64,000 nt of DNA, taken from Prolixibacter sp. NT017 (GTDB taxonomy: Bacteria > Bacteroidota > Bacteroidia > Bacteroidales > Prolixibacteraceae). The notes beneath the pieces are model-generated. The model was not told the origin of the DNA. It searched no databases and saw only the letters and a program-made list of their open reading frames with translations. The translations under genes and the position numbers were made by a program. The first letter of the stretch is position 1. Each line of letters starts with the position of its first letter. The DNA is taken from NCBI RefSeq assembly GCF_009617875.1, contig NZ_BLAV01000001.1, positions 3,410,001 to 3,474,000 of the forward strand. Direction: 5' to 3'. Of this stretch, positions 1-64,000 are shown one piece after another.

Positions 1-542
1 TTCTCGACCGGTTCGATAAAGAAGGACTGGAACCTTTACGCACAGAATTGAAAAAGCTCGACCCGGACTATTATGAGCAGGTGGATCTGAAAAATCCCAA
101 ACGCATCCTCCATGCACTGGAGATATATTATATGACCGGAAAACCTTATTCTTCCTTACGGAGAGAAGAAGCCAAAAAACGACATTTCGATATCATCAAA
201 ATAGGGTTGAACCGCGACCGCACCGAATTGTACGACCGAATTAATCAGCGCGTGGAGCTGATGATTGAAGAAGGTTTGGTTGAAGAAGCCCGAAGCGTTT
301 ACGACAAGCGCCACCTGAACCCATTGAATACTGTTGGCTACAAGGAACTCTTTGCCCATTTCGACGGAGACTTCACGCTGGAACATGCCATCGAACGAAT
401 CCAGGCCAACTCCCGAAAATATGCAAGGAAACAACTTACCTGGTTTCGGCGTGATAAAAACATTCGCTGGTTTCATCCTGATGAGAAGGAGCAGGTACTG
501 CAATATATTGACGAACAACTTTCGCAAAGCGAGAAAGCATGA
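1..542 (+). CDS. miaA: tRNA dimethylallyltransferase MiaA, C-terminal part (cut by window edge)
   Basis: MiaA transfers a dimethylallyl group from dimethylallyl diphosphate to N6 of A37 in tRNAs that read UNN codons. The frame is open to the left edge (first whole codon at base 3), so the P-loop half lies outside and about 179 residues remain. Visible family hallmarks are [19 protein letters not shown], the helix [22 protein letters not shown] and the C-terminal [13 protein letters not shown]. The TGA stop overlaps the ATG of the following Nudix gene (ATGA), which indicates translational coupling. The truncation is only the window boundary. Confidence 0.95.
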
Positions 543-994
543 AAGGGGACTTCACCATACGGGTTTATGGATTGATTTTAAAAGGACGAAATGTGCTGCT
601 GACCGACGAATTCCAGTTAGGACAACCAATGACCAAATTTCCCGGTGGTGGACTCGAATACGGCGAAGGAACCATCGAATGTCTGCGGCGGGAATTCAGG
701 GAAGAAATGCAGCAGGAGATTAAAAACATTCAACACTTTTATACCACCGACTTTTTCCAACAAGCAAAGTTCTTCGAGGAAACTCAACTGATGAGCATCT
801 ATTACCGGGCTGACTTTGCCAACGAACTCTTCACCGATTTTCCGGTTTCCGCGGAACGAGATTATTCTAACCTGAATAAAAACGGCGATATGCATTTCCG
901 GTGGTGTCCCATCGAAAATATCGGGCAACAGCTCAGTTTTCCGGTTGACAAAAAAGTAGGTGACATGTTGCAGCAAATGGACGATTCCTATTAA
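539..994 (+). CDS. Nudix hydrolase
   Basis: A 151-residue Nudix-fold pyrophosphohydrolase that probably hydrolyses a nucleoside diphosphate linked to another group in the cytoplasm. The Nudix box is clear: [10 protein letters not shown], then RREFREEM, matching G-x5-E-x7-RE-U-x-EE. The usual final Gly of the box is replaced by Gln. The substrate cannot be read from the sequence. It overlaps the end of miaA by four bases, so it is likely co-transcribed and coupled to it. Housekeeping sanitation of nucleotides is a guess from the family. Confidence 0.9.
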
Positions 995-997
995 CAT

Positions 998-1030
998 AAA
1001 AAAGCGAAAACATCGATATGTGCTTCCGCT
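998..1030 (-). terminator. imperfect hairpin terminator of the acidic-protein gene
   Basis: On the minus strand an imperfect stem (arms about 1003-1013 and 1018-1030, loop CGAT) runs into six T residues (998-1003 read as A on plus). It lies about 70 bases after the stop of the leftward gene. On the plus strand there is no T-tract, so it serves mainly the minus strand, although it also sits right after the Nudix gene. Confidence 0.5.
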
Positions 1031-1100
1031 CAACTCATTATTTTCCTAAATCCGGTTGTATAATAATCGGAACTAATTATCAGCAGACTTCCGGGATGAA

Positions 1101-1463
1101 TCAATAATCGTCTTCATCCTCTTCTTCTCCACTCTCTTCGTCTGCCACGTCTTCAATTTCGTCAACGTCATCGTCCGTTTCTTCCAGACCTTCCATCACG
1201 AAATCATCGCGCAGCGTTCCGTCATCATCATAGTCGTCATCATTTTCGATAATTTCGTACGCCTCATCACGAGTCATTCGGACCAGGTAGTAATATTCTT
1301 CCGCTTCAAAAGGCAAAGCCGAAACAATCTCACCCTTCGAATTGGTGTAGGTTACCAGATTGTCTGCAAATCCAAAGGGATACTGGATTTTTATCTGTGT
1401 CTGAGTATCGGTGGGAAGTTTATCGTAATCCTTTACAACCCGGGGTTTAGTTATTCTATCCAT
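1101..1463 (-). CDS. conserved acidic hypothetical protein
   Basis: A 120-residue protein with no function I can name. The first 80 residues look globular (MDRITKPRVVKDYDKLP, then a beta-rich stretch with EEYYYLVRMTRDEAYEI). The last 40 are almost entirely Asp and Glu, a charged disordered tail. I place the start at the ATG at 1463; an in-frame TTG two codons upstream is less likely. It stands alone on the minus strand between two rightward units and has its own candidate terminator. The tail could bind basic partners or mimic nucleic acid, but nothing shows this. Confidence 0.75.
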   Translation of the reverse strand: MDRITKPRVVKDYDKLPTDTQTQIKIQYPFGFADNLVTYTNSKGEIVSALPFEAEEYYYLVRMTRDEAYEIIENDDDYDDDGTLRDDFVMEGLEETDDDVDEIEDVADEESGEEEDEDDY

Positions 1464-1795
1464 CTGCAAATCAATTTAGGTCTGAAATAATTTCGTTCGT
1501 TTTTTCTAATCTTGACTGCCAAACTGTCTCCGGCAGCATTCACTTCATTTATATGGTCGAAAAATAGTAATTCAGGACATCTAAAAAACAACTTTGAGAA
1601 ATTTATGAAAAAAAAAATTCTTAAATCCCGTTTTTGCTTTCAATCATCTGTTCTTCAACATATATCCTTCATACTATATAACTATTTTTCTTCCGAAAAA
1701 TTGCCAAATCTCTTCGCGAACAAAGGGTTTGGGCTTTGGGGTGAAATTCTCTACATTTGTTGATTCTGAAAATAAGCTGAATTAAACATCGAAAA
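1464..1795. other. intergenic region upstream of pheT
   Basis: A divergent, AT-rich spacer of 332 bases between the leftward acidic-protein gene and rightward pheT. It holds the pheT promoter at 1728-1759. An 83-codon open frame (1512-1763) runs through the promoter, lacks any recognisable protein feature and is not called. I see no RNA gene. Confidence 0.6.
1728..1759 (+). promoter_or_regulatory. Bacteroidota-type promoter of pheT
   Basis: TTTG at 1728-1731, a 20-base spacer, then TACATTTG at 1752-1759. This fits the Bacteroidota primary sigma pattern (TTTG at -33, TAnnTTTG at -7). Transcription would begin near 1765, about 30 bases before the pheT ATG. Confidence 0.75.
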
Positions 1796-4252
1796 ATGAA
1801 GCTATCATACACCTGGTTAAAGGATTATATTGACCTGGATTTAACTCCCGGGGAAGTGGCTGAAACCCTGACCCAACTTGGCCTCGAGGTAGGCAGCGTA
1901 GATGAGGTAGAAACCGTAAAAGGAGGTTTGAAAGGGATCGTCATTGGTGAAGTGAAAACCTGCGTTCCCCATCCCAATTCCGATCACCTGAGTTTGACTA
2001 CGGTCGATTTGGGCAACGGAATAGAAAGTCCCATTGTTTGTGGTGCTCCCAATGTGGCGCAGGGACAAAAAGTAGTCGTAGCAACTGTTGGAACTACACT
2101 TTATGACGGAGATAAAGAATTTCTGATCAAGAAAGCGAAAATACGGGGCGAAGTTTCGGAAGGGATGATTTGCGCCGAAGACGAAATTGGCCTCGGAACC
2201 GACCACGCCGGTATTATGGTATTACCTTCCGAAGCAAAAGTTGGTATGCCCGCCAGTGACTATTTCAATGTAAAAAGTGATTATGTCATTGAGATTGATC
2301 TGACTCCAAACCGTATCGATGGTGCTTCACACATCGGTGTGGCCCGCGACCTGGCTGCTTATTTGAAACAAAACGGGAATATCGATTATCACGTTCCTTC
2401 GGTAGATCATTTTTCGGTGGACAATCATGATCTGGATATTCCGGTAACCATTGAAAATAAAGAAGCCTGCCCGCGTTATTCCGGAGTAACCATTTCCGGT
2501 ATTACCGTAAAGGAATCACCCGAATGGCTTCAAAACCGGCTGCGTTTGATTGGACTAAGTCCGATCAATAACATTGTCGATATTACCAACTACGTGTTGT
2601 TTGAAACCGGTCAGCCACTTCACGCTTTCGATGCTGCGGAAATTGCCGGTAACAAGGTGATCGTGAAAACGCTTCCCGCCGGAACGAAATTCGTCACCCT
2701 CGACGAAGAAGAGCGCGAGCTCGATGCCAATGACCTGATGATTTGCAACGAATCGGAAGGAATGTGTATTGGTGGTGTTTTCGGCGGAATCAAATCAGGT
2801 GTAAAAGAATCGACCACGGCCATCTTCCTGGAAAGTGCTTATTTCAACCCGGTTTATATCCGGAAAACGGCCCGGCGTCACGGATTGAATACCGATGCTT
2901 CGTTCCGCTTTGAACGTGGCGTCGACCCGAACAACGTGATTTACGCACTGAAAAGGGCAGCATTGTTGATCAAGGAATTGGCCGGCGGAAACATCTCATC
3001 CGACATTGTCGATGTAGTAGCCGATTCTTCCGTTATGGACTATTTCCCGGTTACGGTTTCATATCAACATATCAACCGCCTTATCGGGAAAGATATTCCG
3101 GCCGAAACCGTGAAAAGTATTCTTACTGCTCTCGAAATAAAAATTGAAGCAGACACTCCGGATAACCTCGATTTGCTGGTTCCACCCTACCGCGTAGATG
3201 TACGCCGGGAAGCCGATGTGATTGAGGAAATTTTGCGGGTGTACGGTTACAATAATGTAGAGCCCGAAAGTGCCGTAAAATCAACCATCCAAAATGCAGA
3301 GTTTCCAGATAAGATGAAACTCCAGAATTTGCTTTCGGAAATGTTGACGGCTAACGGATTCAACGAGATCATGTCTAACTCGCTGACCAAAGCCGGGTAC
3401 TATGAAGGGTTGGAGAGTTTCAAGGCTGAAAATACTGTTGAGTTATACAATCCGCTGAGTTCCGATTTGAACGGTATGCGCCAAACATTGATTTTTGGCG
3501 GTATGGAGGCGGTTGCCCGGAATACCAACTACCGGAATCCGGATTTGAAACTGTATGAATTCGGTAATGTATACAAGTTCAAAGGCAACAAATCGACCGA
3601 CAATCCGGTGAAGAATTTCGCCGAGGAAGAGCATATCGGGTTGTGGATTACCGGCGAAGACGAACCGGAGAACTGGACTACACAGAGTCGTCCGACCACA
3701 TTCTTTACCCTGAAAGCTTTCGTGGAAAATATGTTAACGCGACTGGGACTGGATGTGATGCAAGCCCAGGTGGATACGGTCGATTCCGATATTTTCTCTT
3801 CCGGTTTGGAATACAAATTCAATAACCAATTGATTGCCCAAATCGGCTATGTTAGTTCGAAGGTGAAAAAGACTACGGACGTGGACGCTGACGTTTTTTA
3901 CGGCGACCTGAACTGGACCGCCATATTGAAACTTTTGGACAAGAACGGTGTTTCTTATACGCCGCTTCCCAAATATCCGGAAGTGCGCCGCGACCTGGCT
4001 CTTTTACTCAATAACGATGTAAAATTCAGTAGTGTAAAAGAAATTGCCTACAAAACGGAACGGAAACTCTTGCGCAACGTCAGCATTTTCGACGTGTATG
4101 AAGGGAAAAACATTCCGGAAGGCAAGAAATCATACGCGGTAAGTTTCTTCCTGCGCGACGAGGAGAAAACACTGAAAGATAAGCAGATTGACAAAGTGAT
4201 GAAGAAGTTGCTGAGCGCGTTCGAACGCGAACTGAATGCTCAGTTGCGATAA
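1796..4252 (+). CDS. pheT: phenylalanine-tRNA ligase beta subunit
   Basis: An 818-residue beta chain of the alpha2beta2 phenylalanyl-tRNA synthetase, normal length for the family. In order: an N-terminal segment MKLSYTWLKDYIDLDL; the EMAP-like tRNA-binding fold (about 40-150, with VVCGAPN-type motif IVCGAPNVAQGQ); the B3/B4 editing domain (about 215-390, including NNIVDITNYVLFETGQPLHA); the B5 domain (about 410-480); the catalytic-like core; and the ferredoxin-fold anticodon-binding domain at the C-terminus (PLPKYPEVRRDLALLL). pheS is not next to it, so the two subunits are encoded apart here. It has its own promoter (1728-1759) and terminator (4274-4308). Confidence 0.98.
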   Translation: MKLSYTWLKDYIDLDLTPGEVAETLTQLGLEVGSVDEVETVKGGLKGIVIGEVKTCVPHPNSDHLSLTTVDLGNGIESPIVCGAPNVAQGQKVVVATVGTTLYDGDKEFLIKKAKIRGEVSEGMICAEDEIGLGTDHAGIMVLPSEAKVGMPASDYFNVKSDYVIEIDLTPNRIDGASHIGVARDLAAYLKQNGNIDYHVPSVDHFSVDNHDLDIPVTIENKEACPRYSGVTISGITVKESPEWLQNRLRLIGLSPINNIVDITNYVLFETGQPLHAFDAAEIAGNKVIVKTLPAGTKFVTLDEEERELDANDLMICNESEGMCIGGVFGGIKSGVKESTTAIFLESAYFNPVYIRKTARRHGLNTDASFRFERGVDPNNVIYALKRAALLIKELAGGNISSDIVDVVADSSVMDYFPVTVSYQHINRLIGKDIPAETVKSILTALEIKIEADTPDNLDLLVPPYRVDVRREADVIEEILRVYGYNNVEPESAVKSTIQNAEFPDKMKLQNLLSEMLTANGFNEIMSNSLTKAGYYEGLESFKAENTVELYNPLSSDLNGMRQTLIFGGMEAVARNTNYRNPDLKLYEFGNVYKFKGNKSTDNPVKNFAEEEHIGLWITGEDEPENWTTQSRPTTFFTLKAFVENMLTRLGLDVMQAQVDTVDSDIFSSGLEYKFNNQLIAQIGYVSSKVKKTTDVDADVFYGDLNWTAILKLLDKNGVSYTPLPKYPEVRRDLALLLNNDVKFSSVKEIAYKTERKLLRNVSIFDVYEGKNIPEGKKSYAVSFFLRDEEKTLKDKQIDKVMKKLLSAFERELNAQLR

Positions 4253-4273
4253 ACATCATTAATAAAATAATTC

Positions 4274-4308
4274 GGGGCCAATTCGAATGTTCGGGTTGGC
4301 CCTTTCTT
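4274..4308 (+). terminator. terminator after pheT
   Basis: Perfect 7-bp arms GGGCCAA (4275-4281) and TTGGCCC (4296-4302), a 14-base loop, then TTTCTT. It begins about 20 bases after the pheT stop. The T-tract is interrupted, so efficiency is uncertain. Confidence 0.7.
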
Positions 4309-4322
4309 GATTCACAACGCTA

Positions 4323-5231
4323 ATGACGCCCAATACAACCAAAGGGGTTTTGCTGGCTATGACCACAGCCTTTTTATGGGGATTTCTGGCCATTGCCCTG
4401 AAAGTGGCCTCAACCATGGTCGACTCGTACACCATTGTATGGTTTCGTTTCACCATCGCTTTCCTGGCTTTGTTCTCCTTCTTTCTCTTCCGGAAACGGG
4501 GAATGTTGCGCATTCTTATCAAACCACCATTTATTCTGGTGGTAGCAGCGCTGGCCCTTGGATGGAATTACCTGGGGTTTATGCAGGGTGTTAGTTACAC
4601 TTCGCCGGGGAATGCACAGGTCATTATCCAGCTTGGACCGGTTTTGCTGGCGTTAGCCGGCATCATCGTCTACAAAGAGAAACTTTCCAAAAGGCAAATC
4701 ATTGGTTTTATCGTGGCCTCAGTAGGATTTCTACTCTTCTACCGCCAGCAATTAATCACTATGCTGGGCAGAGAAGCCGATTTCAACACGGGCGTACTTT
4801 GGATTGTATCAGGAGCTTTTGCCTGGAGCATTTACGCTGTGTTTCAGAAAAAACTGGTGCAAACCCACCATGCCCAGGCAATGAACATGTTTATTTACGG
4901 CTTACCGGCCCTTCTTTTCATGCCGGCTGCAAACTTTCGTCACCTGGCAACCCTTACACCGGGTTGGTGGATTCTCCTGATTTTCCTTGCTGCCAACACA
5001 CTAATTGCATACGGAACGCTGGGAGCTGCCTTCAAATACATCGAAGCGAATAAAATCAGCATCATCGTCGCGATGAATCCCATCATCACCTTCATTACCA
5101 TGGCCATCCTATCGGAACAACATGTTTCCTGGATTCCACCGGAAAATATTTCCCCACAGGGTTATCTGGCTGCCATTCTTGTGCTTACCGGCGCGGTACT
5201 AGTCGTCAAGAGAAAACGAATAAAAGATTGA
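4323..5231 (+). CDS. EamA/DMT-family transporter
   Basis: A 302-residue inner-membrane protein with about ten hydrophobic helices in two EamA repeats, typical of the drug/metabolite transporter superfamily (exporters of amino acids or other small metabolites). Diagnostic parts are the first repeat (AFLWGFLAIALKVAS, RFTIAFLALFSFFLF, then GNAQVIIQLGPVLLALAGI) and the second (GAFAWSIYAVFQKKL, ANKISIIVAMNPIITF). The substrate cannot be predicted. It follows the pheT terminator by a few bases and is probably a separate unit. A second EamA gene lies at 43298-44215. Confidence 0.9.
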   Translation: MTPNTTKGVLLAMTTAFLWGFLAIALKVASTMVDSYTIVWFRFTIAFLALFSFFLFRKRGMLRILIKPPFILVVAALALGWNYLGFMQGVSYTSPGNAQVIIQLGPVLLALAGIIVYKEKLSKRQIIGFIVASVGFLLFYRQQLITMLGREADFNTGVLWIVSGAFAWSIYAVFQKKLVQTHHAQAMNMFIYGLPALLFMPAANFRHLATLTPGWWILLIFLAANTLIAYGTLGAAFKYIEANKISIIVAMNPIITFITMAILSEQHVSWIPPENISPQGYLAAILVLTGAVLVVKRKRIKD

Positions 5232-5245
5232 TGACCATTCGTTGA

Positions 5246-5286
5246 GTTTAGGTGGCTAATTTTTTTTATTTTTTGCCAACCTAAAC
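5246..5286 (+). promoter_or_regulatory. hairpin and possible promoter before the phosphotriesterase-like gene
   Basis: Arms GTTTAGGTGGC (5246-5256) and GCCAACCTAAAC (5275-5286) pair with one bulged base around a T-rich loop. The loop end forms TATTTTTTG, a near match to the Bacteroidota -7 box, with TTG at 5242-5244 as a possible -33 element. It may be a promoter, a weak terminator of the preceding gene, or both. Confidence 0.4.
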
Positions 5287-5297
5287 AAAACGAACTT

Positions 5298-6344
5298 ATG
5301 AATCTTAGCTTTGCCAGACTAAACCGGGTCATGCTCGTGCTCATGGCCGCATCCTTATTTTCCTGTCAACACGACAAATCCAAAATAATGACCGTGACCG
5401 GCGAAATCCCGGCTTCGCAAATGGGTGTCACGCTTTCGCATGAACATATTCTGGTCGATTTTATCGGTGCCGACAGCATCAGCCCAGACCGGTACAATCG
5501 TGAAGATGTGGTAAAACGGGTTCTTCCCTACCTGGAAGCACTAAAACAATACAATGTAAATACGTTTGTCGACGGAACGCCCCAGTTTCTGGGCCGTGAC
5601 CCCGAATTGCTAAAAGAGTTGTCGGAAAAAACCGGCATGAATTTCATTACCAACACCGGTTGGTACGCCGCCGGAAATTACAAATACTTACCTCAGGAAG
5701 CTTTCGATTTAAGTGCCGAAGAAATTGCCGCACGCTGGATTGATGAAGCAAAAAACGGGATTGGGGACACCGGTATAAAACCCGGATTTATTAAGATTGG
5801 CGTGAATGATCCGATGACAGAGATGGATGTGAAAATTGTGAAAGCGGCCTGCATCACGCACCTGGCAACCGGACTGACCATCATGTCGCATACGGGACTG
5901 GCCGGACCGGCCTTTTCGCAGTTGAAAATTCTGGATGAATACGGAGTTGCGCCGTCAGCTTTTATCTGGACACACGCCATGATAGAGCCGAAAATGGACA
6001 AAATCCTCACCGCTGCCGACATGGGAACCTGGATTGGTTTTGACAATCTTACTCCTGAATACAAAATGGTCAGCCGGATGCTGGATCTCCTCAAATACTT
6101 TAAGGCTGCCAGACGACTTGATCGGGTTCTGATTTCTCAGGATGCAGGTTGGTACTCTCCGGGAGAATCCAATGGAGGCGATTTTAGGGAATACTCCACC
6201 ATTTTCGATACGTTGATGATATTGCTCGACAGAGGAGGTTATACTATGGATGAAATTAACCAAATCCTGGTGACCAATCCTGAAAACGCATTCACCATTC
6301 GCGTAAGGAAATTACAGAAACAGACTGACAAAACTTCGGATTAG
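5298..6344 (+). CDS. phosphotriesterase-family lipoprotein
   Basis: A 348-residue amidohydrolase-superfamily enzyme of the phosphotriesterase/PTE-related type, exported as a lipoprotein: signal MNLSFARLNRVMLVLMAASL with lipobox LFSC (Cys23). All expected binuclear-metal ligands are visible: SHEH (His48, His50), the Lys in GFIKIG (Lys166, carboxylated in relatives), SHTG (His198), WTHAM (His226) and SQDAG (Asp282). Relatives hydrolyse phosphotriesters, lactones or acylated metabolites. The true substrate is not evident. A periplasmic lipoprotein form is less usual than the cytoplasmic one. It appears to be monocistronic. Confidence 0.88.
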   Translation: MNLSFARLNRVMLVLMAASLFSCQHDKSKIMTVTGEIPASQMGVTLSHEHILVDFIGADSISPDRYNREDVVKRVLPYLEALKQYNVNTFVDGTPQFLGRDPELLKELSEKTGMNFITNTGWYAAGNYKYLPQEAFDLSAEEIAARWIDEAKNGIGDTGIKPGFIKIGVNDPMTEMDVKIVKAACITHLATGLTIMSHTGLAGPAFSQLKILDEYGVAPSAFIWTHAMIEPKMDKILTAADMGTWIGFDNLTPEYKMVSRMLDLLKYFKAARRLDRVLISQDAGWYSPGESNGGDFREYSTIFDTLMILLDRGGYTMDEINQILVTNPENAFTIRVRKLQKQTDKTSD

Positions 6345-6367
6345 CATTTCCGGGCACTTCCTGTTCC

Positions 6368-6375
6368 TATTTTTG
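6368..6375 (+). promoter_or_regulatory. -7 box for the macro-domain gene
   Basis: TATTTTTG matches TAnnTTTG and lies 34 bases before the ATG at 6409. No good TTTG is present at the expected -33 distance (TTTC at 6347-6350 is closest), so the call rests on the -7 element. Confidence 0.5.
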
Positions 6376-6408
6376 TAACTTCGTTATTGAATAAAAAAGG
6401 GAACAGTT

Positions 6409-6912
6409 ATGACGGATATTCGGGTTACCAAAGGAGATATCACACAACTGAAGGTTGATGTAATTGTGAATGCTGCCAATAATTCACTATTGGGCGGCGG
6501 TGGCGTCGACGGTGCCATTCACCGGGCGGCCGGACCAGAACTGCTGGACGAATGCCGTACCCTGAACGGATGTGCGACCGGCGATGCAAAAATCACGAAA
6601 GGTTACCATTTGCCTGCAAAATATGTGATTCACACAGTGGGCCCGGTTTGGTCGGGAGGCAATTACAAAGAACGTGAATTGCTGGCCTCGTGCTACCGGC
6701 GCAGTCTGGAAATTGCAGTCAGTCATAAACTGAAATCAATTGCCTTTCCCAACATCAGTACAGGCGTATATCATTTCCCAAAAGAAGAGGCTGCGCGCAT
6801 AGCAGTGACAGAAGTGAAACAGTTTGTAGAAAATTCGCCATTACCTGAGGAAATCATTTTCTGCTGCTTCGACGATGAGAACTATTCCCTTTACCAGGAA
6901 GCTTTACGTTGA
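6409..6912 (+). CDS. macro-domain protein, probable O-acetyl-ADP-ribose deacetylase
   Basis: A 167-residue stand-alone macro domain of the YmdB/MacroD type, cytoplasmic. These proteins bind ADP-ribose and remove acetyl from O-acetyl-ADP-ribose or mono-ADP-ribose from acidic residues. Visible: [19 protein letters not shown] (ADP-ribose loop with the catalytic Asp), [11 protein letters not shown] and [14 protein letters not shown] (diphosphate loop). Length and motif order are normal. The window also encodes an ADP-ribosylglycohydrolase family protein (9111-10661), but that one is secreted and 2.7 kb away, so no functional link is implied. Confidence 0.9.
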
Positions 6913-6954
6913 TCAGTCCGAACAATTTTTTCTCTTTTTGCTATTTTCGTCACC

Positions 6955-7455
6955 ATGAAAATTACCATGAAACCGGTCACCAATCCCCACTCCATCGAAT
7001 TAGTCGCCCGGCTGGCCGAAGAAATCTGGAACGAGCATTACGTGCCAATCATCGGGCAGGAACAAGTCGACTACATGATTGGGAAATACCAGTCGGTTCC
7101 GGCAATTACCAACCAGATTGACAACGAAGGCTACATCTATTTCCTGATATACGCCCAAGAAAAAGCGGTAGGATACGTCGGAATACAAATCAGGGACAAG
7201 GAACTGTTCCTGAGCAAATATTACGTGCACAGTTCGCAGCGTGGGAGAGGATACGGAAAAGAGGCGCTGGAATTCATCCGCCAATATGCGGTCGAGAGAG
7301 GGTTGAAAGGTATTTCCCTTACGGTGAATAAATTCAACTCGAACAGCATTGCTGCCTACGAAAGAATGGGGTTTCTCAATCTTGGGCCTACCGTCGCAGA
7401 TATTGGCAACGGCTTCATCATGGATGACTACAAAATGCGCCTTCCGCTGGATTAA
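6955..7455 (+). CDS. GNAT-family N-acetyltransferase
   Basis: A 166-residue cytoplasmic acetyltransferase that uses acetyl-CoA. The acetyl-CoA pyrophosphate loop is SSQRGRGYGKEAL (about residues 92-104), preceded by the beta4 strand KELFLSKYYVH and followed by ISLTVNKFNSNSIAAYERMG, a typical GNAT C-terminal half. The acceptor substrate is unknown. It starts 42 bases after the macro-domain gene and may be co-transcribed, although TATTTTCG just upstream could act as a weak -7 box. Confidence 0.9.
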   Translation: MKITMKPVTNPHSIELVARLAEEIWNEHYVPIIGQEQVDYMIGKYQSVPAITNQIDNEGYIYFLIYAQEKAVGYVGIQIRDKELFLSKYYVHSSQRGRGYGKEALEFIRQYAVERGLKGISLTVNKFNSNSIAAYERMGFLNLGPTVADIGNGFIMDDYKMRLPLD

Positions 7456-7470
7456 TTCCGGAAAACCGGA

Positions 7471-7845
7471 TTAGGTAAACAGTTCGGCCAGGCTACCGTA
7501 ATAGTCTTCTTCCCAACCACTTTTCATGTTATCGAAAGCTTCGTCGGGAATGTTGGTCTGATGAATCTCCATGCTGGTTCCATGCTTGTCGGGATGCAGT
7601 TTAATGGTGACGACCGAATCTTCATCCTCACCGAAATACCACTTCTGAACAATTTTTTTATCCTGTTCGAACTCTACATTCTCGCCCGATATAGCTCCAT
7701 CCCAAATGCTGAACTGCGAGCCCGGCTCGGTACTCATCACCGCCGGTTCACCTGTCCAGATTTCTAGCATAACCGGGTTGACCAACGCATTATACACATC
7801 TGCTGGCGATGCTTTCAGCTTAAAATATTTCTTGAACTCTTTCAT
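7471..7845 (-). CDS. SRPBCC (START/AHSA1-like) domain protein
   Basis: A 124-residue single-domain protein of the SRPBCC superfamily, close to the Aha1-like/polyketide-cyclase group with a hydrophobic ligand cavity. Typical features are the start KKYFKLKASPADVYNALVNP, the WxG-type motif IWTGEPAVMSTEPG, the strand KKIVQKWYFGED and the long C-terminal helix from DEAFDNMKSGWEEDYYGSLA. Ligand and role are unknown; some relatives bind lipids or take part in stress responses. It is convergent with the GNAT gene (16 bases between stops) and divergent from the UbiA gene. Confidence 0.85.
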   Translation of the reverse strand: MKEFKKYFKLKASPADVYNALVNPVMLEIWTGEPAVMSTEPGSQFSIWDGAISGENVEFEQDKKIVQKWYFGEDEDSVVTIKLHPDKHGTSMEIHQTNIPDEAFDNMKSGWEEDYYGSLAELFT

Positions 7846-7938
7846 CGAAATTTCTTTTTTATCGGGATTATTCGGTCCAAAAATACGGAGAATATCCGGT
7901 GTGCGTCATTTATCAGGCTCAATATAAAGCAAACTTTC

Positions 7939-7946
7939 TATTTTTG
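7939..7946 (+). promoter_or_regulatory. -7 box for the UbiA-family gene
   Basis: TATTTTTG matches TAnnTTTG and lies 31 bases before the ATG at 7977. The -33 region is not conserved. Confidence 0.5.
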
Positions 7947-7976
7947 TCCATCGATTAATAAGAGAGTAACGATATT

Positions 7977-8837
7977 ATGATAACGAAAGTACGAGATTAC
8001 GCCAACCTGGTTAAATTCGAACATACTATTTTTGCCTTACCATTTGCACTTGTCGGTTTCACACTGGCTATTACCCAAACAGCATCTGTTTTTCGCTGGG
8101 AAGAATTGATTGCGGTTCTGCTTTGCATGGTTTTTGCCCGGAACACCGCCATGGGCTTCAACCGGTATCTCGACCGTGAAATTGATGCGGAAAATCCTCG
8201 CACAGCCCAGCGTGAGATTCCTGCCGGTATTGTTACCGCTCGCAATGCTGCTGTTTTTGTGGCCATCAACGCGATTCTGTTCATCGCCACAACGTGGTTC
8301 ATTAATCAGCTGGTCTTTTTCCTTTCGCCAATCGCTTTGATTGTCGTGATGGGCTACAGCTACATGAAGCGCGTCACTCCGCTTTGCCATTTTGTGTTGA
8401 GCGCCGGACTGGCTTTGGCGCCGATCGGAGCGTATCTGGCGGTAACCGGGAAGTTTGCGCTGGTTCCTATCCTGTTTTCGTTCATTGTCTTTTTCTGGGT
8501 TAGCGGATTCGACATTATTTATGCATCGCAGGATGTGGAGTTCGACCGAAATAAAGGATTGAACAGTGTTCCGGTTTTACTGGGCGTGAAGAAAGCACTG
8601 CGTTTTTCAGCACTCGTGCATGTGCTGGCCGCCATTATGGTTGTATGGGCCGGCATCGATTTACATGCCAACTGGCTGTACTGGACCGGTGCTGCCATTT
8701 TTGTTGCATTACTTACTTACCAGCAAAGCATCGTAAAGCATGACGACCTAAGCAAAGTAGGTCTGGCATTTGGTACCACCAACGGCGTCGCCAGTGTGAT
8801 TTTCGCCGTTTTTGTGATTACGTCTCTATATATCTAA
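7977..8837 (+). CDS. UbiA-family prenyltransferase
   Basis: A 286-residue integral membrane prenyltransferase with about eight to nine helices. Both Asp-rich motifs that bind Mg2+-prenyl diphosphate are present: NRYLDREIDAENPRT (N-x3-D-x3-D) and ASQDVEFDRNKG (D-x3-D). The overall pattern (LVKFEHTIFALPFALVGF) fits the 4-hydroxybenzoate polyprenyltransferase group, which includes MqnP of the futalosine menaquinone route. Menaquinone synthesis is therefore the likely role in this lineage, but no other men or mqn gene is nearby to confirm it. It is preceded by a -7 box and followed by a gene-free stretch. Confidence 0.88.
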   Translation: MITKVRDYANLVKFEHTIFALPFALVGFTLAITQTASVFRWEELIAVLLCMVFARNTAMGFNRYLDREIDAENPRTAQREIPAGIVTARNAAVFVAINAILFIATTWFINQLVFFLSPIALIVVMGYSYMKRVTPLCHFVLSAGLALAPIGAYLAVTGKFALVPILFSFIVFFWVSGFDIIYASQDVEFDRNKGLNSVPVLLGVKKALRFSALVHVLAAIMVVWAGIDLHANWLYWTGAAIFVALLTYQQSIVKHDDLSKVGLAFGTTNGVASVIFAVFVITSLYI

Positions 8838-9110
8838 CAATTTTATGCAAGGACAGATGTAGCAAGTTGTACTAATTCCCAATCCTGTATCTATCAATAG
8901 AGAAGCTCTGTGGAGAAAATAACAATAGCTGTGTAAGAAGTCTTTATTCGCTACTTAGGTTTAGCAGAATTTTTGAGTTCAAAGCTCACATGACATAACT
9001 GAGTAAAATATTCACACACCCATCTTATTGAAGACTGTTTATTCACATTTGACTGCGCTCTCCAACAACACTGATATCCAAGCAAAACAATACGGTCGAT
9101 ATAGAATATT
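8838..9110. other. spacer between region 1 and the glycan locus
   Basis: A 273-base AT-rich spacer between convergent genes. It contains no open frame of note and no RNA gene I can recognise. At its right end a perfect 14-base palindrome, ATAGAATATTCTAT (9101-9114), overlaps the stop codon of the ADP-ribosylglycohydrolase gene. Without a T-tract it is not a convincing terminator. Confidence 0.5.
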
Positions 9111-10661
9111 CTATTGAATCAACTTGTCAGAATAAATAAGAGCATCTCCCAAATTTACAGTTGCTTCCTTTTGGGGATTTAACCATTTGAAAGCAATGAT
9201 ATGGTTTGTCTTAGGCAATTGGTATTTCCAAAATACATCTACTCTCCGGGCAGGCGACGATGCTACTGGCAAGAGAATGATTTCGGCTTCATTTCCGTCA
9301 ACAGACACAGCAATTTTTGCCACATAATCTTCGTCCGAACATCGTATATAACCACGTATCACTGCCCCAATCCCGTTAAAAGTAACTTTAGCGACTTCCT
9401 CTTTTGTCAACAAAATATTCAGGGGTTTTCTGTCAACCGGGAAATGTCCTTCAAATGATTTTTCCAACTGTACCGGAACCGGTTTTTGACAGGCAATTGT
9501 TACTAGGGAATCGTTTATCTCTCCTCCGTTTTTCAGAACTACCTGTAATGCCTGTTTCAATCCTAAGTTATACACATCGTGTAACGAAAGATTGGTATAA
9601 GCAAAATTACGGTCTTCCACTTCATACAGATTTTTCTTCCAGTATTCGGGAATATGACTGTATCCTAACATAGTTCCCAGAATTCCTCCGGCAGTAGCCG
9701 GATTACAGTCCGCATCCTGTCCGCATCGTGTTGCAATATTGAGTGTTTTTGTATAATCTCCCCGGCCGTAAAGTAATCCAATTACTACGTATGCACTGTT
9801 AATCTTCGCATCGATGTCCAAAGGATTAAACACACCGTCCGGACAACCATAATCCTCGCTCCACTTCTTCTGACATTCAAACCAGGTTTGCTTCCAGTCA
9901 TCAGGATACTGGGAGTGCCACTTGATTACGTCGGCGATGCACTGGTGAAAGGTGCTTTTCTCCGGAATTGTTTTCAAGGCTTCTGTAACAATGGCTTCAA
10001 TATCGTCTAAAACAAAAGCCAGCGAATACATTGCTCCAACAAAAACACCTCCGTACCAGCCATCACCGTAGCAAATCATATGGCCAATTTTGTCAGAAAA
10101 CCGGCTTGCGGTATTGGGCATTCCGGGTGACATTAAACCCGCATAATCTGCTTCAATCTGATAGTCTATATCATCGGCATGCGGATTATTGAGCCAATTT
10201 CCGGACTCTGTTGGCTTTATTCCGTGAAGAATGTTGTAACGAGCCTGTTGGTTAGCATGCCACAACGGATACTCTGAAGTTGCAAAAGCCTTTGCTATAG
10301 AATCGATTGGAGCATCAATCCCCAACCGGTCGAAAACAGCAACAAACGTTAGATCCATATATACATCATCGTATAATCCGGGGAAAGTATCATAATATTT
10401 TTTAATCGCACCATCGGGCCATTTGATCGGAATATAATCCTGAATCAGGGTTCCGTTGTAAATAAACTCAACAGGGCCGCCATAGGTACACCCGATGGTT
10501 TGTCCGGCCCATCCACCCTTTATTTTATCGGCAAGAACAGATTTGGTAATGGTTATTTCTTCAGGAATAGAAACACTCGTCTCATTCTGTTTTGTTGCTG
10601 AACAGGAGATAACAAGGTCAATAATTAAAAATGTGGCGATTAAAAAAATATATATCCTCAT
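9111..10661 (-). CDS. secreted ADP-ribosylglycohydrolase-family lipoprotein
   Basis: A 516-residue lipoprotein (signal MRIYIFLIATFLIIDLVISC with lipobox VISC, Cys20) whose residues about 40-360 form an ADP-ribosylglycohydrolase fold. The metal-binding pattern is visible: KGGWAGQTIGC, DDVYMDLTF and GQDADCNPATAGG near the end of the domain. A C-terminal beta-rich region (about 400-516) resembles a carbohydrate-binding or concanavalin-like module but cannot be named. Outside the cell ADP-ribose is an unlikely substrate, so this member probably cleaves another N- or O-glycosidic bond. It is the last gene of the leftward GH27 unit and is separated from the GDPD gene by 125 bases with a hairpin. 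Confidence 0.85.
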   Translation of the reverse strand: MRIYIFLIATFLIIDLVISCSATKQNETSVSIPEEITITKSVLADKIKGGWAGQTIGCTYGGPVEFIYNGTLIQDYIPIKWPDGAIKKYYDTFPGLYDDVYMDLTFVAVFDRLGIDAPIDSIAKAFATSEYPLWHANQQARYNILHGIKPTESGNWLNNPHADDIDYQIEADYAGLMSPGMPNTASRFSDKIGHMICYGDGWYGGVFVGAMYSLAFVLDDIEAIVTEALKTIPEKSTFHQCIADVIKWHSQYPDDWKQTWFECQKKWSEDYGCPDGVFNPLDIDAKINSAYVVIGLLYGRGDYTKTLNIATRCGQDADCNPATAGGILGTMLGYSHIPEYWKKNLYEVEDRNFAYTNLSLHDVYNLGLKQALQVVLKNGGEINDSLVTIACQKPVPVQLEKSFEGHFPVDRKPLNILLTKEEVAKVTFNGIGAVIRGYIRCSDEDYVAKIAVSVDGNEAEIILLPVASSPARRVDVFWKYQLPKTNHIIAFKWLNPQKEATVNLGDALIYSDKLIQ

Positions 10662-10725
10662 AGTAATTGATTTTACAACTCCACTTCGCGCAAGTAAGTA
10701 ATCGAAGATTGAGTCATGCTCACCC

Positions 10726-10755
10726 CTATCGGTATTTGTATTAGTCCTCCGATAG
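10726..10755 (-). promoter_or_regulatory. intergenic hairpin between GDPD and ADP-ribosylglycohydrolase genes
   Basis: Perfect 7-bp arms CTATCGG (10726-10732) and CCGATAG (10749-10755) with a 16-base loop. No T-tract follows on the minus strand, so it is more likely an mRNA processing or stability element than a terminator. Confidence 0.4.
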
Positions 10756-10786
10756 TCATTATTTTTCTTCTTTATCTTTCTTTACA

Positions 10787-11848
10787 TCATTTATTTTTCT
10801 CGACTACCAGTTGAATTAACTGCTCTGGTTCGTTGGTGGTTATAAAGTCAACACCTTCGTTTAAATAATGAACCAATTCTTTTGCATCGTTTACAGTCCA
10901 AACATTTACAGTGAGGCCAACTTTGTGTGCTTTACCGATCAATGATGAATCACGTTGAAAAGAATAAAAAGGATAATCTAGACCTGATATTTTATCAGAT
11001 GCAAGAGTTTCTATGGATTTATCATCCTTCAAATAAGCAATATGAGTTGTCGGATCCAATTCCCGGATACGCAGTAATGCACCATAATTGAAACTAATAT
11101 AATCCACCCAGGCCTGAGCTTTCAGGTCATGTACCATGCGAACCACGGCATCAGTCAATTCCAGAGTTCGTTGCTGACTGATTTGTGACGATTTGATTTC
11201 CAACACCAGGCGAGTTTTGTTTTGCAGAACTGTTGTTTTCAGGTATTGCTCCAGACTAGGAACACCTTCATCGTTTTCGAGATCAATGGCATGCAGCTCC
11301 TTTGCCGTGGTTTTTTCTACTACCTTTCCTCTAATTGAAGGATCGTGACAAATTACTGGAACATGATCGGCCGACCACCAAACATCAAACTCAGAAGCTG
11401 CACACCCGAGAGCAATCGCACTTTTTAAAGAGCCTATGGAATTCTCACTTCCCGGTTGATTTTTCCATGCCCCCCGGTGAGCGACGACCGGAGTATGGAT
11501 AAATTCATCTTTAACCAGATTATATTCAACGGATTTTTCACCGAATCCAACAGTTATTCCATAACAGAAGCCAGGTATTGCAGCAGTTAACCGGGTTAAA
11601 CTCTTTAAATAAACCTTCCCTTCCCGATCGATACGAAACAAACCTGCAGTATCTTTTTGCAATACAATGTTGCCTTTCGCAAAATTGCCCGATATTACAA
11701 ATCTGCCAATAAAAGCTCCCTTTTGATTCAATGGAATCCTGTAGTTGGTTAAAACCGGCAGAGTCGTTTGCCTGTTACCGGCACTTACCTGTAAAGAGAA
11801 GATAATAGTTAACGCCAGCCCGCTCAATATCTGAAATAGGTTTTTCAT
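10787..11848 (-). CDS. secreted glycerophosphodiester phosphodiesterase
   Basis: A 353-residue periplasmic enzyme with a cleavable signal (MKNLFQILSGLALTIIFSLQVSAG). Residues about 35-110 form a small beta domain. The GDPD TIM barrel follows: VVAHRGAW (catalytic His-Arg), SENSIGSLKSAIALGC, SEFDVWWSADHVPVICHD (metal Glu/Asp and second catalytic His), then LVLEIKS and VNVWTVND near the end, all in family order. It hydrolyses glycerophosphodiesters to glycerol 3-phosphate and an alcohol. Here it may act on a phosphodiester-bearing glycan, since it lies between an alpha-galactosidase/phosphoesterase pair and an ADP-ribosylglycohydrolase. Confidence 0.92.
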   Translation of the reverse strand: MKNLFQILSGLALTIIFSLQVSAGNRQTTLPVLTNYRIPLNQKGAFIGRFVISGNFAKGNIVLQKDTAGLFRIDREGKVYLKSLTRLTAAIPGFCYGITVGFGEKSVEYNLVKDEFIHTPVVAHRGAWKNQPGSENSIGSLKSAIALGCAASEFDVWWSADHVPVICHDPSIRGKVVEKTTAKELHAIDLENDEGVPSLEQYLKTTVLQNKTRLVLEIKSSQISQQRTLELTDAVVRMVHDLKAQAWVDYISFNYGALLRIRELDPTTHIAYLKDDKSIETLASDKISGLDYPFYSFQRDSSLIGKAHKVGLTVNVWTVNDAKELVHYLNEGVDFITTNEPEQLIQLVVEKNK

Positions 11849-11929
11849 ATTAAATTCTTAAAAGAATGCTTTAACATTTTAGGCTAAAGCACTCTCAAGT
11901 TAAGACACTCATTATCAAACAGCAAAATC

Positions 11930-12907
11930 TTATTTCGAAGGAAATGAATAATCAAATTCCTTTCCTCCGGATGTTCTGATATAACTGTCAAACGCTCTTT
12001 CATTTTCATGAAGGACAATTACACGTGCTCCCCGCTTCAGGATTTCGTGATATGCAGAAGCATAGCCGGTTTTACGGCCATACGCCAAACAGATTCCATC
12101 CAATTCCCCGGCAAAATCGTTGTTATGATCGTGCCCGACAAAAACACCCATTACATCTCCCATTTCGACAAACGAAGCAAAAAGCCCGCTGTTTAAAGAA
12201 GGTGAACAAACCGTTTCAGAATGATTTTCAAGTACATTTTCCTGATTTCTAACAAGTTCATATTCCGGAAACGGTATGTGGAAAAATGCCAGTGCAGGAA
12301 TCCTCTTTCCCTCCTCAGAGCTGAAGCGTTTACTTGTGCGACGATACCACTGAATCTGATCATTTTTGATCCAATCGTATCCCTCCACCTGGGGCATCGA
12401 CGAGTAGGCGTGGGAATCAAAAAGATATAACACACACTCTGTTTTTCGCGTATCAACAGATTTCACTTCCCAAAAACAATTACCTTCTCCCGACAGTGAT
12501 TTGTCGCTATTCCTGCTGAGATTATAAGGGTCCTTCTGCAAAAGTTGAAGTACCTCATTTTTGGGCATATCCGATTCCGTATCGTGATTGCCAAACACAA
12601 TGGCAAACGGCACTTTTAGGTCAGTCATTGGGCGAATTACTTCTTTCCATCCCTCTTCTGCTCCTTTTGAAACAACCACATCACCTGTAATAATAACCAA
12701 ATCAGGCTGTTCTTCCTGAATCAACTTACGCATTAGTTGAACTGTGCTATCGTTATATGCAGCATATTCCCCACCTTTAATCCAGTGCAAATCGGTAAAT
12801 TGAATAATCTTAAATGTTCCGTTTTTAAACGACAGGACAGGTTTAGCAGAAAACACGTCTAATGTTGAAAGGACAATGGCCAGTATTAAAGAAACTCTCA
12901 TTTTCAT
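11930..12907 (-). CDS. secreted calcineurin-like metallophosphoesterase
   Basis: A 325-residue exported phosphoesterase (signal MKMRVSLILAIVLSTLDVFS). All metallophosphatase blocks are present in order: FTDLHW (D-x-H), TGDVVV (GD), FGNHD (GNHD), FFHIPFPEY (His) and VGHDHNND (GHDH). Close relatives are the Purple-acid/Dcr2-type phosphatases. It is 14 bases downstream of the GH27 gene, in the same unit, with the GDPD gene after it. A stepwise removal of phosphate from a phospho-substrate is the natural reading, but the substrate is unknown. Confidence 0.9.
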   Translation of the reverse strand: MKMRVSLILAIVLSTLDVFSAKPVLSFKNGTFKIIQFTDLHWIKGGEYAAYNDSTVQLMRKLIQEEQPDLVIITGDVVVSKGAEEGWKEVIRPMTDLKVPFAIVFGNHDTESDMPKNEVLQLLQKDPYNLSRNSDKSLSGEGNCFWEVKSVDTRKTECVLYLFDSHAYSSMPQVEGYDWIKNDQIQWYRRTSKRFSSEEGKRIPALAFFHIPFPEYELVRNQENVLENHSETVCSPSLNSGLFASFVEMGDVMGVFVGHDHNNDFAGELDGICLAYGRKTGYASAYHEILKRGARVIVLHENERAFDSYIRTSGGKEFDYSFPSK

Positions 12908-12921
12908 TGTAATGTTCTTTT

Positions 12922-14889
12922 TTAGTTGGTTGCCGGTGTTAGCTTCACAAAGGTCACTCCATGATATGGTACTTCGGTTGAAAAGCTATTTTCAAAAGTT
13001 CCCAGCTCCCTTTGCCGCCACAAATCACGGACAACTACTTTACCTGATAGATTGAGGAAAGCGAAATCGAGGCTCATATCATACTTTTTCTGTTGGATGG
13101 CTTCGCCTTCTTCTTTATTCCATAAAATGAAATAAGGATCGACGTGAAAGAAGCCCACAGCAATCGATCCGTCTTCAAGATATTTGTACCAAATCTGGCC
13201 ATTATCTACCATTATTTTATGGACCGGCATCACTGCTGGATCCTGATCAACACCAATTACCTCATCGTTGGTCAACAGGTTAATTGTAAAATCGTCCATA
13301 TCGCTCATATCACAACCGATTAACAGGGGGGAGGATAAAATACACCACAAACTAATGTGCGAATATTGTTCATCGGGAGTGAGATATGATTCATGCACGT
13401 TGGCTCCCCAACCCATACCCAGTTTCCCGACGACAAGCATGTCAGGATCATTGTATTTTCCAGGACGGGTAACAGGAGCACACACGTCCTGAAAGAACCC
13501 AATACTTCTGACAATATTCCATTCATCGGTAATATCGCGCGTGGTACGCCACTGATTTCCCCCGGCTTCACGAGCCCAATTCCAGACATTCGGAGCACCA
13601 AAACCTACACAATAAACAATATCCCTCGGTACTCTATCAAGCGCATCGCGCATCACGACATAGGGTTCCTTAATTAGTTCTTCGGTTGGAACCGGGGCAA
13701 TTTCGGAGTAATAGCAGTAATCGTATTTCAAATAATCTACTCCCCAGTCAGCCCAGGTCTTCGCGTCCTTCTCCTCATAACCATAGCTTCCCAAGTGACC
13801 GCCACAAGTTCTTGGCCCGGGTGAAGAATAAATACCAAACTTAAGTCCCATTTCGTGGATAGAGTCGCACAAGCGCTTAAAGTCGGAGAATTTTTCGTTT
13901 CCCATAAGCTCTCCGTTTGCCGAACGTTTATTGGCTTCCCAGCCATCGTCTATATTAATGTAACTCCACCCATGGTTCATCAGTTTTTCCTTCATAAAGC
14001 TGGCAGCATCCACCACTTTCTGCTCATCAACCTTCAATCCCCAGCAATTCCAGCTATTCCATCCCATGGGAGGAGTTAATGCAATTTCGTCGCCCGCCTG
14101 AACCCTGACCACTCTCGCATCAGTTCCCAGTTCATTTTTGGCTTGCAATATCATACTATAAGTACCTGATTTTGTCAGCATCCCGCTGATAATCCCGGTT
14201 CGGGTATCCAGTTCCAGCCCTTCCGGCATATTTTGTACTGAGAAAGACATCGGGCGATTTCCGGTGGCTGCAATTGTCAGTAAAAAAGGATTACCGGGCC
14301 TTACCCCAAAAACTTTTGCATTATTAATTTTGGGCTTTGGCGAAGGTTTTGGAGTTAGAATATACTTTTCTGTTTTTATCGGCTCAGGCATCACTGCTTC
14401 AGGAACGACCTCTCCTTTGGTTTCAAAACGTACATTAAGCCAATCGGCATGATCATACATTATGCCATCACCGCCTTCTGTCACCAAAAAAGCCAGTTTT
14501 TTAATATTCTTCAGAGTAATGTTAAAAGACTTCGCCGGCATTCCCTTTTGCATCAGACCACTTCGCCATATGATTTGCTGGTCTGCCAGGATCTGAAACT
14601 CCATCTTTCCTGCAAAGTCATTCCGGTCGTCGGCACCTACCTGCCCGGAAAGAAATTTTGCCTTGCCGTCCAGCCGGACGATAAACCGACTTATTGAATG
14701 TGTTCCGATTCCCCGTTTATATTTTATGCCTGCTACAGACAACTGAGTGCCCAGAATTGAACGATTCACCATTGGTGTTCCCCAGTCCTGATACATCCTA
14801 CTCACATTCAACTCGTCCAGCCATATCGTTTTTGACTGAACACAAAAGGGCAAAAGAGAGATCAGGAATCCGAATATTATTTTCTTCAT
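12922..14889 (-). CDS. NPCBM-Ig-GH27 alpha-galactosidase
   Basis: A 655-residue exported glycosidase (signal MKKIIFGFLISLLPFCVQS). Domains: an NPCBM carbohydrate-binding module (about 20-158, with KRGIGTHSIS); a putative Ig fold (about 190-268); a GH27 catalytic barrel from TPPMGWNSWNCWG (272) to about 560; and a C-terminal beta sandwich. Asp390 in YLKYDYC is the predicted nucleophile and Asp452 in RDITDEW the predicted acid/base, aligned with human alpha-galactosidase A. GH27 members remove terminal alpha-galactose or alpha-N-acetylgalactosamine, and some cleave beta-L-arabinopyranose. It is the first gene after a strong terminator, so it may have its own promoter or depend on read-through. 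Confidence 0.93.
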   Translation of the reverse strand: MKKIIFGFLISLLPFCVQSKTIWLDELNVSRMYQDWGTPMVNRSILGTQLSVAGIKYKRGIGTHSISRFIVRLDGKAKFLSGQVGADDRNDFAGKMEFQILADQQIIWRSGLMQKGMPAKSFNITLKNIKKLAFLVTEGGDGIMYDHADWLNVRFETKGEVVPEAVMPEPIKTEKYILTPKPSPKPKINNAKVFGVRPGNPFLLTIAATGNRPMSFSVQNMPEGLELDTRTGIISGMLTKSGTYSMILQAKNELGTDARVVRVQAGDEIALTPPMGWNSWNCWGLKVDEQKVVDAASFMKEKLMNHGWSYINIDDGWEANKRSANGELMGNEKFSDFKRLCDSIHEMGLKFGIYSSPGPRTCGGHLGSYGYEEKDAKTWADWGVDYLKYDYCYYSEIAPVPTEELIKEPYVVMRDALDRVPRDIVYCVGFGAPNVWNWAREAGGNQWRTTRDITDEWNIVRSIGFFQDVCAPVTRPGKYNDPDMLVVGKLGMGWGANVHESYLTPDEQYSHISLWCILSSPLLIGCDMSDMDDFTINLLTNDEVIGVDQDPAVMPVHKIMVDNGQIWYKYLEDGSIAVGFFHVDPYFILWNKEEGEAIQQKKYDMSLDFAFLNLSGKVVVRDLWRQRELGTFENSFSTEVPYHGVTFVKLTPATN

Positions 14890-14960
14890 AGTCGTAGTGA
14901 AAAAGTTAGTTCATCAAATAGGTTAGTTTGTCTTCACAATATACTCATCAACAATCAGTC

Positions 14961-14987
14961 AAAAAGCCTCCGGGATACCCCGGAGGC
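14961..14987 (-). terminator. strong terminator inside the leftward glycan locus
   Basis: Perfect 9-bp arms GCCTCCGGG (14966-14974) and CCCGGAGGC (14979-14987) with a four-base loop. Read leftward it runs into TTTTT (14961-14965 on plus is AAAAA). It lies between the propeller lipoprotein and the GH27 gene and splits the locus into two transcription units. A second small hairpin (AGGTT/AACCT, 15002-15018) precedes it. Confidence 0.9.
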
Positions 14988-15059
14988 CCACCCTATGCGA
15001 AAGGTTGAATCCGAACCTATAAAGGATCCATTAAAACTAGTGCTGTTGTCTATATTTCA

Positions 15060-16040
15060 TTATTCTCTGACCACTGAAATTCCCTTCCCTGTCCCGATGT
15101 AGACTTTATTTTCTAATACACGAATACATTGCACCCGATTATCTATCAGGTTACTGTTGGCCGTAGTATAGGTTTTCCATTTTGTTCCGTCGAATACGGA
15201 TACTCCTTTATTGGTCCCCACCCAGATTTTGCCATACGAATCTTCAGCAATTGCCAGAATCAGATTCTCCACCAGTCCGCTGTTTTCTTTTTTGTAAATC
15301 GTCCAGTTTGTCCCGTCAAACTGAGCAAGACCATTGCAGGTTCCAATCCATATATTCCCTTGGGAATCGGCTGTCACGGAATACACGTCGTCATCTGGCA
15401 ATAGACTGTTTTCCTTATTGAATAGTATCCAGGTACCTTTGTCATATCTTGAAAGACCGTGATATGTCCCAAACCACATGCGGTTTTGAGAATCGCATGT
15501 TATCGCAACGACAGAGTTGTCCCCTAGATTCACTTCACGGTCATTATAAACAATCCAGTGCTTTCCATCGAGATTTGCTACACCACCGTTTTTTTCATTC
15601 ACATCAATTTCGCCCTGCCCGTTCAGATTGACAGCGCCTCCGCCCCAGTCACCAACCCATATGCTTCCTTTGCTATCTGACGAAATGGTATTCACCGAAT
15701 TTGTGGGAGATGCATCTTTGACCTTTTCCCATTCAATTCCATCTTTGCTTTTATAAACACCACCACCCCAGAGGCCTGCCCATTTGGTATTATCATCCGC
15801 GATAAACAGTGTTTCTACGTAACTTTCAGGCCCTCTCGTTTCCCACTTTCCATCAACATACTCAAAAACACCAGCCCACGTACCAGCCCACAGATTTCCA
15901 TTCTGATCAAAACAGATGGCCCGAATATCATTTTTAGGAGAAAACGAATCCTCAATCCGATAATTTGTCCATTCTTCAGTGCATCCCGTGTACAAGAAGA
16001 AAGAAAAAAACAGGTTGATTAGTATGATTAGCTTCTTCAT
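15060..16040 (-). CDS. two-component-regulator-propeller lipoprotein
   Basis: A 326-residue lipoprotein; I use the ATG at 16040, giving signal MKKLIILINLFFSFFLYTGC with lipobox YTGC (Cys20). An upstream in-frame start at 16130 would place 30 charged residues before the signal. The mature part is a beta-propeller of repeats such as GNLWAGTWAGVFEY, GSIWVGDWGGG, NRMWFGTYHGLSRY, GNIWIGTCNGLAQF and GKIWVGTNKGVSVF, the Reg_prop type. These are normally the periplasmic sensor of hybrid histidine kinases. Here no kinase is fused or nearby, so it is a free surface or periplasmic binding protein. It starts 10 bases after the DUF4434 gene. Confidence 0.88.
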   Translation of the reverse strand: MKKLIILINLFFSFFLYTGCTEEWTNYRIEDSFSPKNDIRAICFDQNGNLWAGTWAGVFEYVDGKWETRGPESYVETLFIADDNTKWAGLWGGGVYKSKDGIEWEKVKDASPTNSVNTISSDSKGSIWVGDWGGGAVNLNGQGEIDVNEKNGGVANLDGKHWIVYNDREVNLGDNSVVAITCDSQNRMWFGTYHGLSRYDKGTWILFNKENSLLPDDDVYSVTADSQGNIWIGTCNGLAQFDGTNWTIYKKENSGLVENLILAIAEDSYGKIWVGTNKGVSVFDGTKWKTYTTANSNLIDNRVQCIRVLENKVYIGTGKGISVVRE

Positions 16041-16050
16041 GTTTTCCGAT

Positions 16051-17112
16051 TTAAAGTTGTTTCCGAGATTCCAGCCAGTTCCGGTAATCAGTATACAGTT
16101 TTCCCGAATTCGGATGGCCGACTGTTGCAATTGATTCCGGCTTATTCATGATACCCATGTATTGGTAAACAAGAATTTTGTCAACGAATGGAGAAATATC
16201 TTCCATCTGCTTCAGTATCCGTTCGAAATCAGCCGGAACAAGGGCACTATCATACACGTCTCCTTCAAACTCGAAAATTTCCATATCGGCCCAAAGTTTC
16301 GACCGTCCGGCTTTCGTGTGAACCTTGCTCAATGCTTCATAGTACTTTCCTGCCGTTCCGACTTTTGTCTTCTTTACCCCGATTTCGTCCTGATAAGCTA
16401 TGATGTCGATATCCAGTTGCTCCAGTTTTCGGACGTAATTATCATCAGCTCTGACAGATTTCGTGCCGTAAGGCGCTATTAAATTTACAGAGTTAGGAGT
16501 CAGTTCCTTGGCCTTTTTATTGCATCGATTAACATATTGTATTGTCGTGTCATCAATGGTGTTCCACAGACCTGATTCGTTAGGATAGTACCACCCGTAA
16601 AAACTCTTGTGATGGGCGTATTTTTCAGCGACTTCTTCCATTCCCTTCTCGCGCAAGCGAGCCACCTCTTCACTCGTCATCATTTTGTTCCCCTCGCGCC
16701 AGTCTGCCCAAAAATCGTTACTTACAAAAAACTTGATCCCACATTCATCGGCAGCTGATAAAACAGCTTCCAAAGGATCTGGGCATGCATAGTCATAACG
16801 AGGCTGAAGTTTTGACGGATAAAACGTTTTTCCGTCATTCGCGACAGCCATTAGAACAAGGTATTCCATGCCTAGTTCGCTATGCTCTTTCACCTTAGCT
16901 TTCCATTGTTCTGTCGTGAATTGAGGCAAAATCGGATTCCAGTATTTACCCTCCGGAGCATATCCATGCGTAAACTCAAACCAGGAGCCTGAAATGGGTT
17001 TAATTGCTGAATTCGAACCCATTCCGGATAATGTGGAAGCGACCAACTGATTTCGCAGCAACAAGGCGGTCGACGCGACGCCCGATATCTGTAAAAATTT
17101 CCGTCTATCCAT
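16051..17112 (-). CDS. Tat-exported DUF4434-like TIM-barrel protein
   Basis: 353 residues with a Tat-type leader (MDRRKFLQISGVASTALLL). The body resembles DUF4434, a putative glycoside-hydrolase-like barrel. It shares with two other proteins in this locus the motif FYGWYYPNES (Glu179) and LWADMEIFEF (Glu278). Those two acidic residues are placed like the acid/base and nucleophile of clan GH-A enzymes. No activity is known to me. It sits between the larger DUF4434 protein and the propeller lipoprotein in the leftward operon. Confidence 0.8.
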   Translation of the reverse strand: MDRRKFLQISGVASTALLLRNQLVASTLSGMGSNSAIKPISGSWFEFTHGYAPEGKYWNPILPQFTTEQWKAKVKEHSELGMEYLVLMAVANDGKTFYPSKLQPRYDYACPDPLEAVLSAADECGIKFFVSNDFWADWREGNKMMTSEEVARLREKGMEEVAEKYAHHKSFYGWYYPNESGLWNTIDDTTIQYVNRCNKKAKELTPNSVNLIAPYGTKSVRADDNYVRKLEQLDIDIIAYQDEIGVKKTKVGTAGKYYEALSKVHTKAGRSKLWADMEIFEFEGDVYDSALVPADFERILKQMEDISPFVDKILVYQYMGIMNKPESIATVGHPNSGKLYTDYRNWLESRKQL

Positions 17113-17181
17113 GATTTCCTACTATGTTTTATTACCAATTCATTTTAAATCCATTCCGACAACATTGTTCCGGGCAAGATG

Positions 17182-18576
17182 CTACCGGGAAGTTTGTTTA
17201 TTCTTTATATAATTCTGATAATCTATATATAACTTAACGGTCGCTTCTTCTCCCAAACGTATCGACATAACGGGATTACTGAAAACTCCTGGATATTGGT
17301 AGCAAAGTATCTTTTCGAAATTGTCAAAAAGAGTCAGATCGTGAACAATCTCGTTGATAGGACGAGGATACAAATAACCTTCCTTGTGAAAAAGAAACGC
17401 TTCCAAATCGAACCAGAGATGCGCATGGGCATCGTCACACCACTTTTGCAATTTTTGTGCAGCCTGAACTCCGGAAAGATCACTTTTCGGCATCCTGCCA
17501 AAGCCAAACGGACATAGAATGTCCAGATTCTTTAATAACTCGGGATAAACTTTTTCAGCTTTAGGCACATCGAAACTGCTGGTGGCAAGCATGATCGGTT
17601 TATCAGGTGCCAAAGCTGTGCTGAACGCTTTGAATCCTTTAAAGAAATTGACCATATCATTTTGTCGCCGTATCCGGTCCTGATCATTTGTTGCATAAGC
17701 ATCGAGCCCCCCCGAATTTTCCTCCGAAACGTACCACCCGTAAAATGACCTGTGATGTCCGTATCGCTCCCATAATTCACTTGCAACCCTTTTGTGCCAC
17801 TCCAAAGAAGCCTGTGTAAAATCGAACCAGGCATACATGCCCACCCCTACCAGAACATTCATCCCAAGTTTATCAGCCTCAGAAAGAATGGCCTCAATCG
17901 GATCGTGTGCCGTAATGGACATTCGTCCTGAATATAATTTTGAAGGATAAAAAGCTTTCCCGTGGTATCCCTCCTGTTCAATGCGGTGTTTGTCGACATA
18001 TGCTTCATTTCGGAATGCCTCCTGAATGACAATGATATCCATGCCGATTTTGTGCATCAACTGCACCAGCTCTTTCCATTGATCATCAGTCATTTTTTGC
18101 AATGCGGGATTCCACATTTTCCCTTCGGTTTCGCTCCAGTGGTAAAGTCCGGTCCAGGCGCCGTCAATCGTTTGAGTCGAACGAATTTTCGACTCAATAA
18201 TCCTTATCGGTTTTTCGACCAACTGCCGGTAGTCTTTCCCCCGTACAACGAGAATAATCCTGTTGTCACCGACCTTATCTGCTGTCGGCATGATAAATTT
18301 TACACATCGGGTGGAATTAGCGTCAACAGTAATCTTTTTTCGGAATAAGAGAGCTTCCTTAGTTTCATTGTTGAAATAAACCAGCACCTCAACCTGTTTC
18401 TCCTGTCCTCCGGAGTTGTATATCCCTGCCCTTATATCCAGATCCACTTTATTGGTTATTACTGATGGCGGAATAAGCGTCAGACCAATTCCTTGCCCGG
18501 CGGCCCGATTAAGGAACGAGAAACAGAAAGATATAAGTGCTATATGGATTAAAAATCTGTATCTCATTAGTTTCAC
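17182..18576 (-). CDS. DUF4434-like protein with N-terminal Ig-like domain
   Basis: 464 residues, with a signal peptide (hydrophobic stretch IHIALISFCFSFLNRAAG). Residues about 30-130 form an Ig-like beta domain. The rest is a DUF4434-like barrel beginning DGAWTGLYHWSETEGKMWNP, parallel to SGSWFEFTHGYAPEGKYWNP in its neighbour. It carries FYGWYVSEEN (Glu286) and LWFDLEAFLF (Glu392), the same paired acidic sites. It is probably a glycoside hydrolase of unknown specificity acting outside the cytoplasm. It lies 17 bases from the isomerase-like gene upstream and is in the same operon. Confidence 0.8.
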   Translation of the reverse strand: MKLMRYRFLIHIALISFCFSFLNRAAGQGIGLTLIPPSVITNKVDLDIRAGIYNSGGQEKQVEVLVYFNNETKEALLFRKKITVDANSTRCVKFIMPTADKVGDNRIILVVRGKDYRQLVEKPIRIIESKIRSTQTIDGAWTGLYHWSETEGKMWNPALQKMTDDQWKELVQLMHKIGMDIIVIQEAFRNEAYVDKHRIEQEGYHGKAFYPSKLYSGRMSITAHDPIEAILSEADKLGMNVLVGVGMYAWFDFTQASLEWHKRVASELWERYGHHRSFYGWYVSEENSGGLDAYATNDQDRIRRQNDMVNFFKGFKAFSTALAPDKPIMLATSSFDVPKAEKVYPELLKNLDILCPFGFGRMPKSDLSGVQAAQKLQKWCDDAHAHLWFDLEAFLFHKEGYLYPRPINEIVHDLTLFDNFEKILCYQYPGVFSNPVMSIRLGEEATVKLYIDYQNYIKNKQTSR

Positions 18577-18593
18577 CTCTGTATAAATATGAA

Positions 18594-19451
18594 TTAAAAC
18601 AGTCTGTCAACCTCCTGATGAAAATAATCGATGCATTGACTGATGTCCGGAACGGAATTGTCCCAGTTATATTCATATTCAATTGAAAATAATCCTTTGA
18701 AATTCTGACGTTTTAATTCCTTCAGCATTCCGTCAACATCACAGACACCGGTTCCCCAAATCACATCATGCTGTTCAGCCTCACCAGCTTCTTTCTCTTT
18801 CACATCCTTGAAATGCAACGTTTTCACACGACCTTCACACATTTTCAGGGCTTTAGCCGGGTCAATTCCCATACGTTCCCAATGACCGACATCGGCGCAT
18901 GCACCAATACGATTGCTAAGCCCTTTTACTGCATTCAGAAATAACTCAGGATTCCAGTAGAGAGAAGGCTTTGGGTGATTATGAATAGCCACATCAATTC
19001 TATATTGGTTGGCTAGTTGATCAACATATTTCAGGTATTTATAATCGGGTTCGCAGGTAATCGTTTCGATTCCCATAGACGATGCAAATTCAAAAAGCTG
19101 ACTCCACTCGGCTTCACTATGACAAATAATGACCCCGCTGGCAACAATTTTGACACCTTTGGATTTCGCATAGGCCAACACTTTTTCCTGTGTAGCCTTA
19201 TCCATATGAAAATCCATTGTTCCGGGAATATCTTCCCCCAATAACTGACCGTAATATACCTCAATATATTTCAGTCCCAGTTGATATGCTTTATCGATGG
19301 CCTCCTGCAGGCTGAATTTATGAAACGTGTAAGCCTGGATTCCCAAATGCCAGCCAGCCTTTTCAGCTTTGTCTGCTTGAGGAAAAGCGCGAACCGAGAA
19401 GCTCATAATTACAAGAGTAACACAAAGGTACCTAAAGGTATTTTTCATCAT
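18594..19451 (-). CDS. exported sugar isomerase/epimerase-like TIM barrel
   Basis: 285 residues of the xylose-isomerase-like (AP endonuclease 2) TIM-barrel superfamily, with a signal peptide (MMKNTFRYLCVTLVIMSFSVRAFPQ). Landmarks are GIQAYTFHKFSLQEAIDKA, LGLKYIEVYYG, DVAIHNHPKP, IGACADVGHWERMG and VKTLHFKDV, matching the metal-site pattern of this family. In keto-glycoside pathways, relatives act as 3-keto-sugar isomerases or lyases next to Gfo/Idh/MocA oxidoreductases and DUF1080 hydrolases, exactly the neighbours found here. The specific reaction is inference. The second Met (19448) is an equally good start. Confidence 0.85.
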   Translation of the reverse strand: MMKNTFRYLCVTLVIMSFSVRAFPQADKAEKAGWHLGIQAYTFHKFSLQEAIDKAYQLGLKYIEVYYGQLLGEDIPGTMDFHMDKATQEKVLAYAKSKGVKIVASGVIICHSEAEWSQLFEFASSMGIETITCEPDYKYLKYVDQLANQYRIDVAIHNHPKPSLYWNPELFLNAVKGLSNRIGACADVGHWERMGIDPAKALKMCEGRVKTLHFKDVKEKEAGEAEQHDVIWGTGVCDVDGMLKELKRQNFKGLFSIEYEYNWDNSVPDISQCIDYFHQEVDRLF

Positions 19452-19519
19452 TCCAGTTATTTAGTCAGGACAAAATATAGTTCAGGAGCCAAATGCTTTC
19501 TTAGCCTCCTGTTATGATA

Positions 19520-21040
19520 TCAATCTACAGGCATTTCGGGTAAGGACCATCCATCCCTATAGCTGTGTCTGATCCACTCGCTCGCCATTTCTTTTGCGTT
19601 AAATTCAGCAAACCGTCTGTCAAAATGCGGATCTCCATCAACCACAGCATATTCATCAACAGTTACGACCTTGATTTTGTCATTCGGTGATATGTTGGTG
19701 AACTCCATCTTCTCTCCATCCCAGGTTAATTCCCGATGCAAACCGGATAACCTTACAGCCAGCACTCCCATGACCACCATTTCATTGAACGGTCCGGAAA
19801 ACCCGAAATTAGAGGAAGCTTCTTTTCGGCTGTCAGCCGGTTCTTTGCATGCTCTTATCCAATCTTGCTCATGTGCATTGGTCCCCCAGATATTTCCATT
19901 CCCTCCTTTTATTCGAGGAATGGTTGGCTCGGGTTGTTTAAAATGGGCCATAGCTGATTTTGGCAACAACGTAGGATTCATTCCATAACAACCTGTCATT
20001 ATTTTCCCCCTGGTTCCGACGAAAATCAACCCGCCGTTGGAATCTCCCATCATCTCACCATCTTCCAGCTCTTCGGGACGATCCGGCAGTAAACCTCCAT
20101 CGTACCAGTGAACTTTCACCTCGGGCATGTTGACTTCGCCTTTCGGCGGTCTTTCCGGAAATGTATAGGTAACTTTCTGGGCCTGTGGAGGCGAATAAAG
20201 GTTTGCAAGGGTAGAACTCGCCATCACTTTCGTTGGATATTTCAGATCCAGCGCCCAATACAAAGGATCCATGATATGACAAGCCATATCGCCGAGAGCT
20301 CCCGTTCCAAAATCCCAGAAGCCTCTCCAGTTCCATGGAGTATAAGCAGGATCATACGAACGAAACTCAGCTGGTCCGACAAATAAATTCCAATCCAATT
20401 CTTTCGGCACTTTCACTCCGCCCTTAGGTTTGGCTAATCCCTGAGGCCAGATAGGTCTATCTGTCCAACAATGGACTTCATATACGTCACCTATAATACC
20501 GGATTGAATCCATTCTGCTATTTGACGGCACCAGTCGAACGAATTCCCCTGATTCCCCATTTGAGTCGCAACTTTATACTTCTTGGACAGTCGGGTCAAA
20601 AGCCTTGATTCATAAACTGAGTGTGTAAGGGGTTTTTGTGTATAGCAATGTTTTCCCAGAGTTATGGCATGGGCCGTTACCCCGGCATGGGAATGATCCG
20701 GAGTAGCCACCATTACCGCATCAATTGATTTGCCTATCTCATCCAACATAACCCGCCAGTCTTTAAATTTTCTGGCATTCGGATAGTCTTTAAATGTTTT
20801 GTCGGCATAATTCCAATCGACATCACACAGGGCCACAATATTTTCGGTGTTCATATTCCTCAAATTATTGCGTCCCATTCCTCCCACTCCAATACCGGCA
20901 ATATTCAGTTTATCGCTAGGTGCCGTGTGTCCCAGCTTTTTCCCCAGTACGCTACTGGGAACTATGGCCAGCCCCGAGGCTGCAGCCCCCACGGTTCCAA
21001 TAAAATTTCTTCTCGAAAATTTACTCTTATCTTTTTCCAT
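19520..21040 (-). CDS. Tat-exported Gfo/Idh/MocA oxidoreductase
   Basis: 506 residues using the ATG at 21040, which puts the Tat motif at the start (MEKDKSKFSRRNFIGTVGAA). The upstream in-frame start at 21097 adds 19 residues before it. The Rossmann domain shows GIGVGGMGRNN and CDVDWNYADKTF. The EKP-like catalytic motif is CYTQKPLTHS, with MACHIMDPLYWALDL in the C-terminal half. Such enzymes oxidise a sugar hydroxyl, often C3, with tightly bound NAD. Export by Tat would carry folded, cofactor-loaded enzyme. Together with the DUF1080 protein encoded just upstream, it suggests oxidation followed by elimination-type cleavage of a glycoside in the periplasm. Confidence 0.92.
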   Translation of the reverse strand: MEKDKSKFSRRNFIGTVGAAASGLAIVPSSVLGKKLGHTAPSDKLNIAGIGVGGMGRNNLRNMNTENIVALCDVDWNYADKTFKDYPNARKFKDWRVMLDEIGKSIDAVMVATPDHSHAGVTAHAITLGKHCYTQKPLTHSVYESRLLTRLSKKYKVATQMGNQGNSFDWCRQIAEWIQSGIIGDVYEVHCWTDRPIWPQGLAKPKGGVKVPKELDWNLFVGPAEFRSYDPAYTPWNWRGFWDFGTGALGDMACHIMDPLYWALDLKYPTKVMASSTLANLYSPPQAQKVTYTFPERPPKGEVNMPEVKVHWYDGGLLPDRPEELEDGEMMGDSNGGLIFVGTRGKIMTGCYGMNPTLLPKSAMAHFKQPEPTIPRIKGGNGNIWGTNAHEQDWIRACKEPADSRKEASSNFGFSGPFNEMVVMGVLAVRLSGLHRELTWDGEKMEFTNISPNDKIKVVTVDEYAVVDGDPHFDRRFAEFNAKEMASEWIRHSYRDGWSLPEMPVD

Positions 21041-21066
21041 AGTTTTAGGTATAATGGTTATGTTGG

Positions 21067-22323
21067 TTACAGTCTTTTTAAAATCAGATTCTTCCAAAGT
21101 ACCTTAATTCCCCCACCGTCATGTATCTGGAGAGCAATGCGTCCATTTCCCCTCTCAATCAGAGAATCGGACAAATGGGTCATTTCATGCTCATTGAGCC
21201 ATGTTTTAACCTCCGGACCAACCACTCTGATTCGCATCGTATTCCAGTCGCCGGGCTTGAGAATATTCTCCTCTTCATCAGGAATTTGGTGGAGCCATCC
21301 ACGCCCATATGATTCATAGACACCTCCGGTATCATCTCCTTTGGGAGCCACCTCGACCTGCCATCCGGAAACTTTTGTCCCATTAATCGTTGACCGGAAA
21401 AAAACGCCGCTATTCCCGTTAGATATCTGTTTGAAATCGACAGACAAGTCAAAGTCTCTGAAATATTGCTTTGTTGCCAGGTATCCATAACCTTTATCGG
21501 GACCACTCTCGCAAACCAGGAGATTATTCTGAACATACCACTTTTCTGTTCCATAGATAATCCAGTTTTTCAGGTCGTGACCGTTAAAAAGACTCACGGT
21601 TTCCTTTCGGGAGGGTAGTTTCTTAATTTTTATATTGCGAAACCATGCCGGGTATCCATGATCCTGAAGACAGATTACTCCCGAAGGTGACAGTCCATAT
21701 TCCGGATCATTCTTCCATTTCCCATTATTTTTTTTCGCAAACCATTCATCCGACCAGGCTTCAAACTCAAGTGTTTTTACACCATTCATCCAATATTCCA
21801 CATGGCCATTATCGAATACAATTTTAGAATTGTTCCATTGTCCGGCAGGCTTCACGTTCAGTTTGCTTTTGTCCGGTAGATACATGGCATAATCTGCACC
21901 GCATTTCTGCCATTCTTCTAAAGGTTCCGGAAAATTCACATCATCAACCAGCTGATACTCTGGGCCTGTTACATATGGCACAGGAAATTGTGCCCCCTCA
22001 ACCACATGATACAACATTCCACTGTTACCACCCTTCGATATTTTCCAATCCCATGTAAGGATAAAATTTTCATACTGTTTATCTGTAACAATGTATCCAC
22101 TGGCATCACTACCATGACCTTCCGCTTTAATAGTGCCATCTTCAACTTCCCACGGACCGGTTAGCCGAGTTCCGTTATAATCTCTCCACCCCTGTAGTGT
22201 TTTCCCGTCAAAAAGCAATTCCCAGCCAGCATTCTTTTCAGCCCTTGTTAGTGTGTTCTCGTTTTTACTACAACCTGACAACAAGACTCCAAAAAGTAAA
22301 ACCAACACATATATCTTACTCAT
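21067..22323 (-). CDS. tandem DUF1080 (3-keto-glycoside hydrolase-like) lipoprotein
   Basis: 418 residues from the ATG at 22323, giving signal MSKIYVLVLLFGVLLSGC with lipobox LSGC (Cys18). It contains two copies of the DUF1080 concanavalin-like domain: first from WELLFDGKTLQGWRDY, second from SLFNGHDLKNWIIYG. Both carry NSG motifs (GGNSGMLYHV and NGNSGVFFRS) and paired strands (GPEYQLVDD; GWQVEVAPK). DUF1080 proteins hydrolyse 3-keto-glycosides. The duplication suggests either two specificities or one catalytic and one binding copy. It is separated from susD by an unusual inverted-repeat element and lies directly upstream of the oxidoreductase. Confidence 0.9.
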   Translation of the reverse strand: MSKIYVLVLLFGVLLSGCSKNENTLTRAEKNAGWELLFDGKTLQGWRDYNGTRLTGPWEVEDGTIKAEGHGSDASGYIVTDKQYENFILTWDWKISKGGNSGMLYHVVEGAQFPVPYVTGPEYQLVDDVNFPEPLEEWQKCGADYAMYLPDKSKLNVKPAGQWNNSKIVFDNGHVEYWMNGVKTLEFEAWSDEWFAKKNNGKWKNDPEYGLSPSGVICLQDHGYPAWFRNIKIKKLPSRKETVSLFNGHDLKNWIIYGTEKWYVQNNLLVCESGPDKGYGYLATKQYFRDFDLSVDFKQISNGNSGVFFRSTINGTKVSGWQVEVAPKGDDTGGVYESYGRGWLHQIPDEEENILKPGDWNTMRIRVVGPEVKTWLNEHEMTHLSDSLIERGNGRIALQIHDGGGIKVLWKNLILKRL

Positions 22324-22348
22324 TTTCAGCATTACATATAAGTTCAAA

Positions 22349-22526
22349 GAGGCTGCCTCAAAAACTAATCTGCCAGTTATCTATTTTCGTCAGAAAGTAT
22401 AGTTTCACTGAATCTGAGTAACTAGCTCTGAGCGATCCCACAAATGTCTGTGGGTTCATTCTCAGGAAATTCACACCTTAATTTACCAGCAACAAGTAAA
22501 AATGCAGATTATCCTGAGACAGCCTC
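22349..22526. repeat. 178-bp element with terminal inverted repeats between susD and the DUF1080 gene
   Basis: The left end GAGGCTGCCTCA (from 22349) and the complement of the right end GAGGCTGTCTCA (from 22526 inward) match at 11 of 12 bases. After a few unmatched bases both continue with TAATCTGC. The inside holds a hairpin, CCCACA (22437-22442) with TGTGGG (22449-22454), flanked by CTGAG and CTCAG. No open frame is present and no clear target duplication is seen (CAAA versus ATAA). The form is that of a small non-autonomous element (MITE-like) or a large RNA hairpin within the operon. Confidence 0.6.
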
Positions 22527-22562
22527 ATAAATTGATTATTATCGTATGAAAATCATCACAAA

Positions 22563-24242
22563 CTAATAATTACCGTTTTGCACCAGGACGCCATTGGACT
22601 TATCAATTTCCGTCTGCGGAATCGGGAATGGCCAGCTATTATCGGACACCAGTTTACCTTTGTTCGCGTAAGGTTGTTCGCTATAATAGGCATTCATCAC
22701 CGATACATAGTCTCCCCAGCGCAGCAAATCCAGAAGTCGGTAGCCTTCCATACCCAGTTCCCACCGTCTCTCATTTTTGATCGCCTTCAACAGATCATCT
22801 CCGGCATCCACTGCCAGATTGGCCTGAAAGTAAGCGTCATCAACCGGAATCAGTGTCTCTTCAAATGTCCTGTAAGTAGCTTCTTCATCTTTCTTGGAAG
22901 TTGAAACAAAAGCACGGTAACGGACTTCATTAATCAAGCTGGCAACTTTCTGGTTGTCACCTCCCGTCTTAAGTAGCGCCTCAGCGTACATCAGAATCAC
23001 ATCGGCATACCGGATATAATACGGAGCCCAGTCTGTTCTTATATCTCCAAGTGAATAACCATCCCTGAAACGATCAGGCACAAAGGCTTTTCGACTCTGT
23101 TGATGATGAATATTATCATATCCCGTATAGTTGTGTGTTATCAACTTACCATCCACATTGGGAAAGATATCACCTGAGCTAATAACCGTAAACAACTTTC
23201 GGGGATCTCGTTGATCAAACGATTCCGCAAAATCAACGGTCGGACAGTTACCGCCCCATCCACCAACTTCACCGCGTCCTGCATACATAACGGCCGTACA
23301 ATAACCGATATCCAAATAGCCAGGAACATACTCTCTTAATACCGTGAAAATACACTCCTTGGTCAACTCCGATGCGTGAGAACCGAAGAAATAATCACCA
23401 CGGAACAGATTCTGGTAATCGGGAACTAAACTGAATACCTGACTGTCATAAACTATTTTGGCAGCACTTAATGCAGACGTATAATCTGTATTGGCATCAC
23501 CAGACATTTTGCCATGCTCCTCCAAACCAGCAAAAAATAAACAAACTCTGGCCTTAAAAGCATGAGCAACATATTTTGATACTCTTCCATATTCATCGCT
23601 GCTAACATTGGTGGGCATATTCGGATCAGCGATACATTCATCGATATCTTTTAGTATTTGAGCCCTGATATCCTCGAGTGGAGATTTGGCAGGTAAATCG
23701 GTAGGAACCGGTGTTTCTGTTATTAATGGAACAGAACCGAATGTTGAAGCCAAATCAAAATAGAACCAAGCCCGTAGGAATTTCAATTCAGAGATATAGC
23801 GTGACTTTGTCTCTTCTGAAACAACATTACCATCAGCTGCGACTAGTGTTTCCGCTGCGTTAATCCCTTCGATGGCTGAATTGCACCTGGAAATACCCGT
23901 ATAGCGTCTGGTCCATGTATTGAGCAATTCACCATTCGATGTCAATGGACGGCCAGTAGCCAAATCCTTTGTATCTGCACGGTCATTTGCATCCGATCCG
24001 CCTGCATCAGCGTCATCTGTGGCATTTGTGCCAACTTCAATCCTGTTGAGATAGTAGTCCCAGTCTCCCCATGGAATCATATTGGCATAACAGTTGGTAA
24101 CCGCCTTAAGCGCAGCACCGGGTGTGTTATAATAACCTTGCTCATCAATTGATGCATATTGCTTTGAATCAAGAAAGCTATCAGAGCAGGAAAGAAGGGC
24201 AACAATTGGAATAATTGCCAGTATATATTGTAACTTTTTCAT
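22563..24242 (-). CDS. SusD/RagB-family outer-membrane lipoprotein
   Basis: A 559-residue surface lipoprotein (signal MKKLQYILAIIPIVALLSC, lipobox LLSC, Cys19) with normal SusD length. The N-terminal segment SDSFLDSKQYASIDEQGYY and the helical repeats (ELKFLRAWFYFDLASTFGSV, the first SusD signature) lead to RYADVILMYAEALLKTG and the conserved end (WPFPIPQTEIDKSNG). It binds glycan at the surface and forms the lid of the SusC channel encoded 12 bases upstream. The glycan cannot be told from the sequence. Confidence 0.96.
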   Translation of the reverse strand: MKKLQYILAIIPIVALLSCSDSFLDSKQYASIDEQGYYNTPGAALKAVTNCYANMIPWGDWDYYLNRIEVGTNATDDADAGGSDANDRADTKDLATGRPLTSNGELLNTWTRRYTGISRCNSAIEGINAAETLVAADGNVVSEETKSRYISELKFLRAWFYFDLASTFGSVPLITETPVPTDLPAKSPLEDIRAQILKDIDECIADPNMPTNVSSDEYGRVSKYVAHAFKARVCLFFAGLEEHGKMSGDANTDYTSALSAAKIVYDSQVFSLVPDYQNLFRGDYFFGSHASELTKECIFTVLREYVPGYLDIGYCTAVMYAGRGEVGGWGGNCPTVDFAESFDQRDPRKLFTVISSGDIFPNVDGKLITHNYTGYDNIHHQQSRKAFVPDRFRDGYSLGDIRTDWAPYYIRYADVILMYAEALLKTGGDNQKVASLINEVRYRAFVSTSKKDEEATYRTFEETLIPVDDAYFQANLAVDAGDDLLKAIKNERRWELGMEGYRLLDLLRWGDYVSVMNAYYSEQPYANKGKLVSDNSWPFPIPQTEIDKSNGVLVQNGNY

Positions 24243-24254
24243 GATTCCAGAATT

Positions 24255-27200
24255 TTAAAATTTAATATTTATTCCCATCAAATATTGACGAGCCTGTGGA
24301 TAGAAAGCAATATCTACTCCGTTAAACAACGGACTGGCGTCTCCTATTTCTGGCGACATTCCGCTATAATCTGTAATCGTAAACAAATTATATCCTCCTA
24401 CCCAAATTCGTGCTTCTTTCATAAATGCCTTCTTCAGCAGCTCGGGAGGTATCGAATAACCTATTTGCAACGTTTTCAATTGAAAATACGAACCATCTTC
24501 AGCCAACCAGTCAGACACCTGAACGTTTGTCGAGTTATCGGTCGTAATTCTGAATTGACTATTGGAAGGATTGGTCTCTGACCATGCTGTAGTCATCAGG
24601 TCCTTAGGAGCATTATAATAAGCGGTTCCGGAATATAGGTCAATCTTCTTCATGTTCATAATCTGGTTCCCGCGTACCCCATAAAATGTTGCAGAAATAT
24701 CGAACCCTTTATATTCCAGTCCAAAATCAAAGCCATAGGTAAAATCAGGGAACGGGCTACCAATATCAGTACGGTCAGCATCCGTAATCTGTCCGTCCAA
24801 ATTCACATCCACATATCTCAAATCCCCGGGACGGGCTTTGTCCTGAACGACTTGTTCTCCGTTTGCATTGGTATTATTTTCTATCTCCTGTTGAGACTGG
24901 AATATTCCATCTGTTTTGAGTCCATAGAAATATCCAACAGGTTTACCTACCTCGGTTTTGGTGATTGTTTTATCATCATAGCCTACACCATACAAGGGCT
25001 GACCACCTCCCAGCGATATTACTTTATTAGCGTATGAGAAAACGTTTCCTCCTATGTTATACTGCAGAGCACCCAATTTCCCTGTATAGTTCAATGTTAG
25101 CTCGATTCCCTTATTTTCAATACTTCCAGCATTCGCCCAGGGATCATTTGTATAACCAAGATACTGGGGAAGTGGAACCTGCAGGAGCATGTCACTGGTC
25201 TTTTTATAAAAATAATCCGTGGACAACGTCAACTTATTATCAAAAAAGCCCAATTCAAGTCCAATATCTGTCTGTTCTGTCGTTTCCCACTTGACATCGG
25301 GATTTCCCATGTAGCCTTTTCCGCCAGCCAGCTGAAATCCACCACCGAAAAGGTAGTATCCACTATTCAGGCTATAAGTAGAACGATATGCACCTCCATC
25401 AATAGCCTGGTTGCCTATCTGTCCCCAACTAACCCTAATTTTACCACGTGACAAGGTTTTCCCGATTGCATCCTGGATAAACCCTTCCTCGCCAAAGGAC
25501 CAAGCTCCGGAAACAGAAGGAAAGACTCCCCACTTATGGCCGGCATCAAAATTCGAAGACCCATCATATCGTACGGTGGCAGTCAGCATATACTTGTCTC
25601 GCCACGAATGGAACAGGCGGCCAAAGTAAGAAACCATGTATGCGTCTGATTTGGTTCCCGAGGCGGATGCGGTTTTAGTGGCAGCATCTATGACTTTCTG
25701 GGATTCTGTATTTGTAACGATTCCTGTTTTACTAGCACTGAAGTTGCTGCTTTTGGTCATCTCAACCGAATTACCCAACATGAAGGTGGTATGTTGTTTC
25801 CCCTTCCACTCATAGGTTTTATCAAAAGTAATCAGGTTATCGATGACGGTATAATTAGTCGAATAGGATGCATTGCCAACATATCCGTCAACATTATTTT
25901 GATAAGCCCCGATATAATAGGAAGGTGTAAAATATTCAGGAGTTGCCCTGTAAATAGATGTATTTGCAGTTCCGCGATATTTTAACCAACTGGTAAGATT
26001 CAAATCAAGATTAAGCCCCCCTCTGAAGGTTACATCCTTCCATACGTTATCCTTATTCACGGCTAATTGAGCCACTGGATTAGCCCGGTTGTTGAAGAAT
26101 ACCGGACTGTAATAAGAGTAAGGGTTACTTGCATCTATTTTGTCAACCAGAATCAAATTACTCAAAAAATCCGGGATATTTTTTAAGTTCGTTCTGTAGA
26201 TTGGAGTTACCGGATCTGCAGTAAGGGCACAAAATATTGTTCCATCATAAATGGTATTCTCAACAACATTTCGCCGGGATTGATACACCACCGAAAAATT
26301 CCCGGAAAGCTTTGCCCAGGATGTCAACTGATTGTCTACAGTGGTCCGCCATGATATCCTTTCAAAATCCGATTCTTTTACAATACCGTCCTGAGACATG
26401 TAACCAAGGGAGGTATAGTAGGATGTTTTGGCGGTTCCATTGGAAATGGATACATTATAATTCTGAATTGGTGCGGACTGGAATATTTCATCCTGCCAGT
26501 TCGTCCCATTACTATTCCCAAAATTATCCTGAAGAAAACTCAGCATGGACTGTTTTTCCTGCGGTGTAACCCACGGTTGTCCGGTTCCATTGGTATAAGC
26601 AAGGTTTCGGTAATCAATGAACTCTTCCGCATTCATCATGTCAAATTTCTTTGTCACATTCTGAACACCATAGTAAGCATCGAGACTGACAGTCATGTTA
26701 TGTCCATCGCTCATGGTTCCCTTTTTCGTAGTGATAATAACCACGCCGTTTGCACCCCTCGAACCATATATTGCTTCCGCTGAAGCATCTTTCAAAACTT
26801 CCATTGAAGCAATATCATTCTGATTAAGCCAACCGATATCTGATTGAGGAAAACCATCTACGACATATAAAGGATCATTACCATTAACGGTACCGATTCC
26901 TCTGATTCGTACGGTTGGTGCCGTTCCGGGACTACCTCCAGTAGAAGTGATGGTGACTCCAGCAATCTTTCCCTGGAGTGCCTCTGTCGCTGAGCGCACA
27001 GGAATATCGACCAACTCCTTCCCCTTGATACTGGATACTGCCCCTGTCAGGTCACTTTTTTTCATGGAACCGTAACCCACAATGACAACCTCATCAATAC
27101 CCTGCGTATCTTCCTTTAAAGTAACATTGATGACCGCTTTGTTACCAACCTGAATTTCCTGATTTACATAACCAATAAAAGAAAACTTCAGTATGGAATT

Positions 27201-27413
27201 TCCGGAAGGAACTTCAATGGAATATTTACCGTCGAAATCGGTTATTGTTCCGCTGGTAGTTCCCACGATAATGACGTTCACTCCAACCAGCGGAGCCCCT
27301 TTGCTGTCCATCACACTTCCACTGACACTCACCTGTGAAAGAGCTTCCTGAGGATACAACAAGCCATTAAAGAGCAAAAGAATAAGTGCTATTCCTTTTA
27401 GCAATTGTTTCAT
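24255..27413 (-). CDS. SusC/RagA-family TonB-linked outer-membrane transporter
   Basis: 1052 residues. Signal MKQLLKGIALILLLFNGLLY; carboxypeptidase-D-like beta domain (about 28-105, SVSGSVMDSKGAPLVGVNV); TonB-dependent plug (about 115-230) with GSMKKSDLTGAVSS, PLYVVDGFP and YGSRGANGVVIITTKKG; then a 22-strand barrel ending MGINIKF. It imports oligosaccharide into the periplasm with energy from TonB. It is the first gene of the leftward operon, with a 5' leader that holds a strong hairpin and, further up, a candidate ROK operator. No hybrid two-component sensor or anti-sigma pair is adjacent. Confidence 0.97.
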   Translation of the reverse strand: MKQLLKGIALILLLFNGLLYPQEALSQVSVSGSVMDSKGAPLVGVNVIIVGTTSGTITDFDGKYSIEVPSGNSILKFSFIGYVNQEIQVGNKAVINVTLKEDTQGIDEVVIVGYGSMKKSDLTGAVSSIKGKELVDIPVRSATEALQGKIAGVTITSTGGSPGTAPTVRIRGIGTVNGNDPLYVVDGFPQSDIGWLNQNDIASMEVLKDASAEAIYGSRGANGVVIITTKKGTMSDGHNMTVSLDAYYGVQNVTKKFDMMNAEEFIDYRNLAYTNGTGQPWVTPQEKQSMLSFLQDNFGNSNGTNWQDEIFQSAPIQNYNVSISNGTAKTSYYTSLGYMSQDGIVKESDFERISWRTTVDNQLTSWAKLSGNFSVVYQSRRNVVENTIYDGTIFCALTADPVTPIYRTNLKNIPDFLSNLILVDKIDASNPYSYYSPVFFNNRANPVAQLAVNKDNVWKDVTFRGGLNLDLNLTSWLKYRGTANTSIYRATPEYFTPSYYIGAYQNNVDGYVGNASYSTNYTVIDNLITFDKTYEWKGKQHTTFMLGNSVEMTKSSNFSASKTGIVTNTESQKVIDAATKTASASGTKSDAYMVSYFGRLFHSWRDKYMLTATVRYDGSSNFDAGHKWGVFPSVSGAWSFGEEGFIQDAIGKTLSRGKIRVSWGQIGNQAIDGGAYRSTYSLNSGYYLFGGGFQLAGGKGYMGNPDVKWETTEQTDIGLELGFFDNKLTLSTDYFYKKTSDMLLQVPLPQYLGYTNDPWANAGSIENKGIELTLNYTGKLGALQYNIGGNVFSYANKVISLGGGQPLYGVGYDDKTITKTEVGKPVGYFYGLKTDGIFQSQQEIENNTNANGEQVVQDKARPGDLRYVDVNLDGQITDADRTDIGSPFPDFTYGFDFGLEYKGFDISATFYGVRGNQIMNMKKIDLYSGTAYYNAPKDLMTTAWSETNPSNSQFRITTDNSTNVQVSDWLAEDGSYFQLKTLQIGYSIPPELLKKAFMKEARIWVGGYNLFTITDYSGMSPEIGDASPLFNGVDIAFYPQARQYLMGINIKF

Positions 27414-27474
27414 AATGTTTAGTTTAAATTAGATGTTTGAATTAGTTAGTACCCACCCGGCACTTAAAATCAGA

Positions 27475-27504
27475 GATTATATCTACCCCGGAAAAGATAT
27501 AATC
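27475..27504 (-). promoter_or_regulatory. perfect hairpin in the susC leader
   Basis: Arms GATTATATCT (27475-27484) and AGATATAATC (27495-27504) are perfect complements over 10 bp with a 10-base loop, 62-91 bases before the susC ATG. It would form in the susC mRNA leader or could be a DNA operator. No T-tract follows. Confidence 0.6.
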
Positions 27505-27630
27505 AAGGCTCTGCCGCATTATATGACTAAAAATCAGTGAAGCTGTTGCCCCTTTCTTCAGTTGGACATCTCATCACCGCCAACAGAACATTCACGTCTC
27601 TTCATATAATTAGCAACCTTAAGGCAAATC

Positions 27631-27646
27631 CTTGTAATACTACAAG
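27631..27646. promoter_or_regulatory. candidate ROK operator upstream of susC
   Basis: Inverted repeat CTTGTA-ATAC-TACAAG. It shares the core TTGT-N6-ACAAG, with identical spacing, with the repeat at 29422-29436 upstream of the epimerase operon. Both flank the ROK gene, which makes it the most plausible regulator. Confidence 0.5.
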
Positions 27647-27883
27647 CTATTTAAAAATATTTTATTTTATAGAGGTAAATTTACTTCAATATTTAATAAT
27701 TGCAAATATTTATTAATAATTTTTATTTTAAAAAGAGAATTAAATACTAATATTAAAAAACATACCACCATCCGTAATTAGCCAGAAAATATCCTTCCCA
27801 AATAGACAAAGCAAAACAAGATGATGCCCCACGTTTTTTCATGTCACTCCTGTGTCGCAAAAAAAATCTCCGCAACACTGGGG

Positions 27884-27909
27884 CAAAAAAAAAGAGGCGT
27901 AAGCCTCTA
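27884..27909 (-). terminator. second terminator after the ROK gene
   Basis: Arms AGAGGC (27893-27898) and GCCTCT (27903-27908) with a GTAA loop. Read leftward they are followed by a run of nine T (27885-27893 on plus is A). Confidence 0.85.
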
Positions 27910-27927
27910 GCATTCAAAATAAAATTG

Positions 27928-27958
27928 AAAAAGCCGACAACCACACACACATGTCGGT
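27928..27958 (-). terminator. first terminator after the ROK gene
   Basis: Arms CCGACA (27934-27939) and TGTCGG (27952-27957) around a CA-rich loop, followed leftward by TTTTT. It lies 16 bases past the ROK stop codon and backs up the terminator at 27884-27909. Confidence 0.75.
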
Positions 27959-27973
27959 CAGGAAAGGATCCAC

Positions 27974-29182
27974 TCAGGAAGAAAATCCGAGGACGCGCTC
28001 ACGCGCTAACAAGCCGGCACCAACCGCTCCTGCTTTTTCTCCCAATTTGGAAAGTTTTATTTCCGTGTCATTGTTGACCAGGTTTAATGAATATTTTTTT
28101 ATGGCACTTTTTATCGGCAATAGAATATAATCTCCTGCTCGTGAAACAGTTCCCCCAACAACCAACAATTCCGGATTAAACAAATTAATCAACCCGGAGA
28201 TAGACCGTCCGAGCTTATTCCCAATCTCCTCGATAATCTCAATAGACAACACATCTTCCTCCAGCGTAGCATTGATGATATCCTCCAACAACAAAGCATC
28301 ATCACTCTCTATCTTACTATGTAATATGGTATTACTTCCATTTCTCACCCGCTCCAGAAAAATTCGGTGAATGGCCAAACCAGAGGCTTCCGTTTCTAAG
28401 CATCCCTTCTTACCGCAATGACATATAATCTCATTATCAAACACATACGTATGCCCAAATTCTCCAGAAAATCCAGACTTACCATAATATAGCTTCCCAT
28501 CCATCACGATACCAATACCAATACCCCAGCTGATATTTACAAAGATCATACTCTTCTCACCCTTTGCAACCCCACTCACATATTCTCCGTAAGCCATTGA
28601 ACGCGAATCATTATCTATAAATGTTCTTACACCAATGCGCTCTTCAATCAATTCACTCAATGGCTTTTCTTCGAAATAAAAATAACTGTAGCTGTATCCT
28701 GATGTAGTATTTACCCGACCGGTAATGTTCACCCCCACACAGTGAATCTTGGTCATCAGCTTTTCCTGATCTTCAATAAAATTACTAATGATATCACAAA
28801 GCTGATTTAATGCTTCCGGAGTGTTTTCCAGGCGATAAGGAATACCTTCTTCAAATTTGACGGTTTCACCTTTAAAATTAACCAGAGCAATATTAACACG
28901 AAAGCGTTTAACATCAACTCCAACGAAATAGCCAGAATCCGGATTCAAACCATACAAATTAGGACGTCGTCCACCACCCGTTTCCTGTTTGCCGAAATCC
29001 TGAACAAATCCATCATCAATTAATTCACCAATCAATTTCGTTGTCGTAGGAACACTCAAATCCAACTCCTTAGCCAGCTCCGCTATTGTACTTGAACCAT
29101 TGACTACATAAAAACGAATAATATTCTTCCGTGTCAAGTCAACTTTGCTTTCAATCTCCGATTCAAAAAACTTATGCTGCAT
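27974..29182 (-). CDS. ROK-family transcriptional repressor
   Basis: 402 residues, NagC/XylR type. Residues about 12-75 are a winged helix-turn-helix (NIIRFYVVNGSSTIAELAKE, then LSVPTTTKLIGELIDDGFV). The ROK sugar-binding domain follows (GVDVKRFRVNIALVNF). The zinc motif HCGKKGCLE is present inside GHTYVFDNEIICHCGKKG, and the end shows LVVGGTVSRAGDYILLPI. Such repressors release DNA when they bind a sugar or sugar phosphate. It lies between the two arms of the locus, divergent from the epimerase operon, and probably controls both. Some catalytic kinases share the fold, but the N-terminal DNA-binding domain argues for a regulator. Confidence 0.93.
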   Translation of the reverse strand: MQHKFFESEIESKVDLTRKNIIRFYVVNGSSTIAELAKELDLSVPTTTKLIGELIDDGFVQDFGKQETGGGRRPNLYGLNPDSGYFVGVDVKRFRVNIALVNFKGETVKFEEGIPYRLENTPEALNQLCDIISNFIEDQEKLMTKIHCVGVNITGRVNTTSGYSYSYFYFEEKPLSELIEERIGVRTFIDNDSRSMAYGEYVSGVAKGEKSMIFVNISWGIGIGIVMDGKLYYGKSGFSGEFGHTYVFDNEIICHCGKKGCLETEASGLAIHRIFLERVRNGSNTILHSKIESDDALLLEDIINATLEEDVLSIEIIEEIGNKLGRSISGLINLFNPELLVVGGTVSRAGDYILLPIKSAIKKYSLNLVNNDTEIKLSKLGEKAGAVGAGLLARERVLGFSS

Positions 29183-29573
29183 ATTAATATTAGGTAACCT
29201 CAGGACTTCCTAAGACAATGAAACAACTTATAACTAAAACAAATTTACAAAAAAACCTCTAGTATTGACATAATTCCATATCCCAAACAGAACAATCACC
29301 TGCATTAAGACAAAATAATACTAAGACAATACCCTCAAAGCGAATTTATTCATTTTATAAATCATTTTATTTAAATTATTTTATTAATTTGGCATCTATT
29401 ATTTAAATATTTTATTTTTATTTGTTTAATAACAAGATGAAATGTAAAATTGCGGAATATGAACTGACTGGGCGCCCACAATTCTGCTATATAAAAGCGA
29501 AGTCAGACACCCCTTTCAGATTCTCAAAGACAGTTTATACTGTAACGCCGCAAAAAAATAAAAACGAAAACCA
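29183..29573. other. divergent regulatory region between ROK and epimerase genes
   Basis: 391 bases, about three-quarters A+T. It holds three direct copies of TAAGACAA (29212-29219, 29306-29313, 29322-29329) and the inverted repeat TTGTT-TAAT-AACAA at 29422-29435. No clear TAnnTTTG promoter and no gene are seen. Confidence 0.55.
29422..29436. promoter_or_regulatory. candidate ROK operator upstream of the epimerase operon
   Basis: TTGTT-TAAT-AACAA followed by G, which gives TTGT-N6-ACAAG, the same core and spacing as 27631-27646. It is about 140 bases before the epimerase start. Confidence 0.5.
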
Positions 29574-30794
29574 ATGATTAATTCAGAACTGAACCGATAT
29601 GCAGCGTTATATCAAACAGAATTACTGGATAACGTTATGCCTTTTTGGACAGAACACTCTGTCGATAAAACATTTGGTGGATACTTTACCTGCCTCACAA
29701 GAGAAGGAAATGTATTTGACACAGATAAATTTGTATGGTTGCAGGGACGCCAGGTATGGATGTTTGCCATGTTATATAACAATGTAGAAAAGAAAAAGGC
29801 ATGGCTCGACATTGCATTGAACGGAGCCGATTTTCTGAAGAAATATGGAAGAGATAAAGAAGGTAACTGGTACTTTTCCCTGACACGAGAAGGAACTCCC
29901 CTGATACAGGCTTACAACATATTCTCAGACTGCTTTGCGGCGATGGCCTTTGGCGAACTTTACAAAGCCACCGGTACCGAAGAATTTAAACAAATAGCTG
30001 TATCAACATACTATCAAATACTGGAACGCCAGGAGCATCCCAAAGGCATATATGATAAATCAGTTCCCGGGACACGCCCACTCATCAACTTTGCCTTACC
30101 AATGATACTGTGCAACCTGTCCCTCTCCCTGGAAGATGTTCTGGGCAGTCAGACCACGGCCAAAATAGTTCCGGAATTGATAAACAACATCATGACCAAC
30201 TTTTACCAGGAGGATACCGGTCTAATCCTGGAAAACGTTTCTCCGGAAGGTAAATTTGTTGACAGTTTTGAAGGGCGCCTAATCAGTCCCGGACATGTCA
30301 ACGAATCGATGTGGTTTCTGATGGATCTGGCTATCCGATACAACGATCAATCTCTGATTGAACAAGCCGAGAGAATATTGTTACGCAATACGGAATTCGG
30401 CTGGGACAAAAAATACGGTGGGATATTTTACTTTCTGGACTACAAAGGTTACCCGCCCCAGCAACTGGAATGGGATCAAAAACTTTGGTGGGTCCATTTG
30501 GAAACGCTGATTGCCATGGCCAAATGTTACAAGCTAACAGGTAATCAAAGTTGCAAGAATTGGTTTGAAGAAATACACCAATATTCATGGAAGCACTTTA
30601 AAGATCCGGAACACAATGAATGGTTTGGATATCTCGACAGAAGAGGGGAAACATTACTTACATTAAAAGGAGGAAAATGGAAAGGAAGCTTTCATGTTCC
30701 CAGAGCTATGTATGAAATATGGAAAACCTTATCCTCGCCATCACCATTACAGAAAGATTCGGCAACTCTATCAAATTCCCGAAACAAGCTTTAA
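29574..30794 (+). CDS. AGE-family sugar 2-epimerase/isomerase
   Basis: 406 residues of the N-acylglucosamine 2-epimerase superfamily, an (alpha/alpha)6 barrel acting in the cytoplasm; no signal peptide. Active-site blocks are present: VWLQGRQVWMF (Arg), SPGHVNESMW (His), KLWWVHLETL (His) and the C-terminal KGGKWKGSFHVPRAM (His), the last very close to bacterial NanE/renin-binding-protein-like epimerases. Possible reactions are N-acetylmannosamine/N-acetylglucosamine or glucose/mannose interconversion. No other sialic acid gene is near, so a neutral hexose is equally possible. It leads a three-gene operon with a DUF4434 protein and a sugar porter. Confidence 0.88.
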   Translation: MINSELNRYAALYQTELLDNVMPFWTEHSVDKTFGGYFTCLTREGNVFDTDKFVWLQGRQVWMFAMLYNNVEKKKAWLDIALNGADFLKKYGRDKEGNWYFSLTREGTPLIQAYNIFSDCFAAMAFGELYKATGTEEFKQIAVSTYYQILERQEHPKGIYDKSVPGTRPLINFALPMILCNLSLSLEDVLGSQTTAKIVPELINNIMTNFYQEDTGLILENVSPEGKFVDSFEGRLISPGHVNESMWFLMDLAIRYNDQSLIEQAERILLRNTEFGWDKKYGGIFYFLDYKGYPPQQLEWDQKLWWVHLETLIAMAKCYKLTGNQSCKNWFEEIHQYSWKHFKDPEHNEWFGYLDRRGETLLTLKGGKWKGSFHVPRAMYEIWKTLSSPSPLQKDSATLSNSRNKL

Positions 30795-30855
30795 CGACTC
30801 TATTTGCTTTTAATAACATAAAGACACCAAAGTATATAACCCAACAATCGATGTT

Positions 30856-31944
30856 ATGAATAACAAAGAGGACTCACGCCGTAATTTCCTGAAAAAACTG
30901 GGTGCCACAAGCGCTTTGGCCATAACGGGGACGCAACTTCTTGGCCAATCTGAAAATACAGGACTAAAACCTTATTCTCTATCAGAAGATTACATCGTTC
31001 CGAAAGAAAATGGATTAAGAATTACCGGAACCTTTTTGGATGAAATATCACACGACATACCTCATCAAAACTGGGGAGAAAAAGAGTGGGACGCCGATTT
31101 TCAGCACATGAAAGCCATTGGCATCGATACAGTCATAATGATTCGATCCGGTTACCGAAAGTTTATTACTTATCCATCTGCCTACCTTTTAAAAAAAGGA
31201 TGCTACAAACCCTCTGTCGATACGCTGGAACTTTTTCTGCGACTTGCCGACAAGTATGGCATGAAATTTTACTTCGGACTTTACGACTCAGGGAGATACT
31301 GGGACACAGGCGATATGAAATATGAGGTCGAGGACAACAAATATGTAATCGATGAAGTCTGGAAAAACTATGGGAGAAGATTTAAAAGCTTCCAGGGATG
31401 GTATATCAGCGGAGAAATAAGTCGCAAAACGAAAGGGGCTATCGGAGCTTTTCACACAATGGGAAAACAGTGCAAGGATGTATCGAATGGCCTGCCGACT
31501 TTTATCTCTCCGTGGATCGACGGGAAGAAAGCAGTAGAGGCAGCATCGGATAGCCTCACCAAAAATAATGCGGTTTCCGTTCAGGAACACAAAGAGGAAT
31601 GGGACGAAATATTCGATGGAATTCATGATGTGGTCGATGCCTGTGCCTTTCAGGACGGACATATCGACTATGATGAACTAGATGCTTTCTTCGAAGTAAA
31701 CAAGGAATTGGCACGAAAATATCACATGGAGTGCTGGACCAATGCAGAAACCTTTGACCGGGATATGCCCATTCGCTTTTTACCCATTAAATTTGACAAA
31801 CTCAGGTTGAAACTGGAGGCCGCAAGAAGGGCTGGTTATGACAAGGGGATTACTTTCGAATTTTCTCATTTTATGAGTCCACAGTCTGCTTATCTTCAAG
31901 CCGGGCACCTATACAATCGATATAGGGAATATTTCAATATCTGA
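30856..31944 (+). CDS. third DUF4434-like protein, Tat-type leader
   Basis: 362 residues beginning MNNKEDSRRNFLKKLGATSA, a Tat-type leader. The body is a divergent member of the same barrel family as the proteins at 16051-17112 and 17182-18576. It shows FQGWYISGEI (Glu187) and CWTNAETFD (Glu298), aligning with the paired Glu residues of those proteins. Its placement with the epimerase and transporter, rather than the SusCD arm, suggests that it releases the monosaccharide imported by the next gene. Activity unknown. Confidence 0.8.
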   Translation: MNNKEDSRRNFLKKLGATSALAITGTQLLGQSENTGLKPYSLSEDYIVPKENGLRITGTFLDEISHDIPHQNWGEKEWDADFQHMKAIGIDTVIMIRSGYRKFITYPSAYLLKKGCYKPSVDTLELFLRLADKYGMKFYFGLYDSGRYWDTGDMKYEVEDNKYVIDEVWKNYGRRFKSFQGWYISGEISRKTKGAIGAFHTMGKQCKDVSNGLPTFISPWIDGKKAVEAASDSLTKNNAVSVQEHKEEWDEIFDGIHDVVDACAFQDGHIDYDELDAFFEVNKELARKYHMECWTNAETFDRDMPIRFLPIKFDKLRLKLEAARRAGYDKGITFEFSHFMSPQSAYLQAGHLYNRYREYFNI

Positions 31945-31976
31945 ACTGACTAAAATAACGACTTAAACACTTCATC

Positions 31977-33398
31977 GTGAAAAAAAATCATACGAATAGT
32001 GAGAATATGGGCTACGTACTGTTCTTATCGATTGTCGCAGCCTTGGGAGGATTTCTGTTTGGATACGATACGGCAGTCATTTCAGGTACGATTAAGGGCG
32101 TATCCACCCAATTCAACATGAATGACATTCAGTCAGGATGGTTCGTTGGATCCGCATTGCTTGGCTCAATTGGTGGCGTATTGGTAGCCGGTCGGCTAAG
32201 CGATCTTTTTGGTCGTCGGCCGGTACTTTTTGCATCAGCTGTTCTATTCTCTGCGTCCGCCATTGGCTGTATGCTTTCTCCAAATGAACAGTGGCTGGTG
32301 TTCTATCGCATCATAGGAGGAATCGGTATTGGTGTTGCTTCAGTTATTTCTCCCCTTTATATTTCCGAAATATCTGTACCTCGTTACCGTGGCCGACTTG
32401 TTTCACTCTATCAATTAGCCATTACCGTCGGTTTTTTGGGTGCCTATATGGTGAATTATGCACTCAAGATACAGGCAGAGAACTGGCAGGTTTCGGCAAA
32501 TATTCAATCTGGCTGGATAAACCTGGTTTTCGAAGAAGAAGTATGGAGATCCATGCTTGGAGCTGAAGCCATACCTGCACTGCTTTTCTTCATTACCTTG
32601 TTTTTTATTCCGGAGAGCCCGCGTTGGTTAATTGTCAAACACAAAAACACACAATCACTGCGAATTCTAAGCCGAATTCAAGGTGAAGAGACCGCAATAG
32701 CCCAACTAAAGGAAATAAAACGAATGGTACAGCTTGAAGTGCAATCGAACTGGAGACTCTTGTTTCAGCATGGGTACCGCACCGCTATGATAATAGGAAT
32801 ATCATTGGCCATCTTAGGACAATTCATGGGGGTCAATGCAGTATTATACTACGGCCCAAGCATCTTTGAACAAACTGGACTTTCGGAAGGTGATTCCCTT
32901 TTTTACCAGGTCTTTGTTGGCCTGATAAATGTTATTTCTACGGTCATTGCTATTTGGTTGATTGACAAAATTGGTCGGAAAAAACTGATATATTATGGGG
33001 TCTCAGTCATGTTAGTCTCACTTATTTTGATCGCCTTGTATTTCCAAATCAACAAAACCAGCATGGTGATCCCTCCGGTTACCTTACTCGTATTGATCCT
33101 GGCCTATATTTTCGGATGCGCGATATCCATTTGTGTAGTTATCTGGGTATTGCTGTCAGAAATGTACCCAACAAAAGTTCGAGGTGCCGCTATGTCTTTT
33201 GCAGGCTTCTCCCTTTGGGTAGGAACCTACCTGATAGGCCAATTGACTCCATGGCTTATGACCTCTCTGTCAGCAACAGGCTTGTTTTTGCTTTTTGCTT
33301 TAATGTGCCTGCCCTATTTATGGATTACCTGGAAACTAGTCCCCGAAACAACGGGTAAATCGCTGGAAGAAATTGAACAAATGTGGATGACACATTGA
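31977..33398 (+). CDS. MFS sugar porter
   Basis: A 473-residue inner-membrane symporter with 12 helices, of the sugar porter family (XylE/GalP type). Signatures are GGFLFGYDTAVISGTI in helix 1, GRLSDLFGRRPVL between helices 2 and 3, SEISVPRYRGRLVSLYQ, PESPRWL after helix 6, DKIGRKKL between 8 and 9, and PETTGKSLEEIEQ at the C-terminus. It imports a hexose or pentose with protons, probably the product of periplasmic glycan cleavage. The start at 31977 is GTG. It is the last gene of the operon and is followed by a long hairpin terminator. Confidence 0.93.
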   Translation: MKKNHTNSENMGYVLFLSIVAALGGFLFGYDTAVISGTIKGVSTQFNMNDIQSGWFVGSALLGSIGGVLVAGRLSDLFGRRPVLFASAVLFSASAIGCMLSPNEQWLVFYRIIGGIGIGVASVISPLYISEISVPRYRGRLVSLYQLAITVGFLGAYMVNYALKIQAENWQVSANIQSGWINLVFEEEVWRSMLGAEAIPALLFFITLFFIPESPRWLIVKHKNTQSLRILSRIQGEETAIAQLKEIKRMVQLEVQSNWRLLFQHGYRTAMIIGISLAILGQFMGVNAVLYYGPSIFEQTGLSEGDSLFYQVFVGLINVISTVIAIWLIDKIGRKKLIYYGVSVMLVSLILIALYFQINKTSMVIPPVTLLVLILAYIFGCAISICVVIWVLLSEMYPTKVRGAAMSFAGFSLWVGTYLIGQLTPWLMTSLSATGLFLLFALMCLPYLWITWKLVPETTGKSLEEIEQMWMTH

Positions 33399-33430
33399 AT
33401 CATTCACCCACAAATGTAGATTATAAAACC

Positions 33431-33478
33431 AATTCCATGAGAATTTTTGTTAATCCAAAAGTTCTTATGGAATTTTTT
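33431..33478 (+). terminator. 19-bp hairpin terminator after the sugar porter operon
   Basis: Arms 33431-33449 and 33456-33474 pair along 19 positions with only two G-T wobbles and a six-base loop, then a T-rich run (33473-33478). It starts about 30 bases past the stop codon. Confidence 0.85.
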
Positions 33479-33510
33479 GAAAGAGGTAACCACTAAAACC
33501 AAACGTCAAG

Positions 33511-35481
33511 TTAGAATTGGTAAGTAAATCCAATCGTGAAGAGTTCCTGGAACTGCCATTTAGCTTTCTTACCGATTTCGTTACCAGTAGCATCGTAAAC
33601 CGGAAATTTGGTATCATCATCATAAATCAGGTGCGTCATGATTCGGGTGTTGATAGATTGAGTTACCTTCATGACCAGCGTTTGTTCCCAGTCGAAATCG
33701 AATTTGGTAAACGGATACCGGTAGTTGACAAACATCTGACCAGCTGTTTCGTAATGAATGTTTTCGACGATGTCCTTCTTGAAAGTTGTTTTTACAATGA
33801 AACCGGGTTCCCATAATTTCTTTTCTCCGGGTTTCAATCCATAGTTTGTTGGATCAATCTCCGTTGTATCACGAACATACGTGGTTTTGGAAGTAAGTGG
33901 AGAAATAAACAACGAGAAATCAGCGTTCGGCTTGTAATCCAAACCAATAGAAAAAGTCACATATCCCGGAGCCATAAATGCGGAAATAGGCTTTTGATGA
34001 TCGGGATCGGAATACCCCTTGGTCATCTGGGTCTTAAAGTCAAAATCTGCCGAATAATACCACCGGTTAAAGGCAGAATATCCCAAACGGGATTGGTATT
34101 CGATTTTATCGTCGTTCTTCTGTAGTCCTTTGGTATCCGTCCGGTTCATCCCATAACGAAGCTCAAAGTTGTTCTCCCATTTCATTTTCTTCTTCGAATA
34201 ATTGACATGGTATTTGGCCACAGCCAGGGCGGACAGTGAACTCTCGCCTCCCTTGGCCCAGTTTTTTAACGTTGTTTGTGTGAATCCCAGCGAACCGTCT
34301 CCCCCCATTTCCCAGGGTGATAATTTTGGAGTGATGGTAGGCATTGTCAACAAATTGTCATCGGGCTGTTCCCGCTTGATGGTTATTTCCCGACGGTCGG
34401 TGGTCGTAAAGCGCTGAATCTGGACTCCATCGTCAATAATGACGTCCACTTTCCCCTTCCCCCGGTTTTTCATGATAACGCCCAGTGAGTCGTTTTGAAC
34501 ATTTTTCAGGTAAAACCGAATGGGCGGCATCGGGTGGTTGGCGGTCCACATCGACTTTTGCTCTCCTGCCAGATTGGTAAAGCTCAATTTCACCGAATCG
34601 GCAGCGGCATACTGTGTTAGAAAACGCAATGCCATTCGAAGTGAATCATTCGTAGCAGCCACTGCTCCGTCATTGTAGTATGATAATTTATCGTAGTTGC
34701 TTTGCTCCACTTTCTTCCGGTAAGCCTGAGCTGCCGAATCGATAAACTGCTGTATATATTCTGAACGATACTTTGCAATCACCGAATCGCGGTAGCTGGT
34801 TAAAACCGAATCGTTGTAACGCAACCGGCACGATTCGACCACACTGCTCCGAATAGAATCGAAGGCCGCCGGCGAAATTGAATCGGTTACTCCGAGATTG
34901 GTAAAATGCCTGGTAAGACAGCGCCTAAAAGCTGCCGGCATTTGCTTCAGCGAGTCGCTCAGCAATCGTTGTGGATCCATCGCAGGAATGAGCCGTACCT
35001 CTTTCTCGACATTTTCCAGCAACGATTCCGGAACTTCAATCATGCTGCTCTCCAGACTATCGGCCCATTGCTTTTGCAACGATTTCATCTGCTCGTCCAG
35101 CTGAGCCGAAGTAACATACCCGGGCACTTTTCCCGGGTGAGGAATATCCTGAGGTCGCCGATCGTAAATGTACACCACACCGTAATCAGCCAGCAGCTTT
35201 TTCATCTCCACCACCGACGTATCGACGGACTGATTTTCGGCGTAGTTTAATACGCCTTTGATGGCTTTCTGGTATGTACGATCGGTTAGATACCACTCCC
35301 CTCCCGAGTACATGATCCGGTTCAAATAATTCACACTCCACTTTAACGTATCCATCGGATTTTCCGGCTGATCACGACGTTGATCCTTTTTCACAGAAGC
35401 AGAACCTTCTGTTTTGGCCCATACAGGACCGGCCAACATCGTAACGAATGCCAGCAATAAGACCGGAAATATTTTTGACAT
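33511..35481 (-). CDS. DUF3078 protein, probable outer-membrane beta-barrel
   Basis: 656 residues from the ATG at 35481, which places the signal at the start (MSKIFPVLLLAFVTMLAG). The N-terminal 350 residues are helical and rich in Ser and Asp (many DSL/DSV turns). The C-terminal 270 residues match DUF3078: GSLGFTQTTLKNWAKGGESS, then alternating strands (KMKWENNFELRYG; YYSADFDFKTQM) ending WQFQELFTIGFTYQF, a typical last barrel strand. Its function is unknown, and the family is confined to Bacteroidota. It is monocistronic with its own -7 box. Confidence 0.85.
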   Translation of the reverse strand: MSKIFPVLLLAFVTMLAGPVWAKTEGSASVKKDQRRDQPENPMDTLKWSVNYLNRIMYSGGEWYLTDRTYQKAIKGVLNYAENQSVDTSVVEMKKLLADYGVVYIYDRRPQDIPHPGKVPGYVTSAQLDEQMKSLQKQWADSLESSMIEVPESLLENVEKEVRLIPAMDPQRLLSDSLKQMPAAFRRCLTRHFTNLGVTDSISPAAFDSIRSSVVESCRLRYNDSVLTSYRDSVIAKYRSEYIQQFIDSAAQAYRKKVEQSNYDKLSYYNDGAVAATNDSLRMALRFLTQYAAADSVKLSFTNLAGEQKSMWTANHPMPPIRFYLKNVQNDSLGVIMKNRGKGKVDVIIDDGVQIQRFTTTDRREITIKREQPDDNLLTMPTITPKLSPWEMGGDGSLGFTQTTLKNWAKGGESSLSALAVAKYHVNYSKKKMKWENNFELRYGMNRTDTKGLQKNDDKIEYQSRLGYSAFNRWYYSADFDFKTQMTKGYSDPDHQKPISAFMAPGYVTFSIGLDYKPNADFSLFISPLTSKTTYVRDTTEIDPTNYGLKPGEKKLWEPGFIVKTTFKKDIVENIHYETAGQMFVNYRYPFTKFDFDWEQTLVMKVTQSINTRIMTHLIYDDDTKFPVYDATGNEIGKKAKWQFQELFTIGFTYQF

Positions 35482-35508
35482 AATTACTTCCCCTGGTTTG
35501 GTTTGACA

Positions 35509-35516
35509 CAAAAATA
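35509..35516 (-). promoter_or_regulatory. -7 box for the DUF3078 gene
   Basis: On the minus strand TATTTTTG (plus CAAAAATA) matches TAnnTTTG, 28 bases before the ATG. The -33 position reads TTTA, a weak match. Confidence 0.55.
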
Positions 35517-35729
35517 ACGATTCAGGACAGATTTATAAAAAGATTTAAAATCATTCCTTCCAACTTTATGTATATCCATTTTCGTGCCATTTTATTCCGG
35601 AAACCAAAGAAAATATTCATCTCAATTATCATTTCGAAATATTATATATAAAAAACCTCCCGGGAATAAGCTATCGGAATGACAACTCATCCGCCGGAAG
35701 GCGTTCGAAACATATGAAGGTATTCTATT

Positions 35730-36848
35730 TTATGCCGTTTTCCGGTACCGCATCACGGCCAGCGAGAACATAACGACGCCATATCCCAGCATGGAAAAAA
35801 ACTCGTACTTCAAGTCGAAAAATCCTGAGCCTTTCAGCACCACATTCCGAATCACTTTCATCATGTAATACAGCGGATTCAGATGGTCGAGCAACTGGGC
35901 CCACTTCGGCATACTTTCCACCGGAGTGAACAAGCCGCTCATCAGGATAAAAATCAGCAGGAAAAAATAACTCAGGAAGAAAACCTGCTGCTGCGTATCG
36001 GAAACAACCGAGATGAACAGCCCAAGCCCCATGGTACCCAGCAGGAAAACTGTTGTAAATCCGTATAATACCAGGATATTTCCATGAAAAGGCAGGTTAA
36101 ATACCAGCTTGGCTATGAGCAGTCCAAATGACAACACTACCAGTGCAATCACCAGGAAAGGAATCATTTTGGCTGCAATAAACTGGTACTTTTTAATGGG
36201 AGTCACATTGAGCTGCTCCATAGTGCCAATCTCTTTTTCCCGAACCAGGTTAACCGCCGACAGAAACATCCCGATTAGCGTAACCAGAATCACTAATACC
36301 CCTGGCGCCATATAGAACGCATAAATAAGCGTCGGATTGTACCAGTACCGCGACGAGACATCGATTTTTTGCGGCGGATCGAATTTGGAAACTCCCATCC
36401 AGCTCGCCCGGAGATTGTTGTTGTAATCCCTTATTAATGAATTCATGTACGACCAGGTCAACTCGGCGGACATACTATTAATGGCATCGACGCGCAACTG
36501 CAGCGATACTTTGTTATCCCGTCTCAAGTCACGCTCAAAATGCTGGGGAATATCAAGCACAACATTAGCCTTGCCTTTTAATAATTGGTCATCTGCGTCG
36601 AAATCAGCATCGTTTACCCGGGTTACCTTGAAAAACGGATTTCCCTCAAGCTTATTCACCAGCTGCCGCGATGCGTCACTCATATCCTGATCGATCACCA
36701 AAACATCCGACTTTTTCAGTTCCAATGTGGCTGCATTCACCAGAATAAGCATCTGCACAATGGGCATCACAAAAATGACGGGCCACATCGATTTGTTCCG
36801 AATAATCTGGATGAATTCTTTTTGAAGAAGATATCGTAATATTTTCAT
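35730..36848 (-). CDS. ABC-2 type permease (second of pair)
   Basis: 372 residues. An N-terminal helix (IIRNKSMWPVIFVMPIVQML), a large periplasmic domain (about 45-170) and five C-terminal helices give the ABC2_membrane_3 layout of YhhJ/YbhR-type exporters. The coupling motif EKEIGTMEQLNVTPIKKYQF lies after the second helix. It probably pairs with the permease encoded 26 bases upstream to form the membrane part of the exporter energised by the two ATPases. It is the last gene of the TetR operon. Confidence 0.92.
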   Translation of the reverse strand: MKILRYLLQKEFIQIIRNKSMWPVIFVMPIVQMLILVNAATLELKKSDVLVIDQDMSDASRQLVNKLEGNPFFKVTRVNDADFDADDQLLKGKANVVLDIPQHFERDLRRDNKVSLQLRVDAINSMSAELTWSYMNSLIRDYNNNLRASWMGVSKFDPPQKIDVSSRYWYNPTLIYAFYMAPGVLVILVTLIGMFLSAVNLVREKEIGTMEQLNVTPIKKYQFIAAKMIPFLVIALVVLSFGLLIAKLVFNLPFHGNILVLYGFTTVFLLGTMGLGLFISVVSDTQQQVFFLSYFFLLIFILMSGLFTPVESMPKWAQLLDHLNPLYYMMKVIRNVVLKGSGFFDLKYEFFSMLGYGVVMFSLAVMRYRKTA

Positions 36849-36874
36849 TTCTCGTTCTGTTTAAATTCGTTCTT

Positions 36875-37981
36875 CTACTCCAAACGCAATTTGAACTTCT
36901 TCATACTGATGACCAGGAAAACAGTTGTCATTCCGGTCATTATCAGCAGTTGTTTCCAGATGTAACCGGCTCCAACTCCTTTCAGCATCACAGCCTTTAC
37001 CGCTTCAATAAACCAACGGGCCGGCATAATATTCGACAACACCTGCAGCACCACGGGCATATTATCGATTGGGTAAATAAAACCCGACAGCAACATGGTG
37101 GGTAACATTAGTGCCATAATGGAAACGAACATGGCTGAAAACTGGCTGGCCGCAATGGTCGATATTAAAATTCCCAGTGAGAGTGCCAGCATGATATATA
37201 GGATAACCACAGACATTAACAATATCAGGCTGCCCCTGACGGGAACACCGAAGACCAGGTTTCCCAACACCACAATCGTTATAGCGTTAATGACTGAAAG
37301 AATCAGGTACGGCGTAACTTTTCCAATGATGATGTGATGTGATTTCAGCGGCGAGACCAATAATATCTCCATCGTTCCCATCTCCTTTTCCCGCACAATG
37401 GTAATCGACGTCATCATCGCAGAGATGATGATCAGAATCAATGCCATCGTTCCGGGAACGTACATAAATGCTCCTTTCAAACTTTCGTTGAAGAGCATCC
37501 GCACCTGAGGCTTTATCTCGTACGGAATATGGTAGTTGATAAATTTCTTCTGCAGGTAATCCTGGACAATGGCATTGGTATAATTCGAAAGTAATTGGGC
37601 GGTATTGGGGTCCGATGCATCGGCAATTACCTGCACATCGGCCTTTCCGTCTCTTTCCAGTTTTTTGCCGAAATCCTGTTGAAACACCACCACTTCTTTA
37701 ATATTTCCCTTACGGAAAATATTATCAATCTGCCCGTCGTTGTCCAGCATGGCATCGAGTTTGAAGTATCCTGAAGACAGCAATTTATGCGTGATTTCCC
37801 GGGTCACTTCATCGTTCGATTTATCCAGAATGGCAATGTGTGCATCCTTGATTTCGGTGGTAATGACGTAACCAAATAACAGGAGCTGCACAATCGGGAT
37901 ACCGAACAGGATGATCATCGTTCGCGGATCACGAAAGATGTGGCGAAACTCTTTTCGTATAAAACCAAGTAATTGTTTCAT
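36875..37981 (-). CDS. ABC-2 type permease (first of pair)
   Basis: 368 residues with the same layout as the following gene: N-terminal helix (DPRTMIILFGIPIVQLLLFG), an extracytoplasmic domain (about 45-170), then helices starting MYVPGTMALILIIISAMM. The coupling sequence is EKEMGTMEILLVSPLKSHHI. It is homologous to YbhS/YbhR and YhhJ. It sits between the ATPase genes and the second permease and is likely a heterodimer partner. Confidence 0.92.
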   Translation of the reverse strand: MKQLLGFIRKEFRHIFRDPRTMIILFGIPIVQLLLFGYVITTEIKDAHIAILDKSNDEVTREITHKLLSSGYFKLDAMLDNDGQIDNIFRKGNIKEVVVFQQDFGKKLERDGKADVQVIADASDPNTAQLLSNYTNAIVQDYLQKKFINYHIPYEIKPQVRMLFNESLKGAFMYVPGTMALILIIISAMMTSITIVREKEMGTMEILLVSPLKSHHIIIGKVTPYLILSVINAITIVVLGNLVFGVPVRGSLILLMSVVILYIMLALSLGILISTIAASQFSAMFVSIMALMLPTMLLSGFIYPIDNMPVVLQVLSNIMPARWFIEAVKAVMLKGVGAGYIWKQLLIMTGMTTVFLVISMKKFKLRLE

Positions 37982-38017
37982 CTCTTTTTCTATCTATCGA
38001 AATTCGTGAATGACCGA

Positions 38018-38767
38018 CTACTCATTTGAGCGGGCCAGTTTCAGGAATACGCCGTCCATGCTGGTGGCATCCCATTCTTTTTTCAGTGCTTCCGGCGTAT
38101 CGAGTGCGACAATTTTACCGGCCGACATAATAGCTACCCGGTCGCAATATTCTGCCTCGTCCATATAGTGGGTTGTTACGAATACGGTAATTCCCTCGTG
38201 GGCCGCTTCGTAAATCAAATCCCAAAAACGGCGGCGGGTTACCGGATCGACACCTCCCGACGGCTCGTCGAGAAAAACGATGGACGGGTCGTGAATAATA
38301 GCCAACGAAAAAGCCAGCTTCTGCTTCCATCCCAGCGGCAAATCGCGAACCAGCTTTTTTCGCGTCGAAGTAAGCTCCAGCTTTTCCAGCAGCTCTTCCG
38401 TTTTTTCTCTCCGGACACGGGTAGGAATGCCGTAAATGCCCGCAAACAACCGGATGTTTTCATGCACCGTTAAATCTTCGTACAGCGAAAACTTCTGCGA
38501 CATGTAACCGATACGGCGTTTGATCGCCTCCCGCTGTTTAAATCCATCCAGGCCGGCAACCGTCAACTCTCCCGATGTAGGTTCCAGCAGTCCGCACAAC
38601 ATCCGGATGGCGGTGGTTTTTCCGGCTCCATTGGCTCCAAGAAAACCGAATATTTCGCCTTTGTAGACATCGAAACTTAAGTGATCGTCGGCCACAAACT
38701 GGCCAAATTTCTTGACCAAATCGCGTACCCGGATGACTGTATTTTCTTTTTCCATATCAGCTATCAT
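38018..38767 (-). CDS. ABC transporter ATPase (second)
   Basis: 249 residues of an ABC-2 exporter ATPase. Walker A GANGAGKTT, Q-loop YMSQKFSLYEDL, signature DLPLGWKQKLAFS (a degenerate LSGGQ with LGWKQ), Walker B IVFLDEPSGGVDP and the switch His in FVTTHYMDEA. This corresponds to the C-terminal half of the fused YbhF ATPase. The ATG at 38767 overlaps the previous stop by 11 bases; the ATG at 38755, immediately after that stop, is an equally likely start. Confidence 0.93.
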   Translation of the reverse strand: MIADMEKENTVIRVRDLVKKFGQFVADDHLSFDVYKGEIFGFLGANGAGKTTAIRMLCGLLEPTSGELTVAGLDGFKQREAIKRRIGYMSQKFSLYEDLTVHENIRLFAGIYGIPTRVRREKTEELLEKLELTSTRKKLVRDLPLGWKQKLAFSLAIIHDPSIVFLDEPSGGVDPVTRRRFWDLIYEAAHEGITVFVTTHYMDEAEYCDRVAIMSAGKIVALDTPEALKKEWDATSMDGVFLKLARSNE

Positions 38768-39683
38768 GTTTTTGCATCAGGTCCATAAATACATCCTCGA
38801 TGCCGGGTTCCGTTTCTTTCACTTCCACGTTGCTGTGCCCCAATCCGGCCAGATAATTCTTCATCTCCTCCGCCTTCATTTCCTGATTCTTCCAGGTAAC
38901 GTGCAGGTATTCTCCAAATCCGAAAACGGATTCTGCTTCCGGATGCTCACGCAGATGACGGATGCACAGGTACATGTTATCGGAGCGAATGGCCCACAAC
39001 TTGTGAGCAAAACTTTGTGTCACTTTCTCCGGTGTATCGATGGTCAGAATATTTCCGTCCTGAATCAGGGCAACCCGGTCACAAAGATTGGCTTCATCCA
39101 TGTAAGGTGTCGAAACCAGAATGGTAATGCCCATTTTCTGCAACCGCTTCAGCATTTCCCAAAACTCCTTCCGGGAAACCGCATCCACTCCGGTGGTTGG
39201 CTCGTCGAGTATCAGCACTTTCGGGGCGTGAATCAATGCACAGGAAAGAGCCAGTTTTTGCTTCATTCCGCCTGACAATCTTCCGGCCAACCGTTCCTTG
39301 AAAGGTTCGATTTGTTGGTAGATGTCCTTCACCAAGTCATAATTCTCTTCGATGGTTGTCCCGAAAACCGTGGCAAAAAAGTTCATGTTTTCCTCAACGG
39401 ACAGGTCGGGATAAAGCGAAAAACGTCCCGGCATATAACCAAGTTGCTTCCTCAGTTTCCTGAAATCGTCCACCACATCAAGTTGATTCACGGTTGCACT
39501 TCCGGCATCGGGCTTCAGCAAAGTAACCAGTATTCTTATCAGCGAAGTCTTTCCGGCACCGTCGGGACCGATCAGGCCAAACAGCTCTCCTTCCTTCACG
39601 TCAAGTGATACACCACGCAACGCCTTTACCTCACCGTAATTTTTTTCGATATTTTCGACTGATATCATCATCTCTTCAGTCAT
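38757..39683 (-). CDS. ABC transporter ATPase (first)
   Basis: 308 residues. Walker A GPDGAGKTS, Q-loop YMPGRFSLYPDL, signature RLSGGMKQKLALS, Walker B VLILDEPTTGVDA; the switch position reads LVSTPYMDEA, so the usual His is replaced by Pro. That substitution suggests that this ATP site is degenerate and that the second ATPase supplies the competent site, as in heteromeric ABC exporters. It corresponds to the N-terminal half of YbhF. The C-terminal 70 residues are an extra domain (HVTWKNQEMKAEEMK). Confidence 0.92.
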   Translation of the reverse strand: MTEEMMISVENIEKNYGEVKALRGVSLDVKEGELFGLIGPDGAGKTSLIRILVTLLKPDAGSATVNQLDVVDDFRKLRKQLGYMPGRFSLYPDLSVEENMNFFATVFGTTIEENYDLVKDIYQQIEPFKERLAGRLSGGMKQKLALSCALIHAPKVLILDEPTTGVDAVSRKEFWEMLKRLQKMGITILVSTPYMDEANLCDRVALIQDGNILTIDTPEKVTQSFAHKLWAIRSDNMYLCIRHLREHPEAESVFGFGEYLHVTWKNQEMKAEEMKNYLAGLGHSNVEVKETEPGIEDVFMDLMQKHDS

Positions 39684-39733
39684 TTAAGATTCGTAACTTC
39701 CGGATATCTCCTCAGTAAATGTTGCCTTTACAG

Positions 39734-39761
39734 GGGGAAGTCGGATGTTTCCAACTTCCCC
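39734..39761 (-). promoter_or_regulatory. hairpin between the HlyD-like and ATPase genes
   Basis: Perfect 8-bp arms GGGGAAGT (39734-39741) and ACTTCCCC (39754-39761), 12-base loop, in the 151-base spacer within the exporter operon. No T-tract follows leftward, so a stability or processing element is likelier than a terminator. Confidence 0.45.
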
Positions 39762-39834
39762 TCTTCATGGCTATTTTTGAGAATATAATAAAGACCCGCA
39801 GGCTCGTGGAGATTTCCGGTTTTACTCGTTAATT

Positions 39835-40740
39835 TCAGTTTTTATGATTGAAGCGAACTTCTCCCGGCATACCAATCTTCATACTGCCGTCGTTCGGAAC
39901 TTTCACTTTCACGGCGTAAACCAACTTCACCCGTTCTTCTTTGGTCTGAATGATTTTCGGTGTAAACTCGGCCTGCGATGAAATCCAGGTAATGGTACCG
40001 GTCAATTTGGTATCGGTTGTCTTCGAGTTATCGATAAGTGCCGTCACCTTCTCACCCAGTTTTACGTGTGCCAACTGAGCGCCGCTGATATAAATCTTGA
40101 GATTCAGGTAGGACAAATCGGCAATTTTAAAGAGCGATTGCCCCGGCGTTACCAACTCTCCCATCTCTTTGTATTTCTCCAGTACAGTACCTGAAATGGG
40201 TGCGGTGATGTGGCATTTTCCCAACTGGTCTTCGATTTGTGCCACCTGTGCATTCACCACATCAATCTCTTTTTTTAGTGAAACTTCCTGAGTACGGATG
40301 TTGGCAATTTGCCTGTTAAATACATCAATCTGCCCCGTAATGTCATCCATCTGTTTTTGCGTCGCTGCACTATCGGCCAGCATTTTGGTGATACGGTGTT
40401 TGTCAACTTCAGCGTTTGCTTTCTGCTGCTTAACGACTGCAATTTGAGTTTGCACACTGGCCATTTTCGAACGGATGGATGCTTTTTGTGCTTCGAGTTG
40501 TTCCTTTTTTAGATAAAGTTGGGTAGTATCCACCAAACCAACTTGCTCTCCGGCTTTCAGCTGATCACCTTCGCTCAGATTGAACTGAAGCAAATTTCCA
40601 GTCACCTGGGATGAGACAATTACATCGTCGACTTCAAAGTTGCCATAAGCATCCGAGAGTTTATCGTTCCGGTTACAGCTCATCAGCAGAACGCCCGCTG
40701 CGAAGGCAAAAAGATATTTTAGTTTCGTTATGCGTTTCAT
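39835..40740 (-). CDS. HlyD-type membrane-fusion lipoprotein
   Basis: 301 residues. Signal MKRITKLKYLFAFAAGVLLM with lipobox LMSC (Cys22). Order of parts: biotinyl/lipoyl half (GNFEVDDVIVSSQVTGNLLQ), a long coiled-coil hairpin (about 80-165, rich in Lys, Gln and Glu), the second lipoyl half (CHITAPISGTVLEKYKEMGE) and a beta-barrel domain. This is the periplasmic adaptor (YbhG/EmrA-like) linking the inner-membrane ABC exporter to the TolC-like channel encoded seven bases upstream. Confidence 0.93.
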   Translation of the reverse strand: MKRITKLKYLFAFAAGVLLMSCNRNDKLSDAYGNFEVDDVIVSSQVTGNLLQFNLSEGDQLKAGEQVGLVDTTQLYLKKEQLEAQKASIRSKMASVQTQIAVVKQQKANAEVDKHRITKMLADSAATQKQMDDITGQIDVFNRQIANIRTQEVSLKKEIDVVNAQVAQIEDQLGKCHITAPISGTVLEKYKEMGELVTPGQSLFKIADLSYLNLKIYISGAQLAHVKLGEKVTALIDNSKTTDTKLTGTITWISSQAEFTPKIIQTKEERVKLVYAVKVKVPNDGSMKIGMPGEVRFNHKN

Positions 40741-40747
40741 GACGTTA

Positions 40748-42013
40748 TCAGTTATTTGAGAGATTTCCTGTTAATGTATTGTAATTGGCAACTGCTTGTA
40801 AATATTGAACTTTCCTTGATTCTAAATTGATTCGCGCCTGGATTTCGGCATTCAAATCGGTCACGTAATCAGCTGAAGTTATCACTCCGTTTTCGAGCTG
40901 TGAAGCCGATTGCGCCGCTACCTTATCACGGATGCTGACCAATTTTTGGTCGGTATTGATAAGTGATTCCAGTTTCTGAATATTCTCAGAAGACTGAATC
41001 AACGCCATATTGACGTTTTGTTTGAAGGTTTCCCTGGAAGAGTTGACCATCTGTTTCTGAATATCCAGCACTTCGCGTTTCCGGCGACTTTGTTTCCAGT
41101 CGAAGATGTTCCATTTAACACCAACTCCAACCAGATAATAAGAACTAAACTCGGACTTCAGCATATTCAAACCAGGCTTTCCATAGCCAACCTGGCCAAA
41201 TCCAAACACTTTCGGATTCCGTGTTCTGGAAATCAGTTCCGCACTTTTATCAATCGTATTCTCCATCCGGTTGTAGAGCTTCAGTTCCGGGCGTTGCCAC
41301 TCTTCATTCTTCTGTGCAATTACCGGTGCCTGGAACTGTGTATTTCCATCAATCAATAGTCCGGTCAACACAGCCAACGATTTAACGGCAGCCATCCGTT
41401 TCGCATCCACTTCCTCGATTTGCTGGTCGGTGAGAATTTTCTCGGCACGCAGCGTTTCCACATTCCTGGCCTGAACCATCCCATTTTTCAGTCCCGACTC
41501 AAGCACCCGCAATCGCTCGGAGATGTTCTCCTTTTTCAGCTCCAAAACCTTGTGGCTTTTTTGCATCAGGATAATTCCGAAGTAAAGCTGATTTACCCGG
41601 TCGTTCAGCGAATACATCTCCACTTCCAACTTTTGCTGGTCGGCAGCTAAATTGGCTGCATCCACCTCTTTTTGCGCTTTCGTCAATCCTCCGTCATAAA
41701 TATTCTGATGCAAATCGATATAAACCTTATACTGGTCCTTTGAAGGAGTCGGAATATTTATTCCCGGAAGGGATACCGGCACGCTGGTCACATCGCTTTG
41801 ATAGGTAGCCTGACCATTCAAATTTACTGTCGGCAACCAGTTTGCATCCAGATTCTTTGTCTTCAGATCATTCATCTGCTGCTCCCGGTCCAGGTCACTC
41901 AACTTCGGATAATTCTCCTGGGCCTGCTTGTAACATTCCTCAAGAGTTACCTGCCCTGCCTGGCCAAACGCCATCTGAACCGGTAAAATGAGTAAGATTA
42001 ATAATCGTTTCAT
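40748..42013 (-). CDS. TolC-family outer-membrane efflux protein
   Basis: 421 residues with signal MKRLLILLILPVQMAFG and two outer membrane efflux repeats. The first begins TLEECYKQAQENYPKLSDLD. The second includes KWNIFDWKQSRRKREVLDI and ends SADYVTDLNAEIQARINLES. It forms the trimeric channel-tunnel of the tripartite exporter. It is the first structural gene of the operon, downstream of the TetR gene and a small zinc-binding protein gene. Confidence 0.94.
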   Translation of the reverse strand: MKRLLILLILPVQMAFGQAGQVTLEECYKQAQENYPKLSDLDREQQMNDLKTKNLDANWLPTVNLNGQATYQSDVTSVPVSLPGINIPTPSKDQYKVYIDLHQNIYDGGLTKAQKEVDAANLAADQQKLEVEMYSLNDRVNQLYFGIILMQKSHKVLELKKENISERLRVLESGLKNGMVQARNVETLRAEKILTDQQIEEVDAKRMAAVKSLAVLTGLLIDGNTQFQAPVIAQKNEEWQRPELKLYNRMENTIDKSAELISRTRNPKVFGFGQVGYGKPGLNMLKSEFSSYYLVGVGVKWNIFDWKQSRRKREVLDIQKQMVNSSRETFKQNVNMALIQSSENIQKLESLINTDQKLVSIRDKVAAQSASQLENGVITSADYVTDLNAEIQARINLESRKVQYLQAVANYNTLTGNLSNN

Positions 42014-42180
42014 GTGATAATCGTTTGTTCATTTTTGTCAATACTCACCTATTTCACCCCGAACTCTGCCGGGCTCTCATTCTGCACCCCATTCATGCGA
42101 ACAGGATATGTTATGGTTACTGTGAATTGCCTGCTCATATATTGAAGGAAATGGCCGGTTTCCTTATTTCTACAGGCACA

Positions 42181-42426
42181 TCAAAATGTATAATTGTCTC
42201 TTGTACCATTCAATTGCCAAATCCATCTTCTCAGTGGTAACAGCTTCCACTTCATCCACCATCGCCACTCGAACCAGCGGTCATGCTCATGGCATTTCTT
42301 TCCACACCGATGGCAATATTCATCTTCATTTGAACAAGCTCTGATGGGATCAAAATCGTGACCGAACAGCAGGCAAATCAAATGAGTTCTGCCTTTGTCT
42401 TTTGTGATTGAATTTCTGTTTTTCAT
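42181..42426 (-). CDS. small Cys/Trp-rich protein with zinc-ribbon-like motif
   Basis: 81 residues, an ATG start at 42426, on the same strand as the exporter operon and between tetR and tolC. It reads HLICLLFGHDFDP, then CSNEDEYCHRCGKKC, then a basic, Trp-rich tail (WFEWRWWMKWKLLPLRRWIW). The C-x2-C/C and GH pattern resembles DUF1660-type small prophage proteins that probably bind zinc. No other trace of a prophage is near. It may be a genuine small gene co-transcribed with the exporter; function unknown. Confidence 0.5.
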   Translation of the reverse strand: MKNRNSITKDKGRTHLICLLFGHDFDPIRACSNEDEYCHRCGKKCHEHDRWFEWRWWMKWKLLPLRRWIWQLNGTRDNYTF

Positions 42427-42572
42427 GTGGCTCGTAATTTCTGTCTTTCTGCAGGGACGAACTATATTTCAGTTTGTGTAAAACAACGCTGCCATCGCTT
42501 GCCAGTCGTCTTATCTTTGGAAAACGGGACCTATCGACAACGGCCATCTCCGAAGCGGTTCCGCCAACCGTT

Positions 42573-43178
42573 CTACTTCTTCACCAATGCCTTTTTAATA
42601 AAAGCACTGATGGTCCTCCGCCTCTCATTCAGGTACACATCGTACTCCTCGTTATTTCCCTTGAAAAAAATCGTTTGGAACAATGGACGTACTGCAAAAG
42701 GAATGACAACCATTCCAATCATATTCGGTATCAAATCGGCCGCTCGAATCGGATTAATATTACCGGCTTCAACTTCTTCGTCAATTTTCCTCTGTAGGAA
42801 TTCGGGATCAATTCCACTGGATTGAAGTATTTTGACAAATTTGTCCGGATCCCGATTGATTTCGCCAATTAAAAACTGGGGCAAAAAAGGGTTATCTCCA
42901 ATAACGGTAATATAACGGTCGACAACGCGGTCGATCTTGTTCTGCAAAGGGCCCTCTTCCTTAAATATTTTCATTAACTCAGGAATTAACAGGCCAAATG
43001 CATCCTGAAAAATGGCTTCAAATAATTTTTGCTTCGAGCGAAAGTAGTAGTGAAGCAACGACTTATTAATTCCTGCTTCATCGGCTATTTCCTGCATTCT
43101 GGCACCGTCCATTCCCTTCCTGATAAAGACTTTACGGGCTGCATCTAATATTTTTTTCTCTGTTGTTTCACTCGTCAT
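42573..43178 (-). CDS. TetR-family repressor of the exporter operon
   Basis: 201 residues. N-terminal helix-turn-helix (about 8-55): ILDAARKVFIRKGMDGARMQ, then IADEAGINKSLLHYYFRSKQ. The C-terminal half is a helical ligand-binding domain with a TetR_C-type pattern (PFLPQFLIGEINRDPDKF). Its own promoter overlaps one of two near-identical operators (43196-43213, 43257-43274), indicating self-repression. Downstream genes on the same strand are the zinc-ribbon gene and the exporter, as in the CecR-YbhGFSR arrangement of enteric bacteria. The inducer is probably an exporter substrate. Confidence 0.93.
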   Translation of the reverse strand: MTSETTEKKILDAARKVFIRKGMDGARMQEIADEAGINKSLLHYYFRSKQKLFEAIFQDAFGLLIPELMKIFKEEGPLQNKIDRVVDRYITVIGDNPFLPQFLIGEINRDPDKFVKILQSSGIDPEFLQRKIDEEVEAGNINPIRAADLIPNMIGMVVIPFAVRPLFQTIFFKGNNEEYDVYLNERRRTISAFIKKALVKK

Positions 43179-43195
43179 TTTGTTTTACTGTTTGG

Positions 43196-43213
43196 TTTAA
43201 CCACATGGTCAAA
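43196..43213. promoter_or_regulatory. TetR operator 1
   Basis: TTTAACCACATGGTCAAA, an 8-bp inverted repeat around CA with one mismatch. It repeats at 43257-43274 with one base change and overlaps the -7 box of the tetR promoter. Confidence 0.8.
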
Positions 43214-43240
43214 AGTAGATCATTTCAATAACCTGCCAAA
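43210..43240 (-). promoter_or_regulatory. tetR promoter
   Basis: On the minus strand TTTG (43237-43240), a 19-base spacer, then TACTTTTG (43210-43217), a complete Bacteroidota-type promoter ending 31 bases before the tetR ATG. Operator 1 overlaps its -7 box. Confidence 0.75.
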
Positions 43241-43256
43241 CTTTTTGGCCAATAAA

Positions 43257-43274
43257 TTTAACCACACGGTCAAA
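43257..43274. promoter_or_regulatory. TetR operator 2
   Basis: TTTAACCACACGGTCAAA, 17 of 18 bases identical to operator 1 and 61 bases from it, just upstream of the -33 box. The spacing is close to six helical turns and would allow cooperative or looped binding. Confidence 0.75.
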
Positions 43275-43297
43275 CTATTTAGTCAATCATCGCGAAA

Positions 43298-44215
43298 TCA
43301 AACTTTTATTGACTGATTTTTTTTTCGATTCAAATAATTGAGGAGGAAAAGAGAACTGCCGGTAATGATCATTCCGGTAATGGAAAGAACATCGGGATGC
43401 TCATCAGGCAGTAAAATCCAAGCGAAAATGGCTCCAAAAACCGGGATGATGAATTTCCACATGTTCAGGTCTGAAACTTTTACCCCCGGACGTTTTAAAA
43501 GCGTAAACCAGATGGAGAAAGCTGCAGCCGAAAGAAAACTGAGCCAGGCTAATGCCCCATAATATTCAAAAGGCTTAGCTGAAAAATGAAGCCCTTCAAC
43601 CGGGATGGAAAACGAGAACAGCATCACACCGCCCATAATCATACTCGCCGAACTAAGAATCAGCGGCGGCACTTTGTCTTTATCTTTTGCTACAATAATA
43701 TTGGTAAATCCGGAATTAATATTGGTCAGTATCAATAACGCAATGCCAACCAGTATCAGTTTTCCTTCTCCTGAAAGGCTACCCCGTTCAAGGCTAACTA
43801 AAACAACCCCAGCCAATCCCAGCAGAATGACACCCACTTTCTTCAAACTCATTTTGTCATCGGGCATACTAAAATGAGCCACAATAGCGACAAACACAGG
43901 TCCGGAACCAACCACAATAGCACCCAACGCTCCCGGGACCATTGATATTCCGGTATAAAAAAGTGAGTAATGTACAAACGTCTGCAGTAGTGTGATAACG
44001 AAAACCACTTTCCAGTTCTTCAGAATAATACGGAGATAATCCTTTCGTTGGGAGCAAAACGGCAGAATAATCAGGCCGGAGATGAAAAATCGGATTCCGG
44101 CAAACTGCAAAGGAGTTGTATATGGTAAGCCAATTTTAATTCCGACAAAAGCCGATGCCCATAACAGGCAAGCTAAAATGGCCAGGAAAATAGTGCTATT
44201 GAGCTTGGTGCGCAT
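43298..44215 (-). CDS. EamA/DMT-family transporter
   Basis: 305 residues, about ten membrane helices in two EamA repeats: LACLLWASAFVGIKIGLPYT, PGALGAIVVGSGPVFVAIVA in the first, and PFEYYGALAWLSFLSAAAFS with KVSDLNMWKFIIPVFGAIFA in the second. It is probably an exporter of amino acids or related metabolites; the substrate is unknown. It lies upstream of tetR on the same strand, but the tetR promoter region (120 bases) separates them, so it is likely an independent unit. Confidence 0.9.
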   Translation of the reverse strand: MRTKLNSTIFLAILACLLWASAFVGIKIGLPYTTPLQFAGIRFFISGLIILPFCSQRKDYLRIILKNWKVVFVITLLQTFVHYSLFYTGISMVPGALGAIVVGSGPVFVAIVAHFSMPDDKMSLKKVGVILLGLAGVVLVSLERGSLSGEGKLILVGIALLILTNINSGFTNIIVAKDKDKVPPLILSSASMIMGGVMLFSFSIPVEGLHFSAKPFEYYGALAWLSFLSAAAFSIWFTLLKRPGVKVSDLNMWKFIIPVFGAIFAWILLPDEHPDVLSITGMIITGSSLFLLNYLNRKKNQSIKV

Positions 44216-44372
44216 GAATCGGGTTTCTGTTATTTAGAGAGATGCAAAACTATGCCTTAAATTTATATCGGCAAAGAAACAACCATAACCATTGGAATAC
44301 TTCACACAGTTTTCACATACAAGAAATCCGTTCCTTCTTTTCAGAATATTGAGTAAGCTAAAACTCAATCTG

Positions 44373-45239
44373 TCAGAAATAGCTGTACAACAAGCGAACG
44401 GCCTGTCCGTAGTAGCTGTTTCCAAATAGGTTAAGGTGATTTATCACGTGATAGAGCAGGTAAATATTTTCGCGGTATTCATAACCATCGGGCAACGGAT
44501 TTTCTTCGCGGTAAGCCGAGTAAAACTCAGATGAAAACCCACCAAACAATTTGGTCATCGCCAAGTCGGCTTCGCGGTGACCGTAATACACCGCCGGATC
44601 GATGATAACCGGCTCACCGTTTTCATCGCTCATGTAGTTGCCGCTCCACAAATCGCCGTGCAATAGTGCCGGTGGTTCTTCACTTCCCGAAAGGATATCT
44701 TCTATTTTCTCTTCCAGCTTGCGGAAACCGGAACGAAGTTTTTCGTCGGCATATCCGTTACGCTCGGCCAGGCTGAGCTGAAAAAGTAAGCGCTTGTTCA
44801 GGTAAAAAGCGGTCCACTCATCAGCTTCTTCCCCTTTCGGGATATTCATCTGCGGGGTTGCCCCGATGTAATTGTCTTCATAAAAACCAAAGTGCTCAGC
44901 ATGATAGCGGTGCATTTGTGCAAACTTCCGGCCGAAATCTTCAAAGAAATTTCTCTCTCTTCTGCCTTGCGGGATAAATTCCAGCAACAAAAAGTCATCG
45001 CCTTGCAACAACACTTCCGGCACACGAACAGATTCTGCCTTCGCCAACTCTTTCAGGCCGTTGGCCTCATTCCGGAACATGGAGTTATCAAATCCCGACT
45101 TTAGGAAAAACGAACGTCCCGATTCCGTTTTCACACGACGGGCATTGGCAATGCAACCACCACCGACGGATTCTGTTCCGGTGATTTTTTCTCCGGCCCA
45201 ATCTTCAATTCTGGCAATTATTTCCGCTTCACTTCCCAT
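44373..45239 (-). CDS. fructosamine/ketosamine kinase family protein
   Basis: 288 residues with a kinase fold. Landmarks are VGGGCIANARRVKTESG (nucleotide loop), FFLKSG (Lys), LLHGDLWSGN (catalytic HGDxWxxN), VIIDPAVYYGHREADLAMTK (metal Asp) and LFGGFSSEFYSAY. These enzymes phosphorylate ketosamines on glycated proteins or free amino acids so that the adduct falls off; bacterial members prefer ribulosamine or erythrulosamine. It overlaps the phosphatase gene upstream by 11 bases, a pairing also known in other bacteria. Confidence 0.92.
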   Translation of the reverse strand: MGSEAEIIARIEDWAGEKITGTESVGGGCIANARRVKTESGRSFFLKSGFDNSMFRNEANGLKELAKAESVRVPEVLLQGDDFLLLEFIPQGRRERNFFEDFGRKFAQMHRYHAEHFGFYEDNYIGATPQMNIPKGEEADEWTAFYLNKRLLFQLSLAERNGYADEKLRSGFRKLEEKIEDILSGSEEPPALLHGDLWSGNYMSDENGEPVIIDPAVYYGHREADLAMTKLFGGFSSEFYSAYREENPLPDGYEYRENIYLLYHVINHLNLFGNSYYGQAVRLLYSYF

Positions 45240-45705
45240 TCTGAATATGCTTTAATAAACCATTACAGGCATCTTCAAGCAGATCCAAAACCAATTCAAA
45301 ACCTTCTTCTCCGCCATAATACGGATCGGGAACCGATGTGTAGCCAAACTCCTCGAGGAAGTCAGTCATTTTGTATATTTTCTTCCTATCGGATTCATTC
45401 CGTGCCAGCGACTGTAAATCGCGAATATTCTGATCATCCATCCCAATCACCATATCAAAACGGTCGAAATCGACGTCTGGATTGACCGGGCGAGAAATAC
45501 TGGTCAGGTTATATCCGCGCTTAATGGCATGCGATTGCATCCGCTGATCGGCCGGTTCGCCTTCGTGGTAACCAATAATGCCCGCCGAATCGCACTCAAT
45601 CTCATTTTCCAGATTTTTTCTGTCAATGTATGCGTTCATCACTGCCTCAGCGCTGGGAGAACGGCAAATATTTCCCAAACAAACAAATAGGATCTGCTTC
45701 TTCAT
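45229..45705 (-). CDS. low-molecular-weight protein tyrosine phosphatase family
   Basis: 158 residues, normal length. The P-loop is CLGNICRSP (Cys9 nucleophile, Arg15) and the general-acid loop is DPYYGG. It is coupled by overlap to the ketosamine kinase gene. In that pairing the phosphatase is thought to act on ribulosamine 5-phosphates, giving the substrate of the kinase, rather than on phosphotyrosine. That role is from family knowledge and is not visible in the sequence. Confidence 0.93.
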   Translation of the reverse strand: MKKQILFVCLGNICRSPSAEAVMNAYIDRKNLENEIECDSAGIIGYHEGEPADQRMQSHAIKRGYNLTSISRPVNPDVDFDRFDMVIGMDDQNIRDLQSLARNESDRKKIYKMTDFLEEFGYTSVPDPYYGGEEGFELVLDLLEDACNGLLKHIQNGK

Positions 45706-45799
45706 ACGTGTTAAATTTCAAACCCGAATATCGCAAGTTTTTTCAGGCCTCGCAACCCAGATGAATTGTCTTCTCTGTTTCTTGTTTCCAAAAATGACT

Positions 45800-45807
45800 T
45801 AATTTTG
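45800..45807 (+). promoter_or_regulatory. -7 box for the small outer-membrane protein gene
   Basis: TAATTTTG matches TAnnTTTG, with TTTC at 45778-45781 as a possible -33 element, 14 bases before the ATG at 45822 or 20 before the internal ATG at 45828. Confidence 0.5.
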
Positions 45808-45821
45808 ACTCCGAAAAATTC

Positions 45822-46316
45822 ATGACCATGAGAAAGATTTTCTTATCAATTTTGTTTATCGCCGGTACATTCGGCTTTGTCGATGCACAGATTAATCACC
45901 AACATGCATTGGGTTTACGACTGGGAGACAACGCCAACTTCGGAACAGAAATCAGTTACCAGTATACGCTTACTCCAATGACTCGCCTGGAAGCTGATTT
46001 GGGTGTTCGCTCTGGAAACAGCTGGAATAGCTGGGCCATTACCGGTGTTCACCAATGGGTCTGGCACATCGACGGAGGTTTCAATTGGTATGCCGGAGCA
46101 GGTGCCGGAATCGGTTCCTGGAGTTACCGGAATAATTATACCGACTACGGCGATAGCGGCCTTTTTCTGACCATAGCGGGAACAGCCGGAATTGAATACA
46201 ATTTTGAGATTCCGCTACAGGTGGCCATCGACACCCGTCCGCAGATCGGATTCATCAATCCGCAGGCAGACAACCTCAACTTCGATCTGGCCCTTTCCGT
46301 TCGGTACTGTTTTTAA
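45822..46316 (+). CDS. small outer-membrane beta-barrel protein
   Basis: 164 residues with a cleavable signal (MTMRKIFLSILFIAGTFGFV, cleavage near VDAQ). The mature part alternates hydrophobic and polar residues in about eight strands (ALGLRLGDNANFGTEISYQY, TRLEADLGVR, NWYAGAGAGIGSWSYR) and ends LSVRYCF with a terminal aromatic, as barrel proteins do. It is similar in style to OmpW/OprF-like small porins of Bacteroidota. Function unknown. It is probably monocistronic. Confidence 0.8.
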   Translation: MTMRKIFLSILFIAGTFGFVDAQINHQHALGLRLGDNANFGTEISYQYTLTPMTRLEADLGVRSGNSWNSWAITGVHQWVWHIDGGFNWYAGAGAGIGSWSYRNNYTDYGDSGLFLTIAGTAGIEYNFEIPLQVAIDTRPQIGFINPQADNLNFDLALSVRYCF

Positions 46317-46408
46317 TCCCATCTTTGATTTTAAAAAGATAAAACACCGATACAACAGATTTCCCTGGTTTATTGACAAATTGGGGAAATTGTTTTTTTT
46401 ATGCCTCG

Positions 46409-47821
46409 ATGAGAGATTTGACGACAGGAAATGAGACGAGATTAATCGTCAGGTTTGCCCTGCCCATGCTTGCCGGTAATGTTTTCCAGAATCTGTACAA
46501 CATTATCGACAGCGTAATTGTAGGAAACTACCTGGGCAAGGAAGCCCTGGCTGCCGTTGGTGCGTCGTTTCCCGTCATTTTTACGCTCATTGCGCTGGTT
46601 ATTGGTGTCGGTTCTGGCGCTTCTATTGTCATCTCCCAGTTTTTCGGGGCAAAAAAAACAGATGAGGTTCGACGCACCATCGACACCATTTTCATCTTTT
46701 TTATCGGTGCAGCGATTATTCTTGCCGCACTGGGCATCGTATTTTCTGAATCAATTTTCAGACTATTACAGTTACCCGAAGAAATTCTTCCACAAGCCCA
46801 AACGTATCTTCACACCTACTTAATCGGCCTGTTTGCTTTTTTTGGTTTCAATGGCATAGCATCCATTCTGCGTGGTTTAGGTGACTCGAAAACACCTTTA
46901 TATTTCATGATCATCGCCACGCTGGCTAATATCGCGTTGGATTTGCTGTTTGTCGTGGTCTTTAAATTGGGAGTCGGTAGTGTTGCCCTGGCTACCGTTA
47001 TTTCACAGGCCGGAGCATTTGTCACGGCAATTATCTATTTGAACCGGACACATGCCCTGGTCAAAATTACGCTGACACACCTTCAGTTCGACAGATCGAT
47101 ATTTAAGAGCTGTGTGAAGATTGGCTTGCCTACCGGATTTCAACAGTCGTTTGTAGCCGTTGGAGCCATGGCCATCATGGGAATTGTGAATGGATTTGGG
47201 ACCAACGCCGTTGCTGCCTATACAGTTGCCCTGCGCATCGACTCGCTGGCCAAAATGCCGGCTATGAATTTTGCTTCGGCCCTCTCCTCTTTTGTCGGCC
47301 AAAACCTCGGAGCCAACAAAGAACAACGCGCCCGAAATGGTTTTCGCTCCACACTTGCCATTTCTGTAATTTACAGCATCATCATCTCCCTGTTAATTGT
47401 CTTCTTTGGAGAATTCCTGATGCGGATGTTTACCGATGATTCGGCTGTTATTCATATCGGCGAAAAATACCTGGTCATCGTCAGTTCATTTTATCTCGCT
47501 TTTGCTGCCATGTTCTCGGTGATTGGTATGCTACGCGGCGCCGGTGATACACTTATTCCCATGTACATCACCGTTGTCACATTATGGATTATCCGGCTTC
47601 CCCTTTCCTGGTTTCTTTCCCGGGGACCACTTGGTGTCAGTGGAATCTGGTGGGCGATTCCGATTGCCTGGGTTGTGGGAGCCATCGGATCTTATATCTA
47701 TTACCTATCGGGAAGATGGCGCGGCAAAACCGTTTTTCATCACCAGAATTTTTCATCCGGGCAGCCGGTTCCCAAACCTGCTGTAAAACAGGAAAAAAGC
47801 TCCGTTACCGCAAACGGATAA
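46409..47821 (+). CDS. MATE-family multidrug exporter
   Basis: 470 residues, 12 helices, from the ATG at 46409 (MRDLTTGNETRLIVRFALPM). The longer frame from TTG at 46373 adds 12 unlikely residues. Two MatE repeats: AGNVFQNLYNIIDSVIVGNY with GVGSGASIVISQFFGAKK in the first, and GFQQSFVAVGAMAIMGIVNG with SFVGQNLGANKEQRARNG in the second. It belongs to the NorM/DinF-like group that exports cationic compounds using Na+ or H+. The C-terminal 25 residues are a charged tail. Confidence 0.94.
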   Translation: MRDLTTGNETRLIVRFALPMLAGNVFQNLYNIIDSVIVGNYLGKEALAAVGASFPVIFTLIALVIGVGSGASIVISQFFGAKKTDEVRRTIDTIFIFFIGAAIILAALGIVFSESIFRLLQLPEEILPQAQTYLHTYLIGLFAFFGFNGIASILRGLGDSKTPLYFMIIATLANIALDLLFVVVFKLGVGSVALATVISQAGAFVTAIIYLNRTHALVKITLTHLQFDRSIFKSCVKIGLPTGFQQSFVAVGAMAIMGIVNGFGTNAVAAYTVALRIDSLAKMPAMNFASALSSFVGQNLGANKEQRARNGFRSTLAISVIYSIIISLLIVFFGEFLMRMFTDDSAVIHIGEKYLVIVSSFYLAFAAMFSVIGMLRGAGDTLIPMYITVVTLWIIRLPLSWFLSRGPLGVSGIWWAIPIAWVVGAIGSYIYYLSGRWRGKTVFHHQNFSSGQPVPKPAVKQEKSSVTANG

Positions 47822-47999
47822 AAAGAAGATGCTCTACAACATAATTATAAAACATCCTTATTCCTTTTAAATATCTATTTTCATTTCCGAAACTGGAAAG
47901 AATTTGTTGGCCTAACCTGCCATCTCGTTTCAAATAACCAAAAAATCAAAGCAGGGAAATTTTGCCCTGATCAAACCAATAATCACTAAAGCGTCTGTT

Positions 48000-50279
48000 A
48001 TGATTCATTCCGTTTTCTGGCTGATTCCGGCCGCCTCACTATTTGCCCTTTTGTTTGCGTGGATATTCTTTAAGAATATGATGACCAATTCGGAAGGGAC
48101 CCCGACAATGATAGAAATTGCCCAGCACGTACGCGAAGGCGCCCTGGCTTATCTCACCCGACAATACAAAGTGGTGGGACAGGTTTTCGTGGTACTCGTT
48201 ATCCTGCTTGGTATACTTGCTTATCTGGGGGTTCAAAACCCGTTTGTTCCCGTGGCTTTCCTCACCGGAGGTTTTTTCTCCGGATTAGCAGGCTTCCTGG
48301 GCATGCGAACAGCAACCTATGCTTCTGCCCGTACGGCTCACGGAGCTTCTGCATCGTTGAATAAAGGCTTGAAGATTGCCTTCCGAAGTGGAGCCGTTAT
48401 GGGACTTGTTGTCGTCGGATTCGGTTTGCTCGACATTTCCATCTGGTACATGATCCTGAACAAACTGGTGTATACCGCGACAAACATGCATGAAGGACTT
48501 TCATGGATTGGGCTCACTTTTGTTCATGCCGGAACTACAGAACATGAAAAATTAATCGAAATTACCGCTACCATGCTGACCTTCGGTATGGGAGCTTCTA
48601 CACAGGCACTCTTTGCCCGTGTGGGAGGGGGTATTTATACAAAAGCTGCCGATGTAGGTGCCGACCTCGTAGGTAAAGTCGAAGCTGGTATTCCGGAAGA
48701 TGATCCGAGAAATCCGGCCACTATTGCCGACAACGTAGGCGACAATGTAGGTGATGTAGCAGGTATGGGAGCCGACCTGTACGAATCGTATTGCGGCTCA
48801 ATTCTGGCAACAGCTGCGCTTGGAGCCGCTCTTCCCGGTCTCACCGGAGAAGATCAGACCAAAGCAGTGATTGCACCAATGCTCGTTGCTGCTATCGGTA
48901 TTCTACTTTCGGTCGCCGGTATTTTCCTGGTAAGAACCAAAGAATCAGCTACACAGAAAAACCTACTAAATGCCTTACTACTGGGAACTGGTGGAAGTTC
49001 GTTCTTCATACTGGTTGTTCTTGGATTTATGGTATACTTTGACTGGATTAGCTGGGGAATTTTCGGAGCAGTTGTTTCCGGACTTCTTGCCGGTGTTATC
49101 ATCGGACAGGGAACTGAATACTTTACTTCCGATGAATATAAACCAACCAAAGGCATTGCCAAACAAGGGTTACAAGGGCCAGCCACCACCATCATCGAAG
49201 GAATGGCTGTAGGTATGTACTCAACCTGGATTCCGGTTATCACCATTGTTATTGGCATTATTGCAGCCTACGGATTCGGTGGAGGTTTCCACAGCTTTGC
49301 CGATGGTGTTTATGGTATCGGCTTTGCCGCTGTTGGTATGCTTTCCACATTGGGAATTACACTGGCAACCGACGCATTTGGGCCGATTGCCGATAATGCT
49401 GGAGGAAACGCTGAAATGGCAGAATTGCCGCCGGAAGTACGTCAACGCACCGACGCACTCGATATGTTGGGAAATACCACGGCTGCTACCGGAAAAGGTT
49501 TTGCGATTGGCTCTGCTGCACTTACTGCTATGGCACTGTTAGCTGCATATATGGAAGAAATTCGCTTATGGCTGGGAAAACTGGCAGGTGACGGCGTCAG
49601 AGAAGTTGGCAACGTGTTGTTCTATAATGATCATATGCCAATGGTAACAGCCGGACAAAGGGCTGTGGAAATTGCAACGGCCAATATTCAGGACTTTGCC
49701 GATGCTTACAATCTGACACTTTTCAACCCGCTTCTGCTGGGTGGTATTTTTATTGGTGCCATGATGGCCTTTGTTTTCAGCGCGATGACCATGAAAGCTG
49801 TCGGACGATCTGCCGGAGCCATGGTGGATGAAGTTCGCCGTCAGTTCCGCGAAATTCCCGGTATCATGGAAAGGAAACAGAAACCGGACTATGCCCGTTG
49901 TGTTGAGATTTCGACCAAGGGCGCACAACGCGAGATGATTCTTCCCTCATTACTGGCGATTATCGTCCCTGTTGCCGTAGGTATTCTTTTGGGTGTAGCA
50001 GGCGTTGTAGGACTATTAGTCGGCGGTCTGACCACTGGTTTCACTCTGGCAGTGATGCTCAATAATGCTGGTGGTGCCTGGGACAATGCCAAAAAATTCA
50101 TCGAAAAAGGTGAATACGGCGGAAAAGGCAGTGAAGCTCATAAGGCTGGTGTTGTAGGCGATACGGTGGGTGATCCGTTTAAAGATACATCCGGCCCGTC
50201 ATTAAATATCCTGATTAAGCTAATGACGATGGCCTCCATCGTTATGGCAGGTGTTACCGTGGCTTATCATATTTTGTAA
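48000..50279 (+). CDS. hppA: K+-dependent membrane-bound ion-pumping pyrophosphatase
   Basis: 759 residues, about 16 helices. The pyrophosphate site is intact: [48 protein letters not shown] and [24 protein letters not shown] carries Ala where K+-independent enzymes have Lys, so this is the K+-dependent class, which includes Na+-pumping and H+-pumping members. It couples hydrolysis of biosynthetic pyrophosphate to Na+ or H+ export across the inner membrane and saves ATP under fermentation. It has a strong terminator and stands alone. Confidence 0.96.
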
Positions 50280-50302
50280 TCCAACTCACACTGAATATTT
50301 AC

Positions 50303-50336
50303 AAGGAGGCGACCGAATTGGTCACCTCCTTTTTTT
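50303..50336 (+). terminator. strong terminator after hppA
   Basis: Arms AAGGAGGCGACC (50303-50314) and GGTCACCTCCTT (50320-50331) pair with one mismatch around a five-base loop, followed by a run of T. It begins 24 bases after the stop. Confidence 0.92.
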
Positions 50337-50497
50337 GTTAAAAACCAATTATTCTATAACTTTCTAAGGAGAAAGAAATCCTATCAAATCATTTAGAATT
50401 ATTAAAAATACCTAAAAACATTTGCCCTAACCCACCCGCAGTGAACGATTTGATAATATAATATGTTACATATAAATAAAACTAAATTAAATAGAAC

Positions 50498-51511
50498 ATG
50501 GCGGATCTCAAAACAACGTACATGGGGGTGCAGCTGAAAAACCCCATCATTCTTGGAGCCAGCAGTATTGTTGACAAGCTCGAAACCGTGAAAAAAATTG
50601 AACGGGCCGGAGTCGGCGCCATTGTTTACCGCTCCCTTTTCGAGGAGCAGATTCATCTCGAAGAAGCTCAGCTGGACGACATGCTCGGGGAATACGATGA
50701 AAGACATGCCGAGATGATCGATATTTTCCCGAACATTAAACATGCCGGGGCCAAAGAACATCTGTACCAGTTGAAGAAAACGGTCGACAATGTGGATGTT
50801 CCTGTTTTTGCCAGCTTGAATGCCATCTATGATTCTACCTGGGTAGAATATGCCAAACAACTGGAAGAAACCGGAATCGCTGGTTTGGAACTGAATTTTT
50901 ACAGTGTGCCGGTTGAGTTGGATAAAGCCGGGGCGAGTATTGAAGAACATCAGCTGGACATTCTGAAAAAAGTGAAAAAAGCGGTGAAAATTCCGGTCAG
51001 TGTGAAAATTTCATCCTTCTACAGCAATCCACTGAACTTTGTGCAGCAGCTCGACAAAGCAAAAACCGATGCCGTAGTTCTTTTCAACCGCTTCTTCCAA
51101 CCTGAAATTGATATTGAGACCGAAGAGTTCTATTACCCGTTCGATCTGACACATGAAAAAGACTACCAGATTACTTTGCGTTTTGCCGGTCTGCTTTACG
51201 GACATATTAAAAGTGACATTTGCGCCAGCCGTGGTATTTCCGACGGAAAAGATCTGATTAAGATGCTGCTGGCTGGTGCGACCTCCGTACAGGTTGTCAG
51301 CACAATATTCCGGAACAAAGCCGGAGCCATTACCAAAATGCTCGATATGCTCGAACAATGGATGGACGAAAAAGGGTATAAATCGGTTGACGAATTCCGC
51401 GGAAAGCTCGCCATGAAAAATCTGCAGGATCCTTACGCATACAAGCGGGCCCAGTACGTCGACATCCTGATGAACTCAACAGAGATAATCAAAAAATATC
51501 CAATGATTTAA
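50498..51511 (+). CDS. dihydroorotate-dehydrogenase-like flavoprotein
   Basis: 337 residues of the class 1 dihydroorotate dehydrogenase barrel family: MGVQLKNPIILGASSIVDKL, VPVFASLNAIYD, GIAGLELNFYSVP, KIPVSVKISSFYSNP (FMN-binding Lys) and ASRGISDGKDLIKMLLAGAT with VQVVSTIFRNKAG. The fold predicts an FMN enzyme, but this subgroup differs from PyrD and is common in anaerobes near ferredoxin and hydrogenase genes. Its substrate is unknown to me. It sits between two terminators, so it is monocistronic, 200 bases from the hydrogenase operon. Confidence 0.88.
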   Translation: MADLKTTYMGVQLKNPIILGASSIVDKLETVKKIERAGVGAIVYRSLFEEQIHLEEAQLDDMLGEYDERHAEMIDIFPNIKHAGAKEHLYQLKKTVDNVDVPVFASLNAIYDSTWVEYAKQLEETGIAGLELNFYSVPVELDKAGASIEEHQLDILKKVKKAVKIPVSVKISSFYSNPLNFVQQLDKAKTDAVVLFNRFFQPEIDIETEEFYYPFDLTHEKDYQITLRFAGLLYGHIKSDICASRGISDGKDLIKMLLAGATSVQVVSTIFRNKAGAITKMLDMLEQWMDEKGYKSVDEFRGKLAMKNLQDPYAYKRAQYVDILMNSTEIIKKYPMI

Positions 51512-51523
51512 TTCCCCAATTTC

Positions 51524-51548
51524 AACCCGGCAAACGCCGGGTTTTTTA
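51524..51548 (+). terminator. terminator after the dihydroorotate-dehydrogenase-like gene
   Basis: Perfect 8-bp arms AACCCGGC (51524-51531) and GCCGGGTT (51536-51543) with an AAAC loop, followed by T residues. It begins 13 bases after the stop. Confidence 0.93.
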
Positions 51549-51607
51549 TTCTCCAATTTTGCCTTCCTTTTAGATTCGTTTTTACTTTTCTCCCCTCCTT
51601 GTTTAGA

Positions 51608-51623
51608 ACTGATTAAAATCAGT
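51608..51623. promoter_or_regulatory. FNR/CRP-like box upstream of the hydrogenase operon
   Basis: ACTGATT-AA-AATCAGT, a 7-bp perfect inverted repeat that contains TGAT-N4-ATCA, the core of FNR-type sites (TTGAT-N4-ATCAA). It lies about 110 bases before the first gene and about 60 bases before a possible -7 box (TATTTTTA, 51677-51684). Confidence 0.5.
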
Positions 51624-51676
51624 GTATCAGCGTGTAAAAGTTTATGAAAGTCATGTATTAGCCATTTCCTCTTTCC

Positions 51677-51684
51677 TATTTTTA
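51677..51684 (+). promoter_or_regulatory. possible -7 box of the sensory hydrogenase operon
   Basis: TATTTTTA differs from TAnnTTTG at the last base only. It lies 32 bases before the ATG at 51717. No TTTG is seen at -33, which would fit an activator-dependent promoter. Confidence 0.4.
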
Positions 51685-51716
51685 CCATCAGGAAAACCAA
51701 ACCTTAATAACCGACT

Positions 51717-52061
51717 ATGGAGCTTGCCCGTATAGTTGAGATAGTTAACGGCAGAGTCATCTGTGGAGAGGAAAAACTCAGAAGAACCGTCAAATATGGC
51801 TTCAGTTCTGACCTGATGAGTGATGTTCTGACCATAAACATCGAGAACTTGCTGTTGATGACCGGCCTCGCCAATCCTCAAACCATACGAACAGCCGAGA
51901 TGGCCGATATTGAATTTATTCTGTTTGTCAGGAATAAGAAAATCACCATGGAGATGATAAAACTGGCCAGGGAGAACGATATCGTACTCATTACAACCGG
52001 GTATTCACTCTTTCGGACCTCAGGTTTATTATTTAATGCAGGTTTAAAACCGGTGTACTGA
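51717..52061 (+). CDS. DRTGG-domain protein 1
   Basis: 114 residues forming a single DRTGG-type domain, cytoplasmic. The pattern runs MELARIVEIVNGRVICGEEK, then YGFSSDLMSDVLT, a middle TGLANPQTIRTAEMADIEFI and the end NDIVLITTGYSLFRTSGLLF. DRTGG domains occur in phosphotransacetylases and CBS proteins; their biochemical role is not settled. A paralogue is at 53972-54307. Such pairs accompany HydS-type sensory hydrogenases in clostridia and Thermotogae. Its TGA overlaps the next ATG (TGATG), so translation is coupled. Confidence 0.85.
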   Translation: MELARIVEIVNGRVICGEEKLRRTVKYGFSSDLMSDVLTINIENLLLMTGLANPQTIRTAEMADIEFILFVRNKKITMEMIKLARENDIVLITTGYSLFRTSGLLFNAGLKPVY

Positions 52062-52480
52062 TGAAACTGAATTTTCAGGTAGAAGGAGGCAATTTTGCCA
52101 AAGCAGGCGTTGCATCCAGCGAGGTGAAAAAGGTACTGAAGAAACTGGGAGTTCCTCCGATGATTATCCGGCGCATTGTTGTCGCCCTGTATGAAGCGGA
52201 AGTAAATATCGTCGCTCATGCGCAACAGGGCATCATCAGTGTCGATTTACATCACGATAAGGTGGAAATCGAACTGCGGGACAAAGGACCGGGAATTGGA
52301 GATATCTCCCAGGCAATGCAGGAAGGTTTTTCGACAGCATCAGAAGAAGTGCGCGCCATGGGATTTGGTGCCGGAATGGGATTACCCAACATTAAGAAAA
52401 ATGCAGATGAACTGAATATAGAGAGCAAGGTCGGTGAAGGAACCACGGTACACATTACTAATTATTTTGCCAAACCATGA
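52061..52480 (+). CDS. GHKL ATPase (anti-sigma/RsbW-like kinase) 1
   Basis: 139 residues, a lone HATPase_c domain. N-box VVALYEAEVNIVAHAQQG (Glu and Asn), G1 box LRDKGPGIGDI, G2 box MGFGAGMGLPNIKKNADEL, and VGEGTTVHI at the end. The Bergerat fold is complete, but no dimerisation/phosphoacceptor domain exists, as in RsbW-like serine kinases. It overlaps both neighbours by 1-4 bases, so it should be made in proportion to the HydS-like protein. A role as a protein kinase responding to that sensor is inference. Confidence 0.9.
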   Translation: MKLNFQVEGGNFAKAGVASSEVKKVLKKLGVPPMIIRRIVVALYEAEVNIVAHAQQGIISVDLHHDKVEIELRDKGPGIGDISQAMQEGFSTASEEVRAMGFGAGMGLPNIKKNADELNIESKVGEGTTVHITNYFAKP

Positions 52481-53889
52481 ATCAATCGAACCAATTGGAA
52501 CTACACCACGCTATCAAAATCGACGCGGATAAATGCCGGGCGTGCACGCATTGCCTGCAGGTGTGTCCTACCGAAGCCATCCGGATTCGGAACGGGAAGG
52601 CCACCATCATTCCGGGCCGGTGTGTCGATTGCGGCGAGTGCCACCGGGCGTGTCCTTACCAAGCTTTTTATGTGGAGCAAGACGATCTTTCACGCATATT
52701 CGATTACAAATACCGGGTCGCACTTTTTCCGGCCGTTTTCGTGAGTCAGTTCCCTGAAAATATTTCAGAAGAACAAATATATAGTGTACTGAAGCAAATT
52801 GGTTTCACCCACACGTGCGAAGTGGAACAGCCCATCTCGGTACTCATCGATTCCATTAAAGACTTTGCACAGAATGAATACGACAGCGAAAGTCCCATTA
52901 TTTCCTCATTCTGTCCGGCAACCGTTCGCCTGATCCAGGTAAAATATCCGGCACTGACTGAACATTTGGTTTTGCGGAACGCGCCGCATGATCTGGCGGC
53001 CTGGTATGTCAGACAACGGTTAGCCGAAGAAGGAATCGATCCATCGGATGCCGGCATTTTCTATATCACGCCGTGTGCCGCCAAAATTGCAGCAGTGAAA
53101 AGTCCCGTCGGCGAGAAAAAATCGATTGTTGATGGCATTATCAACATGAGCGAGATTTACAACCAGGTAATGGCAAAAGCAACCGGAGTCACCGGAAACT
53201 TTCATTCCTGCGATTGCCGCAATGAAATTTCCCGCGAAGGAATCCTCTGGAGTCTTCCGGAAGGAGAAAAAGCAGCGTTCGATGGCAAGTCACTCTCCGT
53301 TGACGGAATGCACAATGTTATCCGGATTTTGGAACGATTGGAAGACGGAGATCTTCAGGATATCGACTTTCTGGAGCTGCGGGCCTGCGAAGAAGGCTGC
53401 GCCGGCGGTATCATGATGACCAGTAACCGCTTCCTGACAGCCGATCGCCAGCACAAACGGGCCGAGAAATTTCCGGAAGCCAAATCATCCGCAGGCATGG
53501 AAGAACTAGCAGAGAAACTGCGTATCGCTTCGGTTCAGCCACGCCCGATGGTTCACCTGGACACCGACATGGAGAAAGCTTTCGCGAAAATGGAGAAAGC
53601 CCGTTCCATCATGTGTCACCTACCGGGAATTGATTGCGGTGCTTGTGGTGCTCCGTCCTGTTTGGCTCTGGCTGAAGATATGGTACGGCACGAAGCCCGG
53701 ATGACCGATTGCATTTATATACAGCAGCTGTGGCAGAAGGAAGGAAAAATATCGGCTGAAAAAGCTTTCCGTAATCTGGAAAAGAGATGGGGAGAAAACC
53801 GTTTCGATGTGGATTGCTCGAAACGAGGTGCAAAGAATGATAACGGATTTGGATTAATGAATGAAGGAGAAGATGCCGACTTGTACTAG
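52477..53889 (+). CDS. HydS-like putative sensory [FeFe] hydrogenase
   Basis: 470 residues. Two ferredoxin-type [4Fe-4S] sites (Cys20, 23, 26, 30; Cys49, 52, 55, 59) precede an H-cluster domain. All four predicted H-cluster ligands are kept: Cys146 in SSFCPAT, Cys200 in TPCAAK, and Cys304 and Cys308 in LRACEEGCAGG. The proton-relay Cys that precedes the first ligand in catalytic enzymes is Phe145 here, and the Met of MPC is Thr198. A C-terminal FeS domain (CHLPGIDCGACGAPSC, about 377-410) follows; the PAS domain of typical HydS proteins is absent. It is probably slow or non-catalytic, a redox or H2 sensor for the surrounding kinase/phosphatase genes. Confidence 0.9.
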   Translation: MNQSNQLELHHAIKIDADKCRACTHCLQVCPTEAIRIRNGKATIIPGRCVDCGECHRACPYQAFYVEQDDLSRIFDYKYRVALFPAVFVSQFPENISEEQIYSVLKQIGFTHTCEVEQPISVLIDSIKDFAQNEYDSESPIISSFCPATVRLIQVKYPALTEHLVLRNAPHDLAAWYVRQRLAEEGIDPSDAGIFYITPCAAKIAAVKSPVGEKKSIVDGIINMSEIYNQVMAKATGVTGNFHSCDCRNEISREGILWSLPEGEKAAFDGKSLSVDGMHNVIRILERLEDGDLQDIDFLELRACEEGCAGGIMMTSNRFLTADRQHKRAEKFPEAKSSAGMEELAEKLRIASVQPRPMVHLDTDMEKAFAKMEKARSIMCHLPGIDCGACGAPSCLALAEDMVRHEARMTDCIYIQQLWQKEGKISAEKAFRNLEKRWGENRFDVDCSKRGAKNDNGFGLMNEGEDADLY

Positions 53890-53971
53890 TTTTTATTGCA
53901 GAGTAAGATATGAGCTGATGCGGCAAGAAGCTGCAGAGAGAAAGAATCAAACCAAAAATAACCTGGATAGA

Positions 53972-54307
53972 ATGACAGTAAAAGATGTACAACAAGCCCT
54001 CGAACTAAAAGTCTTTGGCGGCGAAAAAGGGTTAAACAGTGACGTAACCGGAGGCTATGTATCCGACTTACTGAGCGATGTGATGGGAAATGCAACCGAA
54101 GGAATGGCATGGATCACGTTGCAAACGCACCTGAATGTGATGGCCATTGCATCGTTGAAGGATTTGTCCGTCGTTATTCTGGTTAACGGAAACAAACCGG
54201 AAGAGGATATGCTGGAGAAAGCCAACGAAGAAAATATTCCGGTACTGGGAACCAAACTTGGCACTTTCGAAACTGCCGGAAAACTTTACCAACTGTTAAA
54301 TTCCTGA
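53972..54307 (+). CDS. DRTGG-domain protein 2
   Basis: 111 residues from the ATG at 53972 (MTVKDVQQALELKVFGGEKG). The open frame extends back to 53861 inside the previous gene, but those 37 residues do not fit the family. It aligns with the first DRTGG protein across YVSDLLSDVMG, the middle THLNVMAIASLKDLSVVILV and the end NIPVLGTKLGTFETAGKLYQ. It is part of the sensory module, four bases before the PHP gene. Confidence 0.85.
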   Translation: MTVKDVQQALELKVFGGEKGLNSDVTGGYVSDLLSDVMGNATEGMAWITLQTHLNVMAIASLKDLSVVILVNGNKPEEDMLEKANEENIPVLGTKLGTFETAGKLYQLLNS

Positions 54308-54310
54308 GCC

Positions 54311-55036
54311 ATGAAATCATACCGGGCTGATCTACATATTCATTCTCTTCTTTCGCCTTGCGGAAGTCTGGACATGAGTCCGGCCCGGATTATTCGTGAA
54401 GCAAAAGAACGGAAGATTGACATCATCGCGGTAGCCGACCACAACTCGACGCGGCAAGCCGGATTGATAAAAAAGTTGGGGCAGGAAACGGGAATAACAG
54501 TGTTAACCGGAGCGGAAGTCAATACCCGCGAAGAAGTGCATTGTCTTTGCCTTTTCGGCGATGAAGAGGCAACCCGGATTTTTCAGGAATTCCTCGATGC
54601 CCGTTTACCGGAAGAGGAAAATGATGTGGTCATTTTTGGCGACCAGGTGGTAGTCGATAAAGACGAACAAATCGTTTACACGGAAGATCGTTTGCTGATT
54701 TCTGCTCTTCGTGCTGGCATCAAAGAGATTGAAACGCTGGTGCACAAGCTGAATGGAATTTTCATCCCGGCGCACATCGATCGACCTTACAGCGGCATTC
54801 TCGACCGTTTGGGATTCATTCCCGAAAACCTGGAATATGATGCACTGGAACTCTCCTACCGGATGCCGGAAACAGAAATTTGCGGACAGCATCCCGAATT
54901 GTGCGGAAAATATTTCCTCCGCTCATCGGATGCACATTACCCGAAAGACATTGGAAGGGCAACTACAACATTTGAGTTGGAAGAGAATTCATTTGAGGCC
55001 GTCAGGGCTTATTTGCGAAGCAAGTTAAACCAGTAG
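54311..55036 (+). CDS. PHP-domain phosphoesterase
   Basis: 241 residues with all PHP metal motifs: DLHIHSLLSPCGSLDM (HxH), AVADHNSTRQ (DH), LTGAEVNTREEVHCLCLF (Glu, His), FIPAHIDRP (His) and SSDAHYPKDIGR (D-x-H). This superfamily hydrolyses phosphate mono- or diesters with a trinuclear metal site, for example histidinol phosphate, 3',5'-nucleotides or phosphotyrosine. In this operon it may reverse phosphorylation by the GHKL ATPases or destroy a nucleotide messenger. Two bases separate it from the next gene. Confidence 0.9.
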   Translation: MKSYRADLHIHSLLSPCGSLDMSPARIIREAKERKIDIIAVADHNSTRQAGLIKKLGQETGITVLTGAEVNTREEVHCLCLFGDEEATRIFQEFLDARLPEEENDVVIFGDQVVVDKDEQIVYTEDRLLISALRAGIKEIETLVHKLNGIFIPAHIDRPYSGILDRLGFIPENLEYDALELSYRMPETEICGQHPELCGKYFLRSSDAHYPKDIGRATTTFELEENSFEAVRAYLRSKLNQ

Positions 55037-55038
55037 CG

Positions 55039-55590
55039 ATGAAAGAGCTTTCGTTACATATTCTCGATATCGTCCAGAATTCCATCCGCGCCGAATCGAC
55101 GCGAATCGAAATTACTATTGAGGATTTTGCACAGAAAAACGAATTCCGGATTCTTATCTGTGACAACGGGAAAGGAATGACATCGCAGGAAATGGAAAAA
55201 GCACTTGATCCATTCTACACATCGCGCACAACCAGAAAAGTCGGGCTTGGACTTCCGCTACTCAAACAGAATGCGGAACAAACCGGCGGGAAGCTGGTGC
55301 TTAGCTCATCGGTTGGAAATGGTTGCCGCGTGGAAGCTGTTTTAGTTAACAACCATATCGATCGGCAACCGATGGGCAACATCGCTGAGACACTGGTCCA
55401 ACTGTTTGCCTCCTATCCAAGCATTCGATTCAAATTCAATTATCTCACCGACCGTGGAGATTTCAACATCGATACAGACGAAGTAAAACAGATACTGGAA
55501 GACGTTCCGATAACCAATAGTGAAGTAAGAGAATTCTTAATCAATCATATTAGAGAAAACCTGAGAACGATTCAGGATCATAACCAATAG
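55039..55590 (+). CDS. GHKL ATPase 2 with C-terminal extension
   Basis: 183 residues. The HATPase domain (about 1-115) has N-box LHILDIVQNSIRAES, G1 DNGKGM, F-box DPFYTSRTTRKVG and G2 GLGLPLLKQNAEQTGG. It resembles the catalytic domain of histidine kinases more than RsbW, yet there is no DHp domain or phosphoacceptor helix. The last 65 residues (MGNIAETLVQLFASYPSIRF onwards) are an uncharacterised extension. It is part of the sensory module, immediately before the 2Fe-2S protein gene that begins the hydrogenase genes proper. Confidence 0.9.
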   Translation: MKELSLHILDIVQNSIRAESTRIEITIEDFAQKNEFRILICDNGKGMTSQEMEKALDPFYTSRTTRKVGLGLPLLKQNAEQTGGKLVLSSSVGNGCRVEAVLVNNHIDRQPMGNIAETLVQLFASYPSIRFKFNYLTDRGDFNIDTDEVKQILEDVPITNSEVREFLINHIRENLRTIQDHNQ

Positions 55591-55597
55591 ATCAATT

Positions 55598-55987
55598 ATG
55601 AGCAAAATCAAATCGTTAGAAGAGCTGCGTAAGTTACGTGAAGAGGTGCAAACCCGGATGAAACTTCGCGAAAACAGCGACAAATCAGATGACCTGGTGC
55701 GCATCAAGGTGGCCATGGCGACCTGCGGAATCGCTTCGGGAGCCCGCGAAACCATGCGTGTGCTGATTGAGCAACTCGATCAACGTGGAGTAGATGCTGT
55801 CGTTACGCAAACCGGATGTATGGGCTATTGCTATGCCGAACCCACTGTGGAAGTTACCCTTCCGGGGAAAGAACCCATTGTGTTTGGCGAAGTGAAAGAA
55901 GAACGTGCCCGGGAAATTATCGACAAGTATGTCGTGAATCAGGAATTAATCGACGGTATTATTCCAGTCAATCATCAGTCAATTTAA
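55598..55987 (+). CDS. thioredoxin-like [2Fe-2S] protein (HndB-like)
   Basis: 129 residues. A charged N-terminal helix (SLEELRKLREEVQTRMKLRE) precedes a thioredoxin-like ferredoxin fold with ATCGIASGA (Cys43) and QTGCMGYCYAEP (Cys74, Cys78). Only three Cys are in cluster positions, where a regular domain has four; relatives next to NADP-reducing hydrogenases (HndB) show the same pattern from memory. It probably relays electrons or assists assembly of the HydABC complex encoded next. Confidence 0.88.
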   Translation: MSKIKSLEELRKLREEVQTRMKLRENSDKSDDLVRIKVAMATCGIASGARETMRVLIEQLDQRGVDAVVTQTGCMGYCYAEPTVEVTLPGKEPIVFGEVKEERAREIIDKYVVNQELIDGIIPVNHQSI

Positions 55988-56017
55988 ACGTTTAATCGCT
56001 TTTCCAAAAACCTTGTT

Positions 56018-57811
56018 ATGACAGATTACAGAATGAACATCCTGGTATGTGGCGGAACAGGCTGCCGCTCATCCGAAGGTGCCACCCTTTACGATGAGTT
56101 GGTCTCGCTTCTCGCGGATAAAGGCCTCGAAAAAGAAATCCAGGTCGTTTCCACCGGTTGTTTCGGATTTTGTGAAAAAGGCCCGGTGGTGAAAATACTT
56201 CCCGACAATACTTTCTATGTTCAGGTACAGGCTGCCGATGCCCGGGAAATTATCGAGGAGCACATCATCAAAGGACGGAAAGTAGAGCATCTGCTTTACA
56301 CCGCTCCCGAAACCGGGAAAAAGGTATCCGATTCCAAGCACATGGATTTCTATAAAAAACAGGTTCGAATCGCCCTTCGGAACTGCGGCTTCATCAACCC
56401 GGAAAACATCGACGAGTACGTTGCCCGCGAAGGCTACGCCGCCATGGCTAAATGCCTTGGCGAAATGACTCCGGAACAGGTAATCAAGGAGATCAAAAAA
56501 GCTGGCTTGCGCGGACGCGGTGGTGCAGGTTTCCCTACCGGGACGAAATGGGAATTGACCCGCAAAAGTGAAGCAGACCAGAAATACGTGGTTTGTAACG
56601 CCGACGAAGGTGACCCGGGAGCTTTCATGGACCGCTCTATCCTCGAAGGCGATCCGCACTCGGTTATCGAAGCAATGGCCATTTGTGGTTATTGCATAGG
56701 TGCCGACAAAGGCTTGGTGTACATTCGTGCAGAATATCCGCTGGCCATAAAACGCCTAAAGATTGCCCTGGAACAGGCACGCAATTACGGCCTTCTTGGT
56801 GAGAATATCCTGAATACCGGTTTCAACTTCGAGATTGAACTTCGCTACGGGGCAGGCGCTTTCGTGTGTGGGGAGGAAACGGCTCTCATTCACTCCATGG
56901 AAGGAAAACGAGGCGAACCGACTTTCAAACCACCGTTTCCGGCTGAAAAAGGATATCTCGGCAAACCGACCAATGTGAACAACGTAGAAACATACGCCAA
57001 TATCCCTCCCATTATCAACAAAGGTTCCAAATGGTTTAGCGGCATCGGTACCGAAAAATCCAAAGGAACCAAGGTTTTTGCCTTAGCAGGAAAAATCAAC
57101 AATGTTGGGTTGATTGAGGTCCCGATGGGAACAACCCTTCGTGAAGTGATTTACGACATTGGTGGTGGTATCAAAGGTGGGAAAGAGTTCAAGGCAGTAC
57201 AAACCGGGGGTCCTTCGGGCGGCTGCCTGACCAAAAACTTCCTCGATACGCCTATCGACTACGAAAGTCTGACTGAAGCAGGCTCTATGATGGGTTCCGG
57301 TGGTATGATTGTGATGGACGAAGATGATTGTATGGTTTCCATCGCCAAATTCTACCTCGAATTTACGCTTGACGAATCGTGCGGAAAATGTAATCCGTGC
57401 CGAATCGGAAACAAACGGTTGTGGGAAATTCTGGACAAAATATCCAAGGGAAATGGAACGAAGGAAGATCTGAACCGGTTGAAACTCCTCAGCAACGTGG
57501 TAAAAGACGCGTCACTTTGCGGACTGGGACAAACCTCCCCCAACCCGATTTTGTCAACCATGGACAACTTTTGGGACGAATATCTGGCCCACGTGGAAGA
57601 CAAACGATGCCCTGCCGGTCAATGTAAGGCAATGATGCAATATGTCATCGATCCAAACAAATGTACCGGCTGTACACTCTGCTCGCGCATTTGTCCGGTT
57701 GCTGCAATTGAAGGTGAGCGCAAGCAAGCGCATGAAATCGATCCGGAGAAATGCATCAAGTGCGGTGCCTGTATGGAGAAATGTAAATTCGAAGCCATCT
57801 CAGTGGCCTGA
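56018..57811 (+). CDS. hydB: HydB, NuoF-like diaphorase subunit of the first trimeric hydrogenase
   Basis: 597 residues. N-terminal thioredoxin-like [2Fe-2S] domain (Cys11, 16, 48, 52); the NuoF core with GRGGAGFPTGTKW (FMN/NADH loop), CNADEGDPGAFMDR and GAFVCGEETALIHSMEGKRG; the [4Fe-4S] domain SCGKCNPCRIG with a later Cys in SLCGLGQT; and a C-terminal pair of [4Fe-4S] sites (CTGCTLCSRICP, CIKCGACMEKC). This full architecture is that of electron-bifurcating HydABC enzymes, where NAD(P)H and reduced ferredoxin are oxidised together to make H2, or the reverse. Operon position: after the HndB-like gene, before hydA. Confidence 0.95.
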   Translation: MTDYRMNILVCGGTGCRSSEGATLYDELVSLLADKGLEKEIQVVSTGCFGFCEKGPVVKILPDNTFYVQVQAADAREIIEEHIIKGRKVEHLLYTAPETGKKVSDSKHMDFYKKQVRIALRNCGFINPENIDEYVAREGYAAMAKCLGEMTPEQVIKEIKKAGLRGRGGAGFPTGTKWELTRKSEADQKYVVCNADEGDPGAFMDRSILEGDPHSVIEAMAICGYCIGADKGLVYIRAEYPLAIKRLKIALEQARNYGLLGENILNTGFNFEIELRYGAGAFVCGEETALIHSMEGKRGEPTFKPPFPAEKGYLGKPTNVNNVETYANIPPIINKGSKWFSGIGTEKSKGTKVFALAGKINNVGLIEVPMGTTLREVIYDIGGGIKGGKEFKAVQTGGPSGGCLTKNFLDTPIDYESLTEAGSMMGSGGMIVMDEDDCMVSIAKFYLEFTLDESCGKCNPCRIGNKRLWEILDKISKGNGTKEDLNRLKLLSNVVKDASLCGLGQTSPNPILSTMDNFWDEYLAHVEDKRCPAGQCKAMMQYVIDPNKCTGCTLCSRICPVAAIEGERKQAHEIDPEKCIKCGACMEKCKFEAISVA

Positions 57812-57838
57812 TTGACCAATCCGTAAATCATCTAAAAA

Positions 57839-59638
57839 ATGAAAATGGTAACATTAACCATCGATAATAAAACCGTTGAAGTTCCTAAAGGAACAACTGT
57901 TTTAGAGGCAGCAGCCAGAGTGGGCGTCGAAATTCCCACGCTCTGCCACATGAAACTGGACAACCTGGAAATTGAAAATAAACCCGGTGGCTGTCGTGTA
58001 TGTCTCGTCGAAATACAGGGCAGAAAAAACCTCGCACCTTCGTGTGTAACCGAGGCAACCGATGGAATGATTGTCAAATCGTCCTCCATTCGCGTGATGA
58101 ATACCCGCCGGACCATTGTCGAACTGATCCTGAGTGATCACCCCGCCGAATGTCTGACTTGTGCCAAATCGGGTAACTGCGATTTGCAGAGCCTCGCCAT
58201 CAAAATGGGTATCCGCGAACTGCACTTCTCGGGAGAGAAATCGGTTCACCGCGAAGACCAATCGCCGGCCATCATCCGCGACATGGACAAATGCATCATG
58301 TGCCGCCGCTGCGAAACCATGTGTAACGAAGTGCAAACCGTTGGCGTTCTTTCAGCAGTCAACCGCGGTTTCAACTCTGTTGTTTCACCGGCTTTTGAAC
58401 AGGACTTGCAGGATTCAGCTTGTACCTATTGCGGACAGTGTGTTGCTGTTTGTCCTGTAGGAGCACTGACCGAGCGTGACCAAACCGGAGCTGTTATCCG
58501 GGCTTTGTCCAATCCCGATAAAACCGTCGTAGTTCAAACTGCACCCGCTGTTCGTGCTGCGCTGGGAGAAGAATTCGGACTAGAAGCCGGTACGCTTGTA
58601 ACCGGAAAAATGGCCGCAGCGCTGCGTCGTTTGGGCTTCGACTATGTATTCGATACCGATTTTGCCGCCGACCTCACCATCATGGAGGAAGGAACTGAAT
58701 TGCTCGATCGGCTGACTCGTCACCTCAACGGCGATTCGACTGTGAAGCTTCCTATCCTGACTTCTTGTTGTCCGGCATGGGTGAAATTTATCGAGCACAA
58801 CTTCCCGTCACTACTCGACGTACCGTCGTCGGCCAAGTCTCCTCAACAGATGTTCGGTGCCGTTGCAAAGAATTACTTTGCTGAGAAACTGAATGTCGAC
58901 CGGAAGAAGCTGGTAGTGGTTTCCATCATGCCGTGCGTGGCTAAAAAGTATGAGCGTGGCCGCGATGAATTCGCCGTCGACGGAAATTCAGATGTGGATT
59001 TTGTACTCACAACCCGCGAACTTTCACATTTGATTAAGCTGGCCAACATCGACTTCCACACGCTTCCGGATGAAGAATTCGATCAGCCAATGGGTATGTC
59101 AACCGGAGCTTCCGTCATTTTCGGAACAACCGGTGGTGTAATCGAAGCAGCTGTTCGTACGGCATATGAGCTTTATACCAAAAAACCCCTTCCGAAAGTA
59201 GAATTTGAGGAATTGCGCGGTATGGAAGGTCTACGTCATGCCACCATCGATTTTGGTGGATTGCCTTTGCATATCGGTATTGCGCATGGTTTGGGGAATG
59301 CCCGTAAACTACTCGAAGAAATCGCTGCCGGAAGAAGTCAGTTCCATGCTATCGAAATCATGTCGTGTCCCGGTGGTTGTATCGGTGGTGGAGGACAACC
59401 ATTCCATCATGGAAAATCCGATATCCTGAAAAAACGCCAGCAGGCCATTTATCAGGAAGACCGGAATAAACCGATTCGCAAATCCCATGAAAATCCGTTC
59501 ATCTACCAGTTGTACGAAGAATATCTCGGTGAACCGATGAGTGAAAAAGCACATCATCTGTTGCACACCAAATATTTCGACCGTTCCACCGTATTTGAAC
59601 AGGACGGTAATGTATCTGAAACTGACGATAAAAATTAA
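57839..59638 (+). CDS. hydA: HydA, catalytic [FeFe] hydrogenase subunit of the first enzyme
   Basis: 599 residues. NuoG-like N-terminus: [2Fe-2S] domain (Cys36, 52, 55 and a later Cys), a His-Cys3 [4Fe-4S] site in HPAECLTCAKSGNC, and two [4Fe-4S] sites (CIMCRRCETMC, CTYCGQCVAVC). The H-cluster domain has complete motifs: TSCCPAW (proton-relay Cys310, ligand Cys311), MPCVAK (Cys366) and EIMSCPGGCIGGGGQ (Cys510, Cys514). A small-subunit-like C-terminus follows (KPIRKSHENP, YLGEPMSEKAHHLLHT). It makes or oxidises H2 with HydB and HydC. Confidence 0.97.
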   Translation: MKMVTLTIDNKTVEVPKGTTVLEAAARVGVEIPTLCHMKLDNLEIENKPGGCRVCLVEIQGRKNLAPSCVTEATDGMIVKSSSIRVMNTRRTIVELILSDHPAECLTCAKSGNCDLQSLAIKMGIRELHFSGEKSVHREDQSPAIIRDMDKCIMCRRCETMCNEVQTVGVLSAVNRGFNSVVSPAFEQDLQDSACTYCGQCVAVCPVGALTERDQTGAVIRALSNPDKTVVVQTAPAVRAALGEEFGLEAGTLVTGKMAAALRRLGFDYVFDTDFAADLTIMEEGTELLDRLTRHLNGDSTVKLPILTSCCPAWVKFIEHNFPSLLDVPSSAKSPQQMFGAVAKNYFAEKLNVDRKKLVVVSIMPCVAKKYERGRDEFAVDGNSDVDFVLTTRELSHLIKLANIDFHTLPDEEFDQPMGMSTGASVIFGTTGGVIEAAVRTAYELYTKKPLPKVEFEELRGMEGLRHATIDFGGLPLHIGIAHGLGNARKLLEEIAAGRSQFHAIEIMSCPGGCIGGGGQPFHHGKSDILKKRQQAIYQEDRNKPIRKSHENPFIYQLYEEYLGEPMSEKAHHLLHTKYFDRSTVFEQDGNVSETDDKN

Positions 59639-59644
59639 TTTGTC

Positions 59645-60175
59645 ATGGAAATAACCAGAGATTTGAAAACCCATAAAGTGCAATTGTCGGAGAATGCCAT
59701 TGCACTGGTCAAAAAGATATGTCGCCGGTTCAATTACCAGGAAGGCGAACTCATCAACATCCTTCACGCCGTGCAAAGCCAGTTTGGTTACCTGCCTGCA
59801 GAAATCCAGGAGCTGATCGCCAAAGAGCTGGACATTTCAGTGGCCAAGGTGTATGGTGTTGTAACGTTCTACTCGTTCTTTACCATGAAACCGAAAGGCA
59901 AATACCCGATTTCGCTTTGTATGGGTACCGCTTGTTACGTAAGGGGTGCTGAAAATATCCTGAACGAAATCAAACGGCAGCTTAGCATTGACGAGGGAGA
60001 GACCACTCCGGACGGGCTGTTTTCTCTCTCCAGTTTGCGCTGCGTTGGTGCCTGTGGACTTGCTCCGGTACTAATGGTTGGTGAAAAGGTGTACGGACGT
60101 GTAGCTCAGGCAGATGTACGGAAAATCATTTCGGAATATAAAGCCGGTTGCCTGACACATCCGACAAAAGAGTAA
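59645..60175 (+). CDS. hydC: HydC, NuoE-like [2Fe-2S] subunit of the first enzyme
   Basis: 176 residues. The helical N-terminus (EGELINILHAVQSQFGYLPA) and VAKVYGVVTFYSFF lead to a thioredoxin-like fold with the four cluster Cys at LCMGTACYV (Cys92, Cys97) and LRCVGACGLAP (Cys133, Cys137), the NuoE spacing. It passes electrons within HydABC. It is the last gene of the ten-gene operon, followed by a strong terminator. Confidence 0.95.
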   Translation: MEITRDLKTHKVQLSENAIALVKKICRRFNYQEGELINILHAVQSQFGYLPAEIQELIAKELDISVAKVYGVVTFYSFFTMKPKGKYPISLCMGTACYVRGAENILNEIKRQLSIDEGETTPDGLFSLSSLRCVGACGLAPVLMVGEKVYGRVAQADVRKIISEYKAGCLTHPTKE

Positions 60176-60208
60176 ATACACATATATTAAGGTCTGTATA
60201 TCAGACAG

Positions 60209-60238
60209 AACGGGTCTAAATAGACCCGTTTTTTTTTA
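60209..60238 (+). terminator. terminator of the first hydrogenase operon
   Basis: Arms AACGGGTC (60209-60216) and GACCCGTT (60223-60230), loop TAAATA, followed by a run of T. A smaller hairpin (GTCTG/CAGAC, about 60192-60206) stands just before it. Confidence 0.95.
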
Positions 60239-60314
60239 TGATTTTTGCTATATATTTCTTTAACTTTTCACTATTTTAAGGATACTACATATTGTTTTAA
60301 CTCTTATTTCATAC

Positions 60315-60330
60315 CATATTTTAAAATATG
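60315..60330. promoter_or_regulatory. 16-bp palindrome upstream of the second hydrogenase operon
   Basis: CATATTTTAAAATATG is a perfect palindrome 121 bases before the ATG of the next operon, in a 275-base AT-rich spacer. A second inverted repeat, CGAATT/AATTCG (60356-60374), follows. Either could be an operator. No clear TAnnTTTG promoter is seen. Confidence 0.4.
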
Positions 60331-60450
60331 ACTTTTACACATATAGTATTTCATCCGAATTCTATATAAATTCGAAAAGAACGTAGATGATTCAGGAGAG
60401 AGAGCCCATAACGCAGACATCATTTTTTCTTCACTATAAATCATCAAACT

Positions 60451-60915
60451 ATGGATCCAATCCAATCCTTAATTAAAGAGCTGGCGGTGAAACACGGCCG
60501 CAAGCGCGAAAGTCTGCTACCTGTACTTCAAGGAGTTGTAGAACAGGAACGTTACCTTTCGGAACATTCCATGATTGAGATCGCGCGGGAACTTGACCTG
60601 CCGGCAGCGGAAGTCTATGGAACAGCCACTTTTTATTCTTTCCTCGAACACCGGAAAATGGGCCGTTTCATCATCAGGATTTGCAAAACCATTTCCTGCT
60701 CGATGAAAGGGAAAAACCAGGTGCTTCTGGCCATTCAGGATATGCTCAAAATATCGACAGGCGAAACCACACCTGACGGCCGATTCTCCCTGGTTGAAAC
60801 CAACTGCCTTGGACTTTGTCACAAAGCCCCGGCCATGCTGATCAACGAGGAAGTGTATACCGACCTGACTCCGGAAAAAGTCCGTGAGATTCTGTCGGAT
60901 TACATGAAGAAGTAA
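60451..60915 (+). CDS. HydC2, NuoE-like [2Fe-2S] subunit of the second hydrogenase
   Basis: 154 residues, a NuoE-like thioredoxin fold. AAEVYGTATFYSF precedes the cluster Cys at RICKTISCS (Cys78, Cys83) and TNCLGLCHKAP (Cys119, Cys123). It is shorter than HydC at the N-terminus. Gene order in this operon is C-B-A, whereas the first operon is B-A-C, so the two were not made by a simple tandem duplication. Confidence 0.93.
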   Translation: MDPIQSLIKELAVKHGRKRESLLPVLQGVVEQERYLSEHSMIEIARELDLPAAEVYGTATFYSFLEHRKMGRFIIRICKTISCSMKGKNQVLLAIQDMLKISTGETTPDGRFSLVETNCLGLCHKAPAMLINEEVYTDLTPEKVREILSDYMKK

Positions 60916-60947
60916 CTTTTTCAAACCAAACCAAAAAATCAATCCAA

Positions 60948-62135
60948 ATGGCTGAATCATATCATCTGTTGAAACGAGCCGATTTCATTTTCCGGAATGA
61001 AAATGACTGGGAAGAAATTCTCACCAAAACCATTAAGCGCACACCTCAGGATATTATCAATGAGCTAATTAGCTCAGAGCTAAAAGGACGTGGCGGTGCG
61101 GGCTTCCCAACCGGCTTAAAGTGGAAAATTACAGCTGAAGCCAAATCAGCTGAAAAATATGTCATCTGTAACGCCGATGAAGGGGAACCGGGAACTTTTA
61201 AAGACCGGGAAATTCTCTCCAGGGTTCCCTACAAAGTACTCACGGCAATGGCTGTTTGCGCGCACATCATCGGTAGTAAAAAAGGCATCATATACCTTCG
61301 CGGTGAATATCATTCACTCAAAGAAGCACTGGAAAAAACCATTTCCGAATTTGAATACTATTGCAAGAAAATCAAACTCGATTTCTCGATTGAGGTGTTC
61401 ATGGGAAGCGGAGCCTACATTTGTGGCGAAGAAACCGCCTTGTTCGAATCACTCGAAGGACACCGCGGCGAACCACGAAATAAGCCTCCCTATCCGACCA
61501 TCAAAGGGTATATGGACAAGCCGACCGTTATCAACAATGTTGAGACGCTGGCTCACACCTTTACCATCTTTAAATACGGCGCCAAGAAGTTCTACGATTT
61601 GGGCGTTCAGTTCTCTCGCGGAACTAAACTCTTCTCTGTTTCGGGTGATACTCCCAAACCAGGCATCTACGAGCTGGAGTTAGGGATGAGCCTTCAGGAT
61701 TTCGTCAATGAATTCGGTGATGGCGATACCAAAGCCGTTCAGGTCGGTGGAGCTTCCGGATTTTTGGTACCCCGAAAAAAATTCCAGGAAACCGCTATCG
61801 GTTACCAGGGAAAACTGACGGGAATTTCCCTCCCGACCGGAGGATCGATGATGATCTACAATAGTTCGCGATCCATGTTTAATGTGCTGGATAATTACCT
61901 TGAATTTTTCCGCGAAGAATCGTGCGGACAGTGCACGCCATGCCGTGTAGGTTGTCAGCAACTCCTTATCGGAATTAAGGCGGTGAAACGCGGAGAGCGT
62001 CCGGCACAATACCTCGACAAATTGCTGAAGCTGACTGAAACCATGCAGTTGACAGCCAAATGTGGCTTAGGGCAGTCAGTCGCTAACTCGTTTGCATCTA
62101 TTGTCGAGAACTTCCGGGAAGAGATGATCTACTAA
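60948..62135 (+). CDS. HydB2, minimal NuoF-like subunit of the second hydrogenase
   Basis: 395 residues containing only the NuoF core and its [4Fe-4S] domain: GRGGAGFPTGLKW, CNADEGEPGTFKDREI, GAYICGEETALFESLEGHRG, SCGQCTPCRVG and the final cluster Cys in AKCGLGQS. It lacks both the N-terminal thioredoxin-like [2Fe-2S] domain and the two C-terminal ferredoxin sites present in HydB (56018-57811). The stop is followed directly by hydA2, so there is no sign of a frameshift. NAD(P)H and FMN binding should be retained. Confidence 0.93.
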   Translation: MAESYHLLKRADFIFRNENDWEEILTKTIKRTPQDIINELISSELKGRGGAGFPTGLKWKITAEAKSAEKYVICNADEGEPGTFKDREILSRVPYKVLTAMAVCAHIIGSKKGIIYLRGEYHSLKEALEKTISEFEYYCKKIKLDFSIEVFMGSGAYICGEETALFESLEGHRGEPRNKPPYPTIKGYMDKPTVINNVETLAHTFTIFKYGAKKFYDLGVQFSRGTKLFSVSGDTPKPGIYELELGMSLQDFVNEFGDGDTKAVQVGGASGFLVPRKKFQETAIGYQGKLTGISLPTGGSMMIYNSSRSMFNVLDNYLEFFREESCGQCTPCRVGCQQLLIGIKAVKRGERPAQYLDKLLKLTETMQLTAKCGLGQSVANSFASIVENFREEMIY

Positions 62136-62160
62136 TCGTGAACCAATCAAACTGTACATC

Positions 62161-63951
62161 ATGACTCAAAAAGTTCAAATAAATATCAATGGTTTCCCGG
62201 TAACAGTAAAACCCGGAACCACCATTTTGGAGGCTGCACGGAAAGCGAATGTCACTATTCCTACCTTGTGCTACCATAAAGACTTATGTGTGGCAGGTAA
62301 CTGCCGTGTTTGCGTGGTAGAAGTGGCCGGTCAGAAACGTCTGTCAGCAGCCTGTGCCACCCCTTGTGAAGATGGGATGGATATTCTGACCAATAGTCTG
62401 AAAGTAAGGAATTCCAGGAAACACATCATCGAGCTCCTGCTTTCGGAACACAACGCCGATTGTACCAAGTGTTACAAAAATGGCAAATGCGAGCTGCAAT
62501 CACTGGCATCAGAATACAAGATCATGACGCAGGATTTCATCGAACTCCTGCCGTGGAAGAACTACACCATCGACATGATCTCGCCCAGTATCATCAAAGA
62601 TGATAGTAAGTGTATCCGCTGTCAGCGCTGCGTGCGGACCTGTGCCGAACTTCAGGGCGTAAATGCATTGACCGTTGCTTACAAAGGCGATCATATGAAA
62701 ATCTCTACGTTCTTCGAAAAACCAATGAACGATGTGGTTTGTACCAACTGCGGACAATGTGTGAACCGTTGTCCTACCGGTGCCTTGGTTGAAAAGAACT
62801 ACGTGGAAGAAGTTTGGGATGCCATTTCTGATCCTAAAAAGCATGTGGTTGTTCAAACTGCCCCGGCTGTTCGTGTCGGATTGGGTGAAGACCTGGGATT
62901 CGAACCGGGTAGTCGTGTTACTGGCAAAATGGTCGCGGCCCTCAAACGTTTGGGCTTTGACTCGGTACTGGATACCGATTTTACCGCCGACCTAACCATC
63001 ATGGAAGAAGGTACCGAGCTGCTTACCCGACTGAAGAAAGCGCTTGTGGATAATGATAAGGAAGTGAAACTTCCGATGGCTACTTCGTGTTCTCCGGGAT
63101 GGATCAAGTACATCGAGCACATGTATCCCGAGTATTTGCCCAACCTCTCAACCTGTAAGTCGCCTCAACAGATGTTCGGAGCATTGGCAAAAACCTATTA
63201 TGCCAAAGCACGCAATCTCGATCCTGACAAAATCGTTTCAGTTTCCATCATGCCGTGTACAGCCAAGAAATTCGAAGCTGCCCGTTCGGAAATGCACGAC
63301 AGCGGCTACCGCGATGTGGACTACGTTCTCACTACCCGTGAACTTTCCATCATGATTAAACAGGCTGGCATCGATTTCATGCAGTTGGACGACATGGAGT
63401 TCGACCGCTTAATGGGAGAATCAACTGGTGCCGGTGCCATCTTCGGTGTAACCGGTGGTGTTATGGAAGCAGCCATTCGTACTGCATACGAACTGGTTAC
63501 CGGACGCCCCGTGCCATTTGAGAACCTGAACGTCACTCCCGTAAGAGGAATGGAAGGAGTCAGGGAAGCAAGCCTTAAAATTGAGAAACCGTTGAAAGAA
63601 TGGAAATTCCTCGATGGTGTTGAACTGCGTTGTGCTATTGCTCATGGTCTCATCAATGCAAAAACGGTGATGGATGCTGTAAAAGCAGGGAAAGCCAATT
63701 TCCACTTCCTGGAAGTGATGGCCTGTCCGGGCGGTTGCCTCGGCGGCGGTGGCCAGCCCATACCAACCAACTCTGAGATCAGGGAAAAACGCGCCAAAGC
63801 CATTTATGCAGAAGACTCAGGCAAACCGATCAGGAAATCGCACGAAAATCCGGAAGTACAAAAAATCTATAAGGATTTCCTTGGCGAACCACTTGGTGAA
63901 GTATCTCATCATCTGCTTCATACAACTTACACACCGCGGGAGCGCTTCTAA
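62161..63951 (+). CDS. HydA2, catalytic [FeFe] hydrogenase subunit of the second enzyme
   Basis: 596 residues, the same domain order as HydA: [2Fe-2S], His-Cys3 site in HNADCTKCYKNGKC, two [4Fe-4S] sites (CIRCQRCVRTC, CTNCGQCVNRC), H-cluster domain and small-subunit-like tail (KPIRKSHENP, GEVSHHLLHTTY). H-cluster motifs are TSCSPGW (Cys310, Ser311), MPCTAK (Cys366) and EVMACPGGCLGGGGQ (Cys522, Cys526). The Ser replaces a Cys kept in HydA. It probably forms a soluble NAD(P)H-linked trimer with HydB2 and HydC2. The 49 bases after its stop show no terminator before the window ends. Confidence 0.95.
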   Translation: MTQKVQININGFPVTVKPGTTILEAARKANVTIPTLCYHKDLCVAGNCRVCVVEVAGQKRLSAACATPCEDGMDILTNSLKVRNSRKHIIELLLSEHNADCTKCYKNGKCELQSLASEYKIMTQDFIELLPWKNYTIDMISPSIIKDDSKCIRCQRCVRTCAELQGVNALTVAYKGDHMKISTFFEKPMNDVVCTNCGQCVNRCPTGALVEKNYVEEVWDAISDPKKHVVVQTAPAVRVGLGEDLGFEPGSRVTGKMVAALKRLGFDSVLDTDFTADLTIMEEGTELLTRLKKALVDNDKEVKLPMATSCSPGWIKYIEHMYPEYLPNLSTCKSPQQMFGALAKTYYAKARNLDPDKIVSVSIMPCTAKKFEAARSEMHDSGYRDVDYVLTTRELSIMIKQAGIDFMQLDDMEFDRLMGESTGAGAIFGVTGGVMEAAIRTAYELVTGRPVPFENLNVTPVRGMEGVREASLKIEKPLKEWKFLDGVELRCAIAHGLINAKTVMDAVKAGKANFHFLEVMACPGGCLGGGGQPIPTNSEIREKRAKAIYAEDSGKPIRKSHENPEVQKIYKDFLGEPLGEVSHHLLHTTYTPRERF

Positions 63952-64000
63952 TCTCGTGTCATTGATTTAACATCTAAACCCCTGGTTGTCGTCCGACCGG

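Follow-up and report, generated by a model that had tools for sequence, protein, structure and literature searches.

This analysis concerns a 64,000-nt stretch of the Prolixibacter sp. NT017 genome (hereafter the window), in which a sensory-type [FeFe] hydrogenase, HydS, is encoded among small genes leading into a trimeric hydrogenase (HydABC). H2 sensing is the proposed role of group D (M2e) hydrogenases, and their signalling route is left open in the available part of the report on them (PMC8163306). No description of the cassette as such was found in the open literature searched, where papers mention its parts.

A ten-gene apparent operon

The ORF list and Pfam confirmed the six predicted ORFs and their order, DRTGG, GHKL, HydS, DRTGG, PHP and GHKL (Table 1). 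As also predicted, the set runs on into a trimeric hydrogenase: a small 2Fe-2S protein, HydB, HydA and HydC complete an apparent operon of ten genes at 51717-60175. The original prediction of overlaps or gaps of a few bases holds for the other junctions and probably fails between HydS and d2. The d2 gene probably starts at Met38, since the d2 ORFs of its relatives have a median of 121 codons from stop to stop; HydS would then be followed by an 82-nt gap, not by a 29-nt overlap.

In a Pfam scan, none of the ten operon proteins had a HisKA, receiver, STAS or sigma domain, in agreement with the predicted lack of a phosphoacceptor, receiver and sigma factor. A two-component histidine kinase was rejected because neither a HisKA/DHp phospho-acceptor nor a cognate receiver was found in these ten proteins. 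The upstream DHOD-like gene was also rejected as a member, because a terminator-like site, in itself weak evidence, separates it from the cassette and it is separated in L031, L077 and L079.

Table 1. Features of the operon and its borders (window positions)
Feature	Position	Strand	Basis or remark
Terminator-like hairpin between DHOD-like gene and cassette	51524..51543	+	pattern scan; total sites not above shuffles
d1, DRTGG protein, 114 aa	51717..52061	+	ORF call, Pfam
g1, SpoIIAB/RsbW-like GHKL ATPase, 139 aa	52061..52480	+	ORF call, Pfam HATPase_c_2
HydS, group D (M2e)-type [FeFe] hydrogenase, 470 aa	52477..53889	+	ORF call, Pfam 2x4Fe4S + Fe_hyd_lg_C + FeS (PF04060)
d2, second DRTGG protein	53972..54307	+	start at Met38 inferred; ORF open from 53861
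PHP phosphoesterase, 241 aa	54311..55036	+	ORF call, Pfam
g2, MutL/GyrB-like GHKL ATPase with C-terminal extension, 183 aa	55039..55590	+	Pfam HATPase_c
T, small 2Fe-2S ferredoxin-like protein of hydrogenase operon	55598..55987	+	family scores below cut-off
HydB, NADH-binding flavoprotein subunit (Nuo51 FMN domain)	56018..57811	+	Pfam, gene order
HydA, catalytic [FeFe] hydrogenase subunit	57839..59638	+	NCBIfam group A6, 905.8 bits, cut-off 765
HydC, NuoE-like subunit (2Fe-2S_thioredx)	59645..60175	+	Pfam, gene order
Terminator-like hairpin 3' of HydC, operon end	60207..60232	+	pattern scan; total sites not above shuffles

HydS and related sensory-type hydrogenases

By its sequence features, the window HydS, which is 97% identical to that of P. 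denitrificans, is a sensory-type hydrogenase of group D (M2e). Two 4Fe4S motifs lie at its N-terminus, the H-cluster residues C146, C200, C304 and C308 are present and conserved in 170-171 of the 171 loci, and C387, C390, C395 and C412 form a C-terminal Cx2Cx4Cx16C motif (spacings 2, 4 and 16). No PAS domain was found in a Pfam scan of the full 470 aa. C299 is absent, with F145 at that position, and the equivalent of M353 is T198, a position that is T in 147, S in 23 and A in one of the 171 loci. The available part of PMC8163306 describes a similar protein, TamHydS of Thermoanaerobacter mathranii, which also lacks PAS, has two N-terminal 4Fe4S motifs and the C-terminal Cx2Cx4Cx16C, shares with the window HydS the loss of the proton-transfer Cys and the change of M353 to Thr, and is encoded upstream of a trimeric hydrogenase, as here. 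The M497 position, Leu in TamHydS in the same source, is Arg in the window HydS and in 142/171 loci. HydS is described here as a putative sensor, a role that we consider probable. In locus L202, a suspected loss of an H-cluster Cys was dropped because the alignment sets the Cys in place; with N, E and R instead of P147, K203 and E300, this pocket has diverged in sequence, Cys loss being not proven.

Longer HydS proteins occur in 7 of the 19 cassette loci that bear a SpoIIE-type gene, and the available part of PMC11837493 likewise describes a Ser phosphatase gene together with a hydrogenase of sensory type (group C-like, hfsABCD). They differ from the cassette HydS in length. Pfam scans of six found HisKA+HATPase in three, PAS in two and neither in one; we call them group C-like because only two of the six carry PAS, and a PAS-type label for all was dropped. 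Neither d1 nor g1 was found in the 21 short loci L008-L028 (~1.5 kb each side). In a HydS tree built without the TamHydS sequence, with group A not monophyletic and the root unsafe, the 20 longer HydS, treated as group C, formed a clade (0.993) and the 77 short HydS formed one clade with a support of 0.144.

Conservation of the cassette and its proteins

Group D HydS was present in 113 of 393 Bacteroidales-order genomes. The g1 gene was found in all 113, versus 7/280 of the others, and the PHP gene in 110/113 versus 7/280; for every pair tested in the 393 genomes, Fisher p was below 1e-83, uncorrected for relatedness. Gene order is conserved at loci of several phyla. Most of the set is present in Spirochaetota and the whole of it in Bacillota. 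Conservation of the set goes well beyond chance. One Bacillota-type locus, L330 (HydS-d2-T-C-B-A), has neither g1 nor PHP, and L200 and L201 have neither PHP nor g2. The original prediction was borne out in part. Its claim that the module is built around HydS needs revision: four genomes have the cassette without a group D HydS in it, so that HydS cannot be the sole input.

The steadiest pair of the cassette is d1 and g1, which are fused in one Bacillota clade, while in Spirochaetota a g1-type kinase is fused to a CBS pair instead of DRTGG. In the Spirochaetota stretches read, the HydS locus and the d2-PHP locus were not beside HydABC and no g2 was seen; in Bacillota, g2 is encoded among the hydrogenase genes. 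An apparent fusion of PHP to g2 in L081/L160 was rejected, the L081 junction having an ambiguous base (X) where a stop is expected. Covariation between proteins, examined by mean-field DCA on up to 162 paired loci (Neff 60-132) with HydS left out, set no protein pair apart from the others.

The catalytic motifs of the cassette are intact in sequence, and the folds given here are those of predicted models. E45, N49, D74, G76 and G78 of g1 are at frequency 1.00 (to two decimals) in 169 sequences. By both sequence and fold g1 is nearest to SpoIIAB, scoring 58.8 bits against TIGR01925 (cut-off 135) and also below the cut-offs of the RsbW models. With SpoIIAB/RsbW it shares the GHKL kinase fold, the ATP site and a Glu aligned to the SpoIIAB N-box Glu, a residue expected of a kinase. 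On balance, g1 is predicted to be a protein kinase. It differs from SpoIIAB/RsbW in its setting, as the operon has no STAS or sigma domain and g1 is normally paired with a DRTGG protein, in some cases by fusion. A SpoIIE-type phosphatase gene, a further likeness to SpoIIAB/RsbW, is near the cassette in 19/171 loci and suggests phospho-Ser/Thr. No such gene was found in the stretches of the window or L029, and the single SpoIIE match of the window's genome is located elsewhere. The second predicted kinase-like ATPase, g2, looks like MutL rather than a histidine kinase.

The DRTGG proteins match Pfam PF07085 at cut-off and have the DRTGG fold, and in each of them one Ser and one Thr are invariant. 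D32, S35 and T49 are invariant in all 162 d1 sequences, as are S72, T86 and N92 in all 149 d2 sequences. The invariant Ser is a candidate phosphosite, which we propose tentatively. In d1, R72 (158/162) and K74 (160/162) would also be suitable for holding an anionic ligand. The CBS pair that takes the place of d1 in the Spirochaetota fusions speaks for d1 being a ligand sensor rather than a substrate. In CBS-pyrophosphatases, DRTGG acts together with CBS domains that sense adenine nucleotides; compared with the CBS-DRTGG-CBS regulatory region of those enzymes, the cassette DRTGG is alone or kinase-fused, with no pyrophosphatase. PHP has a complete phosphoesterase metal-binding set, with H9, H11, D43, H44, E69, H77, H155, D207 and H209, which we take to be the metal ligands, at frequency 1.00 in 148 sequences; no PDB sequence matched it at E 0.001. 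A putative role of PHP as eraser of a phospho-mark appears doubtful to us.

A proposed switch on HydABC and its alternatives

Our best reading is a switch on HydABC, working by Ser phosphorylation or nucleotide gating, with HydS as one exchangeable input. The cassette is very probably a regulatory module of the adjacent HydABC, although we infer both this target and the direction of control. In the proposed mechanism, the cassette would regulate the NAD-linked trimeric hydrogenase as follows. HydS would read H2 or the redox state via its H-cluster, and its state would pass through the C-terminal FeS cluster to g1, encoded immediately upstream. As a SpoIIAB-type Ser/Thr kinase restrained or switched by its partner d1, g1 would modify the DRTGG proteins themselves, at Ser35 in d1 and Ser72 in d2. 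PHP, paired with d2, would strip the mark, as a SpoIIE-type phosphatase may also do in some lineages, and the MutL-like g2 would couple the switch to HydABC. We rate the whole of this chain as somewhat short of an even chance. Several of the above results count against it: the cassettes without HydS, the CBS pair in the place of d1 and the possible anion-binding residues of d1, the covariation result, the Spirochaetota loci apart from HydABC, the loci short of g1, PHP or g2, and the SpoIIE gene missing from the stretches of the window and L029. Rather unlikely in full is a partner switch with DRTGG in place of STAS, in which a SpoIIAB-type kinase writes and PHP erases a Ser mark, HydS is a plug-in, and the NAD-linked hydrogenase is controlled directly and not through transcription. 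SpoIIAB and SiaABC are the systems nearest to our best reading in its supposed mode of working; SiaABC(D) of Pseudomonas aeruginosa, with another small protein, another output and no hydrogenase, is a working analogy and not a family to which the cassette belongs.

A nucleotide-gated allosteric module without protein phosphorylation is a possible but not favoured alternative. Here the ligand of d1 and d2 would be an adenine nucleotide or a similar anion, the substrate of PHP would be a messenger nucleotide that it hydrolyses, and g1 and g2 would be ATP-driven conformational switches on HydS and HydABC. The N-box-aligned Glu retained by g1 and the phospho-Ser/Thr suggested by the nearby SpoIIE-type genes speak against it. 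A role outside signalling, in the assembly, repair or quality control of the FeS clusters or H-cluster of the hydrogenase, would fit both the place of g2 within the Bacillota hydrogenase run and the persistence of the cassette beside HydABC without HydS. We consider it improbable, since HydABC enzymes have been produced without cassette genes and we know of no SpoIIAB-like kinase, DRTGG or PHP protein acting as an assembly factor. In addition, d1-g1-HydS sometimes stands away from HydABC, and, according to the available part of PMC8163306, TamHydS produced in E. coli was activated with the synthetic cofactor.

An anti-sigma or two-component type output, with g1 releasing or phosphorylating a distant transcription factor, is equally improbable. 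The likeness of g1 to SpoIIAB agrees with it, as do a receiver-histidine-kinase gene preceding the HydS-less cassette L242 and Rex-type genes, up to ~9 kb off, in L241, L174, L191, L093, L066 and L108. However, the ten operon proteins lack sigma, STAS and receiver domains, and Bacteroidota are not expected to have the sigma factors that partner SpoIIAB/RsbW. The Rex N-terminal family has no match in the window's genome, and with only 6 cassette loci Rex was rejected as the general regulator. It is very unlikely that the genes function separately, with chance or co-expression as the only ground for their common operon: [d1-g1-HydS] and [d2-PHP-g2] are apart in several genomes, but these split units mostly still co-occur genome-wide, and d1-g1 fusions exist.

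For the group D HydS, the cassette gives a concrete candidate partner, the SpoIIAB-like kinase found with it in every sampled Bacteroidales-order genome that has this HydS. It also supplies natural fusions, two invariant Ser residues and, as controls, natural versions that lack HydS. If HydABC is the output, the cassette would act after translation as an H2/redox brake on a main hydrogenase of bacteria from rumen, gut and digesters.

Operon organization and HydS sequence

The ORF and Pfam scans bore out the reading frames and domains originally predicted for the six cassette genes, which encode the DRTGG protein d1, the SpoIIAB/RsbW-like GHKL ATPase g1, the group D (M2e)-type sensory-type [FeFe] hydrogenase HydS, the second DRTGG protein d2, the PHP phosphoesterase (PHP) and the MutL/GyrB-like GHKL ATPase g2. 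As was also predicted, they share one apparent operon with the trimeric hydrogenase HydABC: ten co-directional genes follow with small gaps in the order d1, g1, HydS, d2, PHP, g2, T (a small 2Fe-2S protein), HydB, HydA and HydC. Terminator-like hairpins lie 5' of d1 and 3' of HydC, such sites being no more frequent than in shuffled sequence. Across the ten operon proteins, Pfam detected neither HisKA nor receiver, STAS or sigma domains, in agreement with the claim that no phosphoacceptor domain, receiver or sigma factor is encoded. The best-matching named genome was Prolixibacter denitrificans (L029), with a HydS identity of 97%.

The HydS of the window keeps every Cys of the N-terminal clusters (eight) and of the H-cluster (four) as well as the C-terminal Cx2Cx4Cx16C, and its Pfam scan found no PAS domain. 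It carries Phe at the proton-transfer Cys position (Phe in 127/171 surveyed loci, Tyr in 25, Ala in 15, others in 4), Thr at the M353 position (Thr 147/171, Ser 23, Ala 1) and Arg at the M497 position (Arg 142/171, Leu 12, others 17). These marks are those given for group D/M2e in PMC8163306. HydDB describes class C1 as 'histidine kinase-linked (putative)' and C3 as 'phosphatase-linked (putative)', and a Petrimonas hydrogenase close to hnd was assigned to C1 there. In Thermoanaerobacter, the A1 hydrogenase is reported to be preceded by a group-D-like gene and a histidine kinase.

Positions of features in the window and in related loci (L numbers)
Feature	Sequence	Position	Remark
DHOD-like protein, PRK07565 family	Window	50498-51511	Upstream of operon, own unit
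d2 start	Window	53972	Probable
PHP C17	Window	54359-54361	Near metal-site motif; invariant Cys (147/147 sequences with a residue there); possible redox handle
Second NuoE-NuoF-HydA set	Window	60451-63951	Directly downstream of operon, beyond terminator-like site; such genes upstream of d1 instead in some relatives
HdrA-like FAD/FeS protein gene	L198	11062-11928 (-)	Just 5' of cassette; also L199 (two genomes of the window's phylum; Pfam on L198 only)
Diverged HydS	L202	9673-11055 (-)	P147N, K203E, E300R around H-cluster site
Hydrogenase-histidine-kinase in one chain	L245	4062-6107	
Hydrogenase-histidine-kinase in one chain	L246	5743-7815	
Hydrogenase-histidine-kinase in one chain	L008	697-2730	
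Rex-type redox regulator gene	L241	4522-5211	Also in cassette loci L174, L191, L093, L066, L108

Conservation of the cassette

The neighbourhood survey proposed with the original prediction took in 181 loci (80 named loci, the best of 540 confirmed, 100 further stretches and the window), annotated by purpose-built family models; L202, below the HydS threshold, and nine near-copies (at least 97% identical) were removed, leaving 171. All six families were contiguous in 119/171 loci, 103 of which continued with T and HydB, and d1-g1-HydS-d2-PHP was contiguous in 136. g1 adjoined HydS in 169 loci. Within set distances, g1 was found in 169, d1 in 162, d2 in 149, PHP in 148 and g2 in 134, which are lower bounds because contigs end inside loci. 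A further 40 loci, picked from 85 listed matches above 200 bits in a sample around a Clostridia genome (that of L101) and possibly overlapping with the 171, contained g1 in 39, d1 in 34 (three fused to g1), d2 in 36, PHP in 35 and g2 in 33, with HydC usually between PHP and g2. One exception, L330, reads HydS-d2-T-C-B-A without g1 or PHP, and its genome has a second HydS match. At two others, L200 and L201, HydS is accompanied by a d1-g1 fusion, PHP and g2 being absent from the locus, and searches of their genomes did not recover PHP.

Among 393 Bacteroidales-order genomes, 113 encoded group D HydS (>200 bits), 120 g1 and 117 PHP. g1 was present in 113/113 HydS genomes versus 7/280 others, and PHP in 110/113 versus 7/280, in a comparison that ignores relatedness and rests on searches each scoring a small number of candidates in every genome. 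Of 14 genomes picked for PHP absence at the HydS locus or in the PHP search, 11 encoded it elsewhere, and it was not found in G363, G439 and G470.

A SpoIIE-type gene lay inside 19/171 loci (of the 171, only 56 had at least 8 kb of upstream sequence), and none was near the window's cassette. It was divergent and about 3 kb upstream in ten of the 19, beside a PAS protein where inspected, and a longer, group C-like HydS was also present in seven. This neighbour fits a Ser/Thr phospho-switch, though it is far from universal.

Cassettes without HydS

Four genomes of three genera (G327, G383, G440, G443) hold d1-g1-d2-PHP-g2 in order without HydS, with g1, d2 and PHP motifs intact and no group D HydS above 200 bits elsewhere. 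Three of these loci (L242, L243, L244) continue via T into HydB, HydA and HydC genes (the HydA match of L243 being weak, 250 bits), and L241 meets the contig edge right after g2. Outside the cassette, G327 and G440 each have a HydS-like hydrogenase that continues into HisKA and HATPase domains in one chain (L245, L246), and L008 holds a further sensory-type protein of this fused kind. In a fifth genome, G628, of the window's family, HydS is strongly diverged and its pocket altered. The diverged HydS of L202 comes from a genus of this family other than the window's and stands beside otherwise retained cassette genes. The proposal of a module built around HydS does not hold: because the four genomes keep the cassette without it, HydS is a droppable input and not the hub.

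A possible phospho-switch

Fusions of d1 to g1 occur in L093, L200 and L201, and among the matches listed at least 119 other proteins have alignments spanning 85-100% of the L093 fusion. Four genomes of Spirochaetota encode a CBS-CBS-g1 protein ahead of d2 and PHP (L287, L288, L290, L291), and the stretches read around it contained no hydrogenase gene. Because of these two arrangements, DRTGG and a CBS pair are, judged by domain order, alternatives in front of g1. In CBS-pyrophosphatases, both domain kinds are reported to make up a single insert responsive to adenine nucleotides. The partner of d2 is PHP.

We favour a scheme in which HydS, or another input, would act on g1, a putative kinase marking Ser on the DRTGG proteins; PHP would erase the mark, HydABC would be the target, and d1 would additionally sense a nucleotide. 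SpoIIAB and SiaABC are the closest working analogies. The chief competing reading is a module gated by nucleotides alone. Our full-text search, of partial coverage, found no description of this cassette, so an earlier mention is possible, and on DRTGG with hydrogenases it found one unrelated paper. The CBS-CBS-GHKL, d2 and PHP set of Spirochaetota may be the same switch with other outputs.
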